Assembly: GCF_020005165.1 (NCBI RefSeq)
Contig: NZ_JAHCLT010000001.1
Location: 1,054,001 to 1,118,000, forward strand
DNA: 64,000 nt
Direction: 5' to 3'
Source of the DNA: Kangiella taiwanensis
Lineage (GTDB): Bacteria; Pseudomonadota; Gammaproteobacteria; Enterobacterales; Kangiellaceae
Each line of letters starts with the position of its first letter. Position 1 is the first letter of the stretch. The notes beneath the pieces are model-generated. The model ran no database searches and was not told the origin of the DNA. It saw only the letters and a program-made list of their open reading frames with translations. Below, piece by piece: positions 1 to 64,000 of the stretch. The translations under genes were made by a program, and so were the position numbers.

Positions 1-2
1 AC

Positions 3-194
3 CTTCCTTTAACAGATATTGTCTTAGAGACGGACGCACCAGACATGATGCCAGCTGGATGCGAGAAAGATCACAACAGTCCACTCAATATTTTTCAGAA
101 CTTTAATACGTTGGTCGAGCTTCGCGAAGAGTCATCAGAAGTTATTGCTGAGCAGACCACTCAAAACTCTCTTGATGCGCTTCGCGTATCCTAA
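3..194 (+). CDS. TatD-family metal-dependent hydrolase, C-terminal fragment
   Basis: An open frame enters from the left edge and stops at TAA 192-194, giving about 63 residues. It contains the TatD-family C-terminal signature LETDAPDMMP, followed by NSPLNI and a helix ending LDALRVS. The aspartate in the ETDAP motif is a metal ligand in TatD/YcfH/YjjV DNases (family knowledge). The missing N-terminal part would carry the HxH motif. Which paralogue this is (tatD, ycfH or yjjV-like) cannot be told from the tail. A small GC hairpin about 70 bases downstream could end the transcript. Confidence 0.8.
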   Translation, partial: LPLTDIVLETDAPDMMPAGCEKDHNSPLNIFQNFNTLVELREESSEVIAEQTTQNSLDALRVS

Positions 195-235
195 TGTACA
201 AAAACCAAGCACTTCACATTTTAAATATATCTCAA

Positions 236-264
236 TTGTTATTCAGTATTGATTAAGCTATAAA
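236..264 (+). promoter_or_regulatory. Candidate sigma-70 promoter of the TonB receptor gene
   Basis: TTGTTA (236-241), a 17-bp spacer and TATAAA (259-264) resemble a housekeeping promoter about 75 bases upstream of the receptor start codon. Read by eye only. No Fur-like palindrome is apparent here, unlike in front of the second receptor of the window. Confidence 0.4.
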
Positions 265-283
265 GCCGAAGGCTTGTGTCTTT
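263..283 (+). terminator. Weak hairpin after the TatD-family gene
   Basis: AAGCC (263-267), loop GAA, GGCTT (271-275), then a T-rich stretch to about 284. The stem is only 5 bp, so termination is uncertain. It partly overlaps the -10 of the candidate promoter for the next gene. Confidence 0.3.
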
Positions 284-342
284 TAGTTTCTATAAAGATC
301 AAGCACTTATAATCAATTAATAAATAACAAATGGGGATCATT

Positions 343-3270
343 ATGGATCAAAGTAACTTTTTTCCACCCGTCAAAAAGTTACTGGTGGCTGGCGCTGTTT
401 TTGCTGCGTTAGGCTTCAGTAACACAACTATAGCTGCGGAAGAGGATGATGGTGCTGAAGCTGAAAGCATTGTTATTACTGGTTCGCGTATTCGACAAGC
501 GCAGGCAGAAGGCGCTAACCCAGTTCAAGTATTATCACGTGAAGACTTAGAACGCACAGGTTTAAAAACGGTTGGCGATATTTTGCAACGTTTACCTGCC
601 GCTGGTTCTGCGTTGAACACCCGCTTTAATAGTAGCGGTAACTTCGGTTTCCCACCTGATGGGGGTGGTATCGGTGCTGGTGCTGCGGAGGTTGCGCTTC
701 GTCACCTAGATGCAAAGAGAACTTTGGTTCTAGTTGATGGTGTTCGTTGGGTAAACGGTTCATCAGCTTCTGGTGTTTCCAACTCTGTTGACTTAAATAC
801 CATTCCAATCAGTATCATTGAGCGCATTGAAATCCTAGAGGATGGCGCATCATCAATCTATGGTTCGGATGCGATTGCTGGTGTTGTTAACGTGATCACG
901 CGTAAAGACTTTGATGGTATGGAGTTTAATGCCTATGGCGGCATGTACGATGAAGGTGACGGTGAAACCGGTCAGTTTGATTTAGCTTTTGGTGCGCAAG
1001 GTGATCGCCATCGAGTATTCTTCAGCATTAGCCACTACGACCAACAAAAGGTTGACTCTTTTGAGCGTGAGCTTTCTCGATTCCCAACGCCTGGAACAGG
1101 GCTAACTCGCGGTAGTTCGGGCACGCCTCAAGGCCGTTTCTTGTTCTTCGGACAAGACAATAATAATGACGGTGATCCAGATGTTGTTAACTTGACGATT
1201 AACGATGGTGTTACAGGAATACCAAGTTATGATCCGAATAACCCTGGCGGTCCTAACGATGATTTCCATGTGTTCACTAACGCTGATCGCTTCAACTTTG
1301 CTTCATACAACTTGTATGTCACACCTAGTCAAAGAACGTCGATTTTTGGACAAACGGACTATCAAATAACGGATAACGTTAATTTTTACGCAAAAGCGTT
1401 GTATAACAACCGTAAGTCAACTAACCAAGCAGCCCCAGAGCCTATTTTTATCGGTCCTGATGCAGGAACAGGTGGTTTGGCTGACACGGTTATTGTTCAC
1501 GAAACTAACCCTTACAACCCATTTGGCATGACGCTAGATTCGTCGAACTTCATTTTCGCTGGACGTCGTCCAATTGAAGGTGGCCCTCGTATCTTCCGTC
1601 AAAATGTTGATACTAGCTATATTGGTTTAGGTTTCGAAGGTGACTTCGTCGCTGGGGATAACGTGTTCTTCTGGGATGTTAACTACAATCACGGTAAGAA
1701 CTACGCTACACAGATTAAGCGTGGTGGTTATAACATCCGTCGCATCAAAAATGCTTTAGGTCCATTGGCGGATTGCCAAGCTATGGCTGGCTGTGTCCCT
1801 CTGAACTTGTTTGGTGGTCAGGGCAATGGTTCTGGAACTATCACACAAGAAATGTTGGACTATATCCAGTTCATCCAAAAGGATGCCAGTGAAAACGTTA
1901 TCGATACGATTTCGGCAAATATTTCAGGTGATTTATTTGAAATGCCAGCGGGTTACTTCTCGTTTGCAGCCGGTGTTGAGTCACGTGAGTATCGTGGCTT
2001 CTTTGAACCAGACCCAATCGTGGTTGCTGGAGATAGTAATGGCGTACCGTCATCACCAACCAGTGGTTCTTATGAAGTTGATGAGTACTACGCTGAGTTT
2101 AAAGTACCGCTGCTAGCAGATATGGCGGCAGCTGAAGAGTTAACTCTGTCGCTGGCTGCTCGTAACTCAGATTACAGTACGTTCGGTTCAGAAACGACAA
2201 CAAAAGCAGGCGTATTATGGCGTATTAACGAGGAGTTCATGCTGCGTGGCTCCGTGTCAGAAGGCTTCCGTGCACCAAGTATTGGTGAATTGTATTCTTC
2301 TGGTTCACGCTTTGATGCGACATTAGCCGATCGCTGTAGTGACTATAGCGGTACTCAGTTTGAAGCAAATTGTCAAACATTGGGTGTTCCTGATACCTAT
2401 ACCCAGCTAAACAGCCAAATTTCCGTCACCACAGGTGGTAACGAAGAGTTGCAAGCTGAAACATCAGATAGCCAAACGCTTGGTTTTGTATACAGTCCAC
2501 AGTGGGTTAATTCAGTGGATTGGATTAATACGTTAGACTTCAAAGGTACTTACTACAAGCATGAAATTGATGGGGCAGTGCAGGCGATTGATGCTCAAAC
2601 TCAATTAGATTTGTGTATTAATACCCTTGACTCTCTCTACTGTGACGGTATCAGTCGTGCTTCAACAGGTGCGATTAATGGCTTCAATAACCGCTTGGTG
2701 AATATTGGTGGTATTGAGACTTCAGGTTACGACTTAAGCATTTCATATACTGCACCAGAGTCTGACTGGGGCATGTTCTCGGTAACTTGGTTCAACACCT
2801 TTGTTAGTGAGTATGTTGAAGAGTCGTTAGGAAATCGTGTGGATTTAGCAGGTATCGAGCGTAATGATACCGGTATTCCTGAGTGGAAGTCTGTATTGAC
2901 GTTTGGGCTTAATCAAGATGATTGGGGCGTAAGTTGGACAGTACGTTATGTCGATAGTTTGACAGAAGATTGTACTGACTTCTTGGATGGTTCTCCTGAT
3001 AGCTTGACAGCATTAGGTCTGTGCTCGAATCCAAATACTGCTGATGAGTCACAGTCTAAGAATACGCTGGACTCTCGTATCTATAACGATATTCAGTTCA
3101 GTTACTTCCCTGATGTCGATGGTATGGATATGGAGCTTAATGTTGGTATCAATAACTTCTTAGATGAAGAACCACCAGCATGTTATAGCTGTTCATTAAA
3201 CGGTTATGATCCATCGGTCTACGACCCTGAAGGTGTATTTGCTTATGCTTCGATTAAAATGAAGTTCTAA
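343..3270 (+). CDS. TonB-dependent outer-membrane receptor (large, plug plus beta-barrel)
   Basis: About 975 residues. An N-terminal signal peptide ends near [14 protein letters not shown]. It is followed by a plug domain with the TonB-box-like stretch [10 protein letters not shown], the plug motifs LVLVDGVRW and [23 protein letters not shown], and a long barrel ending in a terminal aromatic (MKF). It would import a large substrate across the outer membrane using TonB energy. The length and the GSRIR plug type resemble receptors often linked to peptide or glycan uptake rather than siderophores, but the ligand cannot be told. ATG 343 is preferred over ATG 331 because GGGGA lies 6 bases before it. 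It is monocistronic, with a strong terminator downstream. Confidence 0.93.
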
Positions 3271-3290
3271 GTCGATAGACATCAAATAAG

Positions 3291-3315
3291 AATGGGGCTT
3301 CGGCCCCATTTTTTG
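3291..3315 (+). terminator. Rho-independent terminator of the TonB receptor gene
   Basis: AATGGGGC (3291-3298), tetraloop TTCG, GCCCCATT (3303-3310), then a run of T. A perfect 8-bp stem with a UUCG loop and U-tract is a strong terminator. It argues that the next gene has its own promoter and does not start at the GTG at 3315. Confidence 0.9.
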
Positions 3316-3389
3316 TGCCTGCTCCTACAGAAAACCCCTTCGCAGGGTTGAACAACGATGAATTTTTCACAGTGCTAACGACTAACTCT

Positions 3390-3417
3390 TTGAAAATAGG
3401 ACAATATGCTTTAATCT
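3390..3417 (+). promoter_or_regulatory. Candidate promoter of the PilB/GspE-type ATPase gene
   Basis: TTGAAA (3390-3395), a 16-bp spacer and TAATCT (3412-3417). Transcription would begin near 3424, downstream of the longest open-frame start (GTG 3315) and before ATG 3450. It therefore supports the later start codon. Visual match only. Confidence 0.3.
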
Positions 3418-3449
3418 GGGAGGTAATAAATCACGGACTAAGCGATAAC

Positions 3450-5231
3450 ATGACGTCACCATTATCAACCTTTCACATCTTAAAACTGTTACTCAATGCC
3501 GATTGGATTTCGGATAAACAGTTTGAGGCAGCAAAGATCCACTTGCGTCAGGTTGATCCTAAACTTCATCCTATTGAGCAGGTCGCTGATTTATCACTGA
3601 CACGCCATGACCACCATCAGAAGATCATTGATGAGGAAGTCTTAACACGCTTTTTGGCTGGGCTTTATAAATTACCTTACTACCGAATTGACCCTCTTAA
3701 AGTTCATGTTGATCAGATTACACAAGTCATGTCCTATGCTTACGCGCAACGTCACAGTATTCTAGCGGTAGAAGTTAATGAGGAGGAAAACAGCGTTAAG
3801 GTCGCTGTGATGAACCCTGATGACCTCGCTTGGAAAGAAAGCTTAGGGCAGGTAGTTAGTAAGGATATCATTCCAGTATTTGCTAATCCTGCTGCAATTA
3901 AACGATACCAGCGTGAGTTTTACCAGTTGTCAGCTTCAGTCGCTGGAGCAAAAAACACAAAGTTGCAGAGTGAGAATAGCGTTACCAATCTCGAGCAACT
4001 GATAGAACTCAAAGGCAGCGAAGAGGCGGATGCCAATGATAAGCACATCGTGCAGATTGTGGATTGGTTATTGCAGTACGCTTTTAAAGAACGCGCTAGT
4101 GATATTCACATTGAGCCACGCCGTGAAGTTGGCAAAATTCGATTTCGTATTGATGGTGTTTTGCATAACGTGTATGAACTACCAATCGCCATTACTCATG
4201 CGGTGATTTCAAGACTGAAAATTCTTGGGCGCATGGATTTAGCCGAGCGTCGCAAGCCATTGGACGGGCGTGTGAAAACTAAAGCTCCCAACGGGCAGGA
4301 GATTGAGCTTCGTTTATCGACATTACCCACGGCATTTGGCGAGAAGTTCGTTGGCCGTATTTTTGATCCAACGGTATTAACACGTGAGTTTGCTGAATTG
4401 GGTTTAGAGCCTGAAACTGAGCATACTTGGCGCGAAATGATTGGACAGTCTACGGGGATTGTGTTGCTGACTGGACCAACTGGTTCGGGTAAAACAACCA
4501 CACTGTATACCTCTTTGAAATTGCTGGCGACCTCAGAAGTGAATGTCTGCACCATTGAGGACCCAATTGAAATGGTCGATCCAAAGTTGAATCAAATGCA
4601 GGTGCATCATGATATTAAACTCGACTTCGCAGCTGGCGTTAAAGCTCTGCTACGTCAAGACCCGGATATTATCATGATCGGTGAGATTCGAGACAAAGAG
4701 ACTGCGCAGATGGCGGTTCAAGCAGCTTTAACGGGGCACCTTGTCATTTCAACGCTTCATACTAACGATGCACCTTCAGCCATGACCCGTTTAATTGAAA
4801 TAGGGGTAGAACCTTATTTATTGAACGCCACCATGTTAGGCGTGATGGCGCAGCGTTTGGTCAGAACCTTGTGCCCACATTGCAAGCGCCAAACCGATGT
4901 TAATCCTGAAGCATGGAAAACGCTTGTCGGTGATGTACCTGATAACAGTCATGCGGCCTCTCTAGACATGCCTGAGCATGTGTATGAACCTGTTGGTTGT
5001 GATGAATGTCGACATACTGGATATCAGGGGCGACAAGGGATTTATGAGTTGATGAGCGTTACCGATGAGTTAAAAACTCTGGTGCATGATGATGCTGAAA
5101 TAAGAACATTAAGGAAGTTAGCGCAAAGCCAAGGTATGAATTTACTTCGAGTCAGTGGTGCATATAAAGTCGCTAGCGGTGTCACGACCATAGAAGAAGT
5201 CTTGAGGGTATCTCCAAGAGACAACAATTAG
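3450..5231 (+). CDS. PilB/GspE/PulE-family secretion ATPase (orphan)
   Basis: Hexameric ATPase of the type II secretion / type IV pilus assembly family, acting at the cytoplasmic face of the inner membrane. The N-terminal GspE-like domain covers about residues 1-150. Walker A GPTGSGKTTT is near residue 342, the Walker B region IIMIGEIRD near 407, and a His-box like LVISTLHTND follows. A tetracysteine zinc motif (CPHC near 475, CDEC near 517) is typical of GspE/PilB and absent from PilT. The frame is open back to GTG 3315, but that lies in the upstream terminator. ATG 3450 gives 593 residues, the usual family length, although its SD is weak. No pilC, pilD or gsp genes are adjacent, so the partner machine must be encoded elsewhere. 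End and family are secure, the start less so. Confidence 0.88.
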   Translation: MTSPLSTFHILKLLLNADWISDKQFEAAKIHLRQVDPKLHPIEQVADLSLTRHDHHQKIIDEEVLTRFLAGLYKLPYYRIDPLKVHVDQITQVMSYAYAQRHSILAVEVNEEENSVKVAVMNPDDLAWKESLGQVVSKDIIPVFANPAAIKRYQREFYQLSASVAGAKNTKLQSENSVTNLEQLIELKGSEEADANDKHIVQIVDWLLQYAFKERASDIHIEPRREVGKIRFRIDGVLHNVYELPIAITHAVISRLKILGRMDLAERRKPLDGRVKTKAPNGQEIELRLSTLPTAFGEKFVGRIFDPTVLTREFAELGLEPETEHTWREMIGQSTGIVLLTGPTGSGKTTTLYTSLKLLATSEVNVCTIEDPIEMVDPKLNQMQVHHDIKLDFAAGVKALLRQDPDIIMIGEIRDKETAQMAVQAALTGHLVISTLHTNDAPSAMTRLIEIGVEPYLLNATMLGVMAQRLVRTLCPHCKRQTDVNPEAWKTLVGDVPDNSHAASLDMPEHVYEPVGCDECRHTGYQGRQGIYELMSVTDELKTLVHDDAEIRTLRKLAQSQGMNLLRVSGAYKVASGVTTIEEVLRVSPRDNN

Positions 5232-5245
5232 GCTAGAAGCTGAAC

Positions 5246-5265
5246 GAGGCTGGGAGTCCAGCCTC
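5246..5265. terminator. Hairpin between convergent genes
   Basis: GAGGCTGG (5246-5253), loop GAGT, CCAGCCTC (5258-5265) forms a perfect 8-bp stem between the stops of the ATPase gene and mltF. No T-run follows on either strand, so it is a terminator-like hairpin rather than a textbook intrinsic terminator. Confidence 0.4.
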
Positions 5266-5275
5266 AAACTCAGAA

Positions 5276-6760
5276 TTAATTGCTCTCTTCCGTTTCCTCG
5301 TCAACATCTCCCTGCTGTTTCATCGCTTCTTCGATGACTTCATCTGCAGGCTCGATTTCGCCGTCTGTTGTTTCTTCTTCTAGCTCAATGATTCCAGGTT
5401 TTGGTTCCTCGACTTTCTTTAACACCTGATAATAACGACGAATGTTATTCACATACTTTACGGGCTCATCACCGCGAGCGTAGCCAAACCGTGTCTTGGA
5501 GTACCATTTCTTTTGACGCAGCAATGGCAAGAACTTTTTAACGACTAACCATTTGTCAGGATTCTCTCCAGCCTGATCGGCTAACCGACGAGCATCTTCT
5601 AGGTGGCCGAAACCAACGTTGTAGCCTGCTAAAGCAAACCATGTGCGATCTGGGTCACCAATCCGTTCAGGAATCTTTTGCTTCATTAGTCTAAAGTAAT
5701 CTGCGCCGCCTTTAATGCTCTGCTCAGGGTCTAAGCGATTTTCAATACCTAATTGTCCAGCGGTATCCAGAGTAAGCATCATCAGACCACGTACACCTGT
5801 TGGGGAGCGAGCATCAGGTTCCCAGTGGGACTCTTGATAGCCCATGGCCGCTAAGAAGCGCCAATCAAGGTCATCACCGGCAGCTTCATAGAAGAAAGAC
5901 TTAAACTCCGGTAGTTTACTTTCGATAGCGCGGTGGAAAGCACGGCTGCCGACATAGTCAAATTTAGATAAATGTCCGTAATAACGTTCAACAAGGTATG
6001 ATAAGGTGCCATCTTCTCGTATTTTGCTAAAAAACTCGATGGCCTTGATGAACAAGCTGTTGTCACCATTTTTGTTGAATACCCAAGCCAGCTCTTCAGG
6101 CTCAGAAACACTAAAGGCAACTGCGAGCTCGGGTTGCACCTGTCGCATTAAATCAAGTTCATTAGAGTCGACAATGGTGTATTTAATTTCTCCTGAGAGC
6201 ACCATGTCTAACAGATCCTGCGATGTTAAATCGGTGCGCTCGGTCCAGCTCAGTTCAGGATAGTCTTTTTGAATTTCATATAAATCTTCAGAGTGAGAGC
6301 TATTCGCTATCACGGTCAACTGTTGATCAATTTGTGAAAAGTCACGCGGGCGGTCGGTACCCTTAAGATAGACTAGCTTACTGGTGATGCTCTGATAAGG
6401 AGGGCCGAAGCGTAAACGCTCCTGGCGCTGCTTGGTTACCGTTAGACCAGCCGCTGCGAAGTCCACTTTACCATTTTCGACTTCGCTAAGGATTTTTGCG
6501 ATATCGTTGTGCGTTACGATTTCGACTCGAACCCCTAAGTCTTCGGCAAATAACTTGACCAGCTCATACTCAAAACCTGAAAACCCTTTCTCACCGACAG
6601 ACATAGTGGTTGGCGAGATTCGGCTGTAGACCTTGATATAGCCCTGTTCTTGGATGCGTTGTAGTTGTGTTTTTTGCTGATAATCGCATGAAGTCAGGCC
6701 GCCGGTGGCGATGAGAAATAGCGTAATATGGGCAAGTTTTTTATAGAAGCTTGTTATCAT
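5276..6760 (-). CDS. mltF: Membrane-bound lytic murein transglycosylase F
   Basis: 494 residues. A lipoprotein signal peptide with lipobox LTSC near residue 25 is followed by a periplasmic amino-acid-binding-like domain (SBP_bac_3, about 40-265) and an SLT-type lysozyme-like domain (about 285-420). The catalytic glutamate is in QESHW near residue 310. This two-domain order is diagnostic of MltF, which cleaves the MurNAc-GlcNAc bond of peptidoglycan to give 1,6-anhydro ends. The tail after residue 450 is very acidic and Glu-rich. It is divergent from purL, the same neighbour as in E. coli, which supports the assignment. The ATG at 6760 has no clear SD but gives a complete signal peptide. Confidence 0.95.
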   Translation of the reverse strand: MITSFYKKLAHITLFLIATGGLTSCDYQQKTQLQRIQEQGYIKVYSRISPTTMSVGEKGFSGFEYELVKLFAEDLGVRVEIVTHNDIAKILSEVENGKVDFAAAGLTVTKQRQERLRFGPPYQSITSKLVYLKGTDRPRDFSQIDQQLTVIANSSHSEDLYEIQKDYPELSWTERTDLTSQDLLDMVLSGEIKYTIVDSNELDLMRQVQPELAVAFSVSEPEELAWVFNKNGDNSLFIKAIEFFSKIREDGTLSYLVERYYGHLSKFDYVGSRAFHRAIESKLPEFKSFFYEAAGDDLDWRFLAAMGYQESHWEPDARSPTGVRGLMMLTLDTAGQLGIENRLDPEQSIKGGADYFRLMKQKIPERIGDPDRTWFALAGYNVGFGHLEDARRLADQAGENPDKWLVVKKFLPLLRQKKWYSKTRFGYARGDEPVKYVNNIRRYYQVLKKVEEPKPGIIELEEETTDGEIEPADEVIEEAMKQQGDVDEETEESN

Positions 6761-6850
6761 TAACTATTATTACTTGTTGAGTAACTACCTGCATTATGAA
6801 GGTAAATACTAAAAAAGTGCAAATTTAAGCGTTTAAATTTCCTCAATGAC

Positions 6851-6879
6851 TTATCAAAAAGTCCCAGATGGAGTAAAAT
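6851..6879 (+). promoter_or_regulatory. Candidate promoter of purL
   Basis: TTATCA (6851-6856), a 17-bp spacer and TAAAAT (6874-6879), about 55 bases before the preferred ATG. No convincing PurR palindrome was seen. If real, it excludes the TTG at 6880 as the start codon. Confidence 0.35.
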
Positions 6880-6933
6880 TTGCGCACTAATTGGTATCCA
6901 CCCCTCATACAGTTTAGAGAAGCCGAGAAGTTT

Positions 6934-9900
6934 ATGCTCATACTACGCGGAAATCCTGCCTACTCACAGTTCCAAAAACAACGTTTACTCGAAGAAGCCA
7001 GCGCTATAGAACCTAGAATTGCTGAGGTTTACGGCGAATTTGTGCACTATGTTCATGTCAGTGCGGAACTGACAGATGACGAATTACAGGTATTAAAGCG
7101 CTTACTTGAGTACGGGCCTGATCGCGCTGCCAGTGAGCATACTGGACACCGTATGATTGTGGTGCCTCGCCCGGGTACGATTTCGCCTTGGTCGTCGAAA
7201 GCGACGAATATCGCGCAAAACTGTGGTTTGGATAAAATCATTCGCATTGAGCGTGGCGTTGCGGTTTACTTTAATAACCCTGAAGGTCAGCCTCTTAACG
7301 CTGAACTGGCTGAGAAACTGAAACCGCTGGTTCATGACCGCATGACTCAAGCCGTGCTTACGGAACACAGCGAAGCTGAGCAGTTGTTTGTTCAGGAAAG
7401 CCCAAAACCTTACTCGACAGTGGATATTCTAAACGGTGGGCGTCAAGCGCTAGAGGTTGCCAACGTTGAAATCGGTTTGGCGTTAGCAGAAGACGAGATT
7501 GATTATTTGGTCGATAGCTTTACTCAACTAGGTCGTAACCCTGTTGATGTTGAGCTAATGATGTTTGCGCAGGCGAACTCAGAGCATTGCCGCCACAAGA
7601 TTTTCAACGCCTCTTGGACCATCGACGGTATTGAGAAAGACTTGTCATTATTCAAAATGATTAAAAACACCTACGCCACCAACTCTGAAGGCGTATTATC
7701 GGCATATAAAGATAACGCTGCGGTATTTGAAGGCTTTAGCGCGCACCGTTTCTTCTCTAACGCAGAAACTAACGAATACGAGTACCACTTAGAGCCCGTT
7801 CATGTGTTGTGTAAAGTAGAAACACACAACCACCCAACTTGTATTTCTCCGTATCCAGGTGCATCAACCGGTTCGGGCGGTGAAATTCGTGACGAAGGCG
7901 CGACAGGTATTGGTGGTAAACCAAAAGTCGGCTTAACCGGCTTTACGGTATCCAACTTACGAGTTCCAGGTTATGAGCAACCTTGGGAAACTGATTTCGG
8001 TAAACCTGAGCGTATCGTAACGGCTCTGGACATTATGCTGGAAGGCCCGATTGGTGGTGCGAGCTTTAATAACGAGTTCGGTCGTCCTGCGGTTAACGGG
8101 TATTTCCGTACCTTTGAAGAAGAGTTTACCTTTGAATATGGCACAGAAGTTCGTGGTTACCACAAGCCAATCATGATTGCTGGCGGTATGGGTAACATTC
8201 GCGAGCAACACGTCGAAAAGAAAGAAATTAAGCCAGGCTACAAAGTTGTGGTACTCGGCGGTCCTGCCATGCTTATCGGCTTAGGCGGCGGTGCAGCTTC
8301 ATCAATGGCGTCAGGTTCGAGCCAAGAAGATTTAGATTTTGCTTCAGTCCAGCGTGATAACCCAGAAATGGAGCGTCGTTGCCAAGAAGTGATTGATCGC
8401 TGTTGGGCGATGGGCGAACGTAACCCGATTGAATTTATTCACGACGTTGGCGCTGGCGGTTTATCCAACGCTATCCCTGAGCTAGTGCACGATGGCGAGC
8501 GTGGCGGTAAGTTCGAATTACGCCGTGTGCCTAACGCTGAAAAAGGCATGGCGCCAGTAGAAATTTGGTGTAACGAAGCGCAAGAGCGTTATGTGTTGGC
8601 GGTTTCTCCAGATAATGTTGAACAGTTTGAAGCGATTTGTTCACGTGAGCGCTGTCCGTTTGCGATTGTAGGTGAGGCGACTGAAGAACTACATCTTGAA
8701 CTCAACGATGAGCACTTTGACAACAAGCCAGTTGATTTGCCGATGGACATTTTGTTTGGCAAACCACCGAAGATGCATCGTGAAGCGAAAACGTTATCAA
8801 AACCTTCGACTGAGCTTCCAAAAATTGATGATATTAACGAAGCCGTTGATCGTATCTTGGCATTGCCAGCGGTTGCAGATAAGACCTTCCTAATCACTAT
8901 TGGTGATAGGACTGTTGGTGGTATGGTGTCGCGCGATCAGATGGTTGGTCCATGGCAGGTACCAGTGGCGGATTGTGCGGTAACGACTTCGACGCACAAC
9001 AGCTACACGGGCGAAGCCATGGCTATGGGCGAACGTACGCCTGCGGCATTACTCGATAGCGCCGCAGCAGCGCGTATGGCGGTCGGCGAAGCGGTGACGA
9101 ATATCGCGGCATCAAAAATTGATGACATTAAAAAGATTCGTTTGTCAGCAAACTGGATGGCGGCTGCGGGCGCGCCAGGCGAAGATGCGAACCTTTATGA
9201 AGCAGTGCAAGCTGTCGGCATGGAGCTTTGCCCTGAATTAGGCATTACCATTCCTGTCGGTAAAGACTCGATGTCGATGAAGACTGTATGGGAAGAAGAC
9301 GGACAGAAGAAAAGCGTTACTTCGCCACTATCATTGATTATCACTGCTTTCGCACCAGTAACTGACGTGCGCAAAAGTTTAACGCCACAACTCAGAACCG
9401 ACATCGGAGAAACTGAGCTGCTATTAATCGACCTAGGTCGCGGCAAAAACCGTCTAGGCGCAACGGCCTTTACTCAGGTTTATAAATTATTAGGTAAAGA
9501 ACCAGCTAACGTTGATTCAAGTGATGACCTACGCAACTTCTTCAATGCCGTACAAGAGTTGAATCAGTCGGGCCTAGTCAGCGCTTACCACGACCGTTCA
9601 GATGGCGGTCTATTAACGACTCTAGTTGAAATGGGCTTTGCTGGTAACTGTGGTGTTAGCGTAGATTTAACAGGTCTAAACGGCACGGCAGAAGAAATTC
9701 TATTCAATGAAGAGCTGGGTGCTGTGCTACAGGTTCCTGCTTCTAAGCGTCAAGACGTTGAAGCACTACTGAAAGCGCATAATGTTGATGAATACAGTCA
9801 CTTCATTGGCGTGCCAGCAGAAACCAAAACCTTCAGCGTGACTAAAGACGATCAAGACATTATCTCTCGCGAGATGAAAGACTTGCGTGCGATTTGGTCT

Positions 9901-10830
9901 GAACTGACGTATCACATGCAAAAGCTACGTGATAACCCTCAGTGCGCCGAAGAAGAGTATCAAACGAAACTAGATCTTGATAACCCAGGTCTTAAGCCAC
10001 AACTGACTTTCGATATTCACGAAAACATTGCAGCACCAATGATCAACGGTGGTGTTCGTCCGCGTGTTGCAGTATTGCGTGAACAAGGTGTTAATAGTCA
10101 CCTAGAAATGGCGGCGGCGTTAACCAAAGCTGGATTCGAATGTATCGACGTTCACATGAGCGATATTTTGAGCGGTCGCGTTAGCCTGAAAGACTTTATC
10201 GGTGCCGTCGCTTGTGGTGGCTTCTCGTACGGTGACGTACTTGGTGCTGGTGAGGGCTGGGCTAAGTCAATTCTATTTAACAGCCGTGCTCGTGACGAGT
10301 TCGAAGCCTTCTTTAAGCGTGAAGACACTTTCAGCTTAGGTATTTGTAACGGCTGTCAGATGATGTCGAACTTGAAAGAACTGATTCCTGGTGCTGATCA
10401 TTGGCCACACTTCGTCAAAAACGAATCGGCTCAGTTCGAAGCACGCTTTGCCATGGTTGAAGTCGCTAAGTCACCATCGTTATTTATGCAAGGCATGGAA
10501 GGTTCGCGCCTACCAATCGCCGTATCGCATGGTGAAGGTCGCGCGCAATTCGGCTCAGACCAAGCCGCGCAACAAGTTAACGAATCAGGCTTAGTCACAG
10601 CACGCTACGTTAACAACTACGGCGATATCGCTGACACTTACCCAGCCAATCCAAACGGCTCACCACACGGCATTACCGGCCTAACCACGACAGACGGCCG
10701 CGTTACTATCATGATGCCACACCCAGAGCGTGTTGCGCGTACGGTGCAGAATTCATGGAGACCGGATGAGTGGAGGGAAGATGGGGCTTGGCAGAGGATC
10801 TTTTACAACGCCCGCAAGCACATTGGCTAA
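6934..10830 (+). CDS. purL: Phosphoribosylformylglycinamidine synthase (single-chain)
   Basis: Converts FGAR, glutamine and ATP to FGAM in de novo purine synthesis (cytosolic). It is about 1298 residues, close to the E. coli enzyme (about 1295). An N-terminal domain starts MLILRGNPA, followed by linker and two AIR-synthase-related halves. The PurL ATP and substrate motifs include ETHNHPT and a GGxxNPN-like GERNPIEF region. A C-terminal class I glutaminase domain carries the nucleophile Cys in GICNGCQ near residue 1138 and the His-Glu pair in MMPHPER near 1263-1265. ATG 6934 is chosen over TTG 6880 because it matches the family N-terminus and has GAGAAG just upstream. It stands alone, divergent from mltF. 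Confidence 0.97.
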
Positions 10831-10866
10831 ATTTTAAATAGTCTTTTCCCTCCAATACTGCGTTAT

Positions 10867-10935
10867 AAGACTTTTTCGAGGTGCTCACTTACTGCTAGTA
10901 AGCTCCGCGTCTCAAAAAGTCTTATGCCTTGTCTT
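10867..10935. repeat. Structured intergenic repeat, copy A
   Basis: A stem-loop CTTACT-GCT-AGTAAG (10888-10902) is nested between long arms (AAGACTTTTT near 10867 and AAAAAGTCTT near 10914-10923). It ends in a conserved block CTCCGCG and GCCTTGTCTT. A second, diverged copy lies at 11033-11086. Part of the 387-base gene-free stretch after purL. No ORF or RNA gene was recognised. Confidence 0.65.
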
Positions 10936-11032
10936 GAAGAAAAAATCCTGCTTTAAAAGCTACTGATTAAACTGAGATATCGCCTTGAAAGAAAACTCTG
11001 ATTTTACAGTTTGGGAGGACTTTGGGGTTAAA

Positions 11033-11086
11033 GTGCTCATTTGCTACTAGCAAACTCCGCGAGCTAAAAAGCTTTACGCCTTGTCT
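11033..11086. repeat. Structured intergenic repeat, copy B
   Basis: Direct, diverged copy of the element at 10867. It shares GTGCTCA, CTCCGCG, AAAAAG and CGCCTTGTCTT-like blocks in the same order and spacing. Its inner hairpin is TTTGCT-ACT-AGCAAA (11040-11054). The arms differ from copy A in a base-pair-preserving way. Confidence 0.65.
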
Positions 11087-11141
11087 TAAACAAAAATCTA
11101 AGCTTTCACCTAACCGAAGCCATTCTAAATTTCACGTCACT

Positions 11142-11155
11142 CCCGCGTAGGCGGG
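11142..11155. repeat. REP-like palindrome
   Basis: CCCGC-GTAG-GCGGG inside CACTCCCGCGTAGGCGGGAA is the kind of short REP palindrome scattered through many proteobacterial genomes. It lies just before the stop of the convergent-facing gene at 11218. Confidence 0.55.
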
Positions 11156-11217
11156 AATCTCAAAAACTAGCGCTAAAACCTCGAAATCACTAACGTTCTT
11201 TCGAGGCTAAGCTGTAG

Positions 11218-11643
11218 CTATTTTTCATTGACCCAGCTCACAGTCGGCTTGTTCTCTGAAAGTACGTTTAGTATGTCGTCCATTGATATAAAAGAAAAGT
11301 GAGTTACATTGTGGTTTATATATTCTACCTCTGTGTAAATGGTTGCTGCATATTGGTTAGCCCACTTAGAGTTTGAAATAATTAGAGTGGGATATGTCCA
11401 ATTCTCGAATCCTTCTCTGGAGCATGTTGGTAAATCAGGTGGTAGCTCAATAATACCATAGCTTTCATCTTCCCACTGCAAAGCTATGGGGTTAGTGAAG
11501 ACAAACTTTAGGTCTTTATTAAGGCCACCAATAACTCTAGAAAAATGCATTATGATTATTAACTTTGGATCTCGTTCAGCGTTCCATTGGTAGGAGATAT
11601 CCGAACATGGACAGTCAATTTCTTTAAATACTTCCCACTTAAT
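11218..11643 (-). CDS. Unknown small cytosolic protein, apparent ATT start codon
   Basis: Reading from the proposed ATT at 11643 gives 141 residues beginning (M)KWEVFKEIDCPCSD and ending SWVNEK. It is rich in Trp and aromatics, with no signal peptide or membrane segment. No ATG, GTG or TTG lies in frame between the upstream stop (11698-11700) and Met at 11550. That internal Met would remove a conserved-looking N-terminal 31 residues. A perfect AAGGAG (11650-11655) sits 6 bases before the ATT. The product resembles hypothetical proteins with an SRVIGG motif and small immunity-like proteins, but I do not recognise a named family. It may be a rare ATT start or an ATG lost to mutation. If only ATG is accepted, the gene is 11218-11550. 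Confidence 0.6.
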   Translation of the reverse strand: MKWEVFKEIDCPCSDISYQWNAERDPKLIIIMHFSRVIGGLNKDLKFVFTNPIALQWEDESYGIIELPPDLPTCSREGFENWTYPTLIISNSKWANQYAATIYTEVEYINHNVTHFSFISMDDILNVLSENKPTVSWVNEK

Positions 11644-11649
11644 AGTGAA

Positions 11650-11655
11650 CTCCTT
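11650..11655 (-). promoter_or_regulatory. Shine-Dalgarno that decides the ATT start
   Basis: AAGGAG on the minus strand, 6 bases before the proposed ATT start at 11641-11643. It is the only good SD near this frame and has no conventional start codon at the right distance. Confidence 0.6.
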
Positions 11656-11731
11656 AATACGATTTTTGTAATTTTTTACTAAACTACTCGTAATATATTA
11701 TCGTAGTCTAGCTGTTTTGTTTTAACTATAA

Positions 11732-11762
11732 GGCTAGCTCCAATTACCCCTTAAAGCTAGCC
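11732..11762. repeat. Inverted repeat 1 of a palindrome cluster
   Basis: GGCTAGCT (11732-11739) and AGCTAGCC (11755-11762) separated by 15 bases. First of four consecutive inverted repeats in the 327-base gene-free stretch 11644-11970. The same AGGCTAGCT word recurs in the hairpin downstream of the iutA-like gene at 59743. Confidence 0.5.
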
Positions 11763-11783
11763 GAGTGAGGCAAAGTTATAGCG

Positions 11784-11808
11784 TAAATTAGGCAGGAAGC
11801 CTAATTTA
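11784..11808. repeat. Inverted repeat 2 of a palindrome cluster
   Basis: TAAATTAGGC (11784-11793), loop AGGAA, GCCTAATTTA (11799-11808): a perfect 10-bp stem. Confidence 0.6.
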
Positions 11809-11839
11809 GCTAAAACGAAACATGGATGTTTCGTTTAGC
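11809..11839. repeat. Inverted repeat 3 of a palindrome cluster
   Basis: GCTAAAACGAAACAT and ATGTTTCGTTTAGC separated by GG, with one bulged A. It abuts the preceding hairpin directly at 11808/11809. Confidence 0.6.
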
Positions 11840-11908
11840 GACGCGTGATTAACTTTGTTGAGCGAGGGGAGTGCGAAGCACCTAGCGTCTGGGGTGGGCT
11901 TCTCTTTG

Positions 11909-11942
11909 GTTACTTTCTCTTGACCAAACAAGAGAAAGTAAC
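11909..11942. repeat. Inverted repeat 4: perfect 14-bp stem
   Basis: GTTACTTTCTCTTG (11909-11922), loop ACCAAA, CAAGAGAAAGTAAC (11929-11942). A perfect 14-bp stem. Similar 'TTTGGTTACTTTC...GAAAGTAAC' words recur between genes in other proteobacteria (recollection, not searched), so this may be a mobile or REP-type element. Confidence 0.65.
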
Positions 11943-11970
11943 TCGCTGTAAGAGCGAAACCACTATTAAC

Positions 11971-12300
11971 CTATACTCCCGCCATTAAACTCGCGACTAA
12001 AGCAGTCAATAACACAGCTAAGATAACCTGCACGATGGCTATCAGTACACTTTTGATAAAGCTTGTGCCTAAAACGAGCATATAGGCGATGGCTGCGACA
12101 GGCACGGTGACAAGCCAACCGTAGGTATTGTCTAAGTTTGGGAAGAAGTAGTTTACGCCATATTGGAATAGGGCGGAGACGATTAGGGCGAAAAGACAGT
12201 TGAAGAAGCCTGTATTTTTGGCGCCGATGAACTGTGCGGCAAACTTTAGTGGTAATACAAGTAGGACAACTACAATTATTAAACTGATTAATGCTTCCAT
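11971..12300 (-). CDS. Small unknown inner-membrane protein (about 4 TM)
   Basis: 109 residues, almost entirely hydrophobic. About four membrane helices are separated by short polar turns (around GAKNTG, FFPNLDNTY and GTSFIKS). AAGGAA lies 6 bases before the ATG at 12300, so translation is well supported. It is the last gene of a minus-strand cluster (14320 down to 11971), 23 bases after the preceding gene. No family recognised and no catalytic motif. The small membrane protein may assist its operon partners. Confidence 0.7.
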   Translation of the reverse strand: MEALISLIIVVVLLVLPLKFAAQFIGAKNTGFFNCLFALIVSALFQYGVNYFFPNLDNTYGWLVTVPVAAIAYMLVLGTSFIKSVLIAIVQVILAVLLTALVASLMAGV

Positions 12301-12323
12301 ATCGGGTTCCTTCTTTTATTTGC

Positions 12324-12806
12324 CTAAGGAGTCGATTCTAATTGATTGTCTGACGCTTTTCTAAGGTTGATCATCAAACTAACGCGATCCCTCTCAAACC
12401 GGTAACCAAAGCTGAGTAATTCTCCAAAGATTACGCCACAACCAAAGTCTTGGTTGCTGCTTAAGCTAGGGATTTTCTCGATTCTTTGTGATATCCACTT
12501 CTTGGCTTGTTTATTCATCTTGCTATTTTCAGCTGTGACCTCTTGCCATACTTTGGGATATTGAGGCTTCACCTCAGTTTCAATTTCTCTAAGCGAAGTA
12601 TGTATCTTCTTGACCAGGTTCGGAAAGTCTTTATCGAGCAGTTCTCCGCATGAGCTATTTTTAAACTCTGTATAGAGTTGAGCGGTCCCTACTAACTTTT
12701 CTAAATCTTTTGTTATAAACAGTTCGTCATCTGTGGTTGCTTCAGCAGCAAACGGCGCTGTTAGGGTAAGGGCAATGATACTTAAAGCCTTCTTAGTAAG
12801 GTTCAT
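12324..12806 (-). CDS. Unknown secreted protein with signal peptide
   Basis: 160 residues. A Sec signal peptide is cleaved near APFAAEA (about residue 23), leaving a mature helical, Lys/Glu-rich periplasmic protein with two cysteines (SSCGELL and DFGCGVIF) that could form a disulfide. Its ATG overlaps the TGA of the upstream gene (ATGA at 12803-12806), showing translational coupling. No family recognised. Confidence 0.72.
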   Translation of the reverse strand: MNLTKKALSIIALTLTAPFAAEATTDDELFITKDLEKLVGTAQLYTEFKNSSCGELLDKDFPNLVKKIHTSLREIETEVKPQYPKVWQEVTAENSKMNKQAKKWISQRIEKIPSLSSNQDFGCGVIFGELLSFGYRFERDRVSLMINLRKASDNQLESTP

Positions 12807-13024
12807 GATGCTTTTCTCGCAGAAAATAAGTTGTAAACCATCATACCGATAAAGAACAGACCAAAGAACACGCCGATATCGATAAGTAGCTTGCCTATAT
12901 CAAAAGGATCTTTGAATAAACTGTAGTTAAAGTCCATAAAGTGAAAAATGGCTTTTGAGCCAAAAAATGCGATTAGGAAGGCGACAAACATTTGTGCCAT
13001 TGAGGGTTTGTTCTTATTACTCAT
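12803..13024 (-). CDS. Unknown small membrane protein (2 TM)
   Basis: 73 residues with two hydrophobic helices (about 10-27 and 46-65) joined by FMDFNYSLFKDPFDIGK. AAGGAAATTAAT precedes the ATG at 13024. It is 12 bases downstream of the 427-residue gene and overlaps the next by 4 bases, so it belongs to the same transcript. No family recognised. Confidence 0.68.
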   Translation of the reverse strand: MSNKNKPSMAQMFVAFLIAFFGSKAIFHFMDFNYSLFKDPFDIGKLLIDIGVFFGLFFIGMMVYNLFSARKAS

Positions 13025-13036
13025 ATTAATTTCCTT

Positions 13037-14320
13037 TTATAGTTGTACGCATCGTACGTTTCTTGGGTCTCTATGCTGCTCAAGTGGTACGCAGAGGAGT
13101 CTTTGTTTGTCCGACTCTTCTTTAATGAAGAAGCTGCCCGTTTTGTATGGGTTAAGTTTTGCTGTGTCATACTGTTCAAGATACGACTGATTTATGTCTG
13201 CATTATGAGGCTGCTGTAATCGCCAGTTGAGGACTGCAATTTTTGCGTCTAAATCAGAAACTCTAAATATATAGTCGTCATAAGCTGCGTCAGCAACAGT
13301 GTTCAGCACCCAACCCGAATAGTTTCTGTATTTATCCATTAAGCTGAGTTCTGATGGCTTATACTTTTCTGTATCGTCAGCGTCTAATTGTTGGTGAGGA
13401 GGAAGAAGGCTCAACTCACTATACTGTCTGACGAACTCATAACGATAATTGAGTGTCATATTTTTCTTTATGACGGCTTTTTTAATTAGTGAGTACCATG
13501 GAAATTCAAAGTGATTACTCATCGCTGAGCCAGACAAAGTTTCGTACCCCATGACGTTTTTTAAACTTTTTTCCTCTAGAGATAGCTTTGTAAAGCTTTG
13601 AGGTTTTTGGATGATATTGTTGATGTACAATAGGTTATAAAACTCTAGGTTATGGTTTACCAGTGCCACATAAATCATTTTCTCTATTAAAGAACCAGAC
13701 TGTGCTAACTTTGTCCGCGTCTGTTTAAGTAACTGAGAGAATTGATGATTGAGTTGATTTTCGTCGTCGATTGCTAGTAGTGCTATTAAGTTAATATTGT
13801 TGGCTTCAACTAAATGTTGGTAACGGGGCATACTTTGCCAATTACCGATAGGGTGCATAAGTTGATAATCAGGCATGTCTAAAAAGGTTTGATAGCGCGT
13901 CAGTAACGTTGCGTTATTCTGAATAAGCTTTTCAATCTTACCTTTCTTATTAACAAGCTCATTGAAACAAATGGCGTTAAACACCCTGCAAATTCTATTA
14001 GGTTGTACTCTTAGCCCATTATCAACTTGGTAGATACCGAAGTAGTCATTATCTGGCTGAGGCTTTCCTGTAACTTCAGGAATAGGCTGTGCCAATACTT
14101 TTTGGTGAATTGTTTTGCCGACTTCAATGGGATCTGCATTTTCTGGTGCCATCAGCCCTAGAAAGTAGAAATAGGCGTCATTGTCAGTGGCGACGGCTTT
14201 TTGCGTGTTTTCGATCCAGGCTTTTGTTTCTGGGGTTAAGTCGTCATCAATTTGCAGCAATCCAAGAAGGACGACTCCAAGAATGATAATGATTAGAATA
14301 ATTTTGAGTAGAAATTTCAT
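13037..14320 (-). CDS. Unknown membrane-anchored periplasmic protein
   Basis: 427 residues. A single N-terminal hydrophobic segment (about 4-24) ends in LLQIDDDLTPETKAW without a lipobox or clear cleavage site, suggesting a membrane anchor with a large periplasmic domain. The domain is mostly helical, with cysteines at RICRVFNAICF and near the C-terminus (LLCVP, RCVQL). It heads an operon with two membrane proteins and one secreted protein, all unrecognised, so a shared envelope role is inferred from context only. Confidence 0.72.
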   Translation of the reverse strand: MKFLLKIILIIIILGVVLLGLLQIDDDLTPETKAWIENTQKAVATDNDAYFYFLGLMAPENADPIEVGKTIHQKVLAQPIPEVTGKPQPDNDYFGIYQVDNGLRVQPNRICRVFNAICFNELVNKKGKIEKLIQNNATLLTRYQTFLDMPDYQLMHPIGNWQSMPRYQHLVEANNINLIALLAIDDENQLNHQFSQLLKQTRTKLAQSGSLIEKMIYVALVNHNLEFYNLLYINNIIQKPQSFTKLSLEEKSLKNVMGYETLSGSAMSNHFEFPWYSLIKKAVIKKNMTLNYRYEFVRQYSELSLLPPHQQLDADDTEKYKPSELSLMDKYRNYSGWVLNTVADAAYDDYIFRVSDLDAKIAVLNWRLQQPHNADINQSYLEQYDTAKLNPYKTGSFFIKEESDKQRLLCVPLEQHRDPRNVRCVQL

Positions 14321-14488
14321 TGTTGTTCCATGCTATTAGTATCTGTCCGACGGCGAAGTATGCCATTCTACGATAGAAATCTCCAATATATGCATAGTCT
14401 GTATACATTATATAACAAACACTTATCTTCAAAATTATGAAACACTGTGGCATAGTAAGCGGACTATTTTCTATCCCGCCTATGAGCT

Positions 14489-16060
14489 ATGTTTGAGCCT
14501 AAATTAAATAGGTCTGCTTTATCCTTTATTGAGTCAGAAGCTGCGGAAACGTTGACGCGGATTAACCGTGGTGTGGAAAAAGAAAGCCTACGAGTGACGC
14601 CTGATGGCTATTTATCTAAGCGTCCACACCCTAAAGAGTGGGGTTCGGCGTTAACCAATCAATACATTACGACCGATTATTCGGAAGCTTTGCCTGAGTT
14701 GATTACACCTGTGACTCAAGGTCGCGAAGGCCCTCGTCAGTGGTTAGATGATATTCATCGCTATATTTATCAACACATGGAGGATGAGGTGCTGTGGGTG
14801 GGCAGTATGCCGTGTATTATGACCAAGGAAGATGATGTGCCTCTGGCGGAATACGGTTCATCGAATGTGGGCATGATGAAGCATGTTTATCGCCGCGGCC
14901 TGGGGTATCGGTATGGCCGATACATGCAGACCATTGCAGGGGTGCATTATAACTTCTCGCTTCCTGACGACTTTTGGCCTGCATATCAACGGTTCTATGG
15001 TGACTCTTCTGACTTACAGGACTTTATCTCTGAGCATTATTTAGGGCTGATCCGTAACTATTTACGTTATTGTTGGTTGTTGCCTTATTTGTTTGGTGCG
15101 TCACCCGCGATTTGTAAGTCCTTCACTAAAGGTGAGGGTGGTGCTTTCTTGACGGAAGAGCCTGACGGCACCATGTACGGTGATTATGCGACGTCACTGC
15201 GCATGAGTGACTTAGGTTACCAGAATAATGCTCAAGCGAAATTTTCGATACGTCACAACGACTTGCATGAATATACAGCTGAGTTAGAGCGTGCGATTCG
15301 AACCCCTGACGAGTTCTATCAGGAATTAGGGGTTAAGGTGGATGGCGAGTACCGTCAGCTTAACGCTAACTTGTTGCAAATTGAGAATGAGTACTACGCT
15401 AAAGTCCGTCCGAAGCGTGTGATTAATAGTGGTGAGCGTCCGACACAAGCTTTAAACCGTGGTGGTGTTCAGTACATTGAAGTTCGTTCGTTAGATTTGA
15501 ATCCGTTTGATCCCTTGGGGATCAGCCAGTCTCAGGTCGATTTCTTAGATGTCTTCATGCTGTTCTGTTTATTGCAGGAAAGTAAAAATCAATCGGATCG
15601 TGAAAATGCTGAGAACGACGAGAACTTCCGCCGAGTGGTTTACTATGGTCGCAAACCTGACCTTAATTTATTGCGAAATAACCGCTCTTTGCCTTTAAAA
15701 GACGCCAGTTTGCAGATTTTCGAAGAAATGCGTCCGGTTGCAGTCTTGCTCGATAAATGTAACCATACGCGTGCTTACACGAAAGCACTGTCGGAAGCCA
15801 TCGAGATGGCTAACGATCCATCAAAGACCCTATCGGGCCTCTACTACGACGCTATAAAGCGTAGTGGTAAAGGATATTTTGGCTATACGATGGAGCTTTC
15901 AACGAAAGCTCAGCAACAGTTTTTATCACAAGCAGTCGAGCCGCGAATACAGGATTTATTTGCGCAGGAAGCTGAGAAATCAATCATTGATCAACAGTTG
16001 ATTGAAAAGAGTGAAAATCTCAGCTTTGAAGAATATCTTGAGCAATACTTTGCTGAATAG
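14489..16060 (+). CDS. gshA: Glutamate-cysteine ligase (proteobacterial type)
   Basis: 523 residues, the length of E. coli GshA (518). Catalyses ATP-dependent gamma-glutamylcysteine formation, the first step of glutathione synthesis, in the cytosol. Family motifs visible are INRGVEKESLRV near the N-terminus, then TTDYSEALPELITP, YGSSNVG and YIEVRSLDLNPFDP. Together they form the glutamate/metal-binding core of the gamma-proteobacterial class. The ATG has a weak SD (GAG). gshB is not in the window. The cystathionine enzymes at 52145-54716 would supply cysteine. A 77-base gap separates it from putP, with no terminator seen. Confidence 0.96.
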   Translation: MFEPKLNRSALSFIESEAAETLTRINRGVEKESLRVTPDGYLSKRPHPKEWGSALTNQYITTDYSEALPELITPVTQGREGPRQWLDDIHRYIYQHMEDEVLWVGSMPCIMTKEDDVPLAEYGSSNVGMMKHVYRRGLGYRYGRYMQTIAGVHYNFSLPDDFWPAYQRFYGDSSDLQDFISEHYLGLIRNYLRYCWLLPYLFGASPAICKSFTKGEGGAFLTEEPDGTMYGDYATSLRMSDLGYQNNAQAKFSIRHNDLHEYTAELERAIRTPDEFYQELGVKVDGEYRQLNANLLQIENEYYAKVRPKRVINSGERPTQALNRGGVQYIEVRSLDLNPFDPLGISQSQVDFLDVFMLFCLLQESKNQSDRENAENDENFRRVVYYGRKPDLNLLRNNRSLPLKDASLQIFEEMRPVAVLLDKCNHTRAYTKALSEAIEMANDPSKTLSGLYYDAIKRSGKGYFGYTMELSTKAQQQFLSQAVEPRIQDLFAQEAEKSIIDQQLIEKSENLSFEEYLEQYFAE

Positions 16061-16137
16061 TTCGCAGAGTCAGTTGTTGAATTATATGCTCAATTAAGAG
16101 TTGCTGGGCCAAACTAACTTAAATGTAGAGGAGTAGT

Positions 16138-17751
16138 ATGGACTCGAGTAGTACATCTGTTTTTGAGCTTTGGGGGATGAGCATAGGGCCGATTGAGATT
16201 GCCTTCGGCCTTTATTTGGTTTTCATGTTGGCCATCGGTATTTGGGCCTATAAAAGAACGAATGATTCCAGCGATTATATGTTGGGTGGCCGTGGCCTAG
16301 GCGGCGCGGTAACGGCACTAAGTGCTGGTGCATCTGACATGAGTGGTTGGATCTTGATGGGCCTCCCTGGCGCTATCTATTTTTCTGGCTTGTCTGAATC
16401 TTGGTTAGCATTGTTCCTCGTCATTGGTGCTTATATCAACTGGAAGTTCATCGCTGGCCGTCTGCGTTCTTACACAGAAATTGCGGACAATGCTTTAACC
16501 CTTCCTGATTATTTTGCGGGTCGATTCCACGATGGCGGCAAGTGGCTACGTATTGCTGCGGTTATCGTCATGATCGTGTTCTACGGTTATTACATCGGCT
16601 CGGGCCTTGTTGCAGGTAGCAAGCTGTTTGAATCAAGCTTCGGCTACGATTACAACACGGCATTGCTCGTCAGCACTATCGTGATTATTTCTTATACCTT
16701 CCTAGGCGGTTTCTTGGCAGTAAGCTGGACAGATTTCTTCCAAGGCTTAATCATTGCGATTTCACTCGTGGTGGCACCTATTGTCTTACTCGTTGAATAC
16801 AATGGTCTGACGGGTATCGTTGAAGGTGTTAAAGCGACGGGTGAGAACCTTGGCAAAGAAAACCTAGCGAGCTTTACTGCTGGCTTGTTTGATGAAAACA
16901 ATGCCTTTAAGTGGATCACCTTCCTATCGCTAATGGCGTGGGGCTTGGGTTACTTTGGCCAGCCACACATCTTGGCACGTTTCATGGCGATTAAGAGCGT
17001 TAACACTGTGCCACAAGCGCGTCGCATTGGTATGACGTGGATGGCGATTTGTGTCCTTGGTGCGGTATTTATCGGTTTCGCCGGTATTGCTTATTTTGGC
17101 GGTGATTTCACAGCAAGCGAATACAAGTTACTGACGCCAGAAGAAGTCGCTGAGTTAAATACTTCGCAGGGCGCCGAGAAAGTTTTCTTATTGCTCACGC
17201 AAGCACTATTTAATCCATGGTTAGCGGGCTTCCTGTTAGCAGCGATTATGGCGGCAGTGATGAGTACCATTGATTCACAGCTTCTAGCCGTTTCAAGCTC
17301 GGTCACTGAAGATATCTACAAACCACACATGCGTCCAAACGCTTCTGAGAAAGAGCTGGTTTGGGTTAACCGCTTTGTCGTGATTCTGGTTGCGGGTATC
17401 GGTATTGGCGTTGCCATGAGCGGTAGCAAGAACGTCCTTAATCTTGTAGGCCAAGCATGGGCTGGTTTCGGTGCTGCTTTCGGACCTGTGATTATTATGT
17501 CGCTACTGTGGAAGCACATGACACGTCAAGGCGCTTTAGCCGGTATCATCGCTGGTGGTGCTTCAGTCCTAATTTGGGACTATATCGGCAATAATACCGA
17601 TATCGCGTTATTTGGCCTGTATGAGCTACTCCCTGGCTTTATCATTGCAGCATTGACGATATACATTGTCAGTAAAATGACCACGGTTGGTGAGCAAACT
17701 GCCAATCAATTCGAGTGGTACAGCAATGAATTTAAGAAGTATAAAAGTTAA
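16138..17751 (+). CDS. putP: Sodium/proline symporter
   Basis: 537 residues with about 13 membrane helices, a sodium:solute symporter (SSS) of the LeuT-fold class. Characteristic PutP stretches are near the start (SSDYMLGGRGLGG, SAGASDMSGW), then FLGGFLAVSWTDFFQG and AAIMAAVMSTIDSQLL. The second and last contain the conserved serines and threonines of the Na+ site. GAGGAG sits 6 bases before the ATG. It imports proline with Na+ as nutrient or osmoprotectant. putA is not adjacent. The next gene starts inside its stop codon (TAATG). Confidence 0.94.
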   Translation: MDSSSTSVFELWGMSIGPIEIAFGLYLVFMLAIGIWAYKRTNDSSDYMLGGRGLGGAVTALSAGASDMSGWILMGLPGAIYFSGLSESWLALFLVIGAYINWKFIAGRLRSYTEIADNALTLPDYFAGRFHDGGKWLRIAAVIVMIVFYGYYIGSGLVAGSKLFESSFGYDYNTALLVSTIVIISYTFLGGFLAVSWTDFFQGLIIAISLVVAPIVLLVEYNGLTGIVEGVKATGENLGKENLASFTAGLFDENNAFKWITFLSLMAWGLGYFGQPHILARFMAIKSVNTVPQARRIGMTWMAICVLGAVFIGFAGIAYFGGDFTASEYKLLTPEEVAELNTSQGAEKVFLLLTQALFNPWLAGFLLAAIMAAVMSTIDSQLLAVSSSVTEDIYKPHMRPNASEKELVWVNRFVVILVAGIGIGVAMSGSKNVLNLVGQAWAGFGAAFGPVIIMSLLWKHMTRQGALAGIIAGGASVLIWDYIGNNTDIALFGLYELLPGFIIAALTIYIVSKMTTVGEQTANQFEWYSNEFKKYKS

Positions 17752-18230
17752 TGAGTAACTTTGTGATTAGAGAAGCGGTGCGTTCAGACGCGCCGCTGAT
17801 TCTAGAGTTCATTAAAGATCTGGCTGACTACGAGAAAATGTCAGATGACGTCGTGGCGACGGTTCAGGATATCGAGTCTACCGTCTTTGCAGATCAGCCT
17901 AAAGCATACTGTTTAATTGCTGAGAGTGATGGCCAAGCGGCTGGTTTCGCACTGTATTTTTACAGCTATTCAACGTTCTTGGGTAAGCATGGTATCTATC
18001 TTGAAGACCTGTTTGTTAAGCCTGAGTTCCGTGGCAAAAAAATCGGAATGGGCTTGTTAAAGCGTCTTGCAGAAATTGCGGTAGAGAACGACTGTAAACG
18101 CTTAGATTGGTCGGTTTTAGACTGGAATGAACCTGCGATCAACTTCTACGACTCGATTGGTGCAAAGCCACAGAAAGAGTGGTTAGGCTATCGTTTAACA
18201 GGTGACGCTCTTGATGAGTTTGCCCAATAG
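17751..18230 (+). CDS. GNAT N-acetyltransferase, diamine/SSAT-like
   Basis: 159 residues with GNAT fold motifs. The acetyl-CoA-binding motif A is LFVKPEFRGKKIGMGLLKRL. The downstream VLDWNEPAINFYDSIGA and a conserved KEWLGYRLTGDALDEF tail resemble spermidine/spermine or thialysine acetyltransferases of the SSAT group. The substrate is therefore probably a small polyamine or amine (inferred). Its ATG overlaps the putP stop by one base, so the two are co-translated. A strong terminator follows. Confidence 0.88.
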   Translation: MSNFVIREAVRSDAPLILEFIKDLADYEKMSDDVVATVQDIESTVFADQPKAYCLIAESDGQAAGFALYFYSYSTFLGKHGIYLEDLFVKPEFRGKKIGMGLLKRLAEIAVENDCKRLDWSVLDWNEPAINFYDSIGAKPQKEWLGYRLTGDALDEFAQ

Positions 18231-18244
18231 CCACAACGCATTTA

Positions 18245-18273
18245 AAAAACGCCCTTGATTGGGCGTTTTTTTT
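18245..18273 (+). terminator. Rho-independent terminator after the putP operon
   Basis: AAAAACGCCC (18245-18254), loop TTGATT, GGGCGTTTTT (18261-18270) with T continuing to 18273. A textbook intrinsic terminator. Confidence 0.92.
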
Positions 18274-18373
18274 GCCCGTGCGACACTGTCCCTTAAAGTC
18301 TTAAGGTTAGGAGATTTCCCAAAATGCCTATGATAAAGTTTAGAAAGAGGCTTTATTAACCAAGGAGTTAATT

Positions 18374-18826
18374 ATGTCATTATTTCACCATATCGTTGTT
18401 GCGGTCGATTTACGTAAAGAAAGTAAAAAGGTCATCAAAAAAGCACAAAGCGTTCTTGAAGACGGTGGCGTGATTGAATTATTGCACGTCGCTGAACCGA
18501 TTGATGCAGGTCTTTGGGCTGGCGCTCCGTTCGGTGCAGTGGTGGTTAATACGGAAGACCTAGAGCAAGAAGCGCTTAAAGCCAAGAAAAAGCGCTTAAA
18601 AGAGCTAGGAAAGCACTTCAATATTTCTGAAAGTAAGCAGCACATTGAAGTCGGTAAACCGTCTCGGGTCATTAAAAAGTTCGCATCAGATCATCAGTGC
18701 GATTTAATTGTTATCGGTACCCATGGGCAAAATGGTTGGGAGCTATTACTAGGCTCAACAGCAAATGGTGTACTGCATGGTGCACCTTGTGATGTGTTAA
18801 GTGTACAGATGAAGGTGAAAAGCTAG
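18374..18826 (+). CDS. Universal stress protein, UspA family
   Basis: 150 residues, a single Usp domain. N-terminal HHIVVAVDLR forms the first beta strand and nucleotide-contacting Asp. Near the C-terminus, GTHGQNGWELLLGSTAN is the G-2X-G-9X-G(S/T) ATP-binding motif, followed by HGAPCDVLSV. Cytosolic and usually induced by growth arrest or stress. AAGGAG precedes the ATG by 6 bases. It stands alone between a terminator and the phosphatase-like gene. Confidence 0.93.
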   Translation: MSLFHHIVVAVDLRKESKKVIKKAQSVLEDGGVIELLHVAEPIDAGLWAGAPFGAVVVNTEDLEQEALKAKKKRLKELGKHFNISESKQHIEVGKPSRVIKKFASDHQCDLIVIGTHGQNGWELLLGSTANGVLHGAPCDVLSVQMKVKS

Positions 18827-18922
18827 CTCCCTGACTAGTGCAAGCCTGAGTTATACTAAGGTTGCTGATGTTGTAAAACGTTTGTGCTATTGTTTGGTCA
18901 CCCTCTAAGATTTCCAGTGATC

Positions 18923-20527
18923 ATGCGTACCATTTTTGTCATTTTAGTAGCGTTCATTTCGCTTCAGTCTTGCTTTTCTAATACTCGCAACCCTCACCAA
19001 GTAAACCAACCGAAGCTAGTGGTGTTTATCTCGATTGACCAGTGGCATCGAGATTTATTGGAGCGTTATCAGGAACATTATACCGGTGGCTTTAAAACCA
19101 TTTGGGAGGATAGTCGTTTTTACACCAATGCTTACCACGACCATGCCGCAACTTTAACCGGCCCAGGGCACTCAGTCTTACTTACTGGGGTATACCCAGC
19201 AAAAACGGGTATTACGGGCAACTATTTCTACGATCGTGAAGCTGAAGAAAAGCTCTATTGTGTCGAAGACCATCATAGTCGAGTGATTGGTTCCGATGGG
19301 GCGCTAGATGAAACCGGCGTGTCGCCCAAAAATCTTTTGGTTCCGACATTAGGTGATTTACTAAAAGACTCAAACCCAGACGCTAAAGTCTTCGCAGTAT
19401 CGGGGAAAGACCGCTCAGGTATTTTAATGGCGGGTAAAAAGGCCGACGGTGTTTATTGGTATGAGTCGTCAGTTGGGCAACTTGTGACATCCAGTTATTA
19501 TGAAGAAACGTTGCCAGATTTTATTCAGTCTTATAACTTGGCTAGTCCTGTTGACAAGTTTAACCCCAAAGCTTGGCGTCGATTAAAGGCCGAGTCGTTC
19601 TATCTTCAGTATTCCCGTCAGGATTTATTTGCTGGTGAGAAGCTTGTAGGAAACAAAAACTTCCCCTATCAATTGGCGACTAAGTCAAGCGATGACCGCT
19701 ACTTTTACTCTATGGTCAAACGAACACCTTTTGCTGATCAGTATATTTTAGATGCTGCAGAATACATTATTGATTCGCAAGATTTAGGGCTGGATGATGC
19801 CCCGGACTTGTTGGCGATTGGTTTGTCTGCAACTGACTATATTGGGCATACATGGGGGCCATATAGTCAGGAAGCTTTGGACCATATGCTCCGTTTGGAT
19901 CAGTCCTTGGGACAGTTTTTTGAGACATTAACACGGCAATTTGGACAAGATGTCGTGATCGCACTATCTGCGGATCATGGGGTACAACCATTACCTGAAT
20001 ATTTGGCACAGCAAGGTACGGATGCTCGTCGTATTCCGACAATGACACTTCTTGATGATATCGCTGCGATAGAGTCTAACCTCCGTTTTGAGTTTGGTTT
20101 CGATGAGCCGCTAATTGAGTTTAAAGAGGAGTCGTATCCTTTCTTTCATCTTAAGTTAACTCCTCAGCAGAAGCGTCGTTTTGCGGAGGAAGTAGAGAAG
20201 CTTGATTATATTGAGCGAGTGGTGATTGGTGACGAACTTGATACGTCGCAAGATGAAGTCTCTGGATACGTTGCTAAAGCTTATTACCAGCCTCGCTCAA
20301 GTGATATTTATTGGATCTATAAAGAAAACTATCTTGCCAACCGCAGTCTTGGAACAACTCATGGCTCTATCCATAAGTACGATCAGCATGTACCGATTGC
20401 CTTTATTGGCGGGGGACTGAAGCCAGCGCATGTTACGGAAAGCGTTAGTACTACTGATATTGCACCAACCTTAGCGCACATTCTTGGCATAGATTTTGAT
20501 CAATTTGATGGAAGCGCGTTGCCTTAA
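18923..20527 (+). CDS. Alkaline-phosphatase-superfamily lipoprotein (PafA/nucleotide pyrophosphatase type)
   Basis: 534 residues from ATG 18923. A lipoprotein signal with LQSC near residue 17 implies membrane attachment. The frame opens at GTG 18884, but that would bury the signal peptide. Alkaline phosphatase superfamily signs are VVFISIDQWHRD (first metal-binding Asp), the Thr nucleophile region HAATLTGPGHSVLLTG, ALSADHGVQPLP (metal Asp-His), and a late GTTHGSIHKYDQHVPI (metal His). The Thr nucleophile and spacing fit PafA-like monoesterases or type I phosphodiesterases. It would release phosphate from organic esters in the periplasm. The exact substrate is not readable. Confidence 0.9.
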   Translation: MRTIFVILVAFISLQSCFSNTRNPHQVNQPKLVVFISIDQWHRDLLERYQEHYTGGFKTIWEDSRFYTNAYHDHAATLTGPGHSVLLTGVYPAKTGITGNYFYDREAEEKLYCVEDHHSRVIGSDGALDETGVSPKNLLVPTLGDLLKDSNPDAKVFAVSGKDRSGILMAGKKADGVYWYESSVGQLVTSSYYEETLPDFIQSYNLASPVDKFNPKAWRRLKAESFYLQYSRQDLFAGEKLVGNKNFPYQLATKSSDDRYFYSMVKRTPFADQYILDAAEYIIDSQDLGLDDAPDLLAIGLSATDYIGHTWGPYSQEALDHMLRLDQSLGQFFETLTRQFGQDVVIALSADHGVQPLPEYLAQQGTDARRIPTMTLLDDIAAIESNLRFEFGFDEPLIEFKEESYPFFHLKLTPQQKRRFAEEVEKLDYIERVVIGDELDTSQDEVSGYVAKAYYQPRSSDIYWIYKENYLANRSLGTTHGSIHKYDQHVPIAFIGGGLKPAHVTESVSTTDIAPTLAHILGIDFDQFDGSALP

Positions 20528-20533
20528 GGGGGT

Positions 20534-20553
20534 TATACGGAAATTAGCGTATA
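20534..20553. promoter_or_regulatory. Operator copy 1 of 3
   Basis: TATACGGAAATTAGCGTATA, an imperfect palindrome with half-sites TATACG and CGTATA. First of three copies whose starts are exactly 28 bases apart. Confidence 0.7.
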
Positions 20554-20561
20554 CTTGATAT

Positions 20562-20581
20562 TATACGTAAAAAAGCGTATA
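20562..20581. promoter_or_regulatory. Operator copy 2 of 3
   Basis: TATACGTAAAAAAGCGTATA. Same outer half-sites as its neighbours, with a variable A-rich centre. Confidence 0.7.
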
Positions 20582-20589
20582 TTTGCTCA

Positions 20590-20609
20590 TATACGTAAAT
20601 TAGCGTATA
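20590..20609. promoter_or_regulatory. Operator copy 3 of 3
   Basis: TATACGTAAATTAGCGTATA, ending 18 bases before the ATG of the SatD-family gene. It is close enough to block its promoter or ribosome site region. Confidence 0.7.
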
Positions 20610-20627
20610 TTTACCGAGGCCAAGTTT

Positions 20628-21275
20628 ATGAATAATCAAGCCGGTCACTTTGAGAAAGAGCTTCCTCAAGTAGCCGTTATTACAGGCGATATCGTTAACT
20701 CGCAACAGAGTGAGCAGAGCCTTGAGTGGCTTTCAGTGTTGAAAGACTACTTATCACGGTATGGTGGTAGCCCCAAAGACTGGCAGGTATATCGAGGCGA
20801 TAGTTTTCAGTTGATAGTGTACCAACCAGAAGATGCTTTCCGCGTGGCTCTGCATCTAAAAGCCGTAATTAAACGCTTAAAAGATTTGGATGTGCGAATG
20901 GCGATCGGGGTCGGCACCCTAGAGCACCATGCTGATCAAGTGTTGCAATCGAATGGCGAAGCCTTCGTTTATTCGGGACGAAAGTTCGATTCTCTCAAAA
21001 AACAAACACTGGCTGTAAAAACTCCTTGGCAAGATGTCGATAAAGCGATTAACCTGTTGATCAAATTAGCGTTGTTAACAATCGATGATTGGCCTGAAAC
21101 CAGCGCTGACGTAGTTGCCGCGAGCTTAGAGCACCCGCAAGCAACACAAAAAGAAATAGCCGCGCTACTGTCTATTCCTCAAAGTCGGGTCAGTGAGCGC
21201 CTGTCGCGCGCAGGCTTCGACGCGATAAAGGATGTGGAGCGCTATTATCGCGAAGCGATATTAAAAAGATTATAG
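20628..21275 (+). CDS. SatD-family protein with C-terminal helix-turn-helix
   Basis: 215 residues. The N-terminal part (AVITGDIVNSQ, QVYRGDSFQLIV, RMAIGVG, GEAFVYSGR) matches the SatD family, named from the S. mutans sat operon, whose biochemical role is unsettled. Its strands and GD motifs resemble a nucleotide-cyclase-like fold (inference). Residues about 165-203 (KEIAALLSIPQSRVSERLSR) look like a sigma-region-4 or HTH DNA-binding segment. Three palindromic sites directly upstream make autoregulation likely. GAGG lies 9 bases before the ATG. It is 36 bases upstream of the DUF3307 gene, which is its frequent partner. Confidence 0.85.
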   Translation: MNNQAGHFEKELPQVAVITGDIVNSQQSEQSLEWLSVLKDYLSRYGGSPKDWQVYRGDSFQLIVYQPEDAFRVALHLKAVIKRLKDLDVRMAIGVGTLEHHADQVLQSNGEAFVYSGRKFDSLKKQTLAVKTPWQDVDKAINLLIKLALLTIDDWPETSADVVAASLEHPQATQKEIAALLSIPQSRVSERLSRAGFDAIKDVERYYREAILKRL

Positions 21276-21311
21276 CCGCGAAGCGAGATGAAAACGAATA
21301 CAGGGTAGGTC

Positions 21312-22061
21312 ATGACCATATTATTATTAAAATTATTGATGGCACATTTAGTCGCTGACTTTCTAATCCAACCACTTTCTTGGATTAAGGATAAGGAGCA
21401 GAAAGCTTTTGTCTCGAAAAAGCTGATCTGGCACTCCTTGGTTCATGCGCTGTTATACGCTATGGCTTTTGCTTTTGCGCCACAATACTGGCTGGGTTGG
21501 TTGATTTTGGTGGTATCGCATTACCTGATTGATGGCTTGAAATCGATTTGTCATCGTTCTGTGGTACAGGATAAATCGTTATTCTTTAACCGTCGTAGCT
21601 TATTCATCATTGACCAATTACTACATATCACCATTATTTTTGCAGTAGTCGGCTATTACTTCCCAGACCTATATCAAGTATCTTTTAACCTAGAGCAGTT
21701 ATGGTTACTGGCGATTGCTCTGTTATTGCTGACCAGAGTATCGTCTATCGTTATCAAGGTGCTCATTTCACGTTGGACGCCGCTGAATGTCGATGATCCT
21801 GGAAAAACTAACCATTCATTGGCGAATGCTGGAAGTTATATAGGCTTTTTAGAGCGGTTGTTTATTTTCGTGTTTATCGTGACTAACCACTGGGAAGGGG
21901 TTGGTTTTCTTCTTGCCGCGAAATCAGTCTTTCGATTTGGCGATCTGAAAGAAGCTCATGACCGCCGTTTAACCGAATACATCTTGATTGGAACCTTGAT
22001 CAGCTTTGGTTTGGCCATCGCTATCAGTTTAGGTTATGTCTATTTCAAAGCTCTGGTTTAA
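21312..22061 (+). CDS. DUF3307 integral membrane protein
   Basis: 249 residues with about six hydrophobic helices. The conserved N-terminal DUF3307 stretch is LLKLLMAHLVADFLIQP, followed by HSLVHALLYA and SHYLIDGLK. These contain His and Asp residues within or near helices that could bind a metal or carry out catalysis (family function unknown). It is co-oriented with the SatD-family gene, and AGGGTAGG precedes the ATG. The stop overlaps the convergent gene's stop by 4 bases. Confidence 0.86.
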   Translation: MTILLLKLLMAHLVADFLIQPLSWIKDKEQKAFVSKKLIWHSLVHALLYAMAFAFAPQYWLGWLILVVSHYLIDGLKSICHRSVVQDKSLFFNRRSLFIIDQLLHITIIFAVVGYYFPDLYQVSFNLEQLWLLAIALLLLTRVSSIVIKVLISRWTPLNVDDPGKTNHSLANAGSYIGFLERLFIFVFIVTNHWEGVGFLLAAKSVFRFGDLKEAHDRRLTEYILIGTLISFGLAIAISLGYVYFKALV

Positions 22062-22906
22062 TCCGCGTCTTTGATTAAATCCTTAAAGTCTTCGCGATAA
22101 TTATCAAGGTACTCAACGAAGTGTTCAATTTGTTCATCGGACAAGGTGTTGAAGAGTTTAAGTTGATAATCCTTTCGAAGACTATCATTGGTCTCAGAAC
22201 GCTTTACGAGCTCGGGGGAGCGCAGCTGTCGTGGATTGCGAAGTAAGCTACGCAGTGCTTTTTGACCTGACTTAGACTGACGTTCTTTTAAAGCTAAAGA
22301 GAATGCTTCTCGCCATTGCTTCAAGTATTCAAAGCGTAATTCACCGGTAGGCTTCATGCTCCGAGTCATCTCAGTGATTAGCGCTTCCTGCTCATCAGTC
22401 AGATCGTCAAACCATTCTTCAAAACCTTCTATTGAGCTATCAATAGCATTGTCTAAACGTTCCTCTGGTGATTCTTCAAAATATTCTTCGGACTGCTTTT
22501 TGGCAGATGCGCTGATGTTTTTCATCAACTCATCAACTTGCTCATCGTTTAACTGAGCGAGTTCAGCGATCATATCGTCAAGTGCTCTATCGAGGATGGT
22601 GTGGTAGAAATTGAGTAATCGATCACCGTAGGCATCGTAGTTTTCGGGGACTGTTCTGTTTCTTAGATCTGCAGTAACGTCATCAATAAACTGGTTATAG
22701 CGGGGTAATTGAGTGGTGCGGTGCCAATAGGCGTGCTTTTCTACCAGCGCTTCGATACGTTCTTCTTGTTCGGAGCTTAAAGTGACGTAATCATCCGCGT
22801 ACCAAGTCGATAGCCAAGCAATACGGTTATACCAAAACTGAAAGCCACAGCCCTGTAGGGAAAAAAGTGCCAGCGCGATAATGATAATTCTTGTTGGGGA
22901 CTTCAA
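22058..22906 (-). CDS. DUF6279-type lipoprotein
   Basis: 282 residues. A lipoprotein signal with lipobox LQGC near residue 20 is followed by the family hallmark FWYNRIAWLSTWYADDYVTL. The rest is a highly charged, all-helical Glu/Asp-rich domain (QEERIEALV, LNDEQVDELM, DEQIEHFVEYL) with chaperone-like or spectrin-like character. Its role is unknown. It is anchored in the outer or inner membrane, with an unremarkable residue at +2. Convergent with and overlapping the DUF3307 gene. Confidence 0.82.
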   Translation of the reverse strand: MKSPTRIIIIALALFSLQGCGFQFWYNRIAWLSTWYADDYVTLSSEQEERIEALVEKHAYWHRTTQLPRYNQFIDDVTADLRNRTVPENYDAYGDRLLNFYHTILDRALDDMIAELAQLNDEQVDELMKNISASAKKQSEEYFEESPEERLDNAIDSSIEGFEEWFDDLTDEQEALITEMTRSMKPTGELRFEYLKQWREAFSLALKERQSKSGQKALRSLLRNPRQLRSPELVKRSETNDSLRKDYQLKLFNTLSDEQIEHFVEYLDNYREDFKDLIKDAD

Positions 22907-23138
22907 ATGTTGATCCTCTTGTGAATGTGACTATAACCTAGGCAATTAACAGTTATTTAGCAAATATATCCTGTATCAAAATATGAATACTAACCCATCG
23001 GCCTGAATATTATGTGAATTTAAAACCCGTATTGGCTTTGTGTTAATTGAGAAAAATAACGGACCGTAATACACTGAGCGATGATTTTGCAGGGGCCTTC
23101 CCTAAAGGACGTTATATAAAAAAGATACAGAGGATTCC

Positions 23139-25292
23139 ATGAATACATTGTTTACTGGCGGTTTATCGCTTAAGAAAGTGTTGGTCGCTTCGCTTGTTTG
23201 GGGATTGATTCTTACTGGGTGCTCAGACTCAGAGAAAAAAAGTACAGCGAAGCCAAGTTTTGATGTCGAGAAATTAACTCAGAGTGCTTGGTTATATAGT
23301 GCTTTGCCCGAAAACACCGTGGCTTACGCGCGAGTGCCTAACCCTTGGGCGGGCTTTTCAGCTAAAGACGATAGCTTCAAGTATGCTCTTGGTAACGAAC
23401 ATCACGTGAAAGCTGTTAAGCAGATCCAGAAAGGGGTGCATGACAATATCATTAGCCATCTAGGGGATGAGGTTAAGCCTTTAGCGCAGTTTTATGTGGA
23501 GCATACCAAAGGGCCCGTGGAACTGGCATTCGTTAGTCAAAATGGCCAGCCAGTAGTATTTGTGGGGACGCGTTTAGATTATAGCGATGACAAAAGCTTC
23601 AATGCGGGTTTTTCTGAGCTGGTAAAAAATATACCGAATGCTAACGTGATGCCCCAAGAAGGCGAAGCCAAAGGCATCGTGAGCTTTGGTAGAGGCGCTG
23701 CGGTGTATTACCGTTATAACTCGAGTGAGCAACAGTTGTTGTTAATTAGCGGCATGGGAACGTCTGTGACTAGCCTTGAGAATGCCGCCTCGACTATCAA
23801 GCCAAATCAAAAACATGAAATGCTAAAGCTAGAAGGGGACATAGATTCCAGCCATGAAGGTTTATTCTTCTGGGCAAGTCCGAAGAATGCCCTGCCGTTT
23901 ATGCAAATGGGCATGCAGCCACAGCAACTAGCAAAGCTAAAAGAGCTTGGCTTTGATAAAGCGGAAGGTGTTGCGTTCGGTTACGGCGTCAGTGGCGGTA
24001 AGACGCGTTTAAAGCTACTGCTGGATATGCCGATTGACGATCAGAACCGTTACCTTCCAGCTGTCAGCAATACTATTAATGTTAAATCGGTTGGTACACC
24101 AAAATGGGCTTCTGTTATTTCGATTCCAACCGCTGAGCAAAGTGAAAAACTTATCACTAAGCTCTATGAGGCTGGAGTAGAAGATGTGCAGTCTTGGCAG
24201 GATATCAATACCGGCATGGAAAAAGAGATTGGGTTGAGTTTAGAGACATTACTCAATACCTTTGGGCCAGAAGTGACCTTTTTCAGTGACAAGGTTGGTA
24301 TGTTTGCAGCCGTTAGTTATAACGAAGGCAGCATAGATGCTTTGCTTAAGAAAGCTCGAGAATCAGTAGAAGTCGAATACAAAACGTATTCTAAAAATTC
24401 AACGGAAATACACCACCTGTCGATAGCAGCTCTTGGCGGAGCTAATGATTTTGATAGTCAGTCGAATGGAGAGTCAAAACTCCCTGTTGCTTTAATGAAA
24501 AACTATCACGAAAACATTTTTTGGGTAGTTGAGGGAGGCCAGGTGATTTTTGCATCTGTTCCACAGCTACTATTGGAGAGGCAGGAGCGCGGTGCCGACA
24601 CGTCTATTGGTGACTGGCTAAAAAGCCAACAGGGTTATAATCCAGAAGGGACTTTGCTTGGATTCTCGTCATCAGTTGACGGCTTATCACGAAGCAGTTA
24701 CCACTATTACCTTGAGTTGTTAATGATTCTATCGGATTTGACGGGTGCGGATGTAGATTTACTGTCTTTCCCTACGGCTAATCAGCTAGGGTTCCCTGAA
24801 AAAGGTGCGATCAGTTTTGGCTTACGTTCAGACAAGAGCATCTTAGGTTTGGAGTTTGCGTTTGAGAATGGTGGCACTGACCTACTACACGGTCTTGGCT
24901 CAACTAGCTCAATTGCGGTTATCGGTATCTTGGCCGCTGTTGCAATACCGGCTTATCAAGACTATACCGTAAGAGCTCAAATGTCTGCTGCGACTTATGC
25001 CGCTGAAGCTGTGAAGGTGCAAATTACGCAGGCTTTGATGCTGGGTGCTAAGGTTGAGGATTTGGACAATGGCTATGAAAGTATTCAAGCAGCAGAAGAA
25101 TACGAAAACTCATTGATTGAGAAGATTGTGGTCAATGATGGTGTGATTACCATGTTCTTCAAGAATGAACGCTTGGGTTATGGTCCCCAGACTTTGGTCT
25201 ATGTCCCGATGTTTGATGGCGACCGAATTAGTTACTGGGATTGTACTGGCGGTACTGTCGCAGAAAAGTATCGACCGGTTCAGTGTAGATAG
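23139..25292 (+). CDS. Lipoprotein with C-terminal type IV pilin-like domain
   Basis: 717 residues. A lipoprotein signal with lipobox LTGC (Cys 28) is followed by about 560 residues of an unrecognised periplasmic domain resembling a duplicated alpha/beta fold. Residues 592-717 are unmistakably pilin-like. The helix IAVIGILAAVAIPAYQDYTV and MSAATYAAEAVK match the first helix of PilA. The tail (Cys 702 and Cys 716, WDCTGGTVAEKYRP) matches the PilA disulfide loop. The prepilin peptidase site (GFTLIE) is replaced by GSTSS, so it cannot be processed as a pilin. AGAGGA precedes the ATG. A bidirectional terminator follows. A natural gene fusion is the simplest reading. Confidence 0.85.
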   Translation: MNTLFTGGLSLKKVLVASLVWGLILTGCSDSEKKSTAKPSFDVEKLTQSAWLYSALPENTVAYARVPNPWAGFSAKDDSFKYALGNEHHVKAVKQIQKGVHDNIISHLGDEVKPLAQFYVEHTKGPVELAFVSQNGQPVVFVGTRLDYSDDKSFNAGFSELVKNIPNANVMPQEGEAKGIVSFGRGAAVYYRYNSSEQQLLLISGMGTSVTSLENAASTIKPNQKHEMLKLEGDIDSSHEGLFFWASPKNALPFMQMGMQPQQLAKLKELGFDKAEGVAFGYGVSGGKTRLKLLLDMPIDDQNRYLPAVSNTINVKSVGTPKWASVISIPTAEQSEKLITKLYEAGVEDVQSWQDINTGMEKEIGLSLETLLNTFGPEVTFFSDKVGMFAAVSYNEGSIDALLKKARESVEVEYKTYSKNSTEIHHLSIAALGGANDFDSQSNGESKLPVALMKNYHENIFWVVEGGQVIFASVPQLLLERQERGADTSIGDWLKSQQGYNPEGTLLGFSSSVDGLSRSSYHYYLELLMILSDLTGADVDLLSFPTANQLGFPEKGAISFGLRSDKSILGLEFAFENGGTDLLHGLGSTSSIAVIGILAAVAIPAYQDYTVRAQMSAATYAAEAVKVQITQALMLGAKVEDLDNGYESIQAAEEYENSLIEKIVVNDGVITMFFKNERLGYGPQTLVYVPMFDGDRISYWDCTGGTVAEKYRPVQCR

Positions 25293-25306
25293 TTTGAGAT
25301 ACTAAA

Positions 25307-25338
25307 CAAAAAAAGGTGAGCAAGTGCTCACCTTTTTT
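25307..25338. terminator. Bidirectional terminator between the pilin-fusion gene and fklB
   Basis: A-run 25307-25314, GGTGAGCA (25315-25322), loop AG, TGCTCACC (25325-25332), T-run 25333-25338. It works in both directions and lies between two convergent genes. Confidence 0.92.
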
Positions 25339-25355
25339 ACGTTCGAAGAAAATTA

Positions 25356-25976
25356 TTAAGCGACGATGTCTAATAATTCAATCTCGAAAACTAATGCTTG
25401 GTAAGGGCCGATAGCGCCGCCAGCGCCACGCTCACCATAAGCAAGGTTATATGGAACATAAAGTTTCCACTTAGAGCCAACAGGCATTTTTTGAAGTGCT
25501 TCAGTCCAACCAGCAATTACGCCGCCAACAGGGAACTCGGCTGGTTCGCCGCGCTTATACGAGCTGTCGAACTCTTGACCATTAACCAATGTGCCGGCAT
25601 AGTGAGTTTTTACCGTAGAGTCAGCAGTAGGAACTTCGCCAGAGCCTTCTGTGATCACTTCGTATTGAAGGCCACTATCAAGTACTGTTACTTCATCACG
25701 CTTCGCGTTTTCAGCAAGGAAAGCTTCGCCTTCGGCAGCAAATTCTTTTGCTTTCTTAGCGTTTTCTTCTTCAACTATTTTTTGGATTTCTTGGAAGGCC
25801 GCGTTTAGGTCTTCATTCGAAACTTGTGATTCGTTGCCTGCGAAAGCGTCTTGGATGCCGGCGATGACTGCATCAATGGTAACGCCTGGGAATGCGCCGC
25901 TTACCTGTTGGCCCATTTGAAGGCCAATACCGTATGAAGCTTTTGCTTCAGTTGTAGAAAAGTCAGTAGTTGACAT
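25356..25976 (-). CDS. fklB: FKBP-type peptidyl-prolyl cis-trans isomerase
   Basis: 206 residues, the same length as E. coli FklB. The N-terminal helical dimerisation domain (about 1-95, KASYGIGLQMGQQ) is followed by a C-terminal FKBP domain (about 115-206) with FDSSYKRGEPAEFPV, VIAGWTEALQ and YGERGAGG, the isomerase pocket. No signal peptide, so a cytosolic foldase rather than FkpA or Mip. Divergent from rdgC. Confidence 0.94.
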   Translation of the reverse strand: MSTTDFSTTEAKASYGIGLQMGQQVSGAFPGVTIDAVIAGIQDAFAGNESQVSNEDLNAAFQEIQKIVEEENAKKAKEFAAEGEAFLAENAKRDEVTVLDSGLQYEVITEGSGEVPTADSTVKTHYAGTLVNGQEFDSSYKRGEPAEFPVGGVIAGWTEALQKMPVGSKWKLYVPYNLAYGERGAGGAIGPYQALVFEIELLDIVA

Positions 25977-26143
25977 GTTGTCTCCAATATTGTGTCTAAG
26001 GTGTACTAATGGGGGCGAAAGCGAGGATTTAAAGCGCTTGTAGCGTGAATTCTTTAGTTTAATGTAAAAACAGTAAAAGATGACTGGTCACAGACCAAGG
26101 TTTTGGCATAATAGCCCCTCTCAACTCCAATCGACTCAGCGTT

Positions 26144-27046
26144 ATGTGGTTTAAAAATTGTTTTATTTATTATCTCAGCTCAGACTTCGAGCACTCTCAA
26201 GAGTCACTTCAAGAACTTCTTCAAAATCAGTCATTTAAAGAAATAGGACGGCAGGAAACCGACGCTTTTGGATGGGTTTCTCCGTTGGGCCGAGGCTATG
26301 AGTCATTGGTTTATGGTGCTAACGGTGCTTACTTGTTATCGATGCGCAAGGAGCAGAAAGTGATTCCAGCCAGTATGGTAAAGGAAGCCTTAGAAGACCG
26401 CGTCGCACAAATCGAAGACGCTGAAGGGAGAAAAGTCTACGGCAAAGAAAAAGCGACCTTGAAAGACGATATTTTAAGCTTGCTTAAACCCAAAGCCTTA
26501 ACGAAGTCGAGCCATATTTATGGCTATATTGATACACGTCATGAGCTACTTGTGGTTAACGCCGGCAGTGCCAGCGCTGCAGATGCCTTCATAGAACTAT
26601 TAATTGAGTCGCTAGGATCGCTTGGGGCTGTGCGCCTGATGGGTGAAGAGAGTCCAGGCGCTATCATGAATCAATGGGTATTAGGCGATTTACCTGACGG
26701 TATCGAGATGACGGGACAGTTTGATCTTCAAGATCCCAAAGATGACCGCGTGGTGAAAATTAAAGGTGAGCAAGATCTAGGGTTGGTACAAGAATTGCTG
26801 GATGATGGTTACTGGGTTCAAAAGCTGGGGATTCGACGCGCGGATGAGTTTAGTGCAGTATTAACCAGTGACTTGTTATTGAAAAGCATTAAGTTTGATG
26901 ACGAGTTGCTCAAGGAAAATGACGATATTGACTCACAAGAGCGCTTAGCGCGCTTCGACGCTGATTTTGTGTTGATGACACAAACTATGGCACAATTTAT
27001 CAAAGAGCTGATAAAGCACTTCAAAGTGAATACTGATAAGGAATAA
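26144..27046 (+). CDS. rdgC: Recombination-associated protein RdgC
   Basis: 300 residues (E. coli 303). The start MWFKNCFIYYLS and blocks such as MRKEQKVIPASMVKEALEDR, LLKPKALTKSSHIYGYID and LGSLGAVRL match RdgC. RdgC is a ring-shaped dsDNA-binding protein that restrains RecA activity and is tied to nucleoid processes. Cytosolic. The following conserved gene starts 2 bases after its stop. Confidence 0.95.
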   Translation: MWFKNCFIYYLSSDFEHSQESLQELLQNQSFKEIGRQETDAFGWVSPLGRGYESLVYGANGAYLLSMRKEQKVIPASMVKEALEDRVAQIEDAEGRKVYGKEKATLKDDILSLLKPKALTKSSHIYGYIDTRHELLVVNAGSASAADAFIELLIESLGSLGAVRLMGEESPGAIMNQWVLGDLPDGIEMTGQFDLQDPKDDRVVKIKGEQDLGLVQELLDDGYWVQKLGIRRADEFSAVLTSDLLLKSIKFDDELLKENDDIDSQERLARFDADFVLMTQTMAQFIKELIKHFKVNTDKE

Positions 27047-27048
27047 CT

Positions 27049-28473
27049 GTGGTAGAACACGATAAAACCTTAACAACCGAGCAAAAAGCTCTCGCGGTTA
27101 ACTTAAATAACCAACAGTACGGTACTTTTGTTGAAATCGGTGCCGGGCAAGAGGTCGCAAGGCAATTTTTCTCGGCGGGCGCAGCTGCGGGTACAGTCGC
27201 AAAAACCATGTCAGCATACGATATGCAGGTTAGCGATGATATCTACGGTAAAGCAGGTCGCTATGTTAGCCGTGAGCGCTTGGAGCAAATGCTGGATTAT
27301 GAATATGATCTATTGCATAAGCGTTTGGATGCGGTTCGCTCACAAGAAACCTTGTACTTTAGCTATGCCGCAACCGTCACAGCGAAAAGCTACAGCCAAA
27401 AGAACGAGTGTCATGGCTGGATTGGTATACGTTTACAGTTAGAGCCCGGTGCGCCACCCAGTGAAATTCTCATGCACGTTCGAATGTTAGATGAAACCAA
27501 TCGTGAGCAGTCAGAGGCGCTGGGTATTCTAGGTGTTAACGTTGTCTATGGTGCATTTAATTATCATTCCGCCCCCAAAGTATTTATTGAGTCGTTGCTG
27601 GACAACTTGATCAATCCATTTGGTCAAAAGCGCATTGAGATTGACTTGATTCACTTCTCTGGTCACAAGTTTGATCAGGTTGAAAATCGCTTAATGAATT
27701 TACACCTAGTGCGTTCTTGGTGTTGTCGTGCAGTTATGTTCGATGCCAAAGGCGATTCAGAAGTGCCTATGAGTTTACTTCGTAAAAAAGACGTACTTGT
27801 TATTCGTGGTTCGTTTAAACCGCCAACTAAGGTTCATGTCGATATGACGGAAGCTGCTATGAAGCAGTTTTTAGAAGAAGAGGGTGTTCAAAGCGACAAA
27901 GTTTGCACCGTTGCCGAAATCACCATGGCCGAGTTGGACAGTGATGTTGAAACTGAAGATGCAGACTTTTTAGCGCGAGTCGATTTGCTCAACAAACTCG
28001 GCTATAACGTCCTCATCTCAGACTATCTCCGCTTCTTTAGATTGCGTTCTTGGATGCGTCGCTACACACAAAACCGTATCGGGATCGTGTTAAGTATTTT
28101 AGATTTCGATCAGCTGTTTGATGCTAAGTACTATAAAGGTCTTGAAGGTGGCATCTTAGAAGCGATGGGTAAGCTATTTTCAGGCAATACCAACGTCTAT
28201 GTCTACCCGACGCGACGCGAAAACACTTTGATCACGCTGGATAATGTTGAAGTAGAAGACAACGCTAAGTATCTGCTACGTCACCTGACCCACAATAAGC
28301 TCTTAGTTCCAGTAGAGAATTGGAATGACGAAAACTTGCATATATCAGCGCGCCATATCGCGACAAAGATTCCTTTAGGGCAAGGTGACTGGGAGCAGCA
28401 GCTGCCTGAAGAAATTCGCGAAGAGATCAAAGCTCGTTGTATGTTTGGTTACTGCGAGTTGCCAGAGCAGTAG
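27049..28473 (+). CDS. Conserved protein of unknown function, often mis-annotated
   Basis: 474 residues from a GTG start preceded by AAGGA. Characteristic stretches are YGTFVEIGAGQEVARQFF, AAGTVAKTMSAYDM, YVSRERLEQMLDYEYD and NECHGWIGIR. Orthologues are widespread, and I recall them carrying doubtful labels such as nicotinate-nucleotide adenylyltransferase or TonB-dependent receptor. No signal peptide or barrel is visible, so the receptor label is wrong. The adenylyltransferase label is unsupported by an obvious nucleotidyltransferase HxGH motif. Likely cytosolic and co-transcribed with rdgC (2-base gap). Confidence 0.88.
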   Translation: MVEHDKTLTTEQKALAVNLNNQQYGTFVEIGAGQEVARQFFSAGAAAGTVAKTMSAYDMQVSDDIYGKAGRYVSRERLEQMLDYEYDLLHKRLDAVRSQETLYFSYAATVTAKSYSQKNECHGWIGIRLQLEPGAPPSEILMHVRMLDETNREQSEALGILGVNVVYGAFNYHSAPKVFIESLLDNLINPFGQKRIEIDLIHFSGHKFDQVENRLMNLHLVRSWCCRAVMFDAKGDSEVPMSLLRKKDVLVIRGSFKPPTKVHVDMTEAAMKQFLEEEGVQSDKVCTVAEITMAELDSDVETEDADFLARVDLLNKLGYNVLISDYLRFFRLRSWMRRYTQNRIGIVLSILDFDQLFDAKYYKGLEGGILEAMGKLFSGNTNVYVYPTRRENTLITLDNVEVEDNAKYLLRHLTHNKLLVPVENWNDENLHISARHIATKIPLGQGDWEQQLPEEIREEIKARCMFGYCELPEQ

Positions 28474-28490
28474 TGGCTTGTAAGGAGTAG

Positions 28491-28563
28491 ATCCTGACTT
28501 TCGTCAGGATGACATACCTCCATCGCATAAGGGAGTCTTGTCATCCTGAGCTTGACTCAGGAT
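28491..28563. repeat. REP doublet in inverted orientation (REPIN/BIME-like)
   Basis: ATCCTGAC-TTTC-GTCAGGAT (28491-28510) and ATCCTGAG-CTTGA-CTCAGGAT (28543-28563). Both carry the same core and face each other through AGGATGACA (28506-28514) and TGTCATCCT (28539-28547). The read-through peptide of this element (CHPELDSGSH) is a well-known REP translation artefact and shows where the next gene does not start. Confidence 0.8.
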
Positions 28564-28592
28564 CTCATAAGATAGGGGAAGGGAGTTTTAGC

Positions 28593-28877
28593 ATGAGGGA
28601 ATACTATGTTTATATTATGGCTTCAAGGAAAAGAGGCGTGATTTATATTGGGGTCACAGGAAATCTACAAAATCGAGTTTATCAACATCAGAACGGACTT
28701 GTTGAAGGTTTCACAAAAAAATATAGAGTGAAGCGATTAGTATATTTTGAATCAAGCAGCGATATAAAAGAGTGCCTTTATCGCGAAAAACAATTAAAAG
28801 CTTGGCGAAGACAGTGGAAGATAGAGCTTATTGAGTCTTGCAACCCTGACTGGGACGACTTACTGATTAAGGTTTGA
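28593..28877 (+). CDS. GIY-YIG domain protein (UPF0213-like)
   Basis: 94 residues from ATG 28593. The compact GIY-YIG nuclease fold shows YYVYIM, then VIYIGVTGNLQNRVYQH with the Tyr and Arg of the motif, then EGFTKKYRVKRLVYFE and YREKQLKAW. The small stand-alone members are widespread with unproven function, possibly a DNA endonuclease. The longer frame from 28509 runs through the REP element and is rejected. GGGAG precedes the chosen start. Confidence 0.85.
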   Translation: MREYYVYIMASRKRGVIYIGVTGNLQNRVYQHQNGLVEGFTKKYRVKRLVYFESSSDIKECLYREKQLKAWRRQWKIELIESCNPDWDDLLIKV

Positions 28878-28883
28878 GTTATT

Positions 28884-29366
28884 ATGAATGGCGCACCATG
28901 CCCCTGCGGCAAAACCAGCAACAACACTGCTCTAAAGTATGAGGAGTGTTGTCAGCCATTGCATTTAGGGAAAGAGGTTGCATCACATCCTGAGCAACTC
29001 ATGCGATCACGATACAGCGCTTATTATTTTGCTTTAGGTCAATACATTCACGATACTCATCATCCTGACTACCGTGGTGGTGTTACGCCGGATGAGTTTA
29101 CCCAAAGCGCAAAATCAACTCATTGGTGTGGATTGCAGGTAGTGCAAAGTTCTGCACAGGGTACTTCTGGAGTTGTCGAGTTCAAAGCCAATTTTATCGA
29201 TAAAGACAAGCTCCATACTCTCCACGAAGTTTCAAATTTTGTATTAGAGAATGGTTACTGGCTGTATACAGATGGTCAATTCCAGCCTAAAACGTCGCAA
29301 AAAATTAATCGAAACCAGCCTTGTCCCTGTGGCAGTGGCCTTAAAGCCAAGCGCTGCTGCCTTTAA
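28884..29366 (+). CDS. YchJ-family SEC-C motif protein
   Basis: 160 residues (E. coli YchJ about 152). Two cysteine-rich SEC-C zinc motifs flank the protein: PCPCGK with ECCQPLH at the N-terminus and QPCPCGSGLKAKRCC at the C-terminus. The central domain has LMRSRYSAYYFALGQYIHDTHHP and a WCGLQVV strand, an NTF2-like fold in family models. Cytosolic, function unknown. It follows the GIY-YIG gene by 6 bases. Confidence 0.92.
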   Translation: MNGAPCPCGKTSNNTALKYEECCQPLHLGKEVASHPEQLMRSRYSAYYFALGQYIHDTHHPDYRGGVTPDEFTQSAKSTHWCGLQVVQSSAQGTSGVVEFKANFIDKDKLHTLHEVSNFVLENGYWLYTDGQFQPKTSQKINRNQPCPCGSGLKAKRCCL

Positions 29367-29409
29367 TTTTTTCTCTTTTCTTTTAACCAGCTAAACCTTT
29401 TCCTTTTTT

Positions 29410-29437
29410 CCAGCATCTAATGTAGATTAGATGTTGG
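29410..29437. promoter_or_regulatory. 12-bp dyad upstream of the ABC exporter operon
   Basis: CCAGCATCTAAT-GTAG-ATTAGATGTTGG, one mismatch between the arms, 23 bases before the ATP-binding protein start. It could be an operator (a TetR-type repressor is common for such exporters) or an mRNA leader hairpin. No regulator gene is adjacent. Confidence 0.45.
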
Positions 29438-29460
29438 AAAATAACTCACGAGGGGAAGGA

Positions 29461-30306
29461 ATGATTCAAGTAGAGTCTTTAAATAAACGGTTTGGTAATA
29501 TTCATGCTGTCAGAGATGTATCATTAGAAATACATCCAGGGCAGATATTCGGTTTGCTGGGTCCAAACGGTGCTGGTAAAAGTACCAGTATTTCTATGAT
29601 GACAGGGTTAATTGATGCTGACTCAGGTTCAGTCAATTTATCGGGTTTAAACCCACAGTCTAAAGAGGCTCGTTATAAAATTGGATTAATCCCTCAAAGT
29701 ATCGCTTTATATGAAGAGCTGACAGCGACCGATAATTTGTCATTCTTCGCGTCGCTTTACGACATTCCTAAGAACCAATTGGAGTCAAGAATGGAGTGGG
29801 CTTTGGACTTCGTTGGGTTGAAAGATCGAGCTGGCGATCGCGTTTCTGGTTTTTCAGGAGGCATGAAACGTCGGTTGAATCTAGCAGCTTCATTACTGCA
29901 TGACCCCGACTATATTTTTATGGATGAGCCAACGGCAGGTGTTGATCCTCAGTCGCGAAATAAACTGTTTGATAGCGTTTTGGAATTGAAGGAGCTCGGA
30001 AAAACGATTATCTATACCACTCACTACATGGAAGAAGCTCAAAAACTATGTGATCAAGTCGGGATCATTGATCATGGACAGTTATTAGCGTTAGGCACTG
30101 TCGGGGAGTTGTTAAATCAACATGGTGGTGAAACGCAGATTAGTATCAGCTCAGATCAAGGTGTTAAAGAATTTAAATCTAACGATGTCTCAAATGATCT
30201 TATCCAAGCGCTACAATCGAGTGACAAGGTTTATGATATCTCGGTTAATAGACCGGATCTTGAAGCTGTATTCTTAAATCTAACTGGCCGTCAATTAAGG
30301 GATTAA
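29461..30306 (+). CDS. ABC-2 exporter, ATP-binding subunit
   Basis: 281 residues from ATG 29461, chosen over ATG 29431 because GAGGGGAAGG lies immediately upstream. Walker A is GPNGAGKST, the ABC signature VSGFSGGMKRRLN, Walker B YIFMDEPTAG and the switch His TTHY. A C-terminal helical extension (after about 220) is typical of ABC-2 drug or lipid exporters (NatA/CcmA type). The permease follows 13 bases later. Substrate unknown. Confidence 0.92.
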   Translation: MIQVESLNKRFGNIHAVRDVSLEIHPGQIFGLLGPNGAGKSTSISMMTGLIDADSGSVNLSGLNPQSKEARYKIGLIPQSIALYEELTATDNLSFFASLYDIPKNQLESRMEWALDFVGLKDRAGDRVSGFSGGMKRRLNLAASLLHDPDYIFMDEPTAGVDPQSRNKLFDSVLELKELGKTIIYTTHYMEEAQKLCDQVGIIDHGQLLALGTVGELLNQHGGETQISISSDQGVKEFKSNDVSNDLIQALQSSDKVYDISVNRPDLEAVFLNLTGRQLRD

Positions 30307-30319
30307 AGGGAGTAGCGAT

Positions 30320-31606
30320 ATGAAAAAAATTGTAGCTTTGATGAAAAAAGATATTAAGTTGCTATTTCGGGATAAGATGGCTGTATTCTTTACTTTTGTT
30401 TTTCCTCTCATATTTGCTTTTATATTCGGTTCTATTTTCTCCGGCGACGGTGGAGGCTCAAAAGCTTTGAAAGTTGCTGTTGTGGACTTGGACCAAACAG
30501 AGCAGTCTCAACAGTTTGTAAAAAGCATTGAAGATGCCGATGAGTTCACCGTAACTTTGGCTACTGAAGAGAAAGCAAAAGATTTGGTTCGCCGTGGAAA
30601 GCGCGTGGCCTACTTTATTTTGCCTAAAGGTTTTGGCGAAGATTACAAAGGTGTCTTTTCTGGAAGTCCTCCAGAGGTACTCGTCGGTATTGACCCTTCA
30701 CGAACCGCTGAGGCGGGTTATCTTGAAGGCTCATTGATGAAGCTTGGTATTAATCGCTTTGAGCAAGCGTTCTCCGATCCTTCTGCGATGATTGAACAAT
30801 TAGATACTTCAATGGCTGAAATTCAACAAAGTGATGACATTCCTGCTGAGTGGAAGTCTTTGCTGGGGGATTACCTGCCTAAAATGAAGCAGCTGACTGA
30901 GCAAGAGTTAGGGGATAATTCAGAATTTACCTTTGGTGGGGATGGTGAAGCTAATCCGATGATGCCATTGAAGGTGACCAAGCAGGAAGAGGTGGTTCAG
31001 CGTTCTGGACCTAAAAATGCATTTTCTATCACGATCCCACAGGGTGTTATTTGGGCAATCATGGGGTGTGTTATAGGTTTTGCTATCAGTCTCGTGCAAG
31101 AAAAAACGCTAGGAACCATGAATCGCTTAATCGTTGCGCCAATTAGTCGTACACAAATTGTCGCAGGTAAAGCCCTCGGTTGCTTTATGGCACAAATTGC
31201 TGTGGTCACTTTATTGTTCTTAGTGGCCTATTTCATTCTGGGCGTCCGGTTTAATTTACCTAAATTAGTGTTAGCCGCTGTGGCCTCAGGAGTATGTTTT
31301 GTCGGCTTAATGATGTTCTTCGCTTCGTTAGCGAAAACAGAGCGCTCCGTAGCTGGTATTACCAATGCCTTCTTAGTCATGATGGGGATGATTGGTGGTG
31401 CTATGATTCCATTGTTTGTAATGCCGGGCTGGATGCAGGCCATCAGCAACTTTAGTCCCGTAAAGTGGGCGATCGTTGCGTTTGAAGGTGCAATTTGGCG
31501 CAACTTTAGTTACACAGAAATGATGACGCCGGTATTAATTTTATTGGCAATCGGTGTGGTCGCTTTTATTTTAGGGACGCGCATGGTAAAACTTGAGGAA
31601 GCATAA
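30320..31606 (+). CDS. ABC-2 type exporter, permease subunit
   Basis: 428 residues. A first membrane helix (FFTFVFPLIFAFIFGSIF) is followed by a large extracytoplasmic domain (about 50-235) and five C-terminal helices. Family-typical features are LNRLIVAP-like TMNRLIVAPISRTQIVAGK and GAMIPLFVMPGWMQAISNFSPVKWAI. The YhiI/YbhR/NatB group carries this layout. It pairs with the ATPase directly upstream. Substrate unknown, drug or lipid-like by family. Confidence 0.9.
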   Translation: MKKIVALMKKDIKLLFRDKMAVFFTFVFPLIFAFIFGSIFSGDGGGSKALKVAVVDLDQTEQSQQFVKSIEDADEFTVTLATEEKAKDLVRRGKRVAYFILPKGFGEDYKGVFSGSPPEVLVGIDPSRTAEAGYLEGSLMKLGINRFEQAFSDPSAMIEQLDTSMAEIQQSDDIPAEWKSLLGDYLPKMKQLTEQELGDNSEFTFGGDGEANPMMPLKVTKQEEVVQRSGPKNAFSITIPQGVIWAIMGCVIGFAISLVQEKTLGTMNRLIVAPISRTQIVAGKALGCFMAQIAVVTLLFLVAYFILGVRFNLPKLVLAAVASGVCFVGLMMFFASLAKTERSVAGITNAFLVMMGMIGGAMIPLFVMPGWMQAISNFSPVKWAIVAFEGAIWRNFSYTEMMTPVLILLAIGVVAFILGTRMVKLEEA

Positions 31607-31624
31607 CCTCATAAACAAAACACC

Positions 31625-31852
31625 ATGAGCACACTGGAATCGTTACAACATCAAATTGATGAGCTTCAAACCAAGCTTTCGTTTCAGGACGATACGATTG
31701 AACAATTGAATCGTATCGTCACTAAACAAGATGAAATCATTCGCTTGATGCAAGGCAAATTCTCCCTTATCGGCGATAAGATTCAAGATATTGAAGCTCA
31801 TTTACCGAATAAGCCTTTTAACCCAAGTGACGAGGTGCCACCACATTATTAG
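31625..31852 (+). CDS. slyX: SlyX family protein
   Basis: 75 residues, a coiled coil (ESLQHQIDELQTKLSFQDDTIEQLN and heptad-like continuation) ending with the SlyX signature PPHY. Cytosolic, function unknown despite its genetic link to phage lysis in E. coli. ATG begins 18 bases after the exporter stop. Confidence 0.9.
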   Translation: MSTLESLQHQIDELQTKLSFQDDTIEQLNRIVTKQDEIIRLMQGKFSLIGDKIQDIEAHLPNKPFNPSDEVPPHY

Positions 31853-31903
31853 TAGCTATCAGGCTATTGGCCCTCTGAGCTATGAGTCCCAAAGGAGGTC
31901 GCT

Positions 31904-33316
31904 TTGTCTAATAGAAAGCCATCCGCTAAAACATTAGCGAATAGCAAAAATACTCAGCAGTACAGAATAGAGAAAGATAGCATGGGCGAAATGAAAGTGC
32001 CTAAAGATGCCCTTTATGCCGCCCAAACTCAACGGGCCGTCGAGAACTTTCAAATCAGCCCCTTAACCTTACCAGCGGACTTCATACGACAAGTTATTCT
32101 GATCAAGCAAACTGCCGCCGAAACCAATCATCAGCTGGGTGAGTTATCTAAAACAAAGTCTAACGCTATTGTTAAAGCGACCAAGCAGATATTAGAGAAA
32201 GGCTTAATAACTGCCGACAACTTTCCTGTGGACGTCTTTCAAACCGGTTCGGGTACCAGTACCAATATGAATGTGAATGAAGTTGTTGCGCACTTAGCTT
32301 CAAATTCGCGTACCAAGGTTCATCCTAATGATGACGTTAATATGGGGCAAAGTAGCAACGATGTGATCCCAACGGCGATATCCATGATGGCAACAGAGCA
32401 GTTAGTGAAACACTTAACACCAGCTTTAAACAACTTGGTTACGATCATTAAAGCAAAAGGGAAGTCTCTAAAGTCAGTAATTAAAACAGGTCGCACGCAT
32501 CTTATGGACGCGATGCCGTTAAGTATGCAACAAGAACTGTCGGGTTGGGCTTACCAAATTCAGTTATCTCTAAAAAATATAAAGAATATCGTTCCACAAG
32601 TCAGCGAGCTCGCTCAGGGCGGAACGGCGATCGGCACTGGTATCAACAGCTCGGCAAAATTTCGCACCCAGTTTGCTAAAAATTTAAAAGCAAAAACAGG
32701 CTTACCTTACAAAAAGTCAGGAAACGCTTTCGCGAGTATTGCTGGGCAAGATGCTAGTGTTACAGCTTCTGGTGCATTAAATACTTTGGCAACAGCACTG
32801 ATGAAAATTAGCAATGATTTGCGCTGGATGAACAGCGGGCCAGTGAGTGGTTTGGGCGAAGTGAAACTCAAGGCCATTCAACCAGGGAGCAGTATTATGC
32901 CCGGTAAAGTTAATCCAGTGATCCCTGAAGCGGTGACTATGGCTGCGGCTCAAATTATGGGAAACCATACCAGTATTACTGTAGGCGCTCAGTCAGGTAA
33001 TTTTCAATTAAATGTGATGTTACCAATGATTGCCTATAACTTGCATCAGTCATTAACTCTAGCCACAAAAGCATCACTGCAAATTGCAGGAACGATAAAA
33101 GACTTTGAGCCTAACGCTGACTACTTGGAGCAACAGCTGAGTAAGAATGCCATTTTAGCAACCGCTTTGGCGCCTGAAATCGGTTACGAAAAAGCATCTG
33201 AAGTTGTCTATCAGGCTAGGCGAGAAGAGCGAAGTATCCTTGAGGTGGCACTTGAAATTACGTCACTGTCGCGTAATCAGTTAGAGAAAATTTTGGATCC
33301 AAAAAAGCTAACTTAA
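31904..33316 (+). CDS. fumC: Class II fumarate hydratase
   Basis: 470 residues, a homotetrameric iron-independent fumarase of the TCA cycle. Motifs: DVFQTGSGTSTNMNVNEV (substrate loop), GQSSNDVIPTA, KTGRTHLMDA, and the superfamily signature GSSIMPGKVNP (flexible catalytic loop). The start is TTG 31904 backed by an almost perfect AAAGGAGGT 5 bases earlier, so the N-terminal 28 extra residues are probably real. An ATG (M at MGEMKVP) is possible but has no SD. It is 51 bases after slyX. Confidence 0.95.
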   Translation: MSNRKPSAKTLANSKNTQQYRIEKDSMGEMKVPKDALYAAQTQRAVENFQISPLTLPADFIRQVILIKQTAAETNHQLGELSKTKSNAIVKATKQILEKGLITADNFPVDVFQTGSGTSTNMNVNEVVAHLASNSRTKVHPNDDVNMGQSSNDVIPTAISMMATEQLVKHLTPALNNLVTIIKAKGKSLKSVIKTGRTHLMDAMPLSMQQELSGWAYQIQLSLKNIKNIVPQVSELAQGGTAIGTGINSSAKFRTQFAKNLKAKTGLPYKKSGNAFASIAGQDASVTASGALNTLATALMKISNDLRWMNSGPVSGLGEVKLKAIQPGSSIMPGKVNPVIPEAVTMAAAQIMGNHTSITVGAQSGNFQLNVMLPMIAYNLHQSLTLATKASLQIAGTIKDFEPNADYLEQQLSKNAILATALAPEIGYEKASEVVYQARREERSILEVALEITSLSRNQLEKILDPKKLT

Positions 33317-33411
33317 ACTTAAACACTGCTCTGCAGTCTAAATTTTATACCGTTTAAGTTATTTTTGGGTAAACTAGATTAAGGTTCAGGCAATAGGTAG
33401 GGGTGGGTAAT

Positions 33412-34494
33412 ATGATGAAAAACAGATGGTTGAAGCTACTCTGTTTAGCCGCAGGGTTAGCAGTATTCAGTAGCTCAAATGCAGTCGAAAGTGGCCCTTT
33501 GTTGATTTCTGATGTGCCAGCTGGGCAGGTTTATACGGATGCTCATATTGAGCGAATAAAGAATCGTGACTTGGCAGCATTAAAGTCTGGAGCAGGGGAC
33601 CCTTTGGTCGATGAGTATTTGCTTACTAGAAAAATCTACAATCTTGATGCTGAGTCGTTATCTCAAGATGAGGTCGAGTTTCTACAGCAAGCATCAAAGC
33701 ATCAAGCATTAGCCTATAAACAACACCCAGAAGGACCTATAGCAGTGCCAATTTTTGATGTGTCTTCTCTTGCCAAACATAAGTTGTTTTTGAGAGGCAT
33801 TTACTTAAAAAAGCCCGAACTTTTGAAGGTTTTGAATACAAACGTAGCACAGTTTGCTCAATCTAGCCTTTTAACACCAACTCATACAGAAGCTGCCAAA
33901 CTCGTTCTGAATCAGAGTCGTGGTCATTTGTCTCCTGTGACCATTGATGTTTTGGTGGACGGCTATAAGCATAATATGAATTCAGCTAGTTTCGTGTTGC
34001 TTAGGACTTTAGTGGAGTCTTATAAAAGTTATCCCGCGGCAGCAGCGTTACTTAGCTCAGAGTATGATTCACCGCTTAAACATCAAGTGATGAGCCAACT
34101 GAGGCAGCATTTCTCAGCAACCGAGTGTGAAAAGCTGTTAAGAGAGTACGCTTTAAACCAACCAAAGCTAGCTTCACAAGCACTTATTGAGTACGGAAAG
34201 TTGCCATTAAACGTGCTGAATATGGAGGTCTTATACTCGAAACTCTCGGACAACAAGCTGGGCTCGAGTAGTGCTCTCGCTCTTTCAAGGCTATTAAAAC
34301 AGAGTTCTGATTACTCGGCTGTTGTCGACCACCTAAAACAGAAAGCATCTTCCCGACACGCTGTGGCTAATGGCCTACTGACACTGAAGTTAGTAGACAC
34401 TCCTGATTCACGAGCCTTATTAAAGACAATTCTTGAAAATGATTCTATCCAGTTTGACGATATGAAGACGGAGGTAAAGACATGGGTAAATTAA
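33412..34494 (+). CDS. Unknown secreted protein, helical repeats
   Basis: 360 residues. A Sec signal peptide (cleaved near SSSNAVES, about residue 24) is followed by a Leu/Ala-rich all-helical protein resembling HEAT-like repeats (LVESYKSYPAAAALL, LREYALNQPKLASQALIEYG). No catalytic motif. Its 3' end overlaps the M14 carboxypeptidase start by 13 bases, so the two are translationally coupled and probably act together, for example as a companion or inhibitor of the peptidase (inference). GGGGTGGG precedes ATG 33412. ATG 33415 and GTG 33403 are alternatives. Confidence 0.8.
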   Translation: MMKNRWLKLLCLAAGLAVFSSSNAVESGPLLISDVPAGQVYTDAHIERIKNRDLAALKSGAGDPLVDEYLLTRKIYNLDAESLSQDEVEFLQQASKHQALAYKQHPEGPIAVPIFDVSSLAKHKLFLRGIYLKKPELLKVLNTNVAQFAQSSLLTPTHTEAAKLVLNQSRGHLSPVTIDVLVDGYKHNMNSASFVLLRTLVESYKSYPAAAALLSSEYDSPLKHQVMSQLRQHFSATECEKLLREYALNQPKLASQALIEYGKLPLNVLNMEVLYSKLSDNKLGSSSALALSRLLKQSSDYSAVVDHLKQKASSRHAVANGLLTLKLVDTPDSRALLKTILENDSIQFDDMKTEVKTWVN

Positions 34495-36395
34495 CCGCTT
34501 GCATGGTAACCTCAGCTTTAGTCTTTTCATCTGGAGCTGCGGTAGCTGAGGTCCTCAATTACACAGAAAATACAAACTCGAGTAATCAACTAGCCATTGG
34601 CTATCCCGTTCCTGTACCGGTAGATTCATTGACGGCGGTTGACGGCTTTAGAACCTATGACAGTTTGCACAGCCAACATCAATCATTGGCGGTCACGCAT
34701 CCAGAAGTCAGGAGCAGTGTGGTTGGTCAAACGCATAACAATCGTGATATCTATGTCTATCGATTTGGTGATAGCAATAATCAAACCACTGATGGCCTAG
34801 CAGAGCCTGCTTTTCTGATTAATGGCACGATTCACGCTCGTGAATGGCAGAGTCCAGAAGTTGTAACTGAGTTGATGGAGCAACTGACAGAGCAGAAAGA
34901 TGACCAAGGCGTGGTGCAGTACCTACTGGACAATACCAATATCATTATCTTACCTGTGATGAACGTTGATGGTTTTCTGCAAACTCAACGTTTTCCTACA
35001 CAGGTCACGCAGTCGCCTGGCACCAGCGCAGGTTCGACTCCAAGTCAGAAGTTTGCCCAGCCTCGTGATGGACGTATGCGTCGAAAAAATATGCCCAGTG
35101 TGGATGAGGTTCTATCAACAGAAGGAGATCGCCTTAATGGCGTTGATCTGAACCGTAACGGCTCAGTATTCTTTGGCGTTCAGCCAGATAACAGCGTTGC
35201 AACCAGTTTGATATACGGTGGCCCTTCGGCTCAGTCCGAGCCAGAAACCCAAGCGCTGCTAGCTGCTGCTCAGTTAGGTCCAAGAAATCGTTTGCGCTTC
35301 TACCAAGACACACATTCGTTTTCGCGAGTTCTTTTCGTGCCGCAACCTAATAATGCAAACAGAAACACAATAACCAATAGCATAGCTGCAAAGTTTCAAA
35401 GTACAACACAAGTGCAGGGCGCTAATTACTTCCCAGTCATCGATCAAGTCGGCAGTGGTATTCCTACCACAGCTGATTACTTTGCTTACACTGACTTGAT
35501 TCCGGCTTGGACATTAGAGATTGAGCCACCACAAGGTTTTGCGGGTGAGCCCAATGGTGGGGCATTTTATGGTGGAACTGGCGCCAGTCATTCAGGTTTT
35601 ATTATGCCGGACAGTGAAATCGCGCGTACACGAAATCAGCTAGCTCCTGCACAAATATTGATGTTTTACCATCAGGCTGGACCTGCTTATGTAACCAAGG
35701 TTCAGTTGGTTGATAGTGGTGGTAATGATGTCTATTTGGCCAGTTGGAGTGGTGGAGCTAGTCGTAATCTAAACGTTGCGACTAACAATACTCTTCAAGG
35801 TGGAGAAACCTATACCCTATATGTTAGCTTCAGTAAACCAATGCGGGTACGCAATAGTTCAGGCAATATTTCGCAGTACACTGGGCAGTCGGTGAGTATT
35901 TCACCTACCGTCACTATCACGGGTAATGGCGGTAGCGGTAATTTTACACGCGCTATCAATGTTGGTAATAATAGCTGGCTCAATCAAAGTGTTGACGGCT
36001 TTACTTTCAACCAATATCACGATGATGCATTTAAAGTGGAGTTCACTTTGCCAACCAACATTCCTGTTAGCTCAACGAGCGGGAATACTGATATTACGAT
36101 AAATATTGCGGCTCAGGACTTAGCCGGTTTGGAGCTAGACGCCAACCCAGCGACTAGTGTTGATTGGAATAATGGTTCCTGGACTAATTACGAAAACTCA
36201 AACGGTCAAGCCGGCATTACCGGCGGAACTGACTCTTCGTATAACCTCAAAGTGTCTAATCAAAATCTAACGTTATCAGAGCCACAGTCCAGCGGTGGCG
36301 GCGGGGGGAGCTTACCTTGGCTGATGCTCATCACTTTAGGTTTTTATACGCTGGTACGCGGTAAGAAGCCTCTTTTGCTCCGCTCGAACAGCTAA
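34482..36395 (+). CDS. Secreted M14 zinc carboxypeptidase with GlyGly-CTERM
   Basis: 637 residues. A signal peptide is followed by an M14 peptidase domain (about 60-370). Zinc ligands are in HAREWQSPE (His and Glu) and in the later QDTHSF His. The catalytic Glu lies in TLEIEPPQG. RRKNMPS and VDLNRNG are the substrate-binding Arg and Asn-Arg blocks of the family. A beta-rich segment (about 400-600) follows. The extreme C-terminus is a GlyGly-CTERM signal: SSGGGGGS, a hydrophobic helix, then basic residues. This signal is recognised by rhombosortase after type II secretion, so surface release is expected. Coupled to the upstream unknown gene. Confidence 0.92.
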   Translation: MGKLTACMVTSALVFSSGAAVAEVLNYTENTNSSNQLAIGYPVPVPVDSLTAVDGFRTYDSLHSQHQSLAVTHPEVRSSVVGQTHNNRDIYVYRFGDSNNQTTDGLAEPAFLINGTIHAREWQSPEVVTELMEQLTEQKDDQGVVQYLLDNTNIIILPVMNVDGFLQTQRFPTQVTQSPGTSAGSTPSQKFAQPRDGRMRRKNMPSVDEVLSTEGDRLNGVDLNRNGSVFFGVQPDNSVATSLIYGGPSAQSEPETQALLAAAQLGPRNRLRFYQDTHSFSRVLFVPQPNNANRNTITNSIAAKFQSTTQVQGANYFPVIDQVGSGIPTTADYFAYTDLIPAWTLEIEPPQGFAGEPNGGAFYGGTGASHSGFIMPDSEIARTRNQLAPAQILMFYHQAGPAYVTKVQLVDSGGNDVYLASWSGGASRNLNVATNNTLQGGETYTLYVSFSKPMRVRNSSGNISQYTGQSVSISPTVTITGNGGSGNFTRAINVGNNSWLNQSVDGFTFNQYHDDAFKVEFTLPTNIPVSSTSGNTDITINIAAQDLAGLELDANPATSVDWNNGSWTNYENSNGQAGITGGTDSSYNLKVSNQNLTLSEPQSSGGGGGSLPWLMLITLGFYTLVRGKKPLLLRSNS

Positions 36396-36417
36396 GCCAA
36401 TACATCAGGGCAGGGAC

Positions 36418-37314
36418 TTAAGGTTTCTTAAGATCCCTGCGGTTGATAACAAAAGTATTACCAATTGCAATAAATACAATTCCCACTGCTACAGGCCACG
36501 TCCACTGAAAGCCCTCGAATAATGTTGAAATAATTAAGGCGACAGCAGGAAATAGCACGACGGCATAAGAAGCCTTGTGGACGCCAATTCGTCTCAATAG
36601 CGTTAAGTAACACCCGAAAGCAAACACAGAACCGAATAGAGCTAAGTAAACTAAGCTCACGTTATAGGACAATGACCAGTTATAGGTCATTTCTTTGCCT
36701 TGAACTAGGCCCACTATCAGACTGAATAGAGCACCATAAGCCATACCATAGGTGTTCATCTGTATGACAGGGAGATCGTATTTTTGTGTTTGGACTGAAA
36801 CGAGATTACCCACAGATGCTGCAAGTACGCCTAAAATGGCTAGTGTGAGTCCTAAAACCGCAGTGTTTTCAAAACTAAAATCACTAAGCTCGTCCCAAAA
36901 GATAAATACCATGCCAATAAGCCCTAGGGTCGATCCAATGGCGAGTCTTGGAGTAATCGGTGTTTTGAAGAAGATCCTAGAGTTGATAATATTAACAATT
37001 AGCACCGATGAAAAGATGACTGAAGCCATTGCTGAGCTAAGGTACTCTTGTGCGTGGTACAGCAGCATATAGTTCAAGCTGAACATGCAAACACCCAATA
37101 ACAGAAGCCATAAGTGTTGTACTAAACTAAATTTCAGAGGCAGCTTTTTGACCATGCAGTAGAGCCATAACATTGCTGCGGCAAGAGCGAATCGGTAAAA
37201 GGTCGAGTATTCGTGTGCAACGCCATCCAGCTGATATTCAATGGCAAACCAAGTGCTCCCCCAAATTAGAACACAAAGAGCGTAGAGAACGCTGGTAGAC
37301 ATCAATAACTTCAT
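36418..37314 (-). CDS. EamA/DMT-family transporter
   Basis: 298 residues with ten predicted membrane helices in two EamA repeats. WGSTWFAIEY in helix 1 and SLGKASYAVVLFP-like HKASYAVVLFPAVALI near the end are family typical. It is a small metabolite exporter or importer of the drug/metabolite superfamily, with substrate unknown. Minus strand, convergent with the M14 gene, divergent from the HI0933-type gene. Confidence 0.9.
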   Translation of the reverse strand: MKLLMSTSVLYALCVLIWGSTWFAIEYQLDGVAHEYSTFYRFALAAAMLWLYCMVKKLPLKFSLVQHLWLLLLGVCMFSLNYMLLYHAQEYLSSAMASVIFSSVLIVNIINSRIFFKTPITPRLAIGSTLGLIGMVFIFWDELSDFSFENTAVLGLTLAILGVLAASVGNLVSVQTQKYDLPVIQMNTYGMAYGALFSLIVGLVQGKEMTYNWSLSYNVSLVYLALFGSVFAFGCYLTLLRRIGVHKASYAVVLFPAVALIISTLFEGFQWTWPVAVGIVFIAIGNTFVINRRDLKKP

Positions 37315-37417
37315 AATCTGGCCTGAGGAACTGCTGGTGCTTTTAATGTGCAGATGATGCCATAGATGGTAGAATTCTGCTCGAATATTTTAGTATATAG
37401 CGAAGTGATTAAGCGGC

Positions 37418-38605
37418 ATGCAAGAAAAAGACGTTATTATTATTGGGGCTGGCGCAGCTGGGTTGATGTGTGCGATCAGTGCTGGCGGACGAGGTAAGTC
37501 TGTAGCTGTCTTAGATCATGCCAACAAAGTTGGCAAAAAGATATTGATGTCGGGCGGTGGCCGCTGTAATTTCACTAACTACTATGCCGAGCCTAGTAAC
37601 TTCCTGTCACATAATGAACATTTCTGTAAGTCAGCCCTAAGTCGTTATACCCAGTGGGACTTTATTGGGTTAGTGGAAAAGCATGGTATTCCTTATCATG
37701 AAAAAAAACTGGGCCAGCTTTTTTGCGACAACAAAGCCAAAGATATCGTTAATATGCTATTGGACGAGTGTAGCAACGTTGGTGCTGATGTCAGGACTCA
37801 TTGTGCTATTGAACAGGTCGAGAAAACTGAGCAGGGTTTTTTACTGACTACAAGCCAAGGTAAGTGGCAATGCCGCTCCCTGGTTATCGCGACAGGAGGC
37901 TTGTCGATTCCAACCATGGGCGCAACTGGCTTTGGGTATGATATCGCCAAACAGTTCGGACTGACTGTTTTACCGACCACTGCAGGACTGGTTCCATTTA
38001 CGCTGACGCCCAGCCTGTTGGAGCAATTTGAGGGATTGTCAGGGACATCTGCTGATGCAAGCGTAAGCTGTAATGGAGAGAGTTTCCGTGAAAACATTTT
38101 GTTTACTCACCGTGGATTAAGCGGACCCTCTATCTTACAGATTTCTTCCTACTGGAAGCCGGGTGATAGCATTCAAATTAACTTGTTTCCTGATATAGAT
38201 TTATTCCAAGCACTAAAAGACAGCCAGCAAGCGCGTCCTAAATCACATATCAATACGTTATTGGCGGAAACGCTAACCAAAAAGTTGGCGGATCGCCTAA
38301 CTGATATGTGGTTCGGTGATATTAAAGATAAGCCTCTTGCGGAGCTGTCGAATGAATCGTTACAGCGGGTTGCCAAACAATGTCAGTCGTGGTCATTGAA
38401 GCCTACAGGAACCGAAGGCTATCGTACCGCTGAGGTAACCTTGGGCGGTATTGATACAGATGAAGTTTCTTCTAAAACCTTTGAAGCCAAAAAAGTTCCG
38501 GGGCTTTACTTTATTGGTGAAGTCCTTGATGTCACAGGTCATTTAGGAGGTTTCAACTTCCAATGGGCTTGGGCTTCAGGCCATGCCTGTGGGCAAGAGT
38601 TGTAG
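37418..38605 (+). CDS. HI0933-family FAD-dependent oxidoreductase (YhiN-like)
   Basis: 395 residues. An N-terminal dinucleotide-binding GAGAAGLMCA is followed by KKILMSGGGRCNFTN, diagnostic of the HI0933/YhiN group. Further motifs are VIATGGLSIPTMGATGFGY, LFTHRGLSGPSILQIS and GLYFIGEVLDVTGHLGGFN, which complete the FAD site. Cytosolic flavoprotein; its physiological substrate is unknown. It heads the plus strand here, 45 bases before the cupredoxin gene. Confidence 0.93.
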   Translation: MQEKDVIIIGAGAAGLMCAISAGGRGKSVAVLDHANKVGKKILMSGGGRCNFTNYYAEPSNFLSHNEHFCKSALSRYTQWDFIGLVEKHGIPYHEKKLGQLFCDNKAKDIVNMLLDECSNVGADVRTHCAIEQVEKTEQGFLLTTSQGKWQCRSLVIATGGLSIPTMGATGFGYDIAKQFGLTVLPTTAGLVPFTLTPSLLEQFEGLSGTSADASVSCNGESFRENILFTHRGLSGPSILQISSYWKPGDSIQINLFPDIDLFQALKDSQQARPKSHINTLLAETLTKKLADRLTDMWFGDIKDKPLAELSNESLQRVAKQCQSWSLKPTGTEGYRTAEVTLGGIDTDEVSSKTFEAKKVPGLYFIGEVLDVTGHLGGFNFQWAWASGHACGQEL

Positions 38606-38650
38606 TGCTAAATTATTGCTATAACAGTAATAATTGGGCATAGTAACTGT

Positions 38651-39331
38651 ATGAAAACTAAACTGGCTATTAAAAGCTTGTACGTTGGCTTGCTTGGGGT
38701 AATAGGCCTTGCTGTAAAAGCGAGTGGCTTGTCTGTGACCGTTGTGGATGCTCAACAGCAACCTATCGCTGATGTAGTAGTTGAGTTATTGCCAGAAAAA
38801 CTGGACGAGCAACCGGCGCAAGCTGATTCTAACCTTAGTCAAGACTTTCATGAAATCGGACAAAAAAACCGTACCTTTGTACCTTTCATTAGTGCAGTCA
38901 CCGTCGGTAGTGAAGTTGATTTTCCAAACTATGACAAAACCCGCCATCATGTATATTCTTTCTCTGAGGCTAAAACCTTTGAGCTAAAGTTGTATGTGGG
39001 GCGTCCTGATACCACGATCAGATTTAATAAAGCGGGCATTGTCGCTATTGGTTGTAATATCCATGATTACATGCAAGCTTACATCTATGTTGGCGGCAGT
39101 CCTTGGTTAGGTAAAACAACAGCTTCTGGTGTTGTAAGTTTTGAAGAGTTACCCAAGGGCACGTATCAACTGAATCTATGGCATCCTTGGCAGCTGGATA
39201 GCTTTGAACAACAGCAAATCGTGCTAGATAGCGAGACTAAGGATATCAGCATTACATTTCATATTGAGGAAAAGGAGAAACCTTCGCCACCAGATAATAA
39301 GTGGCAAGATTTATTTAAGGACATTCAATGA
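38651..39331 (+). CDS. Periplasmic cupredoxin-like protein
   Basis: 226 residues with a signal peptide (cleaved near AVKASG). Type I copper ligands are visible: a His in DKTRHHVYSF, then Cys, His and Met in GCNIHDYM. This is the plastocyanin/methylamine-utilisation-like arrangement, but with a long inserted Gln/Asp-rich loop. A C-terminal PEGA-like beta domain (GVVSFEELPKGTYQLNLWHPWQ) follows. It probably carries electrons or binds copper in the periplasm. The last codons overlap the GGDEF/EAL gene (ATGA), so it is co-translated. Confidence 0.88.
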   Translation: MKTKLAIKSLYVGLLGVIGLAVKASGLSVTVVDAQQQPIADVVVELLPEKLDEQPAQADSNLSQDFHEIGQKNRTFVPFISAVTVGSEVDFPNYDKTRHHVYSFSEAKTFELKLYVGRPDTTIRFNKAGIVAIGCNIHDYMQAYIYVGGSPWLGKTTASGVVSFEELPKGTYQLNLWHPWQLDSFEQQQIVLDSETKDISITFHIEEKEKPSPPDNKWQDLFKDIQ

Positions 39332-41661
39332 TTAAGAGCTATCGAGGAAAGCTCATTTTATTGATGGTTCTGGCCCTATCGCTAGTCCAACTTGGGTCAT
39401 CATTTGCAACGCTTCAAGTGATTCGGAATTTGTCAGAAGAGCAAGCTTCACAATCTGTGAAAGTCGGTTCAAAAATCTTGAGAGAAGGTTTGGAGCAAAA
39501 AGAAGCTCAATATCGGTCAGCAACCCAGGTTCTCGTCTCCGACTTCGGCTTCAAATCTGCTATTGCCACAGAGGATAGACCTACCATAGCGACAGCACTA
39601 GAGAACCACAGCCGTCGTATTAACGCAGACCTCGTATTGTTATTGAATAATTCATTAGAGCGCCTGTTATCTGCACCAGTGGTTTCCGCTCAGGAGGTGG
39701 AGAGATTGGTTGAGGGCTCACAAGATTTCTATCGAAATGGCAGTGCCTTTAGTCGCAACTTGGTTATAAACGAAGAGCCTTACATGATTGTTTTTGCTCC
39801 AGTTAAAGCGCCGACTACTGTTGCTTGGGTAGGTATGGGTTTTTTACTTGATAAAGATGTTGCGGAGGAGACCAAGCAAATTACTGGGTTGGATGTTGGG
39901 TTTGTAGCTATGAGTGGCTCCAGAGCAACGTTGAACACCACGATTGATGAGCCTAGCATAGAGCATTATTTTGAATCGCAAGTTAGTCCTCATGAACAGG
40001 GTCAGCAACAATCGATTCTAGGCCTGTCAAGGCTGGAAAGTGATGATCTGCTTTTTGTCAGTGAATTATCAAGTCCGACAGAGAGCGCTAAGCTTTATAG
40101 CTTTATGTATGTTTCTAGTAACAGCTGGTTAAAGCGTTACTATGAACTTAGAAATTACCAGCTTTGGGTTTTCTTGGGTGCATTGCTGGTGGCTATAGGG
40201 GTTGCTATATGGCTCGCCAAGGAAGTAAGCCGTCCGGTAGAAAAGCTGGTTAGATTTGCTCGACGAATCGGAAAAGGCGAGTCATCCAAGGCACCGCAGG
40301 TCAAAACCAAAGAGCTAAGTTTATTGTCCTCAACACTGCAGCAAATGAATGTTGATATTAAACAGCGCCAAGAAGAAATTGTATATAACAACACGCACGA
40401 TATGTTAACTGGACTGGCAAACCGAAATGCTGCTGAGCAATATTTAAAGAGGCTTTTGGATAAAGGACGCGGAACGTTAATTATTCTCAATATAAAAAAA
40501 TTCCGCTTGATTAATGACTCGATTGGTTACGCTAATGGCGATCTGATCCTAAAGGCGATTGCCAAGCGATTAACCGGAACTCTTCCTAAGGACGTGTTTA
40601 AGGCTAGGTTAGCAAGTGATGAATTTTTAATTGCTGCGGATTACGATATTTGCAAACTTTTTGCTGAGCAATTACTGCCTGCTTTACAACAAGGCATCAA
40701 TATTGATGATAGCCAGGTTAACGTTTATGTTAACGCTGGAGTGTATTATCTCAATAATCGCTCTCAAACCATTAATGATATGCTGCGTTGCGCTGATATA
40801 GCATTAAGTAAAGCAAAACGCAGCGCGGACTCTTTTGTGTTGTACCAACAAGGTCAGGATGAGAATTACCAAAGACAGCTGCACATTATTGGTATTTTCG
40901 AAGAGTCTATGGCTGATGGCAGCATGTACCTTGAGTATCAGCCAAAGGTGAACCTTAATAGCGGTCAGTGTACGGAAGCAGAAGCGTTGCTACGGTGGCA
41001 GGATAAAGAACTTGGCTTCATATCACCAGAAGAGTTTATTCAGTTAGCAGAACTATCGGGGAATATTAGAGCGGTAACAAACTGGGTGATAGAAGAGGTG
41101 ATAAAACAGATTATCCTTTGGCAAGCAAAAGGCTTATCCTTGAGGGTTTCGGTCAATATTTCGGTCGATGACTTATTGGATAAAGGTTTTAGGTTTATAG
41201 TTCGAAGTTTGTTGGAGAAATACAGTATCAACCCCCGTTGTCTAAGTTTTGAAATCACAGAAAGCGTCATCATGTCGGATCCAGAGCTGGCTGTTGAGTC
41301 AATGAACATATTTAAAGATCTTGGTATCAGCATTGCTATCGATGATTTTGGAACGGGCTATTCGTCATTAAGTTATCTGAAGAAAGTGCCGGCTAGTGAG
41401 CTAAAAATTGATAAATCATTTGTTATCGATTTTGATAATAACGAGGAAGACAGAATGATTGTTGAAACCTCGGTGGAACTGGCGCATAGTTTTGGTATGA
41501 AAGTCGTTGCTGAAGGTGTTGAAACAGAGTCATGCTTACAACAACTCAAGACGTTTGGCTGCGATTTAGGCCAAGGCTACTTCTTTACGCGTGCATTGAG
41601 AGCGAATGATTTTGAGGCATGGTGTGAGAAGTTCAATAGCAATACTGTGTTAACTGATTAA
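39328..41661 (+). CDS. Membrane GGDEF/EAL protein, probable c-di-GMP phosphodiesterase
   Basis: 777 residues. A TM helix (about 5-28), a periplasmic sensor domain (about 30-270, dCACHE-like), a second TM (about 275-297), HAMP (about 298-350), GGDEF (about 355-500) and EAL (about 515-770). The GGDEF signature is replaced by ASDEF (near 429-433), so cyclase activity is doubtful. EAL motifs are intact: EALLRW, VNIS, ITESVI, IDDFGTGYSS, KIDKSF and EGVETE. It therefore should hydrolyse cyclic di-GMP in response to a periplasmic signal. It lies between a cupredoxin and a DUF3034/globin pair, hinting at a redox, copper or gas signal. Confidence 0.93.
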   Translation: MIKSYRGKLILLMVLALSLVQLGSSFATLQVIRNLSEEQASQSVKVGSKILREGLEQKEAQYRSATQVLVSDFGFKSAIATEDRPTIATALENHSRRINADLVLLLNNSLERLLSAPVVSAQEVERLVEGSQDFYRNGSAFSRNLVINEEPYMIVFAPVKAPTTVAWVGMGFLLDKDVAEETKQITGLDVGFVAMSGSRATLNTTIDEPSIEHYFESQVSPHEQGQQQSILGLSRLESDDLLFVSELSSPTESAKLYSFMYVSSNSWLKRYYELRNYQLWVFLGALLVAIGVAIWLAKEVSRPVEKLVRFARRIGKGESSKAPQVKTKELSLLSSTLQQMNVDIKQRQEEIVYNNTHDMLTGLANRNAAEQYLKRLLDKGRGTLIILNIKKFRLINDSIGYANGDLILKAIAKRLTGTLPKDVFKARLASDEFLIAADYDICKLFAEQLLPALQQGINIDDSQVNVYVNAGVYYLNNRSQTINDMLRCADIALSKAKRSADSFVLYQQGQDENYQRQLHIIGIFEESMADGSMYLEYQPKVNLNSGQCTEAEALLRWQDKELGFISPEEFIQLAELSGNIRAVTNWVIEEVIKQIILWQAKGLSLRVSVNISVDDLLDKGFRFIVRSLLEKYSINPRCLSFEITESVIMSDPELAVESMNIFKDLGISIAIDDFGTGYSSLSYLKKVPASELKIDKSFVIDFDNNEEDRMIVETSVELAHSFGMKVVAEGVETESCLQQLKTFGCDLGQGYFFTRALRANDFEAWCEKFNSNTVLTD

Positions 41662-41678
41662 GTGGGTAAGGGTATCGT

Positions 41679-42524
41679 TTGTTAAAACTGAAGTATGGTA
41701 TTCGCGTTGGTTTATTACTAGTTATTTTATCGAGTCCTGACTCATGGGCTGGTAGTCGAATCTTAGCGACCGGTGGTTTGAATTCGATTGAAGGTATCGC
41801 TGGTGGCGGAATTACACCATGGGCTGTGATCAGCGGTTACAGTAGCTCTGATGAATGGAGCGCAACTGCGCATTACTCGGCGGTAAATCTTGATGATTTT
41901 AAGCTTGATGTTCAAGGCGCTTCATTGAGTTTTGACAATCGCGTTGAGATTGCTGTTGCCCAACAGAGCTTAGACGTACTTCCTCTGAATAGCAGCATTA
42001 AGCAACAGATGTATTCGGTTAAAGCGCGTTTATATGGCGACATCATTTACGGTAATTGGCCTCAAGTTTCTGCTGGATTGATTTATAAGGAAAATAAAGA
42101 TCCAACTATCCCGCAGTTATTGGGGGCTAGAAAAGATACCGGTACTGACTATTATGTGGCCGCGAGTAAGTTATTTTTACATGGTGCCGGTGGTTATAAT
42201 TGGCTATTTAATGCCTCAGCACGTTACTCCAACGCAAACCAGAATGGATTACTGGGTTTCGGGGACATCAACAATGATGATAGGGAGTGGTTGGCTGAAG
42301 CAAGCTTTGCTGTTATGCCTAGAGAGGATATTGCCGTAGGCATGGAGTATCGCCAGCAACCCAATGTCTTAGCTTCTGTTGAAGAAGATAGCTGGAAGGA
42401 TTTTTTTGTAGCTTGGTTTGTAAATAAACACCTGAGCATTAGTGCTGCGTATGTTGACTTGGGTTCTATTGCTGGGTTGCCTGATCAGACCGGTTACTAT
42501 ATTAACTTCCAAGGGTATTTTTAA
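41679..42524 (+). CDS. DUF3034 family outer-membrane-like protein
   Basis: 281 residues. A signal peptide (to DSWAG) is followed by alternating short strands with frequent aromatic ends, AIAYVDLGSIAGLPDQTGYYINFQGYF-type C-terminus ending in Phe. This is the pattern of a small outer-membrane barrel. The DUF3034 family has no known function. TTG start supported by AAGGG 7 bases upstream. It is 17 bases after the EAL gene, and its stop overlaps the next ATG by one base (TAATG). Confidence 0.85.
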   Translation: MLKLKYGIRVGLLLVILSSPDSWAGSRILATGGLNSIEGIAGGGITPWAVISGYSSSDEWSATAHYSAVNLDDFKLDVQGASLSFDNRVEIAVAQQSLDVLPLNSSIKQQMYSVKARLYGDIIYGNWPQVSAGLIYKENKDPTIPQLLGARKDTGTDYYVAASKLFLHGAGGYNWLFNASARYSNANQNGLLGFGDINNDDREWLAEASFAVMPREDIAVGMEYRQQPNVLASVEEDSWKDFFVAWFVNKHLSISAAYVDLGSIAGLPDQTGYYINFQGYF

Positions 42525-42964
42525 TGAGTGGTGGTCTAAAAAGTCTACTAAAAAGTGGCCTCATGCTTTGGGTAGTATGGCTAGGAGCGTGCGCATATCA
42601 TGCTGATAAGGGCACCATGTATCAACAACTTGGTGAAAAACAAGGTATAACCGGGGTCGTGGATAAGTTACTTGTTCTCATTGCTAGGGATGAACTGCTT
42701 AATAAGCGCTTCGTGGATGTGGATATACCAATATTTCGAGAGCACTTAATTGAGCAGCTGTGCCAAGTAGCAGACGGACCTTGTGAGTATACTGGGGGAA
42801 CCATGTCTGAGGTGCACAGAGGCCTCAATATCAGTGATGCTGAGTTTAATCGATTAGTAACACATTTAAGGGAGGCGATGACTCAACAGCAAATACCCTA
42901 CGTGACCCAGAATCGGTTATTATCAACGCTAGCACCTATGCACTCTGAGGTGACTTACCAGTAA
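42524..42964 (+). CDS. Lipoprotein truncated hemoglobin (group I-like)
   Basis: 146 residues. A lipoprotein signal with LGAC near residue 22 is followed by a 2-on-2 globin: MYQQLGEKQGITGVVDKLL, the B/E helix stretch IFREHLIEQLCQ, and EYTGGTMSEVHRGL with the proximal (F8) His. The heme and gas-binding unit would sit outside the cytoplasm. Final gene of the cupredoxin/EAL/DUF3034/globin operon. Confidence 0.9.
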   Translation: MSGGLKSLLKSGLMLWVVWLGACAYHADKGTMYQQLGEKQGITGVVDKLLVLIARDELLNKRFVDVDIPIFREHLIEQLCQVADGPCEYTGGTMSEVHRGLNISDAEFNRLVTHLREAMTQQQIPYVTQNRLLSTLAPMHSEVTYQ

Positions 42965-42967
42965 GGC

Positions 42968-43789
42968 TTACCAGCTTGCTGGGTCAATCTTATAAAATAG
43001 CTGAAATTGCTTATATAGCTCGGGATGGTGGCTTTTCAGATCCTTCGGGCGTTCAAAAAACACTTCGCTGGTGACTGCAAAAAACTCTGCTGGATTTGTG
43101 GTGCCGTACTTATCAATTAACGTGGGTTCACCACGCCGAGCCTGTTGGCGAAGTTTTTCGAACTCCGTCGACAATACCTTTGACCACTTGTCATAATTCT
43201 GTTCTTTTCCTAATGGTGGTGCACCATTTGTTGTACCGGATTCGCCATCAAGCTGGTGGGCGAACTCATGAATCACCAAGTTATGGCCATCTTCGAAATC
43301 TGCACCGCCGCTGGCGGAATCTTTCCAAGACAGTATCACTTTTCCACGATTCCAAGACTCGCCAAGTATCACACGAGAATCACGCTGCTCAACCCCAGAG
43401 CCGTCCTGCATCGCTCGGTTAGTGATAAAGGCGGCGGGATAGACCGAGATGGTGTGTAGGAAAGGATAGAAGTCTGTGTGTCGGTTGAGAAGCAGTAGAC
43501 AGGCTTGCGCTGCTATAGTGACGCGCACTTCATCACTGACTTCTTGACCTTGATGGCCACTAAACTCTTTCTCTGCGAGAAAGACTTTCATCTTGTCCTT
43601 AAGCTGTAGCTGCAAGTCTGTGGGCATCTTGTAAAAAAAGCTTAAGTTTTTACGCAGGATTTGGCGCCACTCTTTTGGAAATGGCTCGCTGGCGACCTGT
43701 TGACGTTTACGCCGTTTGCGAATACTAGAGGTTGCAATCCAGGCGATAAGGGCTGCACAACATATAAGGAATATATAAAGAGGGAGCAT
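42968..43789 (-). CDS. mtfA: MtfA-family zinc peptidase
   Basis: 273 residues (E. coli MtfA 265). An N-terminal membrane helix (about 3-20) is followed by a metallopeptidase core with the zinc motif HEFAHQLD, then a third zinc ligand in the FFAVTSEVFFE region. E. coli MtfA binds the repressor Mlc and so affects ptsG. Unlike the soluble E. coli form this one appears membrane anchored. Convergent with the globin operon. Confidence 0.9.
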   Translation of the reverse strand: MLPLYIFLICCAALIAWIATSSIRKRRKRQQVASEPFPKEWRQILRKNLSFFYKMPTDLQLQLKDKMKVFLAEKEFSGHQGQEVSDEVRVTIAAQACLLLLNRHTDFYPFLHTISVYPAAFITNRAMQDGSGVEQRDSRVILGESWNRGKVILSWKDSASGGADFEDGHNLVIHEFAHQLDGESGTTNGAPPLGKEQNYDKWSKVLSTEFEKLRQQARRGEPTLIDKYGTTNPAEFFAVTSEVFFERPKDLKSHHPELYKQFQLFYKIDPASW

Positions 43790-43971
43790 AGCGAGCCCTA
43801 CTAATGGATACTAATAAGTGTTATTGGGACTTTGTTGTCTTTTTCAAGATAGTGGCATCTGAGCTTCGTTGGAGTACAAAGGCACTGGTCAGAGCGACAA
43901 TATGAGCCTAAAACTTGAAGGAAGTGAGGCAATTAGGGTATAAATCAGGTTTACTTCTATTGGGGATACTC

Positions 43972-45510
43972 ATGAATAACGATAATGCACAACAGACGGG
44001 TGCCATAGCCCGCTTTCTGAATGGCATTGAAAGGGTCGGTAATAAGCTTCCTGATCCCGCCATTATTTTCTTATTTGCCATGATCACGATCTGGATTTTG
44101 TCGTGGTTATTTTCTGGTGTTGATTTCTCTGCGATTGATCCGCGTACAGGCGATCCCATCGTGGTTAAAAACCTTCTAACCGGTGATTCTTTAGCCAACT
44201 TCCTATCGACCATGGTCACTACCTTTACAGGTTTCGCGCCGTTGGGAGTGGTATTGGTCGCTATGCTGGGTGTGGGTGTGGCAGAGCACTCAGGTTACAT
44301 CAATACGGGTATTAAATTGATGTTAAAGCGCACACCAAAAGCGTTGCTAACACCGATGATTATCCTTGTAGGTATTGTGAGCCATACTGCGACAGATGCG
44401 GGTTATGTATTGGTGATTCCGCTTGCTGGTGTGATTTTCTATGCCATGGGGCGTCATCCATTAGCTGGTATCGCGGCGGCGTTTGCTGGTGTGAGCGGTG
44501 GTTTTAGTGCTAACTTTATTCCTTCGGGCATTGACCCATTGCTACAAAGCTTCACGCAAAGCTCAGCTCAAATCATCGAAGAAGGTATGCAAGTTAATCC
44601 GCTGAACAACTACTTCTTCACCTCCGTATCGAGTATCTTCATTATTTTAGTGGGTTGGTACATTACCGATAAGATTATCGAGCCACGCCTACAAAGAACA
44701 AAAGTTGATGGTGATACGGAAGATCTACCTGAGTTTGATATTGTTACTAAAGAAGAAAAGCGCTCGTTCCTCATCGCTACCACTGTCATGATCGCAGGTC
44801 TGGGTTTGCTGGCATGGGCATCGTTAATAGAAGACTCTCCGTTAAGCCATAATGGCTCTTTGACTAACTTTGCGGCTCCTTTGATGAAGTCGATTGTTCC
44901 TTTGATTTTCTTGTTGTTCTGGATTCCTGGCGCCATCTATGGCTTTGCTTCCGGTACCTTTAAGAAGTCAAAAGACATGATTGATGCCATGACCAAAGCG
45001 ATGGAAGGCATGGCGTACTACGTTGTAATGGCTTTCTTCTGTGCTCTATTTATTTCAGCTTTTGCTCAGTCAAACTTAGGTGCGCTTCTAGCGATTGAAG
45101 GCGCTCAGGTATTAAAAGCTATGTCACTTCCAAGCGGTGTGACTATTGTTGGTATTATTTTATTGACGGGCTTTGTGAACTTATTCGTAGGGTCTTCATC
45201 AGCCAAATGGGCACTGTTAGCACCAATCTTTGTTCCAATGCTAATGCAACTCGGTATCTCGCCAGATCTCACGCAGGCGGCTTATCGTGTCGGGGATTCA
45301 AGCTCTAACATTATCACGCCACTGATGCCTTACTTCCCGTTAGTTGTGGTTTATTGCCAGAAGTATGTTAAAGACACAGGTATCGGCACTTTGATTGCGA
45401 TGATGTTACCATTCTCGATAGCATTCTTAATCGGCTGGAGTTTGTTCTTACTGGCTTATTGGGGCTTAGGTATGCCATTAGGTATTCAATCAAGCTACAC
45501 CTTTGGCTAG
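43972..45510 (+). CDS. AbgT-family transporter
   Basis: 512 residues from ATG 43972 (E. coli AbgT 508). GGGGA lies 7 bases upstream, and the longer TTG frame from 43915 is rejected. About twelve membrane helices with a re-entrant signature: PDPAIIFLFAMI, SHTATDAGYVLVIPL, GVSGGFSANF, VGSSSAKWALLAPIFVPM and YRVGDSSSNIITPLMPYFPL. The family either imports p-aminobenzoyl-glutamate or exports sulfonamides and PABA (MtrF/YdaH). Which applies here is not determined. A strong terminator follows. Confidence 0.93.
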   Translation: MNNDNAQQTGAIARFLNGIERVGNKLPDPAIIFLFAMITIWILSWLFSGVDFSAIDPRTGDPIVVKNLLTGDSLANFLSTMVTTFTGFAPLGVVLVAMLGVGVAEHSGYINTGIKLMLKRTPKALLTPMIILVGIVSHTATDAGYVLVIPLAGVIFYAMGRHPLAGIAAAFAGVSGGFSANFIPSGIDPLLQSFTQSSAQIIEEGMQVNPLNNYFFTSVSSIFIILVGWYITDKIIEPRLQRTKVDGDTEDLPEFDIVTKEEKRSFLIATTVMIAGLGLLAWASLIEDSPLSHNGSLTNFAAPLMKSIVPLIFLLFWIPGAIYGFASGTFKKSKDMIDAMTKAMEGMAYYVVMAFFCALFISAFAQSNLGALLAIEGAQVLKAMSLPSGVTIVGIILLTGFVNLFVGSSSAKWALLAPIFVPMLMQLGISPDLTQAAYRVGDSSSNIITPLMPYFPLVVVYCQKYVKDTGIGTLIAMMLPFSIAFLIGWSLFLLAYWGLGMPLGIQSSYTFG

Positions 45511-45543
45511 CTGCCACTAGAATCTTACTGATTCAAAACAAAG

Positions 45544-45568
45544 AAAGGAGCCTCAGGGCTCCTTTTTT
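45544..45568 (+). terminator. Rho-independent terminator of the AbgT gene
   Basis: AAAGGAGCC (45544-45552), loop TCAG, GGCTCCTTT (45557-45565), T-run to 45568. Confidence 0.93.
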
Positions 45569-45678
45569 CATTCAAGTAAGTAAGACGTATTGCCAAGGCT
45601 GAGTGGTACCTTTAGCAAGTTGTTATCCATTTTGAGCCTTGGTAATATCTGTACTTTAAATATTAATAGAATAAGATT

Positions 45679-47676
45679 ATGAATGGATTATATAAAATAA
45701 TAATACTATGGGTATTTTGTTGCGCTAGCGTTTCTGCTGACAAGTCGATAGAGCTTAAAGACACATATTCAGTTCAGCCTGTACCAAGCTGGGTGACCCA
45801 GCAAGGCATTCCAAAAGGCGTTAATCAAGATGGTAATTATGGCGTTACATATTACTTGCTTGAGCGCCAACTAGACTTTGGCAATGACTCAGAAGACTAC
45901 TTTCGTTTGGTTTACTCTATAGATCAAAAGGAAGCGTTAGCAGATAACTCACAGGTCATTATTGACTATAACCCTAGTTTTCAAAGACTAGAGGTTCACC
46001 ATATTAATGTTATCCGTAACGGGAAGGTTGTTAACCGTCTGGCCATAGAAGATATTACAGTTGCTCAAAGTGAGGATACTGAAGAAAGTCTCATGCTGAC
46101 AGGAAAGGCAACTGCCTCGACACAGATCAAAGGTTTGCAAGTAAATGATGTTGTTGACTTTGCTTATACGGTTAAAGGGCAGAATCCAATTTTTGAAGGC
46201 AAAACATTTTTCAGGCAAAACTTGGGTTGGTCATCACCAATAAAAAAGCTCTTTCTTAAAGCCGTATCGGACAACCCTCTTCAAATTAAGGCAACGGCCT
46301 ATGATGATAAACTTAACACGGAAAAAGTGGCTGGTAGGTATCAGTATAAGTTATCCATTGATAATGTAACCACTAAGAAGTCACTCGATGGCATTCCTAA
46401 TAGAGTACACTATTTTCCTTACATCCAGGGGAGTGAGTTTGAATCATGGGATGAGGTTGTTGAATGGGCTTTACCGCACTATCAAGATAAGTTTGAATTA
46501 AACAACTCTTTACTCCGTCTTGCTAATGGCTGGAAAGAGCAGTTCCCAGGTGACTTAGAGTCTCAAATTACAGCAGCTATTCAATACGTTCAGGACGATA
46601 TCCGATACTTTGGTATTGAGCTTGGAGTTAATTCACACAAACCCCACCATCCGAACACAGTTTTCGACAGAAAGTATGGGGATTGTAAGGATAAAACGGT
46701 CATGTTGGTTGCGTTACTTAGACAACTGGGTGTAACTGCATATCCTGCTTTAGTCTCGACAGATTTAAATAGCGGTTTTGAAACAATGTTGCCTAGCCCT
46801 GGCGTATTTGATCATGTAATTGTAGGGATAGAATATGGGGAACAATTCTACTTCGTTGATCCGACTAAAACAGCCCAAAGAGGTAGCTTAAAGTCAATAA
46901 GCCTATTGCCGTTCGAGAAAGTATTGGTCATTGACTCTCAGTTAGAGCAGGGCATTGTCTCAGTACCTCAACATGATTACGAGCATAAAATTCATATAGA
47001 AGAGCTATTTAAACTTAGTAGCATGTCAAAACCTGCTAGTTATTCAATATCATCTACTTACTATGGAATCGAGGCTGATAGAGTTAGAAGTTGGTACAAG
47101 GTTAATAGTAAGAAGGTTATTCAAGATAATTATTTTAACTTTTACAAGAAAGTGTACCCGACCCTAAAAATTGATGGGGAAATCGATATTAATGATGATG
47201 AAGACCTGAATATTGTTACGATAAAAGAATCATACATAGTTCCAAGTTTATGGAGCTTCAACTCTAATCATTATTATTCGGATTTTTCGTCATATGAAAT
47301 GAACAATCATATTTATTATCCTGAAAGGCCTGAGCGTGACGTCGGTCTAGCCATACCTTTCCCTAAAAAAATAACTCATAACATTAGGGTGGTTTTGCCA
47401 GAAACATATTCTCTAGACTCAAAGAAAACGAATAAAGAAATTAATCACGAGAGTTTTTCTTTTGAAAGAAATGTAGCTGTAAAACAAAACTCAATGAATT
47501 TGAGCTTTGACTATAAGGCCAAGGAAAAAGAAGTCAATGTTGATGTGCTGGATAATTATTACGAGTCTCTAATAGAGGTGCAAAACCATTTAAATTATAG
47601 ACTGATATTCCCTGCGAGTAAGTCTCAACAAAAGCAACAACGAAAAAAACGATTACAAGATCTTATCAAAGGATAA
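45679..47676 (+). CDS. DUF3857/transglutaminase-like secreted protein
   Basis: 665 residues. A signal peptide (to about ASVSA) is followed by an N-terminal DUF3857 beta-sandwich (about 60-235) and a transglutaminase-like cysteine-protease fold (about 280-400). The likely triad is Cys in RKYGDCKDKTVML, His in FDHVIVGI and Asp in YFVDPTK. The C-terminal DUF3858-like beta domain is basic at its end (KSQQKQQRKKRL). Extracytoplasmic, with substrate not known. The next gene begins 3 bases after its stop. Confidence 0.9.
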   Translation: MNGLYKIIILWVFCCASVSADKSIELKDTYSVQPVPSWVTQQGIPKGVNQDGNYGVTYYLLERQLDFGNDSEDYFRLVYSIDQKEALADNSQVIIDYNPSFQRLEVHHINVIRNGKVVNRLAIEDITVAQSEDTEESLMLTGKATASTQIKGLQVNDVVDFAYTVKGQNPIFEGKTFFRQNLGWSSPIKKLFLKAVSDNPLQIKATAYDDKLNTEKVAGRYQYKLSIDNVTTKKSLDGIPNRVHYFPYIQGSEFESWDEVVEWALPHYQDKFELNNSLLRLANGWKEQFPGDLESQITAAIQYVQDDIRYFGIELGVNSHKPHHPNTVFDRKYGDCKDKTVMLVALLRQLGVTAYPALVSTDLNSGFETMLPSPGVFDHVIVGIEYGEQFYFVDPTKTAQRGSLKSISLLPFEKVLVIDSQLEQGIVSVPQHDYEHKIHIEELFKLSSMSKPASYSISSTYYGIEADRVRSWYKVNSKKVIQDNYFNFYKKVYPTLKIDGEIDINDDEDLNIVTIKESYIVPSLWSFNSNHYYSDFSSYEMNNHIYYPERPERDVGLAIPFPKKITHNIRVVLPETYSLDSKKTNKEINHESFSFERNVAVKQNSMNLSFDYKAKEKEVNVDVLDNYYESLIEVQNHLNYRLIFPASKSQQKQQRKKRLQDLIKG

Positions 47677-47679
47677 AAC

Positions 47680-49701
47680 ATGAAAAAGATACTATTGATA
47701 GTAACTACAGCGCTATTCATATTAAGCTCTTGTAAAACGGTAGAGCCAGTAGACCCTCAGGTAGAGAATGATAATATCTATACAAAAGTATTTAATCAGC
47801 TATTAATTGAACCAAGCTCAGTACCCTTTGATAGGCTGTTTGAGAGTTATTTAAACTCGAGTTACTTCCTAAATAATGGTAGTGCATTTAACAGTTTTGT
47901 TCAGCTAGAAAGCGATATTTACAGCGGAAAAGCTGCTTGTGAATCAGTTGACTTCATCAATAGGTTAAAAACTCTGCCACTATCTATTCGTGTGCATCAA
48001 CTTGCAGCTGACTGTGCACAAATGTCAAACGATAGTACAGCTATTGAATTCCATGAAAGCATGATCGACTACTTGGTGCTTGGCTATTTCAAAAATGGCG
48101 ATGCAAAAAATTATTATAGTGCAGTAAAAGTTACGGACTTTGGTGAACCAACGGATCTTATCAAAGCTCTTGGGTATGAGGTTGTTGAATATTATATTCA
48201 GCCTTATGCTGCGGGTTCAATGTTTTCATATGCAGTAGTAGCGAACTCTGAAGATACTGGTAAACAAAGGTCGTTTCATTTCAATGTCTGGGACGCTTTA
48301 GATATCCTATACTCAAGCTCGGAAGAGCCTGTAGACATCTATTCGTTAAACTTTCTGCCCACTGCAACGTTTGAAGAGTTGCATGAAACCAACTCTGCTT
48401 TCGATTTAGGGACTGCCCGAGTATTATGGGCTCAAAATAATGATGTAGCTGTAGAGCGGTTACTGCGCTCAGTTAGTGCGGGTAACTCTATGGCTCAGCA
48501 AATGTTGGCTGATAAATTAATTATCGGTGACAAAATCAACGGCTATGATATAGATGATGCGATTGATCAGCTTATTTCAGCATCGGAGGCGGGTTTAGCT
48601 ACGGCTTTTGTTAGGCTTTCAGTCATTTTCAAGCATGGAATAAATACTGATAAAGATCTTGCAGTTTCCAAACAATTAGAGCAGAAGTCTGTAGAACTTA
48701 TAGGGGAAGATCGCACTTTTGGTGAGATAGCATTAGTCTCTACTCTTTACGATCTTCCAGAAGGGCAGCTAGTTGAGGCATTTAAAAGGGCTGCATCAGC
48801 CGGTAACGGCAGAAGCGCTTATTACCTATATAACTACTTCAATGATAAAGAGCAAGATGAGGTAGCTCTAAAATACCTTGAGTTAGCTGCTGAACTTGAG
48901 TACGCAGAAGCCTTAGTACTGAAGGGATCTCTTTTAGTTATGGATGAGTCTAAAGAGTGGGAAGACGTTCAGGAAGAGTTCCTAGATTTGATAGAGGAAG
49001 CACAGTCACAACATCACCCAAAAGCTGACTATATTCTATATAAATTCCTTCAAGCCAGTGATAAAAACTTATCATTTAAGTATCTGCAGCAGGCTGCAAA
49101 AAAAGGACTTGTAGCAGCTCAATACGAATTAGCAAATGCTTATGATGATGGAGATATCACCGGTCGAGATCTAGCTCAATCAGTTCGTTGGTTAAGTATG
49201 GCCGTTAAACAGGGGAGTCTTCCTGCCATCGTTGGTCTTGGGTATAACTACGAAAAGGGTAGGGGTGTTGAAAAGGATTTAACACGTGCTGTTCAAATGT
49301 ATAGTTTAGCTGCTGAGCAAGGTAGCGCGCAGGGAATGTTCAATTATGGATATATGCTTCTTAAAGGCCGTGGTATTGAACAAAACTATCCGCTTGCTGT
49401 GGAATGGTTTGAACGAGCGGCGAAAAACGGGCATGCTTCAGCCAATAATGAATTAGCATTATTATATAAAGAAGGCGAATATTTCGAACAGAGTTACGAA
49501 AAAGCGAATCAGTTATTCCAGTTGGCCGCTGAGGATGGAGAGAAGTATGCGATGTATAATTTGGGCATGTCTTATGAGAAGGGGCTAGGAGTGGCCAAAG
49601 ATATTGAAACTGCTATCGCGTGGTACTTAAAAGCCCAAGCTCGGGGCCATGAAGAAGCCGCTATAAGGCGCTTTAATTTATTGACAGGAAAGACCAACTG
49701 A
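47680..49701 (+). CDS. Sel1-repeat lipoprotein
   Basis: 673 residues. A lipoprotein signal with LSSC near residue 18 is followed by a long alpha-solenoid of Sel1-like (tetratricopeptide-type) repeats. Clear repeats occur from about residue 240 on, with motifs such as AAEQGSAQGMFNYGYMLLKGRG and AAEDGEKYAMYNLGMSYEKGLG. These mediate protein-protein contacts. It is co-translated with the transglutaminase-like protein (AAAGGA SD within the upstream stop region), so it may serve as that protein's scaffold. Confidence 0.9.
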   Translation: MKKILLIVTTALFILSSCKTVEPVDPQVENDNIYTKVFNQLLIEPSSVPFDRLFESYLNSSYFLNNGSAFNSFVQLESDIYSGKAACESVDFINRLKTLPLSIRVHQLAADCAQMSNDSTAIEFHESMIDYLVLGYFKNGDAKNYYSAVKVTDFGEPTDLIKALGYEVVEYYIQPYAAGSMFSYAVVANSEDTGKQRSFHFNVWDALDILYSSSEEPVDIYSLNFLPTATFEELHETNSAFDLGTARVLWAQNNDVAVERLLRSVSAGNSMAQQMLADKLIIGDKINGYDIDDAIDQLISASEAGLATAFVRLSVIFKHGINTDKDLAVSKQLEQKSVELIGEDRTFGEIALVSTLYDLPEGQLVEAFKRAASAGNGRSAYYLYNYFNDKEQDEVALKYLELAAELEYAEALVLKGSLLVMDESKEWEDVQEEFLDLIEEAQSQHHPKADYILYKFLQASDKNLSFKYLQQAAKKGLVAAQYELANAYDDGDITGRDLAQSVRWLSMAVKQGSLPAIVGLGYNYEKGRGVEKDLTRAVQMYSLAAEQGSAQGMFNYGYMLLKGRGIEQNYPLAVEWFERAAKNGHASANNELALLYKEGEYFEQSYEKANQLFQLAAEDGEKYAMYNLGMSYEKGLGVAKDIETAIAWYLKAQARGHEEAAIRRFNLLTGKTN

Positions 49702-49736
49702 AGCTTTTCAGCTAAAGGGTGAAATTAGAGAGCTGT

Positions 49737-51953
49737 TTAAATCAGCTCTCTAACCGCTTTTACGATATCGTCTTTACCTGGCAGCACAAACTCCCAAGAG
49801 GTGCCAATCGGAATGAAGGTGTCATGGCCTGTAATGCGTTTAATGTTTGGTATCTTATCTGTATGTTCAACTAATCCTGTAATCAGCTCCTCGCTCAAAG
49901 AGCCAGTTTTACGGCATTCATCGACAACTAAGATGTTTTGATAATTCTTAGCAACGTCGGCGATAGCTCGGTGATTGAGTGGCGCTAACCAGCGAATATC
50001 CATGACATCTACCGCAGTTTTGTATTTGTCTTTTAAAATCTTCTGCGCTTGCTGTGATAAATAATGTCCGTTGCCATAACTAATGATTAAGGTTTTGCTT
50101 GGTTTCTTAGCTTCACTTGGATATAACGCAGGCTCACCAAAGTTAACCACTTCATTGGGCTCTGGGTAGACACCGAGCCATCCATTATCACCAGCTTCAT
50201 GCAGATCTTTGGCATGGTACAGCGCGATAGGCTCTAAGAAAATCACCACACGCTTTTGTTCGTCAGCTAAGCGAACGGCTTCGCGAAGCATCTTGGCTGC
50301 GTCTTGGCCATTGGAAGGACAAGCAAGGATAACGCCTGGTATTTCACGCAAGAAGGCAATCGAGTTATCGTTATGGAAGTGACCGCCAAAGCCTTTTTGG
50401 TAAGCTAGGCCTGCAATGCGGATTACCATTGGGTTGGTAAATTGATTATTCGAGAAGAAGGATAAGGTCGACGCTTCGCCACGAATCTGATCCACCGCAT
50501 TATGGGTATAAGCTAGGAACTGAATCTCTGGGATCGGTAGGTAACCTAGATGAGATGCGCCAATAGCGTTACCTAAAATGCTGGTTTCGTCTAGCATAGT
50601 ATCGAACACGCGGTTCTCGCTAAAACGCTTTTGTAAATTGGTCGATACGCTATAAACGCCACCTTTTTTACCCACGTCTTCACCAAACATGATGATGTTT
50701 GAGTACTGTTCCATCAGGTCAGTTAAAGCGTAGTTGATGAGCTGTGCCATGCTTCTGGGTTTATCCAAAAACTTGAACTGACGGCCAATATCAAATAATT
50801 CATGGCGTTTGCTGATAGTCGGTAAAGCAGGTTTTTCTTTAGCCGGACGTTCGGGAGCGACGGAAGCACATACTTCTTCGGCGCTAGAAAGTTTAGGTAG
50901 TTTGATTGCTTGTTCTGCTGCTTTTTCGACTTTCTTACGAGTATCTTCATACATGGTCAAAATGTCATCGGTCGATAAATAGCCTGCTTCAATACATAGG
51001 CGTGCGGAGTGCAGCAGTGGATCTTGTGCTTCGGTAGCTTCTATATGCTCTACGGTGTGATACATACTTTCGGTATCGTTGCCGGCATGACCCATTAAGC
51101 GGACAGTCTTCATGTGCAAGAATACTGGACGTTTTTCATAACGAGCGATCTCTTCGGCTTCTTGTGCTGCCATATAAGCGTCAGGCAAGTGCAGACCGTT
51201 GCACTGAATGTATTCGATGCTTTCTCGATTTTTGACGTTGTTTTCAATCCAGTTGTCAGGCGTGGATACCGAAATACCGATGCCGTTATCTTCACAGATA
51301 TACACCAACGGTAATGGCTCACCTTTATAGGCCAAGTACTGTGCGGCATTAAATGCTGACTGTGAAGTGGCATGGTTAAAGCTGGCATCGCCAAAGTTAC
51401 ATAAAATCACGCCATCACCCGGGACTGAAGCATCAAAGCCTGTGCGATAAGCTCGGCCTAAAGACCAAGCCGCCCCCATGGCTTTAGGCAGATGCGATGC
51501 AATGGTACTGGTTTGTGGTGGCACAAACAGTTTAGCGGAGCCAAAAACCTTGTGGCGACCCTGTGAAATCGGATCGTCTTTAGCGGCTACTAGCGACAGA
51601 ATTTGATCTTGAATCGGGTCAATGTTAGGTACTTTGCGCGAGCGCTCGGCCATCAAGGCACCAGAGCGGTAGTGTAGGAACGCCATGTCGTTGTGCCTAA
51701 ACACTTTCCCAAGTACTGCATTACCTTCGTGGCCGCTACTGCCAATGGTATAAAACCCGATGCCCTGATCTTTTAAGATTCTGGCTCTCAGATCTAAGTG
51801 CCGACTGATCAGTTGCGACTCGAATAACTGCACAAACTCTTGCGGTGACAGCTGTGAGGCACTGGCAGGTATGTTGCTGAGTTTACTTGGGAATTTAGCG
51901 GTTTTGAGTGCAATGAGGAAGTTCTGATCGATGACACTGGCACGGTCGAGCAT
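49737..51953 (-). CDS. Fused alpha-beta 2-oxoacid dehydrogenase E1 component
   Basis: 738 residues joining both E1 subunits. The alpha half (about 1-380) has GIGFYTIGSSGHEGNAVLG, the thiamine-diphosphate motif GDASFNHATSQSAFNAAQ with EDNGIGIS, and HMKTVRLMGHAGNDTES. The beta half (about 395-738) has MFGEDVGKKGGVY, ASHLGYLPIPEIQF and IRIAGLAYQKGFGGHFHNDNS. Best fit is the branched-chain 2-oxoacid (or related) dehydrogenase family. E2 and E3 are not in the window. No terminator or partner is evident. Confidence 0.88.
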   Translation of the reverse strand: MLDRASVIDQNFLIALKTAKFPSKLSNIPASASQLSPQEFVQLFESQLISRHLDLRARILKDQGIGFYTIGSSGHEGNAVLGKVFRHNDMAFLHYRSGALMAERSRKVPNIDPIQDQILSLVAAKDDPISQGRHKVFGSAKLFVPPQTSTIASHLPKAMGAAWSLGRAYRTGFDASVPGDGVILCNFGDASFNHATSQSAFNAAQYLAYKGEPLPLVYICEDNGIGISVSTPDNWIENNVKNRESIEYIQCNGLHLPDAYMAAQEAEEIARYEKRPVFLHMKTVRLMGHAGNDTESMYHTVEHIEATEAQDPLLHSARLCIEAGYLSTDDILTMYEDTRKKVEKAAEQAIKLPKLSSAEEVCASVAPERPAKEKPALPTISKRHELFDIGRQFKFLDKPRSMAQLINYALTDLMEQYSNIIMFGEDVGKKGGVYSVSTNLQKRFSENRVFDTMLDETSILGNAIGASHLGYLPIPEIQFLAYTHNAVDQIRGEASTLSFFSNNQFTNPMVIRIAGLAYQKGFGGHFHNDNSIAFLREIPGVILACPSNGQDAAKMLREAVRLADEQKRVVIFLEPIALYHAKDLHEAGDNGWLGVYPEPNEVVNFGEPALYPSEAKKPSKTLIISYGNGHYLSQQAQKILKDKYKTAVDVMDIRWLAPLNHRAIADVAKNYQNILVVDECRKTGSLSEELITGLVEHTDKIPNIKRITGHDTFIPIGTSWEFVLPGKDDIVKAVRELI

Positions 51954-52144
51954 TGTAATAATTTTATGTGATTCTAAGTTGGGGATTAGTATGCTTTATG
52001 GATATAAGGATGTCACTCCAAGCACAACTGGTTGGAGCAGATCGCGCAGCCTTTACAAACATTAACTCTGGATAGGTTCATTGGAACCGCGAATGTGTTA
52101 AAGTAGCGCCAACATTATATAAGGTTAGGTTATATCGGAACGGT

Positions 52145-53113
52145 ATGAAAGTTTATAACAATATTCTTGAGATGGTTGGCAACACGCCAATGATTAAATT
52201 GCAGAAGATGGACACTGGTAAGTGTCAATTATTCGGTAAGCTTGAGTCGCAAAACCCCGGTGCATCGATCAAAGATCGTATCGCTATCACTATGATAGAA
52301 ACAGCCGAAAAAGAAGGTTGGATTAAGCCGGGTGATACTTTGATAGAAGCGACAGCGGGTAATACAGGCCTTGGTCTAGCCATGGTTGCTTCGCAAAAAG
52401 GTTATAAATTGAAAATCGTCATGCCAGACAAAATGAGCATGGAAAAAGAATATAACCTGCGTGCTTTTGGTGCCGAAGTCATGCGTACGCGCTCGGACGT
52501 TGGCAAAGGTCATCCTGAATATTACCAAGACGTTGCGAAACGCTTGTCGGAAGAAAATGGTTGGTACTTCATTAACCAATTCTCGAACTCGTCAAATATT
52601 GCTGCACACTACATGACCACGGGGCCAGAAATGTGGGAGCAGTTAGATGGTAAGATAGATGCTGTGGTGCTCGGCGTTGGCTCTGGCGGTACGGTAACGG
52701 GTGTGGGGCGTTTCTTGAAAGAGCAGAACCCTGATATCGATATTGTATTAGCAGATCCAGATGGTTCGATTTTGACGCACTACCATGAAACGGGCGAAAT
52801 GACTGAAGCGGGTAGCTGGGTGATCGAAGGTATTGGTGAAGACTTTATTCCTGATATTTGCGACATGAGCTTATTCACAAAAGCGTATACCGTGACTGAC
52901 AAAGAGTCTTTAAATACTGCGCGTGAATTGATGCTGAAAGAATCTGTGATGGGTGGTTCATCGACGGGTACTTTAGTGGCGGCGGCTTTGAAGTATTGCC
53001 AAGACCAAACAGAGCCTAAGAATGTTGTGACACTGATTTGTGACACGGGCAATCGCTACTTGTCGAAAATGTATAACGACGAGTGGATGAAAGAGCAGGG
53101 CTTTTTATCATGA
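52145..53113 (+). CDS. Cystathionine beta-synthase/cysteine synthase-type PLP enzyme
   Basis: 322 residues of the cysteine synthase/CBS catalytic fold. The PLP lysine is Lys 43 in NPGASIKDR. The substrate loop is EATAGNTGLGLA and the phosphate-binding glycine loop GVGSGGTVTG. The tail block SWVIEGIGEDFIPD is typical of CBS rather than CysK, and there is no regulatory CBS-domain pair. Together with the cystathionine lyase-type enzyme downstream it fits reverse transsulfuration, making cysteine from homocysteine. The final TGA overlaps the next ATG. Confidence 0.88.
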   Translation: MKVYNNILEMVGNTPMIKLQKMDTGKCQLFGKLESQNPGASIKDRIAITMIETAEKEGWIKPGDTLIEATAGNTGLGLAMVASQKGYKLKIVMPDKMSMEKEYNLRAFGAEVMRTRSDVGKGHPEYYQDVAKRLSEENGWYFINQFSNSSNIAAHYMTTGPEMWEQLDGKIDAVVLGVGSGGTVTGVGRFLKEQNPDIDIVLADPDGSILTHYHETGEMTEAGSWVIEGIGEDFIPDICDMSLFTKAYTVTDKESLNTARELMLKESVMGGSSTGTLVAAALKYCQDQTEPKNVVTLICDTGNRYLSKMYNDEWMKEQGFLS

Positions 53114-53403
53114 GTCAGGATAAACAGTTAACGCCACCCACTGCTAATATCTCTATCTGGTTGTTATTACTGGATATTTTGGGTATGGCGTTAGTGGTCT
53201 TTGCGGGTTATGAGATCTATTTAATCAACGAAAAGAACTCTGGCATTCTAGCCGAGCATTTTAGTTGGCCACATTATCCTTGGATTATCATGGGTGTGGG
53301 TGTTTTATTGATGATTCCTTTTCATAAGCAGGTCTTTAGCTTGTTTAGAAAGGTTAAGCAGTATCAGAAAGAACTCGCCAAAAAGGATCGTCCTGACTTT
53401 TAA
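53110..53403 (+). CDS. Unknown small membrane protein between transsulfuration genes
   Basis: 97 residues from ATG 53110 (ATGA overlap with the CBS-type stop). The frame open back to 53083 lies inside the upstream gene. Two membrane helices (about 18-40 and 58-75) are followed by a basic cytoplasmic tail KVKQYQKELAKKDRPDF. No family recognised. Its position suggests co-translation with the CBS-type gene. Confidence 0.78.
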   Translation: MSQDKQLTPPTANISIWLLLLDILGMALVVFAGYEIYLINEKNSGILAEHFSWPHYPWIIMGVGVLLMIPFHKQVFSLFRKVKQYQKELAKKDRPDF

Positions 53404-53452
53404 AGCGCTTATTGAGTGAAATCTGATTTTGTGAAATAAAACTGTCCTACCC

Positions 53453-53482
53453 TTGAAATTTTCTGTAATGACTAGATGTTAT
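53453..53482 (+). promoter_or_regulatory. Candidate promoter of the cystathionine lyase-type gene
   Basis: TTGAAA (53453-53458), an 18-bp spacer and TGTTAT (53477-53482). The -10 lies at the left arm of a 12-bp dyad at 53467-53497, which would make it an operator if the promoter is real. Confidence 0.35.
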
Positions 53483-53497
53483 ATGCATCTAGTCATT
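53467..53497. promoter_or_regulatory. Perfect 12-bp dyad upstream of the cystathionine lyase-type gene
   Basis: AATGACTAGATG (53467-53478), 7-base spacer TTATATG, CATCTAGTCATT (53486-53497). No T-run follows. It is 44 bases before the ATG at 53541. It could be an operator or a terminator of the preceding operon without a U-tract. Confidence 0.5.
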
Positions 53498-53540
53498 CTC
53501 TAGCTAAAACGAGCTAAACGATATAACCAATAGGTATTAT

Positions 53541-54716
53541 ATGTCAGACAAGAAATTTAAGTTTGCCAGCCGCGTGATTCATGCTGGTCAAGAGCCTGAG
53601 CCGATCACAGGCGCAGTCATGCCACCAATTTTCACTACGTCAACTTATGCCCAGCCATCTCCAGGTGAGCACACGGGTTATGAGTATTCGCGTAGCCAAA
53701 ACCCAACGCGTATGGCGTATGAGCGCTGTATTGCTGATTTGGAAAATGGTAAGCAGGGCTATGCCTTCGCTTCTGGTATGGCGGCAACTAGCACTATCCT
53801 TGAGCTACTTGACGCAGGTTCGCACGTTATCGCTATGGATGACTTGTATGGCGGTACCTTCCGATTGTTCGATAAAGTTCGTAAACGTACGGCGAATCTA
53901 GAGTTCAGCTTCGAGAACTTGTCTGACTTAAGTAACCTTGAGAAGGCGCTTAAACCAAACACTAAGATGATTTGGGTCGAAAGTCCGACAAACCCAATGT
54001 TAAAAGTGGTTGATATGAAAGCGATTGCTGACTTCGCTAAGAAGCACAATTTAATCGCTGTTGCGGACAACACCTTCGCCACACCGTTTAACCAAACACC
54101 TTTAGACTTTGGTTTCGATATCGTGATGCACTCGGCGACAAAATACCTAAACGGTCACTCAGACATCGTTGGTGGTGTTGCAGTTGTTGGCGATAATGAT
54201 GAGTTGCGCGAACAAATGGCGTTCTTGCACAACTCAGCAGGTGCGATTCAAGGGCCTTTTGATAGCTATTTAGCGCTTCGTGGCTTGAAAACATTGGCTC
54301 TGCGTATGCGCCAGCATAACGAAAATGGTCAAAAAGTGGCTGAGTTCCTAAGCAACCATCCACAAATCGATAAAGTGTATTACCCAGGTTTAGAATCACA
54401 CCCACAGCACGAATTAGCCAAAAGCCAAATGAAAGGCTTTAGCGGTATGGTGTCGGTGTTGGTTAAAGGCGACACGGAAGAAGAAGCGGCGAAGAACTCG
54501 CATGAGTTCATGAAGAAGCTAAAAGTCTTTACTCTGGCAGAGAGTTTGGGCGGTATTGAAAGCTTATCCAATCACCCAGCGATCATGACCCACGCTGCTG
54601 TACCCTACGAAATTCGCCAAGAGATTGGAATTTTGGATAACTTGGTGCGTTTATCTGTAGGTGTTGAGGATATTGATGATATTCTTGAAGATCTAGACTC
54701 GGCTTTAAAGTTCTAA
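53541..54716 (+). CDS. Cystathionine gamma-lyase/synthase-family PLP enzyme
   Basis: 391 residues of the Cys/Met-metabolism PLP family. The PLP lysine is Lys 201 in HSATKYLNGHSD. The family core includes SRSQNPTRMAYERCIADLENGK, AFASGMAATSTI and a C-terminal ESLGGIESLSNHPAIMTHA. The group contains gamma-lyase, gamma-synthase and beta-lyase, which sequence alone does not separate. Next to a CBS-type gene, gamma-lyase (cystathionine to cysteine) is the most coherent reading. A terminator follows. Confidence 0.9.
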   Translation: MSDKKFKFASRVIHAGQEPEPITGAVMPPIFTTSTYAQPSPGEHTGYEYSRSQNPTRMAYERCIADLENGKQGYAFASGMAATSTILELLDAGSHVIAMDDLYGGTFRLFDKVRKRTANLEFSFENLSDLSNLEKALKPNTKMIWVESPTNPMLKVVDMKAIADFAKKHNLIAVADNTFATPFNQTPLDFGFDIVMHSATKYLNGHSDIVGGVAVVGDNDELREQMAFLHNSAGAIQGPFDSYLALRGLKTLALRMRQHNENGQKVAEFLSNHPQIDKVYYPGLESHPQHELAKSQMKGFSGMVSVLVKGDTEEEAAKNSHEFMKKLKVFTLAESLGGIESLSNHPAIMTHAAVPYEIRQEIGILDNLVRLSVGVEDIDDILEDLDSALKF

Positions 54717-54736
54717 GTGACAGCTGGAATCAATGA

Positions 54737-54764
54737 AAAAGGCGCTGATTAGGCGCCTTTTTTG
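54737..54764 (+). terminator. Rho-independent terminator of the cystathionine lyase-type gene
   Basis: AAAAGGCGC (54737-54745), loop TGATTAG, GCGCCTTTT (54753-54761) with further T to about 54763. Confidence 0.9.
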
Positions 54765-54801
54765 TGCCATTGAGTCACACAAAGCTTTAAAGGTGATCGG
54801 C

Positions 54802-55701
54802 TTACTTCAACAAATTTGCTGGCGAATACTGGTCGGTCAGTATTTTAGCGTCAGTATCCCAGTTAACTTCATCACTAATGGCGTCGAAGACTCGAAGCGT
54901 ATCTACGCCATACTCGGATAGTAGTGGCTTGTAGTGGTTTGCTTTTTTGAGTAGTTCTTTTATTTCAGGTAGCTTGTCATTACTGACCACGATAACGCGA
55001 TTGGTCTTTTCGTCTTCAAAGTGGATTTGGTACAAGTCACCAAAGACCTGGTGGTAAGTTTCAGATTCGTGGTGGAATAGGGCGCTTGAACTAAAAGTAT
55101 TCGCCATGATGATGCCGCCAGGCTTGAGTAAGCCTTTGACTTCCTCTAGGTATTCTTTGGTCATCATGTGCTCTGGAATATAGTCACTGTTGAAGGCATC
55201 TAATAATATGAAATCATAACGTCGATCTTTTCGTAGCTCGCGTTTGACAAAGACTCGACCGTCGCGCACATGGGTCTCGTACTGTTCGCCATCATCGGTG
55301 TAACCAAAATATTTTTTCGCCATATCCGCAACGACATCATCGATTTCGACAGAAACGATGTTTGCATTGGGATACACCTCTTTGTAGCGATTAACGAGAA
55401 CACCACCGCCTAAGCCAATGACTAACATGTCTTTAGGGTCGTCTAGGAAGAATGTCGCGCCCATGGCAAGTTTGTAATAATCGAACACCAACTCTTTGGG
55501 TCTTTCATCGAAGATACAAGACTGGCTGAGATCGTTATGGCTCTTTTTTCGGAAGCGCATGCAGGTGAGGCCAACTTCTTTAACGATATAGACGTTCTGA
55601 TAGAGGGAGCGTTCTTCCTCGACGATTTTTGCTTCGCCGTCCATTGGCGCAACACATAAGACAATAAAGGCTGCGCAAAGGGCAAATAGTAACTTATTCA
55701 T
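54802..55701 (-). CDS. Spermidine synthase-like methyltransferase-fold protein
   Basis: 299 residues. A signal-like N-terminus (to PMDGEA) precedes a spermidine-synthase/SAM-binding fold (GLGGGVLVNRYKEVYPNANIVSVEIDD, then HVRDGRVFVKRELRKDRRYDFILLDAFNSDYIPEHM). The conserved Asp of the polyamine aminopropyl site region is in the last block. It overlaps the end of the upstream membrane gene by 8 bases. In many proteobacteria these two parts are one 'fused MFS/spermidine synthase' protein, so here the fusion is split into two cistrons. True polyamine activity is unproven. Confidence 0.87.
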   Translation of the reverse strand: MNKLLFALCAAFIVLCVAPMDGEAKIVEEERSLYQNVYIVKEVGLTCMRFRKKSHNDLSQSCIFDERPKELVFDYYKLAMGATFFLDDPKDMLVIGLGGGVLVNRYKEVYPNANIVSVEIDDVVADMAKKYFGYTDDGEQYETHVRDGRVFVKRELRKDRRYDFILLDAFNSDYIPEHMMTKEYLEEVKGLLKPGGIIMANTFSSSALFHHESETYHQVFGDLYQIHFEDEKTNRVIVVSNDKLPEIKELLKKANHYKPLLSEYGVDTLRVFDAISDEVNWDTDAKILTDQYSPANLLK

Positions 55702-56314
55702 TAATCAGCTCCGCTTTCTCAGCTTTAGGTAGTGGCTTAGGGAATAGCATAGCAATGATGCCAACAATGGCTAAGACGATGGTCACACCGTACAAAATAG
55801 AGTCTAATTCAAACCATAAAACTAAGTAGAAAGAAGTCATAATGGTGCCAAGCGCGCTCCCCAGCGTGGAGACAAAATAAAGGAAGCCAGCAGTTTGGCC
55901 GCTACTTTCAGCGTTCGCAACCAGTAAACGTACCGAATAGGGAGCAACCATACCCATAATAGTGGTCGGTATTAGAAACAAAATGACGGAACTTACTAAT
56001 GAACCGTAGCGAGGGTCTTCTATCTGCATGAATACCCAGTCTGATAGTTCTGAGTGCCATATGTCCAGTGGTAAGGTCGTTAATGATGCTGCAATGAAGA
56101 TAACCCCATATTTACGGGTATTAGGCTCTTTTAATGACAGTTTGCCCCCTAAAAGGTAGCCAATAGATAAAGCGAGCATAAAAACGGTGATGATACTGCC
56201 CCAGACATAGACGCTGCCACCGAAGTAGGGCGATAGAATTTTCCCTCCGAGGAGCTCAACCGTCATAATGGAGAAGCCCATAATAAAGGCGCAAATCAAA
56301 ACAAGAGTATTCAT
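55694..56314 (-). CDS. Membrane half of a split MFS/spermidine synthase-like protein
   Basis: 206 residues from ATG 56314: about six membrane helices with the family stretch GFSIMTVELLGGKILSPYFGGSVYVWGSII. The frame is open to TTG 56374, but TTGACA there fits a -35, so the shorter start is preferred. The same family normally joins this to a spermidine synthase-like domain. Here that domain is the next gene (8-base overlap). Confidence 0.82.
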   Translation of the reverse strand: MNTLVLICAFIMGFSIMTVELLGGKILSPYFGGSVYVWGSIITVFMLALSIGYLLGGKLSLKEPNTRKYGVIFIAASLTTLPLDIWHSELSDWVFMQIEDPRYGSLVSSVILFLIPTTIMGMVAPYSVRLLVANAESSGQTAGFLYFVSTLGSALGTIMTSFYLVLWFELDSILYGVTIVLAIVGIIAMLFPKPLPKAEKAELINE

Positions 56315-56346
56315 AGACTGTGTTATAGAATTTATTGGTTCACCTG

Positions 56347-56374
56347 ATAATAAGCGAATGCGCATAAATGTCAA
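56347..56374 (-). promoter_or_regulatory. Promoter of the split spermidine synthase-like operon
   Basis: TTGACA (56374-56369), a 16-bp spacer and TATTAT (56352-56347): consensus -35 and 5 of 6 in the -10. It excludes the TTG and the ATG at 56365 as start codons, because both would lie at or upstream of the transcription start. Confidence 0.6.
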
Positions 56375-56503
56375 AGTTTGTGAAAAGCCGCTGAAATATA
56401 TAAATCCTTAATATTCTGATACTTATATTCTATTGGGTCGATAAAATGATCGTGGTAGAATGAACCCTTTATATTTATAGCGTGAATTAATCAGGAGATT
56501 AAC

Positions 56504-57085
56504 ATGGCAATTGAACTACCAGAATTACCTTATGGTCGTGATGCACTAGCACCACATATCTCGGAAGAAACCATCAATTATCACTACGGCAAGCACCACA
56601 ATGCTTACGTGACTAACTTAAACAAGATGATTGAAGGTACTGATTTCGAAGGTAAGTCGCTAGAAGACATCATCCGTACTTCTGAAGGTGGTGTGTTCAA
56701 CAATGCTGCACAAGTTTGGAACCACACTTTCTACTGGAATAGCTTAAGCCCTAACGGCGGTGGCGAGCCTTCAGGTTCTATCGCTGACGCAATTAACGCT
56801 GCTTTCGGTTCATTCGCTGACTTCAAAGAGAAGTTCACAGCAAGCGCAGCGGGCAACTTCGGTTCAGGTTGGACTTGGTTAGTTAAAAATGCTTCAGGTT
56901 CACTTGAAATCGTTAACACAAGCAATGCTGATACGCCAATCACTGACGCAGGTGTTACACCACTACTTACAGTAGACGTGTGGGAGCACGCTTACTATGT
57001 TGACTACCGTAACGCTCGCCCAGAGTACTTAAAAAACTTCTGGGAATTAGTGAACTGGGACTTTGCAGAGAAAAACTTCGCATAA
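56504..57085 (+). CDS. sodB: Iron superoxide dismutase
   Basis: 193 residues, cytosolic. Metal ligands are His 27, His 74 (QVWNHTFYW), Asp 158 and His 162 (DVWEHAYY). Gln 70 in the QVWNH block is typical of the iron rather than the manganese enzyme. It dismutates superoxide. CAGGAG precedes the ATG. Monocistronic, with a perfect terminator. Confidence 0.96.
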
Positions 57086-57099
57086 TCCAAAGCGTTCCT

Positions 57100-57129
57100 A
57101 AAAAAGCCCAGCAATTGCTGGGCTTTTTT
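57100..57129 (+). terminator. Perfect palindromic terminator of sodB
   Basis: AAAAAAGCCCAGC (57100-57112), loop AATT, GCTGGGCTTTTTT (57117-57129). Symmetric, so it can also serve the convergent S9 peptidase gene. Confidence 0.93.
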
Positions 57130-57139
57130 GTGGTTAGGG

Positions 57140-59089
57140 CTATTGATTCAGGCTTTGTTTAAAGAAAGTATCCAAAGCTTTAAAGAACTTAACACCAGAG
57201 GCAACTTTCTTAAACCCGTGGATTTCGTAAGGCAAAAAAAGTGACTCATGTTTCACTCCCTTCTTCTTTAAGAAGTAAAGCATGCGATTATAATGTTCAA
57301 AGTCGACGATTGAGTCGTTGCCACCTTGTGCTACCAAAACTGGGATTTTGATTTTTTCAGCATTATATACAGGTGAGTATGCGACTAACTGATCCATTTC
57401 CGTGTCAGGATCTCCAATGTAAGTCACAAAAAACTCTTTGAGATCATCATCAACATGAAACTGGTGCTTACTATAAAGAAGAGATAAGTCTGTCACACCC
57501 GCATAAGAGGCTGCACAGCGATAAAAATCTGGATATTTGATGGCGCTCATCAGAGCAGAATACCCGCCATAGCTAATTCCAAAAATACAAACTTGGTTTT
57601 TGTCTATATAGCCAGTTTTTAAAGCTTCTTGGGATGCAAAGTAGATATCTTCCTCGATCATTCTACCCCATTGTTTTTGCCCTGACTCAAGAAATTCTGT
57701 ACCGAACCCTGAAGACCCCCTGTAATTGGGCATCAATACTGAGTACCCAAGCTGAGATAGAAGTTGTGCATGTTTATTAAAGTAATTGTAGTCTCTAACA
57801 CCGATAGGACCGCCATGGGGCATTACAATCAATGGTGATTTGTTGTCGTCACTTGCATTTAAAGCAGGTAGTAGATATGACTCAGTGACAACCCCATCAT
57901 TGGCTTTGGAGACTAGTTTTATGGACTTTTGTAGTGATAACCCGGAAAGGTCTTGATATATATCGTTTAACTTAGTGAGCTTGTTTTCCTTTTCTTGGTA
58001 CAGGTAATAAGCTCCTGGGTTGTCAGAGCTTCTTGTAACAAGAATTGAGACGCCTTTTTCGACGTTTGTCTCTAAGATGTTAAAGTGCTCTCTATCAAGT
58101 AACGGTATGATTTTTTCACGTAACTCAGGTTTATATTCGCCGATATATTCATGCTTATGAATACCATCCTCAACATAAACAGCAGCAATAACTGTTCCAG
58201 TTTCAGGGTTAAATTTAAATGAAGAAAAGTCTTTTCTTTGAAGTGGGTATCTATAGTCAAGTAGCTTACCAGACTCTAAGTCAACCTTTCTTAGAACACT
58301 AGCGTTCTTATCGGAAATCATTAAGTTCAATGTGGTATTATTAGACTCTATCGAAATAGGTAACACTTCTTGTTCGGCTTTACTGGTAAAAATAGTTTTC
58401 CATGAGCCATATCTGTTTTGCTTCACGGTAGTGATATCATCTTCAATCTCATGAGAAATGATTGGATCACCCGAATGGTCGAAAAGCCAGCCTTCAACGT
58501 CTTCAGTCCCTCTGTTCATGCGATACTGAGCTCTAAACTCCATAGGGAAGTGCTCAGCTTTGATATCAACTTTGTGTAGGTTTAACCCCACATCGCTACT
58601 GTGCTTTGCAAATATTGCTCTATCTTCAATGTGTGGAAGTGGATTTATAAGTATAAAGGTCCTTTTTGTTAAGTGTTTTTCTGCCACTTCTATGCCGGAT
58701 TCATCGTGTTTTATGCTATAGATAAAACTATTGATTCCAACATCTCTTTTGTAAAACTGACCTAGGATATCGTTATTATCTATCCACTCCACTTTCGTTG
58801 ACGGTCCCACCCAAGCTGCATTAGCCTTCGCAAAAAATACAGCCTCTTGGTCAGAGTTAATGAGTTTCACATAATACTTATACACGGAACCATCGAACGT
58901 GGTATACAAATATTTATCGCCATCGGGACTAAGGCTATAGTCGTAAATTGTATTTGGTGAAAATAGAATCTCATGTATGGACTTTTTTTCATTCGACTTT
59001 TCTTGCGTGTCATCATCACTGTTAGAAATACAAAGTGGGGACGTAGCTATTAAAATTGCGAGTATGAAAAAACGGTTAATATTAGTCAT
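57140..59089 (-). CDS. Secreted S9-family (prolyl oligopeptidase-like) peptidase
   Basis: 649 residues from ATG 59089, with AGGTGA 6 bases upstream. The longer frame to 59116 is disfavoured. A signal peptide (to about SPLCISNS) is followed by an N-terminal beta-propeller-like domain and a C-terminal alpha/beta hydrolase. The nucleophile Ser lies in GISYGGYSALM, Asp in QGGNDSIVDF and His in YEIHGFK. An acylaminoacyl or dipeptidyl peptidase type is likely. Overlaps the preceding small secreted gene by 8 bases. Confidence 0.88.
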   Translation of the reverse strand: MTNINRFFILAILIATSPLCISNSDDDTQEKSNEKKSIHEILFSPNTIYDYSLSPDGDKYLYTTFDGSVYKYYVKLINSDQEAVFFAKANAAWVGPSTKVEWIDNNDILGQFYKRDVGINSFIYSIKHDESGIEVAEKHLTKRTFILINPLPHIEDRAIFAKHSSDVGLNLHKVDIKAEHFPMEFRAQYRMNRGTEDVEGWLFDHSGDPIISHEIEDDITTVKQNRYGSWKTIFTSKAEQEVLPISIESNNTTLNLMISDKNASVLRKVDLESGKLLDYRYPLQRKDFSSFKFNPETGTVIAAVYVEDGIHKHEYIGEYKPELREKIIPLLDREHFNILETNVEKGVSILVTRSSDNPGAYYLYQEKENKLTKLNDIYQDLSGLSLQKSIKLVSKANDGVVTESYLLPALNASDDNKSPLIVMPHGGPIGVRDYNYFNKHAQLLSQLGYSVLMPNYRGSSGFGTEFLESGQKQWGRMIEEDIYFASQEALKTGYIDKNQVCIFGISYGGYSALMSAIKYPDFYRCAASYAGVTDLSLLYSKHQFHVDDDLKEFFVTYIGDPDTEMDQLVAYSPVYNAEKIKIPVLVAQGGNDSIVDFEHYNRMLYFLKKKGVKHESLFLPYEIHGFKKVASGVKFFKALDTFFKQSLNQ

Positions 59090-59645
59090 GTAATTCACCT
59101 TTTTCTTCAGTTTCAAGGTAGGTGAATAAGTAGTCGCTACCCAATCCGGTATAAACCAATGGGTAGTTGCTCAAAAAGTCAGAGTACTCCTTTTCTAGAT
59201 ATTTATAGTTGCTCATAGCTCTATTTTTATAGACGAATGTGGCTCTACCGTCACCTTTGTTATGAATGATTAAGTCGCCTGCATAGGCAATTTTCCCAGC
59301 AACAACCTCTGCTTTATAAGGAATATCATCTATCTCAAAGACCCTGTTACCCCAAACGGTCATACTCTCGAAGTAATAATTGCCCTCAGGAAGCTTGGCG
59401 ATATAAATATTATTGCCGTATTTAATATTCTTGAAGTGGTGATCATCTTCGCCAGTTAGTGATAAGCGCAAAATACCAGAGTCTTGATTAGAGAATACGT
59501 ACTCATTATTGAATGAAACTTTTAAAAGTAGGTAGCCTTCATCAGAGTCAAGTGAACTGGTATCTATATTTTTATCGGAAGCAAGCAGTTTTGTGTTATG
59601 GGTAAGTAAAACTAGCAATAGTGATATGTAAAGAAGTGACTTCAC
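59082..59645 (-). CDS. Unknown secreted protein coupled to the S9 peptidase
   Basis: 187 residues. A signal peptide (cleaved near KLLASD) is followed by a beta-rich domain (SFNNEYVFSNQDSGILRLSL, AKLPEGNYYFESMTVW, VAGKIAYAGDLIIH) resembling a carboxypeptidase-regulatory or DUF2846-like sandwich. No catalytic residues visible. It ends 8 bases inside the peptidase gene, so it is translationally coupled and may be its chaperone or partner (inference). Confidence 0.78.
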   Translation of the reverse strand: MKSLLYISLLLVLLTHNTKLLASDKNIDTSSLDSDEGYLLLKVSFNNEYVFSNQDSGILRLSLTGEDDHHFKNIKYGNNIYIAKLPEGNYYFESMTVWGNRVFEIDDIPYKAEVVAGKIAYAGDLIIHNKGDGRATFVYKNRAMSNYKYLEKEYSDFLSNYPLVYTGLGSDYLFTYLETEEKGELHD

Positions 59646-59742
59646 AGATTCCCCCTTTTTATATTTATTAAAATTATCCTATGGGGATATATCCTAATAA
59701 ATAGGGGGGTTAATGTAAAATAGGGTTTTGGTCAGCGCGGTG

Positions 59743-59766
59743 AGGCTAGCTCAAACGAGCTAGCCT
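59743..59766 (-). terminator. Hairpin after the iutA-like gene
   Basis: AGGCTAGCTC (59743-59752), loop AAAC, GAGCTAGCCT (59757-59766): a perfect 10-bp stem downstream of the receptor stop on the minus strand, without a T-run. A terminator-like structure. Confidence 0.45.
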
Positions 59767-59779
59767 TTCAGACTAGTGT

Positions 59780-61942
59780 TTAATAAGTCGCCGTCCAGTT
59801 CAGTGTGTAGGTGCGACCACGTCCTTGGAAATTGAATAAGTACTCAGGGCCATAAGCGGGGGAGTAGAATGCGGTTGCGCGTTGTCCCCAAACCGTCGAG
59901 TATTGCTTATCCAGCAAATTGGTAATACCAAAACTAAATTTGCCAGCTGTGGTTTCAGTGCTCAGGGCTAAATCCAACGTTGTGTAACCGTCGATTTCGC
60001 GATCTGAAGCGTCTTCGGCATCAAATGCATGATTCGCCTGTAAGCGAGCGGTGTAGTCGTAGTTGGTCCAACCGAGGAAGGCCGTTGCAGAAGATAACGA
60101 TGCGTAACGAATGTCACGTTTTAGCCAGTCGCCGTTATCATCTTCTTCTTCAGATCGCACCCAGTGCAGTGTTGCGCCTGTTTCGAAGCCTTGATCCAAA
60201 TATTTAGTGAAAGCACCTTCAAAGCCATAGTCACGAGTTTTGTTATCGACCACGACTACGTTTAAGTTAGCGTCGTTGCTTACTGCTTTATCAGACCATG
60301 AGTAGTAGATCGAAGTTTGTGCTTGCCAACTGTCGCCAGAGTAACGCCAGCCGAACTCGGTTTGATCGGTTTCCACGGCGCTTAATGGATTGTCGTTGAC
60401 GTTTACATCAGGGCTTTTGCCGTAGTATTTCGCTGGATCGGGCAGTTCAAAGCCTTGGCTAAAGCGGAACCACGTTTGGTGGTTTGCTGCATTATACATG
60501 ATACTCGCGTTGAAAAGAGTCGCATCATAATCGTTGCTACCGCCTGGAATTAATACGCTTACACGTTGGCCAACAGGATCGTAGCTGAATTTATCAAAGT
60601 CCTGAACCGTAACGTCCATCTTTTGTTGGCGAAGACCCGCTGCAAGTTTCCAGTTATCGTTTAAAGCCCAGTCAGCTTGCACAAAACCTGATAAGCCTTC
60701 TACTTCATAACTAGGGTAGCGTGGCTCAAGGCGTGACTTATTTTGCACTAAGCCCCCGGTAGCGTCGGTCGTTTCTAAGTCGAAGAACATTTGATCTGCG
60801 TCAAATTTCTCACGGTCAAAGTCTAGGCCATAGGTAAGGTGCGTCGAAGCACTGATGTTGGTATCGAATAACGCTTTCATGCCTGAAAGCTGGGTATTTT
60901 GTTTTGAAGTACCAAACTCAATCGCATAACGACCTTCTGCCGGTAAAATGCGTGGGCGAGGGAAGGCACTAAAGCTTGACTCTTCGTTACGGTGAAATGC
61001 TTGTAAGTAGAAGTCTTGTCCTAATAAGTCGCCGTGGTGATATTGTAGGTTCAGCATTTCGCGATCTGTCGCTGGTGCGCGATCCGAGCGGAAGCCATCA
61101 CGAATTTCAGCATCGGCTAAGCTACCGACAGGTACTGCATCAATGTTAGGGAAGAACAGGCCGCGTTCACCTGTATAGTTTGAGCGGTAAATCTGTGCGC
61201 CTAATTCCAGCGACTGGTCGTCAGTCAGTTTGATGTCTACACTACCTAAAATATCGACGGTGCGGTTGTCTTGTAAGTCAGTTTGCGTGATGTCTGGGAA
61301 GATTTCATCGCCATTACCATCATAAAAGCGACCGTTTTCTTCGTAAGCCAAACCGAGGTATGCTTGAACGTCTTCATTACCGTCGCTGATGGAGTGCTTG
61401 ATGCGTTTGCTCAGATCATCGCTACCGTTAAGACTACTTGAAGCGCCAATCTGAGTCGTCATGACCACTCCATCGCTAGAGCCTTTCTTAGTGATGATAT
61501 TAATGATACCGCCTGTCGCGCCACCACCGTATAAGCTACTCGCGCCTGAGATGACTTCGATTCGCTCTACGTTGAACGGATCAATTGAGTCAAATTGTCG
61601 TGATAATCCGCGAGAGTTGTTGAGTGAAATACCGTCTATCAAGACTTGGACACTTCGACCTCGAAGATTTTGACCGTAGTTAGTACGGCCTTGTGGTGCC
61701 AAGTCCAAGCCTGGAACTAACTTGCCCAACATAGTTTTTAAGTCTGCTCCGGTCTCCAATTGTTGCTCGATACCAGCACGGTCAATAACCCAGACAGAGC
61801 CTGGGATTTCGCTGATTTTGGTTGGTGTACGTGAGCCGACGACCACGACAGTATCGTCAGGTGCGGTTGTTTCGTTTGCTTGCAAGCCCATGGAAACGCT
61901 CAATGCCACAGCAGCAAGGCTGAATCCTAATCGATAGTTCAT
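59780..61942 (-). CDS. iutA: TonB-dependent receptor, IutA (aerobactin) type
   Basis: 720 residues from ATG 61942, with AAGGT upstream. The longer frame to 61987 is disfavoured because it displaces the signal peptide. The mature N-terminus has a TonB box (TVVVVGSR). The plug contains LKTMLGKLVPGLDLAPQGRTNYGQNLRGR and RIEVISGASSLYGGGATGGIINIITKKG, which closely resembles IutA. The C-terminal end (QRATAFYSPAYGPEYL, then GRGRTYTLNW) matches too. It would import ferric hydroxamate-citrate siderophores. No iucABCD is in the window. A Fur box lies upstream. Confidence 0.88.
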   Translation of the reverse strand: MNYRLGFSLAAVALSVSMGLQANETTAPDDTVVVVGSRTPTKISEIPGSVWVIDRAGIEQQLETGADLKTMLGKLVPGLDLAPQGRTNYGQNLRGRSVQVLIDGISLNNSRGLSRQFDSIDPFNVERIEVISGASSLYGGGATGGIINIITKKGSSDGVVMTTQIGASSSLNGSDDLSKRIKHSISDGNEDVQAYLGLAYEENGRFYDGNGDEIFPDITQTDLQDNRTVDILGSVDIKLTDDQSLELGAQIYRSNYTGERGLFFPNIDAVPVGSLADAEIRDGFRSDRAPATDREMLNLQYHHGDLLGQDFYLQAFHRNEESSFSAFPRPRILPAEGRYAIEFGTSKQNTQLSGMKALFDTNISASTHLTYGLDFDREKFDADQMFFDLETTDATGGLVQNKSRLEPRYPSYEVEGLSGFVQADWALNDNWKLAAGLRQQKMDVTVQDFDKFSYDPVGQRVSVLIPGGSNDYDATLFNASIMYNAANHQTWFRFSQGFELPDPAKYYGKSPDVNVNDNPLSAVETDQTEFGWRYSGDSWQAQTSIYYSWSDKAVSNDANLNVVVVDNKTRDYGFEGAFTKYLDQGFETGATLHWVRSEEEDDNGDWLKRDIRYASLSSATAFLGWTNYDYTARLQANHAFDAEDASDREIDGYTTLDLALSTETTAGKFSFGITNLLDKQYSTVWGQRATAFYSPAYGPEYLFNFQGRGRTYTLNWTATY

Positions 61943-62015
61943 TATTGAGTACCTTGTTTTTCTGATGTCCTGTAATAGGGGGCACATTCTACTCCTGACA
62001 TAAAGATATGTAAAT

Positions 62016-62034
62016 AATAATGATTCGCATTACC
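62016..62034. promoter_or_regulatory. Fur box of the iutA-like gene
   Basis: On the minus strand GGTAATGCGAATCATTATT, 15 of 19 matches to the classical Fur consensus, about 74 bases before the iutA ATG. Fur-Fe(II) repression is the expected control. The divergent DUF2157 gene starts 103 bases on the other side and might also be affected. Confidence 0.75.
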
Positions 62035-62136
62035 GTTATTTTTAAATGAGTGGTCAACACCATGATTTTCTTGCAAAAACAAGGATATAGAATATAAAAG
62101 ACGGTATGCTATAGTTTATGAAACTCAGGAGGTTGA

Positions 62137-63480
62137 ATGACTCAGCACAATCAGAACAAGAAAATAGTCACTACTGAACAGTTACAGTGGTTAAAACGTG
62201 AATCAAACCTCTGGCAAGAGCAGGGATTAGTTTCTAATGAAGCCAAGAACTCGATTCTTGATCTTTATCGTAGCCAAGAGGATGGCGACGAACGGCGGTC
62301 AGCACTAAGCAATATCCTTTTAGTTTCACTCGGTGCTTTATTGATAGGCGGCGGTATTATTCTGTTATTGGCGCATAATTGGGAAAACTTCGGAAAAGGG
62401 CTGCGAACTTTCTTGTCATTTTTGCCGTTAGTTTTGGCACAAGCTTTGTGTTGGTACGGTGTGCAGTATCAACCTCAGTCACGGCCTTTAAGAGAATCAG
62501 GTGCCGTACTATTATTTTTTGCTGTAGCCGCGAGCATCGCTTTAATTAGCCAAACCTATCATATTTACGGTGATCTTGAACGGTTCCTGGTTGTTTGGTT
62601 ATTGCTGACTTTGCCTATTGTTTACTTAATGCGATCTGCCACGACGTTGATGCTGATCAGTGCTATTATCCTGTGGCTATGTTGCTTGGAGCGAGAGCCT
62701 TACTGGTTACTCTATATCGCGTTAGCTCCTTACCTTTACAAGCTCCACCGGCAGAATAGCCGATTATTATTGCATTGGTCGTTATGGATTGGCCTAATCG
62801 GGCTCACCATTTCTGTGGTTTACGGTAGTAGCTACTACGCTTCGCCACTTGATCACTGGGGAATTTACATCGCGCTAGCGCTTGGCTGTGCATTTTATGC
62901 GCTGGGCTATTGGTGGTTTGGTTTTGATAACACCAAGTTCTGGACAAATGCCCCAACGAGCCTCGGAATACTCATCATCGGATTGATCAGTTTAATGTTC
63001 ACTTGGTATGGCAGAACCTTGCCATCTGACTTATGGCAGGTTGAATCACCGATGACGTTGAATGAATATGCTATTTTAACGATCTTTACGGTCTCTATTG
63101 TGTTTACGGCATTATTTATCACACGGAATTGGAAGGTATTGTCTGTATCAAACTGGGTGGCATTGTCGAGCTTTGCTTTTGTGCTACTAGGGATAACGGG
63201 CTTCTTTATCCATCAAAATCAGAATGTCTTCGTCATCGCTTCGAATCTCTATATTTTGACGGGCTCTGTGCTTTTGATGTTCCAAGGAATTAACAGAAAC
63301 CGCTTGCTACTACTAAATGGTGGTTTAATTTGGTTCAGTCTATTGGTGCTATTTAGGTTCTTCGATAGTGACATACCTTTTGTATACAAAGGCGTGATTT
63401 TTATTGTGATTGGCAGTGCTTTTATTGCCACCAATATCTGGTTTAAAAAGAAGCAACATGTAAAGGGGAGCCAATCATGA
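62137..63480 (+). CDS. DUF2157 integral membrane protein
   Basis: 447 residues. A cytosolic N-terminal helical region (about 1-65, QLQWLKRESNLWQEQGLVSNEAKNSIL) is followed by about 12 to 13 hydrophobic helices. The DUF2157 family is of unknown function and frequently paired with a GDYXXLXY protein, as here (ATGA overlap). AGGAGGTTGA precedes the ATG. Divergent from the iutA-like gene. Confidence 0.9.
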   Translation: MTQHNQNKKIVTTEQLQWLKRESNLWQEQGLVSNEAKNSILDLYRSQEDGDERRSALSNILLVSLGALLIGGGIILLLAHNWENFGKGLRTFLSFLPLVLAQALCWYGVQYQPQSRPLRESGAVLLFFAVAASIALISQTYHIYGDLERFLVVWLLLTLPIVYLMRSATTLMLISAIILWLCCLEREPYWLLYIALAPYLYKLHRQNSRLLLHWSLWIGLIGLTISVVYGSSYYASPLDHWGIYIALALGCAFYALGYWWFGFDNTKFWTNAPTSLGILIIGLISLMFTWYGRTLPSDLWQVESPMTLNEYAILTIFTVSIVFTALFITRNWKVLSVSNWVALSSFAFVLLGITGFFIHQNQNVFVIASNLYILTGSVLLMFQGINRNRLLLLNGGLIWFSLLVLFRFFDSDIPFVYKGVIFIVIGSAFIATNIWFKKKQHVKGSQS

Positions 63481-64000
63481 AATATTCAAAAATATGGATA
63501 GTTGCTTTGTTCGTGGTGCAACTGGCTGTTCCTGGTTATATGATTTTTGAACAACAACAGATATTAAGTCACGGCGAGGTTTATAAGTTTAAAACCCAGC
63601 CGATTGACCCATATGATCCATTTCGGGGACGCTATGTCACACTAACCTATAATATTAATGCGAACCCAATTCCTACTGAGCAAACATTCCAACGCGGCGA
63701 CTGGGCATATGCATTGCTGTCGGTAGATAGTGAAGGCTATGCTATGTTCACGAAATTAGTTGCTGATGAACCAAACGCAGGGCAAGACTACATTACAGTT
63801 GAAGTTAGTTGGGGAGGTCAAGATAGAGGGCACTATGTCGACGTTCCTTTTAACCGATACTATGCTTCTGAGGAAACTGCACCGAATATTGAGCGAGCGG
63901 TGTGGCGGCGTGAAACCGTTGATGACGTGTACGTTGAAGTCAGCGTTTTAGATGGTAAGGCCACGCTAAAAGAGCTCTATGTTGACGGATTACCCATAAA
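63477..64000 (+). CDS. GDYXXLXY-domain protein, 3' partial
   Basis: At least 174 residues, open at the right edge. An N-terminal membrane or signal segment (to about AVPGYMIF) is followed by YKFKTQPIDPYDPFRGRYVTLTY, where FRGRYVTLTY is the GDYxxLxY-type motif. Extracytoplasmic, family role unknown. Starts within the TGA of the DUF2157 gene (ATGA 63477-63480), so the two are coupled. The stop lies beyond the window. Confidence 0.88.
   Translation, partial: MKYSKIWIVALFVVQLAVPGYMIFEQQQILSHGEVYKFKTQPIDPYDPFRGRYVTLTYNINANPIPTEQTFQRGDWAYALLSVDSEGYAMFTKLVADEPNAGQDYITVEVSWGGQDRGHYVDVPFNRYYASEETAPNIERAVWRRETVDDVYVEVSVLDGKATLKELYVDGLPI

Follow-up and report, generated by a model that had tools for sequence, protein, structure and literature searches.

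The window analysed here is a stretch of 64,000 nucleotides from Kangiella taiwanensis, and its part of interest holds three copies of a 20-bp palindrome, a gene of the SatD family and a gene for a DUF3307 membrane protein, which are listed with their positions in Table 1. On the upstream side the array is bordered by a gene for a PafA-like alkaline phosphatase/phosphodiesterase (18884-20527, +; NF042991 376 bits, below the cut-off of 650), whose stop codon is 6 bases ahead of operator 1. Downstream of the DUF3307 gene, the window also encodes a 717-aa protein (23139-25292, +) with a lipoprotein-like start and a C-terminal pilin domain (PF00114, 1.5e-9, residues 611-717), the long N-terminal part of which has no Pfam match at E<=0.01.

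Table 1. Features of the satD locus, in positions of the window, and the basis of each assignment
Feature	Position	Strand	Sequence	Basis or remark
Operator 1	20534..20553	no strand	TATACGGAAATTAGCGTATA	exact palindrome match; pitch kept in relatives
-35 element	20555..20560	+	TTGATA	promoter consensus match; in the spacer separating operators 1 and 2
Operator 2	20562..20581	no strand	TATACGTAAAAAAGCGTATA	exact match; sits between the -35 and the overlapped -10
-10 element	20578..20583	+	TATATT	promoter consensus match; overlaps the right half-site of operator 2
Operator 3	20590..20609	no strand	TATACGTAAATTAGCGTATA	exact palindrome match
satD, 215 aa	20628..21275	+		predicted N-terminal nucleotidyl-cyclase-like domain and C-terminal HTH; PF16264, AlphaFold2, Foldseek
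Cyclase-like (palm) domain, residues 12-131	20661..21020	+		predicted fold match to Ma1120 adenylyl cyclase
Metal-ligand candidates D21 and D58	20688-20690 and 20799-20801	+		conservation across SatD loci
Helix-turn-helix, residues 174-194	21147..21209	+		model helices 174-181 and 185-194
HTH residues 184, 186, 187, 190	21177-21197	+		four top covarying columns of 188
DUF3307 multi-pass membrane protein	21312..22061	+		PF11750 1.6e-26; partner gene

A motif scan of the window found TATACGN8CGTATA in three copies, each with 0 mismatches, at a pitch of 28 bp. An earlier note on this DNA had put the palindrome starts at 20534, 20562 and 20590, exactly 28 bases apart, with 18 bases between the end of the last copy and the satD ATG, and the exact matches confirm all of these figures. 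The same note called the operators phased. They are evenly spaced, with one half-site every 14 bp in alternation, but 28 bp amounts to 2.67 helical turns and successive operators therefore do not lie on one face of the DNA. At up to two mismatches the motif is unremarkable, because shuffled versions of the window yield about 2 matches; what is remarkable is the presence of three exact copies at one pitch. Genome-wide (2.56 Mb), the exact motif occurs only as the three copies of the array, and an operator with a single mismatch occurs at one further place (C2:431950). The best promoter of the window by consensus match consists of TTGATA (20555), a 17-bp spacer and TATATT (20578). A search of a plasmid collection with the array region found no DNA match.

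The SatD family (PF16264) is named after the sat operon of Streptococcus mutans, and the window protein matches it above the Pfam cut-off (32.6 bits against 29, residues 18-196 on positions 4-196 of the 211-position model), as do 15 of the 16 further aligned relatives when the limit is set at E<=0.1, a level that the window protein also reaches. Its C-terminus resembles Sigma70_r4 (4.9e-5, 23.2 bits, slightly under the cut-off of 24.1), so the description of a SatD-family gene with a C-terminal HTH-like segment stands. In the AlphaFold2 model of SatD (pLDDT 79.5, with low confidence at residues 100-125), the top Foldseek match in the PDB is 4wp9_A, the Mycobacterium avium protein Ma1120 (E 6.2e-4, probability 1.00, TM 0.41/0.51). 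Only two PDB matches fall at E<=0.001, out of 735 at E<=10, and both are the Ma1120 class III adenylyl cyclase; they are followed by guanylate cyclase, GGDEF domains and Csm palm domains. Sequence searches for a relation between SatD and cyclases gave no match, and GGDEF_2 of Pfam was matched below threshold (0.038).

Two aspartates stand out in this domain. Among the 186 loci that bear an array (described below), D21 is kept in 185 and D58 in all 186, and among the remaining 30 loci they are kept in 26 and 27, respectively. By their places, in strand 1 and in the hairpin that follows, they are candidates for the metal ligands of class III cyclases. Of the 186 proteins, 69 have R and 79 have E at residue 118, and K131 varies; both positions are tentative candidates for base-selecting or transition-state sites. 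The prediction for the N-terminal domain of SatD is thus a nucleotidyl-cyclase/palm fold in which two Asp residues are near-invariant. The earlier suggestion of a putative nucleotide-binding domain in the regulator chain fits this predicted fold, and we infer a nucleotide as the ligand itself. In the plasmid collection, SatD was found in 7 records, every one at less than 60% identity.

The gene that follows satD does encode a DUF3307 membrane protein, as had been claimed (Table 1), and the arrangement is general, in that a DUF3307 gene lies directly downstream of satD on the same strand and within 300 nt at 212 of 216 SatD loci. The model of the window protein (pLDDT 89.1, pTM 0.66) is predicted to be a helical membrane protein, and in an alignment of 20 members the invariant residues include H12, D16, Q20, H41, H70, D74, K77, D101, Q102, H105, E181, R182, K204, R208, E222 and Y223. 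These residues could form a polar, possibly metal-binding site within the membrane protein. Searches of the PDB gave no fold match at E<=0.001 for the model and no sequence match, no second Pfam family was matched by more than one of the 20 members, and tblastn of the window protein against a phage collection gave no match.

Within the genus, a SatD orthologue is present in 14 of 20 genomes (the window genome included; 2 of the 20 are less than 90% complete), and it is present in 0 of 20 other genomes of the family Kangiellaceae. Two Kangiella records hold orthologues at 86% and 70% identity. The upstream regions in the genus mostly carry TATACG half-sites or near variants, one per 14 bp, and 13 of 15 Kangiella loci (one genome counted twice) lie above the array threshold defined below, the exceptions being L016, which is slightly below it, and L018, whose best chain is at 30 bp. 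The promoter keeps its place as well: 9 of 14 Kangiella loci, among them that of the window, have the -35 at +21 from the start of operator 1 and a spacer of 17 bp; at L010 and L017 a promoter was detected and the scored sites differ, at L008 and L011 no promoter was detected because the -10 is too weak for the criterion, and L018 differs.

A Polaribacter locus (L021) with a 49% identical SatD carries three identical copies of another palindrome, TATCTGCCTGAGAGCAGATA, also at a pitch of 28 bp, and we therefore surveyed its phylum. PF16264 alone was too weak for this survey, since it missed the window genome, so an alignment (A1) was used as the query. The survey detected SatD in 94 of 395 genomes sampled from the phylum Bacteroidota and in 116 of 199 genomes from the family of L021, a draw that overlaps the phylum draw. 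The existing loci together with 140 further upstream regions gave 216 SatD loci in all, mostly from Bacteroidota. L019 and L030 had been removed as duplicates of L006 and L021, and L012 is the same locus as L020 with both kept, so the 216 include one known duplicate; L023-L025 had no match with the alignment model and were examined separately, and two weak survey matches (G503, an 835-aa frame, and G889, E 1e-3) lie outside the sample.

With 41 pitches tested (20-60 bp) at each of the 216 loci, the best pitch was 28 in 134, 29 in 43 and 56 in 7, and in shuffled loci no single pitch was best in more than 12. A stricter chain score found arrays of 20-bp palindromes at 28 or 29 bp in 186 of the 216 loci, with three sites in 127, four in 32, two in 21 and five or six in 6. 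The array threshold (8.2) was set on shuffles at pitch 28, as their 99th percentile. The first chain count took the best of six pitches at each real locus, and a control on real DNA, in which other stretches of the same loci were scored at pitches 28 and 29 with the same threshold, gave arrays in 0 of 213 and 0 of 215. The number of loci at pitch 28 is 139 or 140, as one locus lies exactly at the threshold. By score to the query model, arrays are present in 131 of 134 Bacteroidota loci at 160-300, 22 of 27 at 100-160, 9 of 24 at 60-100 and 8 of 10 below 60, which with L021 at a higher score makes 171 of 196. The 30 loci without an array above threshold include a GC-rich Bacteroidota group with a longer SatD. 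In one set of mostly GC-rich loci (L128-L131, L134, L136, L138-L143 and L145), SatD is longer with a different-looking C-terminal end, the DUF3307 gene is kept downstream and no array exceeds the threshold.

Eight remote SatD loci come from other Pseudomonadota, and five of them entered the 216. The best repeat is a palindrome pair at 29 bp in L024 and at 28 bp in L026, L027 and L028, three sites at 28 bp in L025, and in L023 a 29-bp palindrome pair tied with a 35-bp one; in L022 and L029 the best repeat is not at 28 or 29 bp, with L029 showing a weak 28-bp pair in the pitch scan. Under the strict score just two of the five included loci pass, L028 and, exactly at the threshold, L027. In L025 the palindromes are of a TTGACCC type and continue at the 28-bp pitch up to and beyond the chosen start codon, so that the true start may be further in. 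The longest array seen is that of L116 (G599:C17:70472-70839), with 13 operators at 29 bp, the last of which ends 39 bp before the start codon. Identical 20-mers occur in 17 of the 186 arrays, which suggests that arrays may be renewed by tandem duplication. One genome, G675, has two separate SatD loci (L114 and L122, the latter below threshold) with similar half-sites of the ATCAAC type, which lends no support to the notion that the SatDs of a genome with two copies would each keep an operator of their own; the two copies may cross-regulate. The check for the same array upstream of SatD/DUF3307 orthologues thus turned out positive for the majority of the Kangiella and Bacteroidota loci and for several distant loci of other Pseudomonadota, and the palindrome array, seen across two phyla, characterises a large part of the SatD family.

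The operators appear to serve a single target. An exact search of G437 with its operator finds the array and one stray site, and in G599 the exact operators are 11 of 11 in the array, so that in these two genomes and the window's the operator is all but confined to its own operon. The candidate binding sites also overlap the operon's own promoter, by consensus match in the 9 of 14 Kangiella loci described above and often in Bacteroidota. For the latter we used TAnnTTTG, which we take to be the consensus of the promoter element; among the 172 arrays scored as Bacteroidota (171 Bacteroidota loci plus one Kangiella locus, L012), 65 are overlapped by this element and another 22 have it no more than 60 bp downstream, compared with 13 of 172 for shuffles. 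Single-target operators and a promoter inside the array together point to autorepression.

Next we consider whether the letters of the operator follow the protein. The covariation set comprised 173 of the 186 loci, the 13 loci with a consensus that does not start with TAT being left out. There are 31 different half-site hexamers among the 173, and letters 4-6 vary widely; a parsimony count on a quick tree built from the remainder of the protein (173 proteins) puts the operator changes at about 70, a number to which errors in operator calling add. When the trinucleotide of letters 4-6 was compared with 188 protein columns, ranks 1-4 went to E190, R187, S186 and P184 (window numbering), in a ranking that ignores relatedness. 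Residues 186, 187 and 190 lie inside the recognition helix of the C-terminal HTH, and 184 lies at its start. For single letters some columns outside the helix also rank high: R118 takes second place for letter 4, A199 and S59 come third and fourth for letter 5, and A178 and P156 do so for letter 6.

The pair of residues at 187 and 190 goes with the trinucleotide in a manner that is close to a code: RE goes with ACG in 12/14, SE with CGG in 10/12, NE with CTG in 9/10, TE with CGT in 8/9, AR with TAC in 10/11, NK with TAC in 3/3 and AQ with AAG or TAG in 28/29, and weaker pairs are NQ with TAG (10/15) and AK with TCC (9/16). Two comparisons served to control for relatedness. In the first, on 74 disjoint sister-like pairs of proteins (body identity 0.50-0.97), residues 187/190 differ in 22 of the 34 pairs with different operators vs 5 of the 40 with equal ones (Fisher p 3e-6). 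Ranked by this sister-pair test among 215 columns, 190 is first, 184 fifth, 187 seventh and 186 twelfth, and their rank sum has a chance probability of 3e-6 for positions that had been picked beforehand on the same loci; the other eight columns of the top twelve (143, 75, 140, 213, 162, 178, 146 and 122) are outside the recognition helix. In the second, among pairs of proteins below 40% body identity, the same residues at 187 and 190 go with the same operator in 101 of 283, compared with 390 of 5554 for the others. Predicting the exact trinucleotide from the helix, with proteins above 50% body identity left out, was right for 59 of 173, where a majority guess gives 34. Tree-based tests on independent pairs went in the same direction, with the operator almost never going the opposite way, and the supported pairs were too few for significance. 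Covariation, residue-pair table and sister pairs thus lend statistical support to the HTH of SatD setting the sequence of its own operator.

We also considered whether the change of pitch from 28 to 29 is tied to a shortening by 2 residues between residues 155 and 174. The counts are suggestive, in that this linker has 20 residues in 120 of 128 loci at pitch 28 and 18 residues in 27 of 45 at pitch 29; this link is not claimed, because the tree shows just 3 changes of linker length, and 21 of the 173 loci do not fit.

Because the operator letters covary with the SatD recognition helix, the regulator is most likely SatD itself, binding its own array and repressing the satD-DUF3307 operon. On the sequence evidence, the claim of an autoregulated two-gene system is supported by the conservation of the array as well as by this covariation. 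That some different transcription factor reads the array, with SatD merely one of its regulated genes, is a reading that autoregulation deduced from sequence leaves some room for, but it is very improbable given that the operator letters follow SatD's own recognition-helix residues and that the operator is almost absent elsewhere in the three genomes searched. We give even less credence to the repeats being a partition, replication or recombination site of the iteron or parS kind rather than an operator; regular tandem palindromes do look like iterons and some arrays resemble recent tandem duplications, but the arrays stand upstream of satD, overlap a promoter in many loci of two phyla and have letters that covary with an HTH. 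SatD could also bind the array and activate, or switch between activation and repression, and arrays such as the 13 sites of L116 are far longer than simple repression needs; we regard this as unlikely, though not as remote as the two preceding readings, because the Kangiella operators overlap the -35/-10 region and TAnnTTTG overlaps many of the arrays scored as Bacteroidota.

One version of the autorepressor explanation goes further and makes SatD and DUF3307 a toxin-antitoxin-like or abortive-defence pair, in which SatD would hold a harmful membrane protein off until a nucleotide changes in stress or infection. The tight linkage of the two genes, the patchy presence of SatD in the genus and the invariant His and Asp residues of the predicted helical membrane protein would all suit such a pair. 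For Streptococcus pyogenes, moreover, PMC11323703 reports satD, present in 178 of 249 genomes, as the one accessory gene whose essentiality score falls in the top quarter, and an accessory yet essential satD is what one would expect of a repressor guarding a harmful partner, a reading that is ours and not that paper's. Against it, PADLOC 2.0.0, a collection of models for anti-phage defence, gave 0 families at E<=1 for SatD and the DUF3307 protein, and the sensor-like domain of SatD would be unusual among antitoxins. We regard such a pair as a serious possibility, though one somewhat more likely to be wrong than right.

Our preferred reading, which we hold with considerable confidence, is that SatD is a self-regulating repressor of a two-gene operon, that of satD and the DUF3307 gene. 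The array and its conservation, the promoter overlap, the covariation with the HTH and the tight DUF3307 linkage are supported by the sequences, and from there we infer repression over activation, dimers, cooperativity, a nucleotide signal, a harmful or costly DUF3307 and the role of that protein, as follows. The C-terminal HTH would bind each 20-bp palindrome as a dimer, and about three SatD dimers in a row, spaced at 28-29 bp, would cover the promoter, presumably cooperatively, and shut off satD and the DUF3307 gene. The N-terminal domain, with its predicted cyclase fold, most likely binds (or makes) a nucleotide, and this nucleotide event would release or remodel the DNA-bound row of SatD so that DUF3307, which may be harmful or costly, is made when needed. 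Having essentially a single target would leave operator letters and recognition helix free to drift together, and a SatD that has no other sites holding its specificity would explain the many operator sequences on one fixed ruler.

A broader proposal, which we advance only tentatively and think somewhat more apt to fail than to hold, is that SatD-DUF3307 is an unrecognised, widespread nucleotide-signalling operon. The palm active site would make or bind a nucleotide, the cyclase-fold protein would assemble over its own promoter on a ruler of 14-bp half-sites (4/3 of a DNA turn per subunit) and control an intramembrane enzyme or other membrane effector, and the helices with their operators would form a natural set of mutually distinct pairs on one scaffold.

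SatD resembles the class III nucleotidyl cyclases (M. avium Ma1120, PDB 4wp9) in its predicted fold and in having Asp at two fitting places, but it differs from them in having no sequence-level match, in being fused to a DNA-reading HTH and in that R118, one candidate for the transition-state Arg, is not conserved. Regulators of the PucR/CdaR type and the actinobacterial cyclase-LuxR regulators, like SatD, join a nucleotide-fold domain (GGDEF-like or cyclase) and an HTH in one chain, but their HTH is different from that of SatD, and we know of no tandem operator array of fixed pitch for either. The Aca proteins (PMC8434428, PMC9410906) are likewise small HTH proteins that act as single-target autorepressors controlling their own operon, whereas the opening lines of their abstracts say nothing of a cyclase fold or of palindromes evenly spaced across phyla. 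Co-evolution studies of IclR (PMC8222616) and LacI (PMC4052901), as far as the excerpts go, share the comparative inference of binding motifs and regulators, but they concern families with many regulons, while SatD would be a one-target autoregulator with a fixed multi-site ruler. In the literature excerpts on SatD itself, it appears as an acid-tolerance gene (a label it carries in PMC10326533) or as an unstudied one, with no HTH, operator array or cyclase fold mentioned there, and DUF3307 appears as a label on a phage ORF in PMC8504454. Among the matches listed in the open-access literature, there was no account of a SatD array, an operator code or a cyclase fold.

In substance the earlier note was right, and the finding goes beyond it, being an operator ruler across two phyla whose letters and the recognition helix of SatD appear to co-evolve. 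Both SatD and DUF3307 are common in Bacteroidota and unexplained, and their function now becomes testable, since a likely DNA target can be named in about 185 loci together with the residues that seem to read the operator and a likely sensor site. With some 70 operator changes at nearly fixed geometry, the family offers a clean case of regulator-operator co-evolution, which bears on how DNA specificity evolves and supplies distinct repressor-operator pairs that laboratory circuits could use.
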